The notes under the pieces are model-generated. The model was not told the DNA's origin and ran no database searches. It saw only the letters and a program-made list of their open reading frames with translations. A DNA stretch of 27,382 bases, taken from positions 1-27,382 of the IMG/VR virus record IMGVR_UViG_3300021962_000522; one strand, given 5' to 3'. Below are positions 1-27,382 of the stretch, one piece after another. Both the position numbers and the translations under genes were made by a program. The stretch comes from a virus. The number at the start of each line of letters is the position of its first letter. The stretch's first letter is position 1.

Positions 1-1579
1 AGATGTCTCTCCATTTCCATAACCCATCAGATGGATCGTATTTGGCATTGTCTGGTAAATCCAGAATGTTGTTTGTGTTAAAAGTTTCGACATAAGGTGA
101 TAATTCTCTTAATTTTATTCTATAATGAGGTTGATAATACATCCCCAATTTATTAGTAACGGATGTTCCGCTATATGTTGTGCCCGATGTTTGACCAAAG
201 TCAAAAATTTCTGTTGGATTTGTTAGTTTATGAAATGCTTCTGAAACTATTCTTTCTTTCATTTCCATAGGATTGTACTCAACAAATGCCCCAACGAGAG
301 TAGTCCCTGTTGTTAAAGTGTTACCAGTATAAAATGTTATTGTAGTCCCTGTTTTAAGATACTGTGAGCTTGTTAATGATGGTTCATTTGCTGTTGTTCC
401 GTTAAAGTGTTCATCAACCCAAGAATCGTGTAAGTGAAAACGATAACCAACCTTTACTGGATAATCAAAATAACCAGAACCATTTCTAAAAATAACTGAT
501 AGATATATTTCTGTTGGATTATAACCTAAATTATTTGTCAAACCAGTTAAAACAAATTCATCTCTAAAGTCAAATAAAACAGCTTCTTGTCTATTTCTTT
601 CAACTAAAAAATCATCAATACCCGCACTGTTTTCAAATAATAATTTTTTCTCCTCTTCAAATATTGGTGTTTCAAAACCAGCTTTATCTAAAATATAATC
701 GGTAGTTTTAGTTATAATTTTATGTTTATGAACATAATAATTTGATGTGCTACCAGTAACATTATTTTTATCGATACATCTTTTAATTAAAACAATTGTA
801 GATAATGGCGTACCACTAAATTGTGCTTTACTTAAATTTAAAACATATTTTTCTGAATCAAACTTTTCATTACCAAAACTAGCAATTGATCTTGTCTTCC
901 CACTTATAATAACATATTCGCCTTCATTAATACCGTGTGGTACTGGGCATGTTAATCTATAATAACTAGATAAACTTTCAACTCTACACGGAATCCCATT
1001 TCCAGCAACATTACCGGATATTGTTTTTGTTCCACCAGTTAATGTGTATGTTATAGGGTAGTTAGCATCATGAGCATAAACATATGTCAAATATAAATTC
1101 CAATTATGATACGGAGCATCCATCATCGATATATTCTGATGTTTGTTTGGTATCTGTGTTGGCAAAGAAAATGTTGGTGTATATGTACCAAGATTATTTG
1201 TTGTAGTACCTGTAGGGGTATTCACAACATTTCTATAAATGTCACGTCTTAAAAACGCAAACTCATCATATGGTAAGTAACCCTCGTAATTACCTAAATC
1301 AGACCCATCACCATGTAAATAAAGATATTCTCTTAAATTACTATAAGTAGATTCTCCCTTATACATGTTTCTAAAGATCATTCTTATTTTACCAAATATC
1401 TTATATTTTTTACTATCGTTTCTTTCTTTGTTAAACAATCTCTCTAAATCTAAAATAATTGTTTTGTCACCCTCTCTTAAAAGTTCTTCTCTGGTTTCTA
1501 AACCAATAGATATTGTTTGATCTTCAACAGGTGCTTGATAGAATTGTTTTTCAGGTAATATTATTTGTTTCTTTTCCAT
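1..1579 (-). CDS. Phage tail/baseplate structural protein, 3' end missing (partial)
   Basis: The frame is open from an ATG at 1579 to the left edge, about 526 codons without a stop, so the C-terminus lies outside the window. The ATG overlaps the TAA of the upstream 1413-residue gene (TAATG), a translational-coupling arrangement. The N-terminus (MEKKQIILPEKQFYQAPVED) is followed by Thr/Gly/Asn-rich, beta-strand-like sequence typical of phage appendage proteins. No enzyme motif is visible. The last residues before the edge include LRELSPYVETFNT and DGLWKWRDI, which I associate with conserved structural proteins of large myoviruses, from memory and unverified. Its position directly after the gp25, gp6 and 1413-residue genes suggests a baseplate periphery or tail-fibre connector role. 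The coding call is firm; the function is inference. Confidence 0.8.
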   Translation of the reverse strand, partial: MEKKQIILPEKQFYQAPVEDQTISIGLETREELLREGDKTIILDLERLFNKERNDSKKYKIFGKIRMIFRNMYKGESTYSNLREYLYLHGDGSDLGNYEGYLPYDEFAFLRRDIYRNVVNTPTGTTTNNLGTYTPTFSLPTQIPNKHQNISMMDAPYHNWNLYLTYVYAHDANYPITYTLTGGTKTISGNVAGNGIPCRVESLSSYYRLTCPVPHGINEGEYVIISGKTRSIASFGNEKFDSEKYVLNLSKAQFSGTPLSTIVLIKRCIDKNNVTGSTSNYYVHKHKIITKTTDYILDKAGFETPIFEEEKKLLFENSAGIDDFLVERNRQEAVLFDFRDEFVLTGLTNNLGYNPTEIYLSVIFRNGSGYFDYPVKVGYRFHLHDSWVDEHFNGTTANEPSLTSSQYLKTGTTITFYTGNTLTTGTTLVGAFVEYNPMEMKERIVSEAFHKLTNPTEIFDFGQTSGTTYSGTSVTNKLGMYYQPHYRIKLRELSPYVETFNTNNILDLPDNAKYDPSDGLWKWRDI

Positions 1580-4500
1580 TATTCTGCTGATGGGAACGCT
1601 CCTTTAGGTCCGTAATATTTTATGAACTTATCATAAGCCGTTGCCCCCGGTCTTAATCCAAAATAAAAATGAAATCCAGTTGATAATGTTTGTAATGAAC
1701 CAGCATAGTTATTTGCTGTTGGGAAAATAAACATTTCTGTATTGTTAGCACCTTGATTGCTTACATAAGCAATTGGTGAACTCCACGCACCATTAAGTAC
1801 TACTCTGATGTTACCAGTGTATGGGTCTTTTCTAAACCCACTTGCACCATATGTTATAACTTCTAACCATAAATCACCTTCTACATATAGTGTTGCGTTT
1901 GGTGGTGTAGTTCCTGACAATGTGATAACTTCAAATCTTTCTAACATATCAGGGAAATTACCTGTATACGAAAAAGTTCCGTGAGTTTTAGTCATCGGTT
2001 TCATAATATATTCTTCTTCACCATCTGCCATTAAATAATTTGTTGTAGTTGCAGTACTACCAGATAATGATAACATTCTTTGTAGTGGTCTAACCGCTAT
2101 CGCATTTCTTTTAAACGATTGAAAGTCGTTTACACCAAATCCCTCAGCAAGTTTGTCCCACAAATAAAAAGGAACTTCTTGTGTATAATCACCAAGTCTT
2201 TTATTTAAACACAATCTAACCGTTCTACCATTTTGATCTAATTTAAAATCAATAGGTGTTGCCCCCCAAGAACCATCACCATTTTTAAAATATGATGCAT
2301 ATGTAGGGTCTTCTGGGTCTAGGTATTCACCATTGAAAATAAAGTATTGTACTGTATCTAAGTCAAATGCCTCAATACCTGCTTCACAGTTTATTGACAT
2401 AAGTTGTCTAATATCACCATCTAATACTCTCATATTAGACCCCATACCTTGACCAGTAAAGAAATCATTAATATCAAATTTAGCCTGGCTAGCATCCATT
2501 CGATAGTTTATAACATGTTCTAAAACCTGTCCAGGATCTTGATATGATGTTACAGTTAAATCTCTAATAACTGAACAGTTTGGATCTACTTGTGGATCAA
2601 AACAAATTTCATCAAAAAATTCATCTCTAACACCAACGTCATAAAATGTTGTTGGATGTAATAACTCTACATATGTCCCAACATTTTGACCAATAAAAGT
2701 TTTTGTTGTTGGGTTATATGGTGTTGATCTATAATAAAATTTTTGATCCAATACATTATAAAAAACTAACTCTCTTGGGAATTTTGACCCTCTTTGATTC
2801 AAATCAAGAACACTAACGTTATCCCATCTTAGAGTAAAATCAAATTTAAAGAAATATAATAAACCGTTTAACCAGTTATCTACATATGAATAATTTACAA
2901 CTCCCCCACAGAAATATGCGCCAACTCTTTTTCTACGATACCACTCTAAAATAACATTGGTGTTTTTTGTTTCACCATCAATTACCGGGATAACCGTAAA
3001 CACACCATCTCTAATTTCTGTTAATCCTGATTTTGTTTTTCTATCATATGTGGCATTAGAAATTTTTCTCCATGCTTGCTTATATGGCAATCTTCTAGTG
3101 GATGCCCCGCCTGAAATTGTTGATAATAACGAATGAGCACCGCTTGGTGATGTTGCTGAAGTTTGTTCAAGATAACCAGTAGAATATGTTGGTGGGTTTA
3201 ATGGGTCTGTTGGTGACCCATATGTCCCCGTTCCAAAGAAATATTTATAAGCATTAGCTTCATTATAAAACTTATCATATTTTTCACAACCACTTTCAAT
3301 TGATAAAGTAGTACCAACTAATGATGGATCTTTAATTGTTGCTCTATCATAAATTCTTAAAACAGTATTGTTTGGAACAATACCTGATTCATCTAAATTT
3401 ACCCCCGTAATATCTAACCATTCTTGAATGGTAAAACTAATATATTTTGCACCATTCACAACACTACCACCAACAGTTGGTAAAAACGAAGTCATAATAA
3501 TATCAAGAATTGGATCACTACCAGACGTATATGTTCTAACAGTAATATCAGATGAATCTGTGTGTGAAGCTAAAGGTTTAAGAGCACCAATAAAGGGGGT
3601 AAAAGACCCTTGAGTACCTGAACTTGGTGACGGGTAGAATTCAGCATAGTATCTGTGATTGGACGATGGATCGTCCGGAACTGTTGCAGTCAAAGAAGAT
3701 ATCCCATCTAATTGTGAATATGATGGTGATGTTGTGCCACTACATTGTCCTCCATTATCTTTGGCATATTGACCAACAAATCTGTCTGGTAAAAAAGTAG
3801 GGTCGGTTGTTAAATTTTTATATTTAGCAGAACTAGCATTATTTGGTATAACTAAAAGAACCCCTTTACCAAGTCCGAGAGCAACATCAAATTTAAAACT
3901 ATAAAAACTAGCCTCTGAAACTCTACAATAATTGTTAGAACTAGAAATATCTTTAACAATACCACTATCATCTGTTGAACATTCTTCACAATCCGGATAA
4001 ACTGTTAAAGACAATTGTTGTGTTAATCTATCTGAAATTCTGTATGCTAAGTCTTTTAATTGTTCTGAAAATCTTTCAAATGGTCTCCAGTTAAATGGCC
4101 AACCAAAATATATGTCATAGAAAAATTGAGCAACACTCCAAAAGAAACTACCAACTAATTCAGCGAACTTTAATAAAACAATTGAATAAACAAATTGAAC
4201 GAACAATAATATTTCCGCAATTATCAAATTAAATTTGATTCTATTTTTAAAACCAAAGTTTGTTGGTAAATAATTTGCATTACCCGAACAATCATCTTCA
4301 GCGTTTGGTCTAATTTCTTTTATACCTAAAAAAGCGTCTCTTCTTGATAAACCAAAAAAACTTTCAATGGCTGATGTTTCATAGTGTGATCCCTGAAAAG
4401 AAGATGGGGTATATACTTTACCATAAATAAATTTATAGAAATAGTCTTTTGGAATATAATCAGGGTATTCCCCTAACATCAATTCTTTTTTGTGCGTTCT

Positions 4501-5820
4501 TTGTGATGTTGTTAAAGATTCCAATGTAACACCTGTTGGTGCCGGAACTCTAAAATAATCTTCAAAAACATTTGAAAATGTATATGTTGATAATAAAGCT
4601 TCGCTATATTCACCGTTGTTATTAGTACCGTTTGTGTAATTATTAAATTCACGAATGTTTGGTATTAAATAATGTCCTGATTGTGTTCCCTTTCTTGCTT
4701 GCTGATCGCTATTATCTAGCGACATTCTAAGACGAGCAACAGTTGTTGTTGGAATACCTTTATTTGAATCATTGGTAATTTCTAACTCACCAAATTCATT
4801 TGTGTAGGTATAATCCATATTCATTTCAACAACCATCATTGATGAACCATCTTCTTCAATTATACCTGGATTAAAATATTCTAATTCCGGATATATTGAA
4901 ACACCATCAGAGCCAATAACTTTTTTACCCGTATATCTAACACCCTCAATAGAACCAGTTTCCGTTTGTAGATTACACTTGTAACCTGTTTTCATTCTGA
5001 TTACACCACTTTTCTTTACCGCATCTGATTCATCATCTGTTACACTTGAAACTAAAACTAGAGATATTGGTGCTACTTTAATACCAAAGTTTGATAGGTC
5101 AAAATCAACTCTATTGATTCCAATTTGGCATAAATCTTTATTACCCCAAAAAGGAGCAACTTCCACAGCCCTTTTAAATGATACAATCTGTGGTAACCCG
5201 TCTAAATCACTATCTGATTTAAATCTGTAAAATCTATCAAATCTATCTTCAGAGGTTCCTTGTCTAATAAAATCATATGGTCTAAGTGAAAAACAACCCA
5301 TATCTGATAAGTCAATATCAACATGAATTTGTTGATCGCCAAGAGGGACTCCCCAGATCATGAAATCACCCGCAGAGTTTGTTTTTGCTGTATATCTGTA
5401 ATATTTTTCAAAAACTTCTAAACACTCTTCTCTGGTTAAAATATCTTCTTGATCAAAAAAAGTACCAGTTGGGGTATGTCCACCATGTTGTTTTCTAGAT
5501 GGTAAAAGATTGTAACGATAACCATCTTCATTTGAATCAGTGGAGATTTTATAAGGATATAAAGCAGAAACAACCGGATCGGTTTCATCTATGTCATTTA
5601 TTGGCACAAATATTGAAACCCTAGCATTAGGTACACCAAATCCGTTATTTACAACAACTCTACCACACACAACGCCATAATCGGCGCATATTGATGTATA
5701 AGCTTCTTGTTGAGTAAACTTTAATGACAGAATCTCTAAAAGATCAAAATCTTGCTTAAGCTCGATATTAATCGTTTTGTCTGTACCAATCTCTGTATTA
5801 ATACGGTGCTTTTGAATCAT
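1579..5820 (-). CDS. Large baseplate/tail structural protein (1413 aa) with Ig-like N-terminus and hydrophobic central segment
   Basis: This is a very large virion-type protein directly downstream of the gp6-like gene. Residues about 50-170 resemble carboxypeptidase-regulatory/Ig-like folds: GRVVVNNGFGVPNARVSI, a later polar stretch, then AKTNSAGDFMIWGVPLGDQQI. Residues about 529-578 form an unusually hydrophobic, aromatic-rich segment (start FNLIIAEILLFVQF, end FGWPFNW) that would score as one or two membrane helices. It is followed by a Cys pair (YPDCEEC, about 608-614). The C-terminal half is beta-rich and Gly/Thr/Ser-rich, as in fibre or baseplate proteins. The ATG at 5820 follows a 59-nt gap after gp6 that contains a TATTTATA box. 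The hydrophobic stretch could bury in a trimer core or contact a membrane during infection; both are inference. No family name can be given with certainty. Confidence 0.85.
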   Translation of the reverse strand: MIQKHRINTEIGTDKTINIELKQDFDLLEILSLKFTQQEAYTSICADYGVVCGRVVVNNGFGVPNARVSIFVPINDIDETDPVVSALYPYKISTDSNEDGYRYNLLPSRKQHGGHTPTGTFFDQEDILTREECLEVFEKYYRYTAKTNSAGDFMIWGVPLGDQQIHVDIDLSDMGCFSLRPYDFIRQGTSEDRFDRFYRFKSDSDLDGLPQIVSFKRAVEVAPFWGNKDLCQIGINRVDFDLSNFGIKVAPISLVLVSSVTDDESDAVKKSGVIRMKTGYKCNLQTETGSIEGVRYTGKKVIGSDGVSIYPELEYFNPGIIEEDGSSMMVVEMNMDYTYTNEFGELEITNDSNKGIPTTTVARLRMSLDNSDQQARKGTQSGHYLIPNIREFNNYTNGTNNNGEYSEALLSTYTFSNVFEDYFRVPAPTGVTLESLTTSQRTHKKELMLGEYPDYIPKDYFYKFIYGKVYTPSSFQGSHYETSAIESFFGLSRRDAFLGIKEIRPNAEDDCSGNANYLPTNFGFKNRIKFNLIIAEILLFVQFVYSIVLLKFAELVGSFFWSVAQFFYDIYFGWPFNWRPFERFSEQLKDLAYRISDRLTQQLSLTVYPDCEECSTDDSGIVKDISSSNNYCRVSEASFYSFKFDVALGLGKGVLLVIPNNASSAKYKNLTTDPTFLPDRFVGQYAKDNGGQCSGTTSPSYSQLDGISSLTATVPDDPSSNHRYYAEFYPSPSSGTQGSFTPFIGALKPLASHTDSSDITVRTYTSGSDPILDIIMTSFLPTVGGSVVNGAKYISFTIQEWLDITGVNLDESGIVPNNTVLRIYDRATIKDPSLVGTTLSIESGCEKYDKFYNEANAYKYFFGTGTYGSPTDPLNPPTYSTGYLEQTSATSPSGAHSLLSTISGGASTRRLPYKQAWRKISNATYDRKTKSGLTEIRDGVFTVIPVIDGETKNTNVILEWYRRKRVGAYFCGGVVNYSYVDNWLNGLLYFFKFDFTLRWDNVSVLDLNQRGSKFPRELVFYNVLDQKFYYRSTPYNPTTKTFIGQNVGTYVELLHPTTFYDVGVRDEFFDEICFDPQVDPNCSVIRDLTVTSYQDPGQVLEHVINYRMDASQAKFDINDFFTGQGMGSNMRVLDGDIRQLMSINCEAGIEAFDLDTVQYFIFNGEYLDPEDPTYASYFKNGDGSWGATPIDFKLDQNGRTVRLCLNKRLGDYTQEVPFYLWDKLAEGFGVNDFQSFKRNAIAVRPLQRMLSLSGSTATTTNYLMADGEEEYIMKPMTKTHGTFSYTGNFPDMLERFEVITLSGTTPPNATLYVEGDLWLEVITYGASGFRKDPYTGNIRVVLNGAWSSPIAYVSNQGANNTEMFIFPTANNYAGSLQTLSTGFHFYFGLRPGATAYDKFIKYYGPKGAFPSAE

Positions 5821-5826
5821 ACTATC

Positions 5827-5834
5827 TATAAATA
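5827..5834 (-). promoter_or_regulatory. TATTTATA box upstream of the 1413-aa structural gene
   Basis: The octamer TATTTATA, read on the gene strand, ends six bases before the ATG at 5820 and lies in the only gap between the gp6-like and 1413-aa genes. The same octamer occurs in three other leaders of this window. At this distance a promoter would give an almost leaderless transcript, so a translational or other leader role is equally possible. Confidence 0.3.
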
Positions 5835-5879
5835 GAAACTCTTAAGTTTTCTAGTACTAAAAGATAACTAAAAAATAGA

Positions 5880-7712
5880 TTAATATGTAGTCGTTCCTGT
5901 GGTTTTAACGCGGATTTTTATATCTTTATTAGGGAAGCGAATTTGGAATATTTGATTCGACTTCATATGAATGGTCATATCGGTTTGACCAATTTCTTTT
6001 GTAACCGCATCTTTATATGCTACTGACACCTCTGAAGAAGAATACTCCCCACCAGTTTTGTTAAAAACTCTAATCTCTACGGCGTTAACCACACCAGACA
6101 CATTTGTTATTTCTGACATTAATTCACCAACAAAAAGAGGGTCACCCATTTTTCTTTTATCAATTGCAAAATATGCGGTGATTCTTGATATAATGTCGCG
6201 TAAAACTTCTGTTTGGTTTTGGTTTTTATCCATTATAACATCAACCTCTAGAGCCAAATCGATAACTTCTCCACTAACAATATCTAAATAATCATTAATC
6301 ATTCTAAACTCTGATAGATAATTTAGTATATTATTTTTTAAAGTGGTTGAAACAATGTCGGTAAGATTACCAGACTCATCATATGATAATAGTTTTATTC
6401 TTACTTTGTTGTCTTCTTCCATTACATTCACTTTAGCTGGGGCACCATAAGTTGATGGCATTGTTTCAATTAATGATTTGTAATCATTTAAAGTAACTGC
6501 TCTGTTTTGTGCTGCAAAGTTATATGATATTAAACCTCTTAGTTCTTCAATACCTGGTTGGTCTGAACCACCAACAGCTGGTGTTATATTTGTAACAATT
6601 AAAGATTGTGCTACCTGATCATTAGTCGTTGAATTTGGACCAGTAATTTCAAAATCAACATTATCTATGTTGCTGATTACATTAACCCCCAAATTGCTTT
6701 CTTTACCACCACCAATTCTATATTTCACAAACAATGTTGTGTTTATCTTTGGTATAGCACCAAGTGATTGGTTATTTAAATAAGTTCCTAAATTTACTTT
6801 AAGATTATTTGTAATATAATTGTCTAAGTTTTCTAATGGATCTATATTTCCAGAACCAAATGTTAATGAGAAATAACTTTCTGGTGTGTACTCTGTTATG
6901 AATTTATTAGATACTCTGCGATATTCTCCTGCTTTAAAATTTGCTCTGTCAGATATAGCTGTTCTGTTTGGTATAAAGACCTTTTCTTGAACCAATGATT
7001 GTACTTCATACCATTTGTTATTACTGTTAATAAATTCAGCATCTGTTGGATTACCAGCAAAAGTTGTTCCGTCTTTATGAATAACACCGGTAACACCTAA
7101 AACATTTTTTTCAGGTAGATATAGCTTTAAAAATGGTCTTTGTTCTTGAGCAGTAATAACTCGTCTATAAACCTTTGTGATTCCATTAACAACCGGTTCT
7201 CTTTTAACTATTGTATATGAAATCAATTTATTATTACCATCAAAATTTGGTATTTTTAATCTATTAGGCTCCCCTTTTTCGTTATATGGTACTGAAAAAT
7301 CAATGTCGGTAATTGTTTCAAAAATTTGACCACCGCCAGAAATCTGTGCACCAGATTTTAAAATACCCTCATATCTTTCATCATCTTTATCTCCTCTAAC
7401 CGGTACATTTATACTAAAGTCACATAATGCAACTGATGGTCTAGGACCAGGAACTTTAAACCCGTATGTCTTTGCAATGTGAAATAATGATTGTCTTTGT
7501 TGAGCAAAATCTAACATGGTTTCTTGCCACACCCTATCAATATGAAAATGTAGGTTATCAGCAACCGCGGCGTTTAAATCCAACAATACAGAATATATCG
7601 ATGCATCATTTGTGTTGTTAATTAATTCAGGATAGTAATCTCTAGTTAATTGAACTAAATCCTGTCTGATTCCAGCGAAATCTCTGTTTGTATATGAAAT
7701 GTTTTTTGCCAT
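5880..7712 (-). CDS. Baseplate wedge protein, T4 gp6-like (baseplate J family)
   Basis: At 610 residues this is close to T4 gp6 (about 660). The N-terminus (MAKNISYTNRDFAGIRQDLV, followed by LTRDYYPE) and the segment covering residues about 35-80 (ASIYSVLLDLNAAVADNLHF, then HIDRVWQETMLDFAQQRQSL) are the signature of gp6/baseplate-J wedge proteins. The central part (SLTFGSGN, then later YNFAAQNRAVTLNDYKSLI) also fits; the RAVTxxDYxxL motif is typical of the family. In T4, gp6 forms the inner ring of the baseplate wedge and joins gp25 and gp53. Its ATG lies one base after the stop of the gp25-like gene (TAACATG), so the two are probably translationally coupled. Wedge gene order gp25 then gp6 is the T4-like arrangement. 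Confidence 0.9.
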   Translation of the reverse strand: MAKNISYTNRDFAGIRQDLVQLTRDYYPELINNTNDASIYSVLLDLNAAVADNLHFHIDRVWQETMLDFAQQRQSLFHIAKTYGFKVPGPRPSVALCDFSINVPVRGDKDDERYEGILKSGAQISGGGQIFETITDIDFSVPYNEKGEPNRLKIPNFDGNNKLISYTIVKREPVVNGITKVYRRVITAQEQRPFLKLYLPEKNVLGVTGVIHKDGTTFAGNPTDAEFINSNNKWYEVQSLVQEKVFIPNRTAISDRANFKAGEYRRVSNKFITEYTPESYFSLTFGSGNIDPLENLDNYITNNLKVNLGTYLNNQSLGAIPKINTTLFVKYRIGGGKESNLGVNVISNIDNVDFEITGPNSTTNDQVAQSLIVTNITPAVGGSDQPGIEELRGLISYNFAAQNRAVTLNDYKSLIETMPSTYGAPAKVNVMEEDNKVRIKLLSYDESGNLTDIVSTTLKNNILNYLSEFRMINDYLDIVSGEVIDLALEVDVIMDKNQNQTEVLRDIISRITAYFAIDKRKMGDPLFVGELMSEITNVSGVVNAVEIRVFNKTGGEYSSSEVSVAYKDAVTKEIGQTDMTIHMKSNQIFQIRFPNKDIKIRVKTTGTTTY

Positions 7713-7713
7713 G

Positions 7714-8166
7714 TTATATATTAATAATTATAAAATCAGAAGAACCAAACGCACCGTTATTGGTTGTATAGTCAATTCTTATTTTAGCAGTATATGGTTT
7801 TGTTGATGCGTCACTAACTCTAAAAAGTCTAGCATCACTTTCCTCACTAACAATAGACTGTTGTTCTGGGTCTAATTCTGCGTTTGTTATTTTTATTGCA
7901 TTTATTTCTAAATTTGGTATGTATTTTCTAACCGAATCTCTGATTTCATCCTCTATGTGAGCATACGTCACACTATCGTTCAAATCGAATATATATTCAT
8001 ATAAACGACTACCAAAATCAGGTAAAAAATATCTACTACCTTTTCTTGTTAATAAAAGATGTATGAGATTAGCGCGTATCTCTTCCTCAGTGGTGATAGT
8101 CATTTTAACATAGTCACCAATCTTACTCTGTCTGAACGGAAAATCTAAACCGTATTTTGTAGCCAT
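7714..8166 (-). CDS. Baseplate wedge protein, T4 gp25-like
   Basis: I place the start at the ATG at 8166 (MATKYGLDFPFRQSKIGDYV), giving 150 residues, close to T4 gp25 (132). The diagnostic gp25 segment is present: EEEIRANLIHLLLTRKGSRY followed by FLPDFGSRLYEYIFD. T4 gp25 has the equivalent pattern, with early LL..R.GER/GSR and P.FGS, and joins the tail sheath to the baseplate wedge. The frame stays open upstream to a GTG at 8340, but that 58-codon extension runs through an intrinsic terminator and stable hairpins, reads as low-information hydrophobic sequence, and has no counterpart that I know in the family. The sequence before 8166 is A/T-rich without a Shine-Dalgarno, as for the other genes here. 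Confidence 0.88.
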   Translation of the reverse strand: MATKYGLDFPFRQSKIGDYVKMTITTEEEIRANLIHLLLTRKGSRYFLPDFGSRLYEYIFDLNDSVTYAHIEDEIRDSVRKYIPNLEINAIKITNAELDPEQQSIVSEESDARLFRVSDASTKPYTAKIRIDYTTNNGAFGSSDFIIINI

Positions 8167-8196
8167 AACAATAAATATAAACAATACCAAAATGGT

Positions 8197-8204
8197 TATA
8201 AATA
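8197..8204 (-). promoter_or_regulatory. TATTTATA box upstream of the gp25-like gene
   Basis: The octamer TATTTATA on the gene strand follows the T-run of the nrdA-distal terminator directly, 30 bases before the gp25 ATG. A terminator followed at once by a promoter-like box would start a new transcription unit for the second baseplate block. Because it overlaps the AT-rich end of the terminator tail, it may be incidental. Confidence 0.3.
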
Positions 8205-8238
8205 AAAAATCGCGACACTTCCTAAAAAATGTCGCGAT
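8204..8238 (-). terminator. Intrinsic terminator after nrdA
   Basis: On the minus strand a perfect 9-bp stem, ATCGCGACA (8238-8230) with TGTCGCGAT (8217-8209), encloses a 12-nt loop and is followed by a run of T (8208-8204). The geometry is that of a Rho-independent terminator for transcripts coming from nrdA. The 3' arm can alternatively pair with an upstream segment (8247-8239). Confidence 0.8.
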
Positions 8239-8338
8239 AAGTGTCGCAATAATAGTGACTTGATATTCGCCCCCCTGTATTAAATCAAGCCCTGGATGCT
8301 CAAGGTACGCCTTGACGACAGTAAACTTTGAGGGAGCC
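8204..8338 (-). ncRNA. Candidate structured small RNA or attenuator between nrdA and gp25
   Basis: Between the nrdA stop (8349) and the gp25 start (8166) lies a stretch about 50% G+C over 8259-8340, against roughly one third around it. In the sense of the minus strand it contains a 6-bp hairpin with a 4-nt loop (UCAAGG, loop CGUA, CCUUGA; 8315-8300). A second 6-bp stem (CUUGAU 8289-8284 with AUCAAG 8264-8259) has a 19-nt loop containing GGGGGGC. An upstream GCUCCC (8337-8332) can pair with that loop to form a possible pseudoknot. At the 3' end is the terminator with a competing alternative stem. This is the layout of a terminated small RNA or regulatory leader. I do not recognise a known RNA family, and no promoter for it is evident, so it could be processed from the nrd transcript. 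Confidence 0.5.
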
Positions 8339-8348
8339 ACCCATTATC

Positions 8349-10784
8349 TTACGATCCACATCCCTCACACTCAAATGGTGAATCTGTGGGTCTTTCACTC
8401 GTCATAACCAATTCTGGTGTATTTTCGCTGATAATGGTATTATTTGTTGGTGTTACATATGTCACACTTTGTTGTACTGGTTGTTCCGCTGGTTTAGCTG
8501 TTGATGTATCGATACCAAGACCTTTTAATGCGTCTACCGCAGATCTTGTTCTTAAATAATACATACCAGTTTTTAATCCCATTTTCCAACCATATAAATG
8601 TGCTGCTAATAATTTTGGTTTTGTTGCATTGTCAATAAATAAGTTTAAAGACTGTGATTGATCAATAAACACACTTCTATTCGCTGACATTGTCAAAATT
8701 CTTTTTTGCGACATCTCCCAAACAGTTTTATAAACCTCCTTTACTTCCACCGGAATTTCTGGAATGTTTTGAACTGACCCATTTTCCATAATCAATTTCT
8801 TCTTAATATCATCATTCCATAAATTCAATTTAAGAAGTTGATTTACCAGGTGTTTATTGATTACAATAAACTCACCACCCAATGTTCGACGAGAATATAA
8901 ATTAGTTGTAAATGGTTCAAATGCTTCGTTATTACCTAAAATTTGTGCAGTAGATGCTGTGGGCATTGGGGCAACCAATAAAGAGTTTCTAACACCATTG
9001 TTAACAACCTCTTTTCTTAATTTTTTCCAATCCCATCTACCTGACAAATCTTTATCTGTTTTACCCCACATCTCAAATTGGAACACACCTTTTTCAATTG
9101 GTGATCCAACAATAGATTCATATGGGCCATATTGTTTTGCTAAATCATTTGATGATGTCATCGCAGCAAAATAAATTGTTTCAAAAATATCTGTCTGCAA
9201 CTTATCCGCTTCATCGCTTTCAAATGGTAAATTTAACATACAGAATACATCAGCTAAACCTTGCACACCTAAACCAATTGGTCTGTGTTTAAAGTTTGAA
9301 TTTTTGGTTTCCTCTGTTGGATAGAAATTTAAATTAATAACATTATTTAAATTCTTAACCACTTGATATGTGTAATCATATAATAATTCATGATTAAACT
9401 CACCATCAATAATATATTTTGGTAAAGCAATAGATGCTAAATTACATACCGCTTGTTCTGTTGGAGAACTATACTCAATAATCTCAGTACATAAATTTGA
9501 GGATTTAATTGTTCCAAGATTTTTTTGGTTTGACTTATAGTTCGCAGCATCTTTATATAACATGTACGGAGTTCCAGTTTCAATTTGTGCTGTTAAAATA
9601 GCATCCATTAATTTTCTAGCTTTAACAACCTTTCTTGCTTTACCTTCTTGCTCGTATTGAGTATATAGTTCTGTGAAATTTTTTTGTGTTGGTGTATCAT
9701 ATACATCAGATAACCCTGGAGCTTCATCAGGAGAAAATAATGACCAATCACCATCTTCTTCTACACGTTGCATAAATAAGTCAGGTGTCCACATTGCTAA
9801 GAATAAATCTCTAGCACGCATTTCTTCTTTACCATGATTTTTTCTTAAATCAATAAATTCAAAAACATCCGCATGCCAAGGTTCTAAGTAAATAGCAAAT
9901 GACCCTTTACGTTTTCCACCTTGATTAATCCAACGAGCAACCTCATTATATGTTTTCATCATAGGTAATAAACCATCAGATTCACCACCTGTGCCTTTAA
10001 TGTAAGCACCTTTAGCACGAACATCATGTACATGAAGACCGATACCTCCAGCCCATTTAGAAATCTTTGCTACATCTTTGATTGTATCAAATAGTCCATC
10101 AATATCGTCTCCTTTGTTTCCAATTAAGAAACAAGATGACATCTGTGGTCTACGTGTACCAGCATTAAATAATGTTGGTGTAGCATGTGTATAAAAATGT
10201 TGTGATAAATCATCATAGATTCTTAATGCCATTTTAATATCGCCACCACAAATACCGACAGCAACTCTCATATACATGTACTGAGGTCTTTCTACAACAC
10301 GATTAGCAATCTTTAATAAGTAAGAACGCTCTAGTGTTTTAAAACCAAAATATTCAAAATCAAAATCACGATCTAAAACAATTGCACCATCAATAATTTC
10401 TTTGTTTTCCATAACAAACTCATAAACATCATCAGCAATTAGTGATGATTCTTTACCTGTTCTTGGCTCAACAAACGAATGCAATTCTTTTATTGCTTGT
10501 GAAAACTTTTTAGGTGTTGTTTTGTGTAAATTAGTTACCGCTAACCTACCCGCTAATTTTGCGTAGTCCGGGTGTGTTGTTGTCATGGAAGCCGCAGTTT
10601 CTGCAGCTAATACATCCAATTCTGATGTTGATATACCATCATAAATTCCTTGAGTAACTTTTAGTGTAATAAACGTTGGGTCAATATATTCAGTATTAAG
10701 ATCATCACATAGAGCACTAATTCTTCTAGTGATCTTGTCATATCTCATTTCTTCTAATTCACCATTTCTCTTTTTTACTTTCAT
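8349..10784 (-). CDS. nrdA: Ribonucleoside-diphosphate reductase, large (alpha) subunit, class Ia
   Basis: This subunit reduces NDPs to dNDPs with NrdB, supplying dNTPs for phage replication. It is 811 residues long. An N-terminal ATP-cone (MKVKKRNGELEEMRYDKITR, through about residue 90) suggests allosteric control of activity. Active-site residues are all visible: Cys218 in MSSC, then Asn430, Cys432 and Glu434 in SSNLCTEI, and Cys447 in AVCNLASIALP. The radical-transfer tyrosines Tyr742 and Tyr743 are in GMYYLRTR, and the C-terminal shuttle pair Cys806/Cys809 is in FECEGCGS. Motif wording and numbering are closer to the eukaryotic/Bacteroidota type than to E. coli NrdA. The start follows 20 bases after the nrdB stop. 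Nothing appears broken. It is the last gene of the replication block and is followed by a terminator. Confidence 0.97.
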   Translation of the reverse strand: MKVKKRNGELEEMRYDKITRRISALCDDLNTEYIDPTFITLKVTQGIYDGISTSELDVLAAETAASMTTTHPDYAKLAGRLAVTNLHKTTPKKFSQAIKELHSFVEPRTGKESSLIADDVYEFVMENKEIIDGAIVLDRDFDFEYFGFKTLERSYLLKIANRVVERPQYMYMRVAVGICGGDIKMALRIYDDLSQHFYTHATPTLFNAGTRRPQMSSCFLIGNKGDDIDGLFDTIKDVAKISKWAGGIGLHVHDVRAKGAYIKGTGGESDGLLPMMKTYNEVARWINQGGKRKGSFAIYLEPWHADVFEFIDLRKNHGKEEMRARDLFLAMWTPDLFMQRVEEDGDWSLFSPDEAPGLSDVYDTPTQKNFTELYTQYEQEGKARKVVKARKLMDAILTAQIETGTPYMLYKDAANYKSNQKNLGTIKSSNLCTEIIEYSSPTEQAVCNLASIALPKYIIDGEFNHELLYDYTYQVVKNLNNVINLNFYPTEETKNSNFKHRPIGLGVQGLADVFCMLNLPFESDEADKLQTDIFETIYFAAMTSSNDLAKQYGPYESIVGSPIEKGVFQFEMWGKTDKDLSGRWDWKKLRKEVVNNGVRNSLLVAPMPTASTAQILGNNEAFEPFTTNLYSRRTLGGEFIVINKHLVNQLLKLNLWNDDIKKKLIMENGSVQNIPEIPVEVKEVYKTVWEMSQKRILTMSANRSVFIDQSQSLNLFIDNATKPKLLAAHLYGWKMGLKTGMYYLRTRSAVDALKGLGIDTSTAKPAEQPVQQSVTYVTPTNNTIISENTPELVMTSERPTDSPFECEGCGS

Positions 10785-10804
10785 TTCATTAAATCTTTTT
10801 AAAA

Positions 10805-11776
10805 TTAAAAATCAACTTCACCAAATGCTGAATTTAAATCTTCGGCACCATTATTAACACCTGCTTTTTGGTATTCAGCAACTCTCTTTTCAAAGAAATT
10901 AGTTTTACCTTGTAATGCGATATTTTGCATAAAATCAAATGGGTTTTCTACATTATAAACTTTAGAACAACCTAACGCAACTAACAATCTATCTGTAACA
11001 AACTCTAAGTATTGTGACATTAAATCAGAGTTCATACCAATTAAGCGAACTGGTAATGCATCAAGAATAAATTCTTTTTCAATTTCTAGAGCGCCACAGA
11101 TAATTTCTTTAATTCTTTTTTCGGATATTTTATTTTCAATATGATTGTTAAATAAATGACAAGCATAATCACAGTGCATACCCTCATCACGAGAAATTAA
11201 TTCATTTGAGAATGTTAAACCAGGCATCAACCCTCTTTTCTTTAACCAGAAAATAGAACAGAATGATCCAGAGAAGAAAATACCTTCAACCGCAGCAAAT
11301 GCAACTAATCTTTCAACAAAAGATTCTGAATTAATCCATTTAATCGCCCATTCGGCTTTTTTCTTAATGGCTGGAATTGTCTCAATAGCATTAAATAATT
11401 TATTTTGTTCTTCTTTATCTTTAATATACGAATCAATTAATAAAGAATACGTTTCACTATGAATGTTTTCCATCATCATCTGGAAAGAGTAGAAAAATTT
11501 AGCTTCAGTATATTGAACTTCGTTAACAAAATTCATTGCTAAGTTTTCATTTACAATACCATCTGATGCAGCAAAAAATGCCAACACGTGTTTAACAAAA
11601 TGCTGCTCGTCTGCATTAAGTTTATTTTCCCAATCATATACATCTTGTCCTAAATCAATCTCTTCAGCTGTCCAAAAACACGCTTCTTGCTGTTTAAATA
11701 ATTTCCATAAATCACTGTGCTCTATTGGAAAAAGCACGAAACGTCCTGGGTTGTCTTGTAAAATCTTTTCTGTCAT
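10805..11776 (-). CDS. nrdB: Ribonucleoside-diphosphate reductase, small (beta) subunit, class Ia
   Basis: NrdB houses the diiron-tyrosyl radical that starts catalysis in NrdA. It is 323 residues, a normal length for the compact form. All metal ligands are visible: Asp72 in [10 protein letters not shown], Glu103 and His106 in MENIHSETY, Glu164 in AAVEGIFF, Glu198 and His201 in [11 protein letters not shown]. The radical Tyr110 is present in HSETYSLLI, so this is the tyrosyl-radical type, not a Tyr-less variant. The C-terminal tail (EVDF) is of the kind that docks into the large subunit. [17 protein letters not shown] closely resembles the eukaryotic R2 wording. It lies 19 bases after the helicase gene and 20 bases before nrdA, in one operon. 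Confidence 0.97.
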
Positions 11777-11795
11777 CTTCTTTTTTGTTTTTTTA

Positions 11796-13184
11796 TTATT
11801 GAATTAGGTTTTTTTCTTGTGCTGCTTTGTAAAGCTCACGAGTTCTGTTTTTTCTTTCTTCCTCTTTCTCTTCCTTGTGTCCAAGCAGAGTATTTTGCGT
11901 TTCAGTATCAATATATAGATACTTGTTGTCAAAGGTACAGTTTTGGAATACTACACCATCTTGACCGATACGAGACTTAAGTAATGTTAATGTACCTAAG
12001 TTGTGTTCTTTTTGCTCTAATGTTTTACCAATAGAAATCACTACGTGACCAATTTGTGCTTTCTTAATTGATCCGCCCATTTGATCTGTTGTAACAACTT
12101 CAGAAGCAATAGATGCTCTGTTACCTTGTGTTGCCGTCCAAACCGCAATATCAAATTCAGATGTCATAGCTTCTAATTGTCTCATAATTGCACCATCGCC
12201 CTTCCACTCTTCATTATAGTTATTTCTATCGGCAGTAACGCAATCAATATAATCCAAAGTTACTAAATCTATTTTAAAACCATCAGCAATCATCTTCCTA
12301 ATTTTTGTTTTTATTTCAGACATTGTAACAGAATCACTAGGAAACTTTAAAAGTTTTAATTGGCCCTTTGATCTATTTTGTGCTTCGGTAACCGCTTCCT
12401 CAACTTGTTCTGCGTTTTCTGGCTGTTCGTCCGGAGCAATTTTGGACCAAATCGTATAATGTTTTCTTTTAATATTATTAACATTATCTTCAAAAAAGAT
12501 TTGCAAAACATTATAACCATTATTAAAAGCCTCATTTGAAAACTTGGTTAATAATGTGGTTTTACCAGTACCTGTCGGCGCTAATACCACACCGAGTTCA
12601 CTTCTACCAAGACCACCATTAAGAAGATTATCTATACCCAAAATTCCGGTTGGAATTGGTAAACGAGAATCAGCTTTTAATGCATCTTTGATGTTTTCAA
12701 ATACGTTTTGAATATCATTTGTATCCTGGCCAACTTGTAACGCTTTTTGAATTATCTCCTCAATTTTGTGATAATTTTCAAAATCGCCGTTACTGCTAAT
12801 AACATCAACTTCTTTTAGTGCTTTTTTAAGTACTTGTTGCTTACAAAAATTCATTGCCTGAGCTTTTGTTTGCTCCTCAGTATTATCTTGAGGTAAGTTC
12901 TTGATGTTATCAACACTATCTAAGAATAGTCTAGTTTGAGTTTCATTAACACCTTTTAAGTCTCCGAGAATCTTTTCGTTCAAACCATTATATGAGGGAA
13001 TACTATTGTATTTTTCATAATATTCTTTGATATTCTCCATTATAAATCTAAAAGCGTTATTGTCAAAATAATTACTTTCAATTACGTCTACAATGGTATA
13101 TCCAAATTTCTTATCCTCTATAATAGTTTTTAAAAGTCTTTCTTGAAATGTGATGCCTATATGGCCGAAATTTTTCTCGTTCAT
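11796..13184 (-). CDS. Replicative DNA helicase, DnaB/T4 gp41-like
   Basis: This is a 462-residue protein with an N-terminal helical domain (about 1-170, [20 protein letters not shown]) and a RecA-like motor domain. Walker A is [10 protein letters not shown] with Lys208, after the typical [18 protein letters not shown]. Walker B is [10 protein letters not shown] with Asp311. Further motor motifs follow: [10 protein letters not shown], then [20 protein letters not shown], and [10 protein letters not shown], which matches the DnaB KNRxGxxG region. The protein would unwind the fork as a hexamer; its primase and loader are not in the window. Its C-terminus is strongly charged ([20 protein letters not shown]). 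The ATG has an AAATAAATAAATTAA-type leader and no Shine-Dalgarno. Confidence 0.93.
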
Positions 13185-13217
13185 GTTATTAATTTATTTA
13201 TTTGTTTGTTTTTTCTA

Positions 13218-13661
13218 TTACCACTCGTACTGAAGATAAAACGTCTCAGGCTCTCTCAATGACAAAATTTCAGTTAAGTTATTAAGAATTCTCCTAAGCT
13301 TTGGTCTAATATCAACTGAATATCTAACTTTTGGATGATAATAGTGTGCAGGGAATATTCTTTCAATAAATACGTCGTCACCCTGTTTGATTTGCAATAA
13401 AAAATATTGTTCTTCAGACTCTTTAGGATCTTCCACAAAGTCGTTATTCATAAAAAAATTTTGATTTTCGACAAGATAATCAGAACTTTTTAGTTTCAAA
13501 TCTTCCGAAATTTCTTCAGAAATATTTTTCACTTCATAGTGTAATTCCATAGATTTTCGGCATCTAGGATTATAATCCCTAACGTTAAAAAATCTTTGGC
13601 AGATGATGTTTCCGTCTAAAGTCAAAAGGAATTCGAATTTGTTTTGCTCTTGAATGTTCAT
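13218..13661 (-). CDS. Unknown protein with an internal duplication (147 aa)
   Basis: I do not recognise this gene. Two similar halves are visible. Residues 10-55 (EFLLTLDGNIICQRFF then NVRDYNPRCRKSMEL) and residues 86-133 (YFLLQIKQGDDVFIERIF then PAHYYHPKVRYSVDI) share the pattern FLL...G..I..R.F....Y.P..R.S. Each half is followed by an amphipathic helix (ISEEISEDL and RILNNLTEIL). The halves are joined by an acidic linker. No signal peptide or membrane segment is seen. It sits between the 5'-3' exonuclease gene (five bases upstream) and the helicase gene (33 bases downstream), so a role in replication, for example as an accessory or loader factor, is a fair guess from position only. Confidence 0.75.
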   Translation of the reverse strand: MNIQEQNKFEFLLTLDGNIICQRFFNVRDYNPRCRKSMELHYEVKNISEEISEDLKLKSSDYLVENQNFFMNNDFVEDPKESEEQYFLLQIKQGDDVFIERIFPAHYYHPKVRYSVDIRPKLRRILNNLTEILSLREPETFYLQYEW

Positions 13662-13666
13662 TTTAG

Positions 13667-14683
13667 TTAAATTTTAAATTTTATTATTTTTTTTTTATTT
13701 TTTTCAATGCTGGTTAATTTTAAGTAAGGTTTTAAAAAATTAAGCCAAGCATCATTATGTTTTGGTAAAACAGTAAACATACCATCTTCCATCATCATTT
13801 TCATACAATTCTTATAAGACCTACCCTCGGTGTCTAGATTATCATTAACTAGAGCTAAAATGTCGTTTTTAGCTTCTTCGGTTAATATTGGCTCATCTAG
13901 GTTAACAATCTTATTATTCACATAAAAGAATTCCTCACCCAAAACACCTAATTTGGTAACGCCCGTTAAAAAGTTTTGTATTAATTTATTTTCTTTGTCC
14001 TGCTCAAAAATATCATCACCCATTTTTCTAACTTCTTCAAGTGTTAAAGGTTTTGTTTGAATATCAGGAAAAAGGTGTAACAATTTTTTTATTCCAAGAT
14101 TTCTAATACCGGAAATATTGTCAGATGGATCACCAACCAATATTTTTACCAATTTAACATTCTCAATAAGAATTGTTTCTTTGTCATATTCAATATTGCT
14201 GTTTGGCTCATATAACTTATGATGAGACGGGTTATATAAAGAAACATCTTTACTGACTAGTTGAGCTAGATCTCGATCTGATGAATAAATGATTTTTTTC
14301 TCTTTAGGAGAGTTGTGAGAGTAGTAAGCAATACAATCATCTGCTTCACAATTAGCGAACTCACCCTGGCGAACATATAGTTCTTCAAGATAACGCTTAA
14401 TTCTATTTCTTTGATAATTGTAAGAGTTTTGACCTTCTTCTGTTAATCTACTGGATCTACGATTTTCTTTGTATTGAAAGTAGATTTTTTTACGTTCTTG
14501 AGACGAATTTTCTCCGTCCCAAAAAACGCAAATTTTATCCAAATGATATGTTTCGAATGTCTTTCTTAATGTATTCAGAAAGTGATAAATTCCGCCGATG
14601 TGTTCACCTTTATAAAAAAAGTTTTTGCATCCGTAAAATCCAATCGTTAATAAATTGTCCCCATCGACTAATAGAACGGACAT
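13667..14683 (-). CDS. 5'-3' exonuclease / RNase H, FEN1-like (T4 Rnh type)
   Basis: The protein would remove RNA primers and 5' flaps during lagging-strand synthesis. It has 338 residues, near T4 RNase H (305). The metal-binding acidic residues of the PIN/FEN fold are present in order: Asp7 and Asp9 in LLVDGDN, Asp56 in VFWDGENS, Glu113, Asp115 and Asp116 in CEADDCIAYY, Asp136 and Asp138 in YSSDRDLAQLV, Asp185 and Asp188 in VGDPSDNISGI. A helix-hairpin-helix-like DNA-binding stretch follows (GIRNLGIKKLLHLF). The C-terminus is very Lys-rich (EKNKKKIIKFKI). It lies 27 bases after the uvsX stop. A polymerase domain is absent, so it is a free-standing nuclease and not a PolI fragment. Confidence 0.92.
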   Translation of the reverse strand: MSVLLVDGDNLLTIGFYGCKNFFYKGEHIGGIYHFLNTLRKTFETYHLDKICVFWDGENSSQERKKIYFQYKENRRSSRLTEEGQNSYNYQRNRIKRYLEELYVRQGEFANCEADDCIAYYSHNSPKEKKIIYSSDRDLAQLVSKDVSLYNPSHHKLYEPNSNIEYDKETILIENVKLVKILVGDPSDNISGIRNLGIKKLLHLFPDIQTKPLTLEEVRKMGDDIFEQDKENKLIQNFLTGVTKLGVLGEEFFYVNNKIVNLDEPILTEEAKNDILALVNDNLDTEGRSYKNCMKMMMEDGMFTVLPKHNDAWLNFLKPYLKLTSIEKNKKKIIKFKI

Positions 14684-14691
14684 TTAATTTT

Positions 14692-14699
14692 TATTTATA
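14692..14699 (-). promoter_or_regulatory. TATAAATA sequence upstream of the 5'-3' exonuclease gene
   Basis: On the gene strand the short gap between uvsX and the exonuclease gene carries TATAAATA, identical to the T4 late-promoter core. It ends only nine bases before the ATG and precedes a replication gene, which is usually not late. I list it because of the exact match, with low confidence in a promoter role. Confidence 0.2.
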
Positions 14700-14710
14700 G
14701 TTAAACAATA

Positions 14711-15742
14711 CTAACCCATTTCTTCTTCTTTGGTATCGGCATCCGCAAAATCTGTTTCTGTAAACTCAATTTCACCGTCACCAAAACCACTCAACACCTG
14801 ATTCCAATAATCAGAATATTGTTTTTTGTATTCATCTAACGCTTCTTTAGTGTCGTGAATATATCCTTGTGGAACCGCAATAATTTTTCCATCTCTATAT
14901 GCTAAACCATTTACGTGATTTTTCAAAATAGAAATTTTAGTTCTAATTGCATATGTTACTTTTCTTCCACCTTTAACAGCATCAATGTGATTGATACCGG
15001 CCTTTTTCTGATTACCAAATAAGAAAACAATTGATGATGCTAACCATACGGCTTCTCCTCCTTTTGCTTTAATTTCTGGTTGTCCAAATGGATTATCCGG
15101 AAGTTCAACCCAAGGTTGGTTTACAACAATCATTGTAATATATAACGGATTGTCTTTAGATGGATAATCTTCTTTCTTTGATTTAGAAATTCTTGAATGT
15201 AATCCCATACCGATTTTATCAGCTAAAGCAGAAGCATTATGTTGCTTGCCACCTTTACCTTCAAAAGTCATTTTACATGGAACAGATCCAACAGAATCCC
15301 AGCAAATCAATAAGCTTCTGTTTAATTTACCTGACGCTTGAGCATCAATTAATTTGTTAACAAAATCAGTAATCTCTTCAATATAGTCAAAGCCATCATT
15401 GAAAATAAAATTACCATGCCATTCTCCATCTTCATCTTGTTCTGCTTGTAAACCCAATTGAACCGCGTGTTCCCAATTCCATTTCTTTTCTGTAATAATG
15501 AAAACAGGTAAATCACCTTTCTTTTGTGCATCTACTGCAGCCAAAATCATTGCAGTAGTTTTAGATGAGTTAGAATGTCCTAAAAACATATTAATCCCAC
15601 CCATAACCGGACCAGGCATACCACAAGCATCTAAAAATGCTTGACCACAATAGTAGTAATTAGTGTCTTTATATTTTGTTTTTGTCGAAAACTCTTTTAA
15701 AATATCGTCTTCGCTAAATTGTTTTTTCTTAATACCAGCCAT
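14711..15742 (-). CDS. uvsX: Recombination/repair protein, UvsX/RecA-like
   Basis: A 343-residue RecA-fold recombinase that would form filaments on ssDNA for recombination-dependent replication; T4 UvsX is 391 residues. Walker A is GHSNSSKTT (55-63). Its penultimate glycine is replaced by serine, comparable to the T4 UvsX form GPSKSFKS. Walker B is LLICWDSVGS with Asp149. The catalytic-glutamate region is FIITEKKWNWEHA. MIVVNQPWVELPDNPFGQPE and KAKGGEAVWLASSIVF correspond to the loop 2 region, with GG-AVxxASS as in UvsX. The C-terminus is acidic (ETDFADADTKEEEMG), as in RecA/UvsX proteins, and could modulate DNA binding. It is separated from the gp32-like gene by 49 bases containing a perfect hairpin. 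Confidence 0.93.
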   Translation of the reverse strand: MAGIKKKQFSEDDILKEFSTKTKYKDTNYYYCGQAFLDACGMPGPVMGGINMFLGHSNSSKTTAMILAAVDAQKKGDLPVFIITEKKWNWEHAVQLGLQAEQDEDGEWHGNFIFNDGFDYIEEITDFVNKLIDAQASGKLNRSLLICWDSVGSVPCKMTFEGKGGKQHNASALADKIGMGLHSRISKSKKEDYPSKDNPLYITMIVVNQPWVELPDNPFGQPEIKAKGGEAVWLASSIVFLFGNQKKAGINHIDAVKGGRKVTYAIRTKISILKNHVNGLAYRDGKIIAVPQGYIHDTKEALDEYKKQYSDYWNQVLSGFGDGEIEFTETDFADADTKEEEMG

Positions 15743-15759
15743 AAACTTGATTTTAAAGT

Positions 15760-15781
15760 GGGTGGTAAATTAATACCACCC
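15760..15781 (-). promoter_or_regulatory. Perfect inverted repeat in the gp32-like/uvsX gap
   Basis: GGGTGGTA (15760-15767) and TACCACCC (15774-15781) form a perfect 8-bp stem with a 6-nt A/T loop. It starts 10 bases after the stop of the ssDNA-binding gene and ends 17 bases before the uvsX ATG. On the gene strand it is followed by ACTTTAAAATC, too poor in T for a strong terminator. It could attenuate transcription, stabilise the 3' end of the abundant ssDNA-binding mRNA, or act as a protein-binding operator. Confidence 0.6.
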
Positions 15782-15791
15782 TTTAATTTTA

Positions 15792-16643
15792 TTAGAACGG
15801 CAAATCTTCGTCTGCCTCTTCATCTACTTGTGGATCAACAACTGGAGCAGATGGTGTACCACCTAAATCAGCTGAAGCTTCTTCACCATACACCCATTTC
15901 TTGGTGTCAGCGTTCCATTTAGGAACATAACCCAATGCTACGCCTTCCAAATACTCAACTGGTTTTTTAGCATAAACATCTTCCCATGTTGTAGTATCAT
16001 TTAACCAAGCATTTTTCTGTGCTTCGTCCGCACTCAATGGTGCAACATCGTCAGGGAAAATTGCGGTAATTGTTGTGTACTCACCACCATTTGGTTTCTT
16101 CGAAAGGTTCATTGAAATCATCAAATCACGGCCTGCGTCCGCATTTGTGATATCCCCCTTTAGTTTCCATAAAGCAATGATCTTATCAAGAACACCGTCT
16201 CTTTTTCCACTGTGTTTGAAACGCCAGAACTTAATTCCATCTTGTTCGTTTTCACGATCGATAACTTTAACAACATAGAATTTTCTTGGCTTGTAACCAT
16301 AAGAAAGAGTTCTATCTGCTTCATTACCAGTCATTTGAAGTGCTTTATACACATCATTTAATGGTGATTTAACACCTCCGATAGTACCATTTTGGCTCGG
16401 ATCATATAATTTTACCCATTTACCGTCAACCTGAACCTCGTGAAAATAAACTTCAACGAATGGGGTACCGCCGTCTTTAGGGGGAATAATTCTGATTCTT
16501 TTTTCTCCTGACTGACTACCTTTAGGTAAAATTGGTGCAAAATACTTTTTTAAACGCTCTTCGTCGCTAACTCTAGGTTTAGAATTACCGGCCTGACTGT
16601 TTTTCTCGTACTGCGCCAGTACAAAATCTGTTACATTAGACAT
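15792..16643 (-). CDS. Single-stranded DNA-binding protein, T4 gp32-like
   Basis: The protein would coat ssDNA at the fork and hand it to UvsX and the helicase. It is 283 residues (T4 gp32 is 301). The core matches gp32 in layout: EKRIRIIPPKDGGTPFVEVY, then HEVQVDGKWVKLYDP, then RKFYVVKVIDRENEQDGIKF with FWRFKHSGK, which parallels gp32's KxxYxxNxxVVxDxxxxENEGKVFxYRFGKK region. No cysteine occurs anywhere, so the zinc-binding module of T4 gp32 is missing. The C-terminus (PQVDEEADEDLPF) is acidic and ends in the D-D/L-P-F form of bacterial SSB tails, which recruit partner proteins. It is first in the replication block, directly after a terminator, with an A/T-rich unstructured leader of the type bound by gp32 in T4 autoregulation (the last point is inference). 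Confidence 0.9.
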   Translation of the reverse strand: MSNVTDFVLAQYEKNSQAGNSKPRVSDEERLKKYFAPILPKGSQSGEKRIRIIPPKDGGTPFVEVYFHEVQVDGKWVKLYDPSQNGTIGGVKSPLNDVYKALQMTGNEADRTLSYGYKPRKFYVVKVIDRENEQDGIKFWRFKHSGKRDGVLDKIIALWKLKGDITNADAGRDLMISMNLSKKPNGGEYTTITAIFPDDVAPLSADEAQKNAWLNDTTTWEDVYAKKPVEYLEGVALGYVPKWNADTKKWVYGEEASADLGGTPSAPVVDPQVDEEADEDLPF

Positions 16644-16683
16644 AATAATTGTTTTTAAGTTTTTAAATTACTTCTCTATCTAA

Positions 16684-16691
16684 TATAAATA
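16684..16691 (-). promoter_or_regulatory. TATTTATA box upstream of the gp32-like gene
   Basis: The octamer TATTTATA on the gene strand follows the T-run of the tail-block terminator and precedes the gp32-like ATG by 40 bases. The position between a terminator and a new block fits a promoter element; overlap with the terminator tail leaves room for coincidence. The remaining leader (16644-16683) is A/T-rich and looks unstructured. Confidence 0.3.
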
Positions 16692-16717
16692 AAAAAACCC
16701 AGATCGCAAAATCTGGG
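16691..16717 (-). terminator. Intrinsic terminator between the tail and replication blocks
   Basis: On the minus strand CCCAGAT (16717-16711) pairs with ATCTGGG (16704-16698) around a 6-nt loop and is followed by seven T (16697-16691). It lies 23 bases after the stop of the 124-residue gene, the expected place to end transcripts of the first tail block. A looser T-run on the other side could make it weakly bidirectional, but no genes point that way. Confidence 0.9.
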
Positions 16718-16739
16718 CTTAAAATTTTTTCTTTTTTTT

Positions 16740-17114
16740 TTATTCTAGCGTTAATAGATATGCTAATTTATTGATTTTTGCCAGAATTTCATCTTTTAAA
16801 TTTAATAAGTCAGTATCTTTCTCTTGGTTTAACTCGGTTGTTAACATATATAACTTACCTTTAAATTCTTGAAGAAAGTCAACCATATTGATTTCTGATA
16901 AATTTTTATAGACAATCGTATTTAGTTTTTCATCTACCACAAATCTCCCCCATTTACCCATAGCAACCTCAATATACTCATCAACTAATTCGTCTAATTG
17001 GTCATATATTTCACCAAAAGCGATATGTCTAGCATACCCCTTTGTTTGCCAATGAAGGATTTTAAATTGGATTTGTATTGATAAAAACGCGTTTACGTTA
17101 GAACTGAGATTCAT
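16740..17114 (-). CDS. Small ferritin-like/DUF5856-type helical protein
   Basis: A 124-residue, all-helical protein. The N-terminal half (FKILHWQTKGYARHIAF, residues 17-33, then EIYDQLDELVDEYIEVAMGK) resembles the Dps/ferritin-like motif in which a His-Trp pair, a second His, and downstream Asp/Glu residues form a metal site: here His21-Trp22, His30, Asp38 and Glu42 or nearby acids. From memory this wording is that of a domain of unknown function, DUF5856, common in large phages and algal viruses; I could not check this. It may bind metal or be a small virion component. Its start overlaps the end of the 207-residue gene by 17 bases, indicating coupling, and it is the last gene before a terminator. 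Confidence 0.7.
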   Translation of the reverse strand: MNLSSNVNAFLSIQIQFKILHWQTKGYARHIAFGEIYDQLDELVDEYIEVAMGKWGRFVVDEKLNTIVYKNLSEINMVDFLQEFKGKLYMLTTELNQEKDTDLLNLKDEILAKINKLAYLLTLE

Positions 17115-17721
17115 CGTTTATTGGATTAAAAGTTTTTTCTATCTCGTCTTGAGAATAATTTTCAACATCGCTTTTTGTTAATACGTATTCGTTTTTACCA
17201 CTAGCTCTCATTTCTCCTTGCTTGTTTGCAAAAAATTCCTGTGGCTTTTGGTTAAAAGGATATGAATCTAAAGACCTCATTTCCAGTTTTTCTACCGGAG
17301 TTGGTTCCTTTATGTTTTGTATTTGACTACCTAATTGATCAATTTTAACTAATATGCTATCCATTTGAGATAACTTTTGTTCTAATTCACCAAGTCTAGA
17401 GAATACGTCGTCCATTTTTTGGATTACGGTACCGTTTTCCCCCTTAGTGTTTTCGAGGTCATTTTTAATGTTTTTAGTCATATTAACTAAATCGGTAACA
17501 TCAACCTCCTCAGTGCTTGATTCTGGTTCTTCTATTGTCCCTGGTGCTTGGGCTGCAGCCGCATCTGGTGCTGGAGGTAGAGCCGGTGGCATATCAGCTG
17601 CAGCATCTGCTGGCGCTGGTGGCATCGGAACCTCTTCTTGCTCCATTATATAATGCTTGCTTGCATTTCTGTTAATAGATTTGTATCTATTAATTTCGTC
17701 TAATAATTTTTGCTCTAGCAT
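17098..17721 (-). CDS. Pro/Ala-rich coiled-coil protein (207 aa), unknown function
   Basis: I do not recognise a family. Three parts can be seen. A short basic N-terminus (MLEQKLLDEINRYKSINRNA) is followed by a Pro/Ala low-complexity linker (about residues 32-60, PMPPAPADAAADMPPALPP onwards). Then comes a predicted coiled coil (about 75-140) with heptad-like spacing, for example VIQKMDDVFSRLGELEQKLS. The C-terminal 60 residues are polar, with LDSYPFNQKPQEFF. The linker makes a small G+C-richer island, explained by Ala and Pro codons. The gene follows the 67-residue gene by four bases and overlaps the next by 17. A scaffold, chaperone or tail-assembly role is possible from its company with hub genes, but nothing proves it. 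Confidence 0.7.
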   Translation of the reverse strand: MLEQKLLDEINRYKSINRNASKHYIMEQEEVPMPPAPADAAADMPPALPPAPDAAAAQAPGTIEEPESSTEEVDVTDLVNMTKNIKNDLENTKGENGTVIQKMDDVFSRLGELEQKLSQMDSILVKIDQLGSQIQNIKEPTPVEKLEMRSLDSYPFNQKPQEFFANKQGEMRASGKNEYVLTKSDVENYSQDEIEKTFNPINDESQF

Positions 17722-17725
17722 AATT

Positions 17726-17929
17726 TTAATCTTGTAATAATTGTCTACCGTCTTCGGTAATGTATTTTTTATTTATTCTTTCAACAATACCATCTTTGCT
17801 TCTTATAACATAACATTCGCCAGTCTGTAAGTCGCAAACTTCTTCTTCTTTACCATCTGTTGACACTCTCTTAGTTGTTTTAGGACTAAGAAATTGATCT
17901 ACACTGTTTTTAAATTTATTATTTTCCAT
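17726..17929 (-). CDS. Small protein of unknown function (67 aa)
   Basis: A short ORF from an ATG at 17929, tightly spaced with its downstream neighbour (four bases). It is hydrophilic and Lys-rich, with a central pair of cysteines (VCDLQTGECYVI) and a C-terminus TEDGRQLLQD. No membrane segment or known motif is seen. The compact packing and the 44-base leader, which carries a TATTTATA box, support a real gene. Function unknown. Confidence 0.65.
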   Translation of the reverse strand: MENNKFKNSVDQFLSPKTTKRVSTDGKEEEVCDLQTGECYVIRSKDGIVERINKKYITEDGRQLLQD

Positions 17930-17946
17930 ATTTTATAATATATTAC

Positions 17947-17954
17947 TATAAATA
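17947..17954 (-). promoter_or_regulatory. TATTTATA box upstream of the 67-aa gene
   Basis: The octamer TATTTATA on the gene strand lies 17 bases before the ATG at 17929, in the 44-base gap after the hub-like gene. No terminator overlaps it here, so this copy is not explained by a terminator tail. Confidence 0.35.
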
Positions 17955-17973
17955 TCCCAATTTTTGTTAATTT

Positions 17974-20900
17974 TTAATTCATCTGAAAATAAACCAAGTC
18001 TCCTTCGTTTAATTTTAATTTTTTCATTAATCTGCTGTTCATCGCTATTCCGTAGTTACCCAAATCAATTTTAGGAGCTGAATGCACAATCCCATCATAT
18101 TTTCCATTTACTGGATCAATATTAGAAGCTAACTCGTAATTAGTTCCTGTCTTAGGATTAGAGAATTTGATTGTCTTTGTGTTTAATACCTCTTTCTCTT
18201 TTCCTGTGGTATTAAGTCTAACCGCACAAAATTCATATAGTGTGGTCTTAATGTCTCCCCAAGTTTTAACTACATTAGGTGATGATGTTAAATAAGAAAT
18301 CCCCAGCATTTTATCTGTATCTTCTAATTTATATATGTTTCCCCCCATAAGAACAACTCTAGCTCTTAACCATGGTTTCTTATCAGTATCTCCTCTATCA
18401 ATAAGTTGAACATACTTTTCTTCAACCGATTTTCCATATGCGTCAGTTAGTTTAGCCCCATTGTATGGTATTAAGTTCAAATAGTAACCACTTTCTTTTA
18501 CCAATTTTTTCTCAATATCTTCATTAAGTAACTGTGTACCAATATCAATAGTAACGTTACCACCTTTGTTTTTAAAATCAAAGTTTTTCTCTGATTTAAC
18601 TTGATTTGCTAGTTGTTGTTTCTTTCTTAATGCTGCAGATAATATTCTACTAAACAATGGTCTATAACTAGCAACAAATGAGTCACTCATTTTAGGTAAA
18701 CTACTATTTGAAATTCTAACACCCTTGAACGATGTTTCAACACTGTTACCTTTTATCGAGTGATTAACTTCCATAATATAATATGTTCCATGGAACATAG
18801 GTACATTTGATAAATAAAAATACATTGTTGGTTGTATCATAACATCCCCCATCATGGTAACCTCGCACTGATAAGAAGCTGTTTTATATATGTCAAATAA
18901 ACCAATGTCAACCTGTGTGGTTCCACCCCCACTTTGTGATCTTGCCAATCTTTCTTGTGCAACAGCACTTTCTGTTGTGTTTTTATATGTGGCTTGATCT
19001 AAAGAAATAGATTTAAATAACCCCTGACCTTGATCTCCAAAGTTGATTTCAAAAGAAACAACTCTATTTGATTTAGAAATGTCAGCATCCATGAATATTT
19101 TTGGTTCAACTAACAACGGATTGTTATTAGTGTCACTAATATCAAAACTGTCATTTTTAAATTTATACTCTTTGCTAATTCTGGCTAAATCCAAATATTT
19201 GGATGTGTTTCCAATATGTTGTAAAATTATTTTTGGACTAGACTCCTGATAATCAACTTCTAGATAGGTACCAAAAAGATTTCTAGCCAAATTTTTAGAT
19301 GGTATTATTCTTTTTTTGTTAGAAGTGTTGGTTCCATAAAAATTCACATAAGCCGGAAGTGGTCTCATATCAAAATTAGTACCCTGTATCAAAATAGAGA
19401 TCGCACTATATAAATCAACTTTTGCATTTTTCTCGTCTGATAAAGATATCAGTCTTTCTAAATTTATAAATGCCTCATCGCCAATATCTCTATTGGCTCT
19501 GTCTAAGAATAAAAACTCCTCTATAAGACTTCTTTGTCCGATAGCATTACCAGCAATCCACTTGTCATTAAATGATTTGAAGAACTGATATGTGTCTAAT
19601 TTTAATGTTTTAGCCTCATTGTAAGAATTATAAATTGTTACACTGTTCGCTTTTTTCTCTTCACCAAGTGCAGGGAACTTTCCAATTAAACTATCTAAAA
19701 ATATTCTAAGCCTAGAATCATTTGGGTTGAAAATATTGGCAGTAATATAATCAATGAATTTTTCATTAGTCGGTACAAAAGCATTTGGTGTTTTAACACT
19801 TTCTGATTTTACCCAACCAGCATAAATTCTAGCAAGTTCTCTATAGTCGTGTATGTTTTGTTCATCTACCTTTATATCATTAACTTCAAAAAAGTTAGCA
19901 TATAAATGTGTAATACCACTATAATATTGTGGTTCATAAACATTTTCACCAATATACAACAACATGTATTCGTAATTTTGTGGTGTTAATTGGTTAGTAT
20001 TAAATTGCGGTTCTCTAAAATTACTAGCGGTTTCTAATAACTCAACATATTGTTTTGTTAGACCAGTATATAATGCATTACTGAATTTTTTAGGCCTTGT
20101 TCTTTCAATTAATTTGTATAATAAATTATTATCAACTTGTTTAGGGTTACCGAGTGTTACTTGTTTAAGGTTTTTGTTTTCTAATAACTTATCTGTTATT
20201 AATTCCAACTTCTTTACTTGTGCAGTATAAAGTTGTTTACTATAACCATCACTAGATAATGTTATACCATCTTTAGGTATGCTAGAGATTTCTTTTAAAA
20301 TTTCTTGGAACATATCATAATCATGTGTTGTTCCTATTTTATCACCAATACCGAAATCTAATGATGCAAACTTTATAAACATTTTTTCAAACTCATCTAA
20401 TAGGGTTGGGTTAAATGTTGCAATTAAATCCATCACTTTTTTCTTATTCCCATTTAATGAAAGTTCGCCTAATTCATCTTCTAATTTCTCATAATATGTT
20501 GGGAAAGTCATTCCGCTAAAAATTGGTGTGGTTAGATATTCAACTGATGGACCTAAAATAAGTCTAAAAGAATCTTGTTCAACATCATAAAATCTACCAG
20601 TACCTATTGCTATTTGAGGTGTGCCTCCGTTTGATGGTAATATTGTGTATCTATTATCTCCAGTTGTAAAAATAGAATTATCAATAATTGATGTTAATAG
20701 CGCTTCATTACCAATAGATGGCTTTTTATACTTAATGGTATTAACACCGTTTGTTGTTGTAGCAACATATAATGCGCTTGATAGGTTGGCGTCAGCTGTT
20801 GTTGTTGTAAACCCAGATGGATTAAAGAAACTATAACCATTAACAATCTGATGATATACACCATGATAGTACGGATATAATCCCGCGTATTTATTCGCTG

Positions 20901-23853
20901 ACATTGTTACACCGCTAAGTGCTGATGTAACCCCACTTAAATTAAGTGTTGTGTTTGTGTTATTGTCAAAAAAGTATTTTGTATTAATTGGTGCAGTAAT
21001 TCCTGATATGATGTCAACACCCTCTAAAATAAACTTTTTATATCTATGATAGATCGCCCCCCATTTTAATAAAAGGTGATATGGAATATAATGTGTTGAC
21101 CCAACTTCTCTAAATAAAGTTGACATAAGAACAGACTCATTGTTCCCCCATTCGTTAAAAGTTATTTTATCATCTAAGTCTTTAAATGGTAATGAGTTCA
21201 ATAAAAGGTATGCCGAGCCGGTATATCTTTCTACAGCACCACCTTTAAAAAAGTCACTAAAAAGTTGTTTGTGAAAATAAGGTGTGTTCAACATATTTCT
21301 AGTTACACCACTTATTTTAAGTTCTTTAGTAAACATGTTTTTTCTATAATCTTTTTCTACCCAAGCTAATGGGTCTACTGGAGAACTTATAAAATTACCA
21401 TCTCTACCAACAAATAATGTTTTTTTGAAATTATAATCTTTATTTGTTATTGGCTTTCCACCAACATATGTTTTATATTTTTCTGTGTTAAATGGAAATA
21501 TATTAAAACGATATGTTTCTACTTTATAATCATTGATAAACGATTGTAATTCCTCATAGTTGGTATCTAGCTTATATGTGTATGTGACATTGTTATAATC
21601 AGTTATATCAAAATCAATATCAAGAGTTTCTTTAATATAGTCAACAGTCGCTAACTTATCTATAAAATATGGATATCTATCATTTGGAGAACTAATTCGC
21701 ATATAGTATTCCAAACTAGAAGAACTTTTAATCTGTTTAGATAATATATCTCTAAGATCCACATCATCAGATAATGCATTATTAATGTTTTCGAATTCTT
21801 TTTTTACAATTTCTCTTAGCCCCGTATTCATTCCAAAAGAATCCATTGATGTAATGTGTTGTGCTCTTTCATATATTTCATATAAAACACCAGTAAGTGT
21901 TTTATTTGAATAAGGTGTTTTACCAATTACATTGAAAAGAGTACTAACATTTTCTGTTTGTTTTCTTTCTACATCATCATCAAAAACAAAAGTTAATTCA
22001 GATGATGAAATTTCTTTATTACTTAATGGGTCAACTCTTTTTGTTGCCATACTATGATATGTCTCAACAAATTCAACTTCTGGCCAAACACTAAATGAAT
22101 TACCCTTGATTGATTCCGCGATGTCTTTATCCCCCGGATAAAAATGTGTGTATGTGTTTCTATCTTTTTCTTTTTTCTTTACTTCTGGCCAAGGATATAG
22201 ACACTCATTTTTATCATCACTTATTTTTAAACCTAAATCCTCTTTTCTTGTGTTTGATAATCTAATTGCTTTTTGATGAACATCTTTCATCAATCTAATA
22301 TACGTGTCAGTATTTGCTAAAATAACAGCAAATATGTTTCTAATTGTTGGGGTAAAACCAAATCCACCTTTTTTGGGGTCTTTAATGATTTCATTCATTT
22401 TTGACTCCACTTTCATTTCAACAGCGTCCCTTCCTTTAACAAAGGCGTTTTGTATGTTTTTAATTTCAGAAACCAATCGTTCAATTGCAACACCATAATT
22501 ACCGTTTCTAAATACAGTAAAATCTGACGCTCTCGATACTCTACTTAAATCAATTGAAAATGTTGTTACCCTATTTGCGTCTTTAACTTTATTTTTATCC
22601 GCACTTTCTTTAACAATTTTACCAAATGCACTATTCTTTTCTAGTTTATCAACATAATATGTTATTTTTCTTTGTAATGATAAATTGTTTGTTGTTCCAG
22701 TTATAATATCACCACTATTAGCCCCATTAGTTGTTGAGGTTTTGTCTGTAACTGTTTTGGTTAATCCAAAATGGTCCCAATCATTTACACGATCTAGAAC
22801 TGTACCACTCAAATATCTACCACCCCAAGCAACAATTGATTTTTCAAAACCATCTAATATTGAATCATATTCTGCAACATCACTTAAAACAGTTGGATCA
22901 ACAACTTCAGCAAATAATGCATTTTCAATAATCTTGTCTAATGAATTTGCGGTCATTATCAAATCTCTCAATGTTTTAACCGGGAAATCTTTTGATACAT
23001 AACCTTTTGCTTTATATTCATCATATACTGAAGATAGAATTGAATACCCTTTTGTTGATTTTGATACTCTTTTTTCAACAAACCCTGTTTTGTCATTTGT
23101 TTTATAATCCCCAGGTTTTTCAACCATGTACATGTATGGTGCATTAAGCGCATTTTGTAATAAGATATCACTTAAATACGCGTATGTAGACCCAACAAAT
23201 TTTGTTGTTATTTCAAAATTTCCTGTACCGCCGTTAAACTTGGTTTTAAAATCAACAAGGTGAAGTCTATATCTAATTGCTTTACCAAAATAACCTTTAA
23301 CAGTTAAATAAAACACTGGCCAAGGTTGGTGAAAAAATGCTTTGTATGGCGAATTTTCTGGCGACTCAAATAATGTTTTACCTCTTACATCCAAAAAGTT
23401 AATAGAAACTTGTGGAATACCACTAGCACCTTTTACAACAATTTGAATACTTTGAATACCAAAAGTTTGTGCTGATGAATCATAGTTTGGAGGAGTTAGA
23501 AACTCTGTTGTTCCGTCATCGTTTTTTCTGGTTAAAGCCGGATTAAAAGTTTCTGTCCAATTTGAATCTAAATTATTTTCAAAAGGATTTTTGTCCCCCT
23601 GATTACGCATCATGTTAAAAGTACCAGATGCAATTGATAGTAATGAATTTTCAGCTTTGTCAGCAAATAAAATACTTCTAGGTACTAAATCGGCCTCAAG
23701 GTTTACATATGTAACTAAGCTTTCATGATCAACTAATCTACTTTTTATTTCACCGTCAGACGTCAATATACTATTAGGGTCGATATGTACAATGTTTTGT
23801 TGATCAACTCTAACTAATATATTTTCATTTTCACTTATTGAATTAGTCGCCAT
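17974..23853 (-). CDS. Giant baseplate hub-like tail protein (1959 aa)
   Basis: Residues about 90-260 hold a conserved tail module: SAQTFGIQSIQIVVKGASGI, VSINFLDVRGKTLFE, then NSPYKAFFHQPWPVFYLTVK and GYFGKAIRYRLHLVDFKTKF. I associate it with hub proteins of large myoviruses, from memory. Residues about 1591-1715 look like a gp27/gpD-type tail-hub fold: YQCEVTMMGDVMIQPTMYFY, then LSNVPMFHGTYYIMEVNHSI and KGNSVETSFKGVR. The last 45 residues (GNYGIAMNSRLMKKLKLNEG, DLVYFQ) resemble a double-psi beta-barrel end. The middle 1300 residues are unassigned. The start overlaps the gp53-like gene by 11 bases. T4 gp27 is only about 390 residues, so this is a greatly expanded form or several functions fused. 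Gene call firm, hub role probable. Confidence 0.85.
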   Translation of the reverse strand: MATNSISENENILVRVDQQNIVHIDPNSILTSDGEIKSRLVDHESLVTYVNLEADLVPRSILFADKAENSLLSIASGTFNMMRNQGDKNPFENNLDSNWTETFNPALTRKNDDGTTEFLTPPNYDSSAQTFGIQSIQIVVKGASGIPQVSINFLDVRGKTLFESPENSPYKAFFHQPWPVFYLTVKGYFGKAIRYRLHLVDFKTKFNGGTGNFEITTKFVGSTYAYLSDILLQNALNAPYMYMVEKPGDYKTNDKTGFVEKRVSKSTKGYSILSSVYDEYKAKGYVSKDFPVKTLRDLIMTANSLDKIIENALFAEVVDPTVLSDVAEYDSILDGFEKSIVAWGGRYLSGTVLDRVNDWDHFGLTKTVTDKTSTTNGANSGDIITGTTNNLSLQRKITYYVDKLEKNSAFGKIVKESADKNKVKDANRVTTFSIDLSRVSRASDFTVFRNGNYGVAIERLVSEIKNIQNAFVKGRDAVEMKVESKMNEIIKDPKKGGFGFTPTIRNIFAVILANTDTYIRLMKDVHQKAIRLSNTRKEDLGLKISDDKNECLYPWPEVKKKEKDRNTYTHFYPGDKDIAESIKGNSFSVWPEVEFVETYHSMATKRVDPLSNKEISSSELTFVFDDDVERKQTENVSTLFNVIGKTPYSNKTLTGVLYEIYERAQHITSMDSFGMNTGLREIVKKEFENINNALSDDVDLRDILSKQIKSSSSLEYYMRISSPNDRYPYFIDKLATVDYIKETLDIDFDITDYNNVTYTYKLDTNYEELQSFINDYKVETYRFNIFPFNTEKYKTYVGGKPITNKDYNFKKTLFVGRDGNFISSPVDPLAWVEKDYRKNMFTKELKISGVTRNMLNTPYFHKQLFSDFFKGGAVERYTGSAYLLLNSLPFKDLDDKITFNEWGNNESVLMSTLFREVGSTHYIPYHLLLKWGAIYHRYKKFILEGVDIISGITAPINTKYFFDNNTNTTLNLSGVTSALSGVTMSANKYAGLYPYYHGVYHQIVNGYSFFNPSGFTTTTADANLSSALYVATTTNGVNTIKYKKPSIGNEALLTSIIDNSIFTTGDNRYTILPSNGGTPQIAIGTGRFYDVEQDSFRLILGPSVEYLTTPIFSGMTFPTYYEKLEDELGELSLNGNKKKVMDLIATFNPTLLDEFEKMFIKFASLDFGIGDKIGTTHDYDMFQEILKEISSIPKDGITLSSDGYSKQLYTAQVKKLELITDKLLENKNLKQVTLGNPKQVDNNLLYKLIERTRPKKFSNALYTGLTKQYVELLETASNFREPQFNTNQLTPQNYEYMLLYIGENVYEPQYYSGITHLYANFFEVNDIKVDEQNIHDYRELARIYAGWVKSESVKTPNAFVPTNEKFIDYITANIFNPNDSRLRIFLDSLIGKFPALGEEKKANSVTIYNSYNEAKTLKLDTYQFFKSFNDKWIAGNAIGQRSLIEEFLFLDRANRDIGDEAFINLERLISLSDEKNAKVDLYSAISILIQGTNFDMRPLPAYVNFYGTNTSNKKRIIPSKNLARNLFGTYLEVDYQESSPKIILQHIGNTSKYLDLARISKEYKFKNDSFDISDTNNNPLLVEPKIFMDADISKSNRVVSFEINFGDQGQGLFKSISLDQATYKNTTESAVAQERLARSQSGGGTTQVDIGLFDIYKTASYQCEVTMMGDVMIQPTMYFYLSNVPMFHGTYYIMEVNHSIKGNSVETSFKGVRISNSSLPKMSDSFVASYRPLFSRILSAALRKKQQLANQVKSEKNFDFKNKGGNVTIDIGTQLLNEDIEKKLVKESGYYLNLIPYNGAKLTDAYGKSVEEKYVQLIDRGDTDKKPWLRARVVLMGGNIYKLEDTDKMLGISYLTSSPNVVKTWGDIKTTLYEFCAVRLNTTGKEKEVLNTKTIKFSNPKTGTNYELASNIDPVNGKYDGIVHSAPKIDLGNYGIAMNSRLMKKLKLNEGDLVYFQMN

Positions 23854-24163
23854 AATATAGTTTATACAATTCTACGTTCTTTTTATAATCTTGTAAAGAA
23901 TTAACAAGTGGAAAAGGTATTCTTAACAAAGAGTTATCAGGTATTTCAAACTCTAAAGCTCCCGTGTTTGGATTCGCTAATAAGATTAACCACCCAAATA
24001 GTGGGGTGTTATAAAATTCTTGTGAAGCTTTATCCAATCTGTCTTTACCTTTTTTATATACCATGAACTTATCAGTACTTTTAGGTGGTATTTGTATTCC
24101 TGGTACGATTTTAAATTCGCCATCTTCAAGAAAATATTCATATCTATTAAAATACTTGTTCAT
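23843..24163 (-). CDS. Baseplate wedge protein, T4 gp53-like
   Basis: A 106-residue protein with the compact LysM-like/gp53 pattern: YKKGKDRLDKASQEFYNTPL, then FGWLILLANPNTGALEFEIP and a close with DNSLLRIPFPL. The sequence D.L..IS..FYG....WWLI..ANP with later IP.G..LRIPFP is typical of gp53 and tail protein X relatives, where it binds neighbouring baseplate proteins. T4 gp53 is about 196 residues, so this is a short form. It starts one base after the preceding gene's stop and overlaps the hub-like gene by 11 bases, consistent with coupled expression of baseplate parts. Confidence 0.8.
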   Translation of the reverse strand: MNKYFNRYEYFLEDGEFKIVPGIQIPPKSTDKFMVYKKGKDRLDKASQEFYNTPLFGWLILLANPNTGALEFEIPDNSLLRIPFPLVNSLQDYKKNVELYKLYYGD

Positions 24164-24164
24164 G

Positions 24165-27100
24165 TTATCTTATAAAATTTAATTTTGTTTTAGTAGAATT
24201 GTCTTTATTTGTATGTATTTTATTAATTACTTCTTCTTGCTGAGAAGTTAAAGTACTAGCAGTATACGTATATCTACCATATTCAGAATAATCTGTTTTG
24301 GTTGATTTCGCTTCTTTATACTTTAATTTTTTCTCATCAGGTATAGCATTTTTAATAAACTTAGCCAATCTTTTTTCTATTTTTTCAACGGTATTCTCAT
24401 CAAAAAACTTCTTATCAGCAGAATCGGTATATAATTTTTTAATTTCTTCTACTTTACCCTTTTGTGATAATATAACACTTAATATAGATTTGTAAATATC
24501 GTCTGTAATTGTTGGGTTTTTAAAATCAATATCTGTATTCAATCCAGAAGTATATAATGATTCATTTTTTTCAAAAATATCTATTGCTTGATCATAATGT
24601 GAATAAAACTCCGTATCAACAAAATTTGCTAATTGAACCGCAGATGCTACCTTTTTCTCTATTTTAGCATCTAATCCATTTGTAGATAAAACGAAATTTA
24701 ACCCGTCAATAGTTTTAATCAAACTATTTCTCATTTTTTCAAACTCTGTTAATGTCTTATCTCCTTTTAATTTATCTAAAAATGCATTTATTTCTTTTTT
24801 AATATATGGATTGAGTAATTTTTTAGATCTTTCAGATTTTGATTCTCCGCCCGATAAATCTAAATTTAAAACTTCGTTATGATCAGATGTATTAAACTTA
24901 GCCAATAACTTATCACCAAATCTACCTAATAAAGTTGAGAAGTCTAAATTACCAGAGTATAAACCAAATAGATTAATTTGTTTTGATGCTGTTTGTGTTG
25001 TTTGAACATCTACTTTATTATTTGCTCTATAAGTTGGTGAAATAAACAATGGTAATAATTGTTCACCATATGTTGTTAATAATTTATTATATGCGTCTTT
25101 ATATAATGAATGATATGAATTTGCTTGATTAACTACTGCTATCATCTGTGTTGAATACACTAATTCATTTTTAACTACTAACCCAATAAATTCTCCATTA
25201 ATTTGTTCTTCCGGTGATGTTTCTTTACCGGGAACAGTTGGTGTATCATCAGTAGACAATCTTAATTGTTCTAAGAAGTCTATGTTAAATTTAATTAACT
25301 CGTTTTGATCTGCAGTAGATTCTGCTCTATAATCATATACTTCTGTATTTGCATAGAAGTTTGATGATAATGCATTTTGTAATCTAGCAACAGGTTCTTT
25401 CATACCTTGTCCACCAATGAAATAAACTTGTAACGTTACATTCGCTAACATTGGTTGAATACCAATACCCTCTGGGTTTAAGTCCCATGTAGCATCTTCA
25501 AATGCAATACTTAAATCTTTTATAACAACTTTTGAATGATAGAAATCACCAATTCTCATTACACAAATTGGTGGTGGTCCAAATGTTGTATTTCTAGCAT
25601 CTGATAATTTTTCTGGGCCAACGTTTTTAATTGGTATAGTATCACCAGGTCTTAAACATTGTTGTAAGAACGTTAATCTAGCATTTAATCCCTCTGGTGT
25701 CATTGAGTGAAATGCTGGATGAAAATATTTTAATTTTTCTTTTAATGAAGAAAATACTACCGGATCTGTTTCTTCTAATTTTTTAAAATAGAAACATTCT
25801 GATAATGCTTTCATTATTAATAATTTAACAACATCAAGAGGTGGCTTTCTTGGTATATCTTGACCATCTACAGTTATCTCTGTTGTTCCTGGTTTAATGG
25901 TTGTTGTTCCAGGAATTTCAGTACCAGGTTTTCCTGGTGTGCCCGGAACAGCCACTTGTGTTGTTAGTTTTACTTTTGTCGATCTACAGAAAAATGTGAT
26001 TGGTGCAAATTCTTTTAACCCGCTTTTTGTTTTTATTTCTTTGTTGGTACAATCATATTTCTCTTCTCCGCCACTAACCGCCTTTTCACCTTTATTGACA
26101 AATTCGATTTTAAACTCTGTTGTTGTATCATCAGAATAACCCAAATCTTTCGCTGTTATTTTTATTTTATCCTCTTTTCTTTGGGTGTTATTATTTTCTA
26201 AATCTTTTATTGTTGCTTCCCATTTAGTTGGTGCATTATAATTGTTTTTTGATAATCTATTTAAAACATATCTAATAATACTATCAGATCTTCTGTATGA
26301 TAATTTAATATTATATGTATCATCAGCAACAAACGATGTTGTTGATTCAATATATAAATCTACTTTTTTAAGAGACTTAGGGTCTTTTTCTAATATTGCT
26401 TTTAATGCATCTATTTTTGCTGTTAGATCTGTAAAGCGTTTCTCCAATTGAGCAAAGCCTTTATCAATCTCGGTTAGTGTTCTTGTTTTTAAATTTGCTT
26501 CTGTTTCGGTTGATGTTGGATTTTCAGAACCATAAATCACATTTCTATCATGCTTATAATCTGCAGTATCTTTTGAAAATAAATCAGTTAATGCCGTTGT
26601 TAATTTTGTTTTATATGTTTCTTTGCCACCATAATATCTAGCATATTCTTTACCATAATCTTGATCAGCATTTATTGTTGTTTTTGGTTTTGGGAAATCA
26701 TTTTCAAAATAAAGATAATCATCAAAACCTTCACCAAAAGTATCGCGCCCTTCTTTTGCTGCAATGGCACCGACAGTTGTTGGCGCTGTTGTTGTTACTT
26801 CACCAGCAATATTTCTAAAATTAATAGTGTCTATTCGATCGCTCTTTTTACCATCTTTATAATATTGTAAATAAGCAATAATTAATTCTAAATCACTTCT
26901 ATCTAGATTAATATATTTTCTAACCAAAGTATAAAAATCAACTTCTTCACAACCAGCAAAAAAAGAATTTAAATATTCTTCTGCTTCTTCATCACTAATA
27001 TCTTTAATTAAAAGATTTAAAATACTTGGATGGTCAACAATAACTTTAAAAGAAACTGTTCCGGATCTTTGTGTGTTTTGATATGTATAAATGGGTTCTG

Positions 27101-27382
27101 GTCTACCAATAAATGTATTAGTTTCCCAGTTCGCATTATTTGATTCATTAACTTTTAAATCATATGGTGGAAACCACATAACTCTACCCCCATTTGGCCC
27201 TCTTTCACAAAATGGTAAATCATCATAAGTATATCCTGGTTTGTTTGATGTTTTCCATGCTAAATTCTCAATAGAAAACATATATTTTTTTGCTTGACCG
27301 TCGATAATATTTGTTGATCCCGGAAAATCAAGACTGCGTGTACCGTCCGACATAGGTGCTATATTCAAATTCCCCGGAGTTG
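24165..27382 (-). CDS. Large tail/baseplate protein with OmpA-like segment, 5' end missing (partial)
   Basis: The frame is open to the right edge: codons ACT CCG GGG AAT precede a TTG at 27368, so that TTG is not a credible start and the gene continues outside the window. At least 1071 codons are inside. Numbering from that TTG, residues about 30-120 are a conserved tail module (SIENLAWKTSN, CERGPNGGRVMWFPPYDL, FIGRPEPIYTYQNT, VSFKVIVDHPSI), and about 595-660 another (TFGPPPICVMRIGDFYHSKV, DATWDLNPEGIGIQPMLANV). Between them an OmpA-like segment (KVDLYIESTTSF, then YNIKLSYRRSDSIIRYVLNR, about 335-372) and a Pro-Gly linker (AVPGTPGKPGTEIPG, about 473-487) are visible. The C-terminal 350 residues are helical and Lys/Glu-rich. 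It probably forms part of the baseplate next to gp53; exact identity unknown. Confidence 0.85.
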   Translation of the reverse strand, partial: TPGNLNIAPMSDGTRSLDFPGSTNIIDGQAKKYMFSIENLAWKTSNKPGYTYDDLPFCERGPNGGRVMWFPPYDLKVNESNNANWETNTFIGRPEPIYTYQNTQRSGTVSFKVIVDHPSILNLLIKDISDEEAEEYLNSFFAGCEEVDFYTLVRKYINLDRSDLELIIAYLQYYKDGKKSDRIDTINFRNIAGEVTTTAPTTVGAIAAKEGRDTFGEGFDDYLYFENDFPKPKTTINADQDYGKEYARYYGGKETYKTKLTTALTDLFSKDTADYKHDRNVIYGSENPTSTETEANLKTRTLTEIDKGFAQLEKRFTDLTAKIDALKAILEKDPKSLKKVDLYIESTTSFVADDTYNIKLSYRRSDSIIRYVLNRLSKNNYNAPTKWEATIKDLENNNTQRKEDKIKITAKDLGYSDDTTTEFKIEFVNKGEKAVSGGEEKYDCTNKEIKTKSGLKEFAPITFFCRSTKVKLTTQVAVPGTPGKPGTEIPGTTTIKPGTTEITVDGQDIPRKPPLDVVKLLIMKALSECFYFKKLEETDPVVFSSLKEKLKYFHPAFHSMTPEGLNARLTFLQQCLRPGDTIPIKNVGPEKLSDARNTTFGPPPICVMRIGDFYHSKVVIKDLSIAFEDATWDLNPEGIGIQPMLANVTLQVYFIGGQGMKEPVARLQNALSSNFYANTEVYDYRAESTADQNELIKFNIDFLEQLRLSTDDTPTVPGKETSPEEQINGEFIGLVVKNELVYSTQMIAVVNQANSYHSLYKDAYNKLLTTYGEQLLPLFISPTYRANNKVDVQTTQTASKQINLFGLYSGNLDFSTLLGRFGDKLLAKFNTSDHNEVLNLDLSGGESKSERSKKLLNPYIKKEINAFLDKLKGDKTLTEFEKMRNSLIKTIDGLNFVLSTNGLDAKIEKKVASAVQLANFVDTEFYSHYDQAIDIFEKNESLYTSGLNTDIDFKNPTITDDIYKSILSVILSQKGKVEEIKKLYTDSADKKFFDENTVEKIEKRLAKFIKNAIPDEKKLKYKEAKSTKTDYSEYGRYTYTASTLTSQQEEVINKIHTNKDNSTKTKLNFIR

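Follow-up and report, generated by a model that had tools for sequence, protein, structure and literature searches.

A recurrent pseudoknotted RNA of uncultured phages, found downstream of nrdA and within tmRNA and RNase P RNA

What fills the 182-nt space between a ribonucleotide reductase gene and a baseplate gene in a phage genome? The question arises in a 27.4-kb virus record (IMG/VR IMGVR_UViG_3300021962_000522; all 27,382 nt are referred to here as the window), in which the element of interest and both flanking genes lie on the minus strand. Upstream is nrdA, encoding the ribonucleotide reductase (RNR) large subunit (8352..10784, stop codon 8351-8349; PHROG 84, E 4e-202), and downstream is a gp25-like baseplate wedge gene (7714..8166; PHROG 261, E 1e-16) whose true start, ATG 8166, is kept in relatives. 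The space contains a G+C-rich structured stretch and a terminator. A sequence-only reading had proposed a structured, GC-richer RNA-like element here, and the composition is real, with 50% G+C at 8259-8340 versus 31.8% in the window, a level that only 0.5% of 82-nt windows attain. Folding energy by itself is modest (z -2.7 for the intergenic minus strand and -2.4 for the plus strand), so that the case for an RNA rests on conservation and covariation in relatives.

A search with gp25 collected 80 relatives, many of which have the element in the space that separates gp25 from an RNR large-subunit gene. The whole element, about 95 nt (8255..8350, minus strand; AAGAUAAUGGGUGGCUCCCUCAAAGUUUACUGUCGUCAAGGCGUACCUUGAGCAUCCAGGGCUUGAUUUAAUACAGGGGGGCGAAUAUCAAGUCAC, 5' to 3'), is the region of our model R1, is matched by model R2, and is kept in relatives. 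R2 scores 8266-8344 of the minus strand at 82.7 bits, with an E value of 6e-15 that is rough, since near-identical relatives went into building the model. Mean column identity of the element is 87% in gp25-locus relatives, and flanks and terminators differ. Indels of 1 to 3 nt in loop regions distinguish close relatives and shift the frame, which excludes an open frame through the element. An N-terminal extension of gp25 was rejected on these indels and on the conserved gp25 start, and with it falls the one coding interpretation that the earlier reading had named as fatal to its proposal.

The terminator drawn in that reading is a strong one. The intrinsic hairpin ATCGCGACA..TGTCGCGAT-T6 (8209..8238, minus strand, T-run 8209-8204) is the best of 4 terminator-like sites, against 0.2 expected. 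A second 9-bp stem, GCGACACTT/AAGTGTCGC (8212..8247, minus strand), overlaps it and uses its 3' arm; this stem is probably incidental, because it is absent or disrupted in the close relatives L002 and L004. Directly 5' of gp25, an AT-rich motif (GTTTATATTTATTG..ATG, 8166-8202, minus strand) is present in nearly all relatives, even with a different upstream gene, and is likely a late promoter. Gene order and the terminator suggest that in this phage the nrdA transcript ends in the RNA and is completed by the terminator.

The family module is compact and pseudoknotted, about 80-100 nt long, and consists of helix P1, hairpins P2a and P2, a pseudoknot, and a closing helix X (minus-strand positions throughout). 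P1 joins UGGGUG (8338..8343) to CAUCCA (8293..8298) and occurs in relatives as GGGUG/CAUCC, GGAUG/CAUCC, GGAAG/CUUCC, and GGGUG/CACCC. It is among the helices best supported by covariation, and the sequence-only reading missed it; every helix that the reading did draw is supported. A CUG/CAG stem in place of P1, preferred by RNAalifold, was rejected, as it is broken in L047, L009, and L035 and P1 covaries. Hairpin P2, UCAAGG-CGUA-CCUUGA (8300..8315; strands 8310-8315 and 8300-8305, loop 8306-8309), is exactly the tetraloop hairpin first proposed, with both-side changes at 5 of 6 pairs in alignment A3, our diverse set of 32 sequences. The small hairpin P2a (AG UUUA CU, 8320..8327) is a stem of 2 to 6 pairs in nearly all relatives and has double changes at all 3 pairs in A3. 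The pseudoknot forms through a G-rich loop, as anticipated, by pairing of GCUCCCU (8331..8337) with GGGGGGC (8269..8275), a covarying strand in which the window carries one G more than its relatives. Six of its 7 pairs form in all 66 distinct cores compared, and the third pair occurs as UG, GU, AU, CG, and UA.

Helix X pairs GGCUUGA (8285..8291) with UCAAGUC (8257..8263), one pair longer than the second stem of the earlier reading, and an A-U pair has switched to U-A in 7 of 23 sequences. Its 3' strand directly follows GAA, and the position of its 5' strand varies between phages, lying between P1 and the pseudoknot in the window, L208, L209, L215, L218, and L227 and upstream of P1 in L202, L205, L214, L219, L230, and the copy in helix P3 of RNase P RNA. 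Either arrangement is possible in L224 and L228, and neither is clear in the tmRNA copies, L210, and L213. The two positions converge on P1 at its outer end, and comparison therefore suggests that helix X stacks on P1 and merely closes the fold. The unpaired segments CAA, GUCG, CGUA, AUAC, and GAA are near-invariant.

Relatives give this fold strong statistical backing, and so the proposal also survives the other refuting condition set in the sequence-only reading, a lack of conservation or covariation. Across 23 sequences, 97.0% of pairs are standard in the structure as drawn, compared with at most 51% when strands are slid, and 34 cells show double changes versus 9 in shuffles (0/500). In A3, 98.7% of pair cells are standard, slid structures reach at most 58%, 14 of 22 pairs have double changes, and covariation is present in every core helix. 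Double-change cells there number 83, against a shuffled mean of 21 (0/500 shuffles on every measure), a contrast to be read knowing that the structure was drawn from the tested sequences and that relatedness among rows can by itself raise values above those of shuffles. Without a real structure, however, the slid controls and the variety of pair types would be hard to explain. P1, P2, and the pseudoknot are each backed by compensatory change, and the element almost certainly represents a new family of phage non-coding RNA.

Evidence of spread is apparent, with the RNA found in about 130 viral contigs, most of them after one of two unlike nrdA types (ending ...FECEGCGS and ...CVSCEA) and about 26 elsewhere. 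After nrdA, the median distance from RNA to terminator is 38 nt. Six relatives (L085, L088, L089, L091, L101, and L105) have a shorter, different RNR large subunit ending CVSCEA or CVSCDG before gp25, and the RNA between the two genes is unchanged, a gene replacement at one locus. In the distant gp25 relatives L058-L065, a short form lies in the 3' region of another gene and is followed by a terminator.

A degenerate pattern search returned 93 viral contig stretches, and those examined were by nrdA and/or gp25 with a single exception, a 430-kb jumbo-phage contig in which the RNA is inside the tmRNA gene (Rfam RF00023, 38 bits with a cut-off of 47, E about 1e-13; tag ending AIAA). Two more contigs have it inside tmRNA, L211 (48.3 bits, above the Rfam cut-off) and L225 (by sequence). 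A second pattern located the RNA in L189, immediately upstream of an RNase P RNA of the phage (RF00010, 81 bits), and a third added some 24 contigs in which it lies away from nrdA-gp25. In L220, helix P3 of RNase P RNA contains it (R1 match 5072-5153, RNase P match 5056-5389), an arrangement that L204 resembles by sequence, with a weak Rfam match. The RNase P RNA genes are themselves phage encoded (L189 11749-11420, minus strand, and L220/G051 5056-5389), scoring 81 and 78 bits where the Rfam cut-off is 100. The RNA also occurs in the tRNA arrays of L200, L201, L203, L209, and L227, and in tmRNA, RNase P RNA, and tRNA arrays alike it is sense to its carrier. In L218, it runs against the direction of a tight operon behind a promoter-like site, TTTGCA-17-TATAAT, whose -10 TATAAT ends at 4140 and predicts a start on the first G of P1; this is a single case, with 3 promoter-like sites there versus 1.7 expected. 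Orientation is also opposite to the neighbors in L215. Since the same RNA type occupies so many other places in other phages, its position at the border of replication and baseplate blocks, which the sequence-only reading had noted, is accidental. An orphan tmRNA pseudoknot was likewise rejected as a general answer, because the RNA also stands alone, belongs to tRNA arrays, and adjoins RNase P RNA or lies within it.

Genes of homing endonuclease type adjoin several copies: HNH_3-type genes in L207, L214, L219, and L230, a weak GIY-YIG match in L211, and candidate endonuclease genes, recognized by a cysteine/histidine motif only, in L202 and L221. In the four HNH_3 loci, the pseudoknot strand AGGGGG lies just 5' of the GTG start and could be its ribosome-binding site. 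Two near-identical phages, L205 (10810-11697) and L207 (1-1229), differ in that a 342-bp stretch with an HNH gene immediately follows the RNA in one and is absent in the other; beside the lost gene, the RNA is identical and the flanks are kept. A partner RNA for HNH genes was considered and rejected, as 4 of 80 HNH relatives have the RNA and it survives loss of the gene.

Copy number is low, counted as a lower bound per genome on records that are fragments. Among 33 whole records of up to 430 kb, model R1 found one copy in 29, two in G061, and none at E 0.01 in G052, G060, and G008. G052 and G060 hold a short CCGA-loop form that R1 scores too low and R2 finds; R2, run on 20 records, gave one copy in 18, two in one, and none in G008. 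At the nrdA-gp25 locus, the RNA has been gained or lost about 5 times, and it was not found by either model in the 251-kb relative G008, indicating that it is dispensable at this locus. Among the close relatives here, G008 alone has a tmRNA that is complete and ordinary, a single case that carries no weight. That tmRNA (L115 1501-1897, minus strand; G008 39720-40116) has an unusually long tag, GNVYNNMEVAGLLATSNVAVA. No tmRNA was seen in any element-bearing nrdA record searched, all fragments, or by ARAGORN in the window. In L020 (3435-3515) and L024 (4877-4957), AAGATAATGGGTAATACCCATAAAG retains the 5' part with the rest gone, a possible relic of the RNA (R1 16 bits, E 0.2, not significant).

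What the RNA does must account for this distribution. Protection or processing of the carrier, with the knot blocking exonucleases or marking a processing end and so stabilizing nrdA mRNA, tmRNA, RNase P RNA, or tRNA precursors, would suit a compact knot, its P1 and pseudoknot strands contiguous, that lies just before terminators at the nrdA transcript 3' end and is also found next to RNase P RNA and within tRNA arrays. It is an unlikely explanation all the same, as there is mostly one copy per phage rather than one per transcript, neither tmRNA nor RNase P RNA normally needs it for stability, and stand-alone copies have no cargo. A self-cleaving ribozyme that cuts its carrier, whether of a novel class or diverged from the HDV-like type, seems distinctly improbable: cleavage would split tmRNA or RNase P RNA, and the linker that would have to supply the invariant catalytic C of J4/2 reads AUAC, AUAA, or AUGA. 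Where a hairpin precedes the second pseudoknot strand, the strand order does fit the HDV-like P1-P2-P3-P1-P4-P2, and HDV-like theta ribozymes likewise occur beside phage tRNAs (PMC10879173).

Control of the next gene in cis, as a riboswitch or attenuator, is harder still to credit. The genes downstream are unrelated (gp25, tRNAs, RNase P, HNH, helicase), in most places no start codon follows closely, and the ZTP riboswitch is unmatched in Rfam; what speaks for it is the type I strand order, equal to that of the ZTP riboswitch, and four HNH loci, where the AGGGGG strand could hide the ribosome site. At nrdA-gp25, terminator sequences are unrelated among relatives, yet a terminator persists with or without the RNA, so that of the "terminated small RNA or regulatory leader" originally envisaged, the structured, terminated non-coding RNA stands and the leader is unsupported; an attenuator of gp25 was rejected on the same variation. 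We give equally little weight to a DNA site, such as an origin, packaging, or homing target, that forms hairpins by chance. The usual single copy per record and the neighboring HNH and GIY-YIG homing endonucleases would fit such a site, but G-U pairs in many cells are as expected of RNA, the element is sense to its carriers, and most HNH relatives lack it.

Action in trans by binding a partner is the reading that we tentatively prefer, and it is the most likely one because a single copy usually suffices and the carriers differ, from an mRNA 3' end, tRNA array, tmRNA, or RNase P RNA to a unit of its own. The near-invariant segments would present a fixed three-dimensional surface to a conserved host or phage factor, for which the RNA could serve as a decoy or binding platform, with stable or terminated transcripts borrowed as carriers. 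It is conceivable, if far from assured, that a widespread and hitherto undescribed small RNA serves phages as an effector in trans, usually from a single copy, and that the phage's own tmRNA or RNase P RNA can take it up as an added domain. Near letter-for-letter conservation in otherwise unrelated phages suggests a common target within the bacterial cell, and such an effector might act as a decoy for a conserved host factor, be it an RNA-binding protein, a component of the ribosome, or a defense enzyme. If its partner were identified, a strategy general among phages would come to light, and some of the unknown RNA in uncultured phages would be accounted for. The small, well-defined structure makes synthesis, probing, and pull-down straightforward.

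Comparison with known systems sets the family apart, as the sequence-only reading had supposed. Rfam 15 has no match in the window, where at E<=10 only weak matches far under threshold appear, or in the element itself at eleven other loci. Among 50,697 records of phage isolates, the window-type element has no match, and seven other element types gave only a chance-level E of 0.9; none was found in 72,556 plasmids, nor in 84,980 prokaryote genomes, which were scanned with a strict pattern only, and the prokaryote genomes searched encode no gp25 relative. The open-licence literature yielded no published description of the RNA, and one may have gone undetected.

Several known RNAs nevertheless invite comparison. 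In the ZTP (pfl) riboswitch, a hairpin loop pairs back with an internal loop of the long hairpin that precedes it, and type I of the new RNA is alike in strand order; its core is not matched to pfl in Rfam scans, and it is not upstream of purine or folate genes. HEARO is a structured RNA known from phages or beside endonuclease genes, and GOLLD, ROOL, and HEARO RNAs are all much longer than the new RNA, which lacks an Rfam match. GOLLD and ROOL are likewise known from phages or by endonuclease genes (PMC12286853). With HDV-like and theta ribozymes, type II members such as L202, L213, and L221 fit the nested double pseudoknot order, both kinds of RNA being found near phage tRNAs, whereas type I, to which the window belongs, has helix X around the second strand. 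Theta and HDV ribozymes require an invariant catalytic C as the first base of J4/2 (PMC10879173). Membership was rejected because this base is not conserved in the new RNA, where AUAAC also occurs as the linker before the second pseudoknot strand; the P3 equivalent, moreover, combines a 6-bp tetraloop hairpin with an additional one, and the RNA is not confined to tRNA 3' ends. As for tmRNA, the RNA elsewhere has no tRNA-like domain or tag, and the window element has no RF00023 match, whereas three jumbo-phage tmRNA genes hold the RNA between tag and tRNA-like 3' end, in the pseudoknot region of tmRNA.
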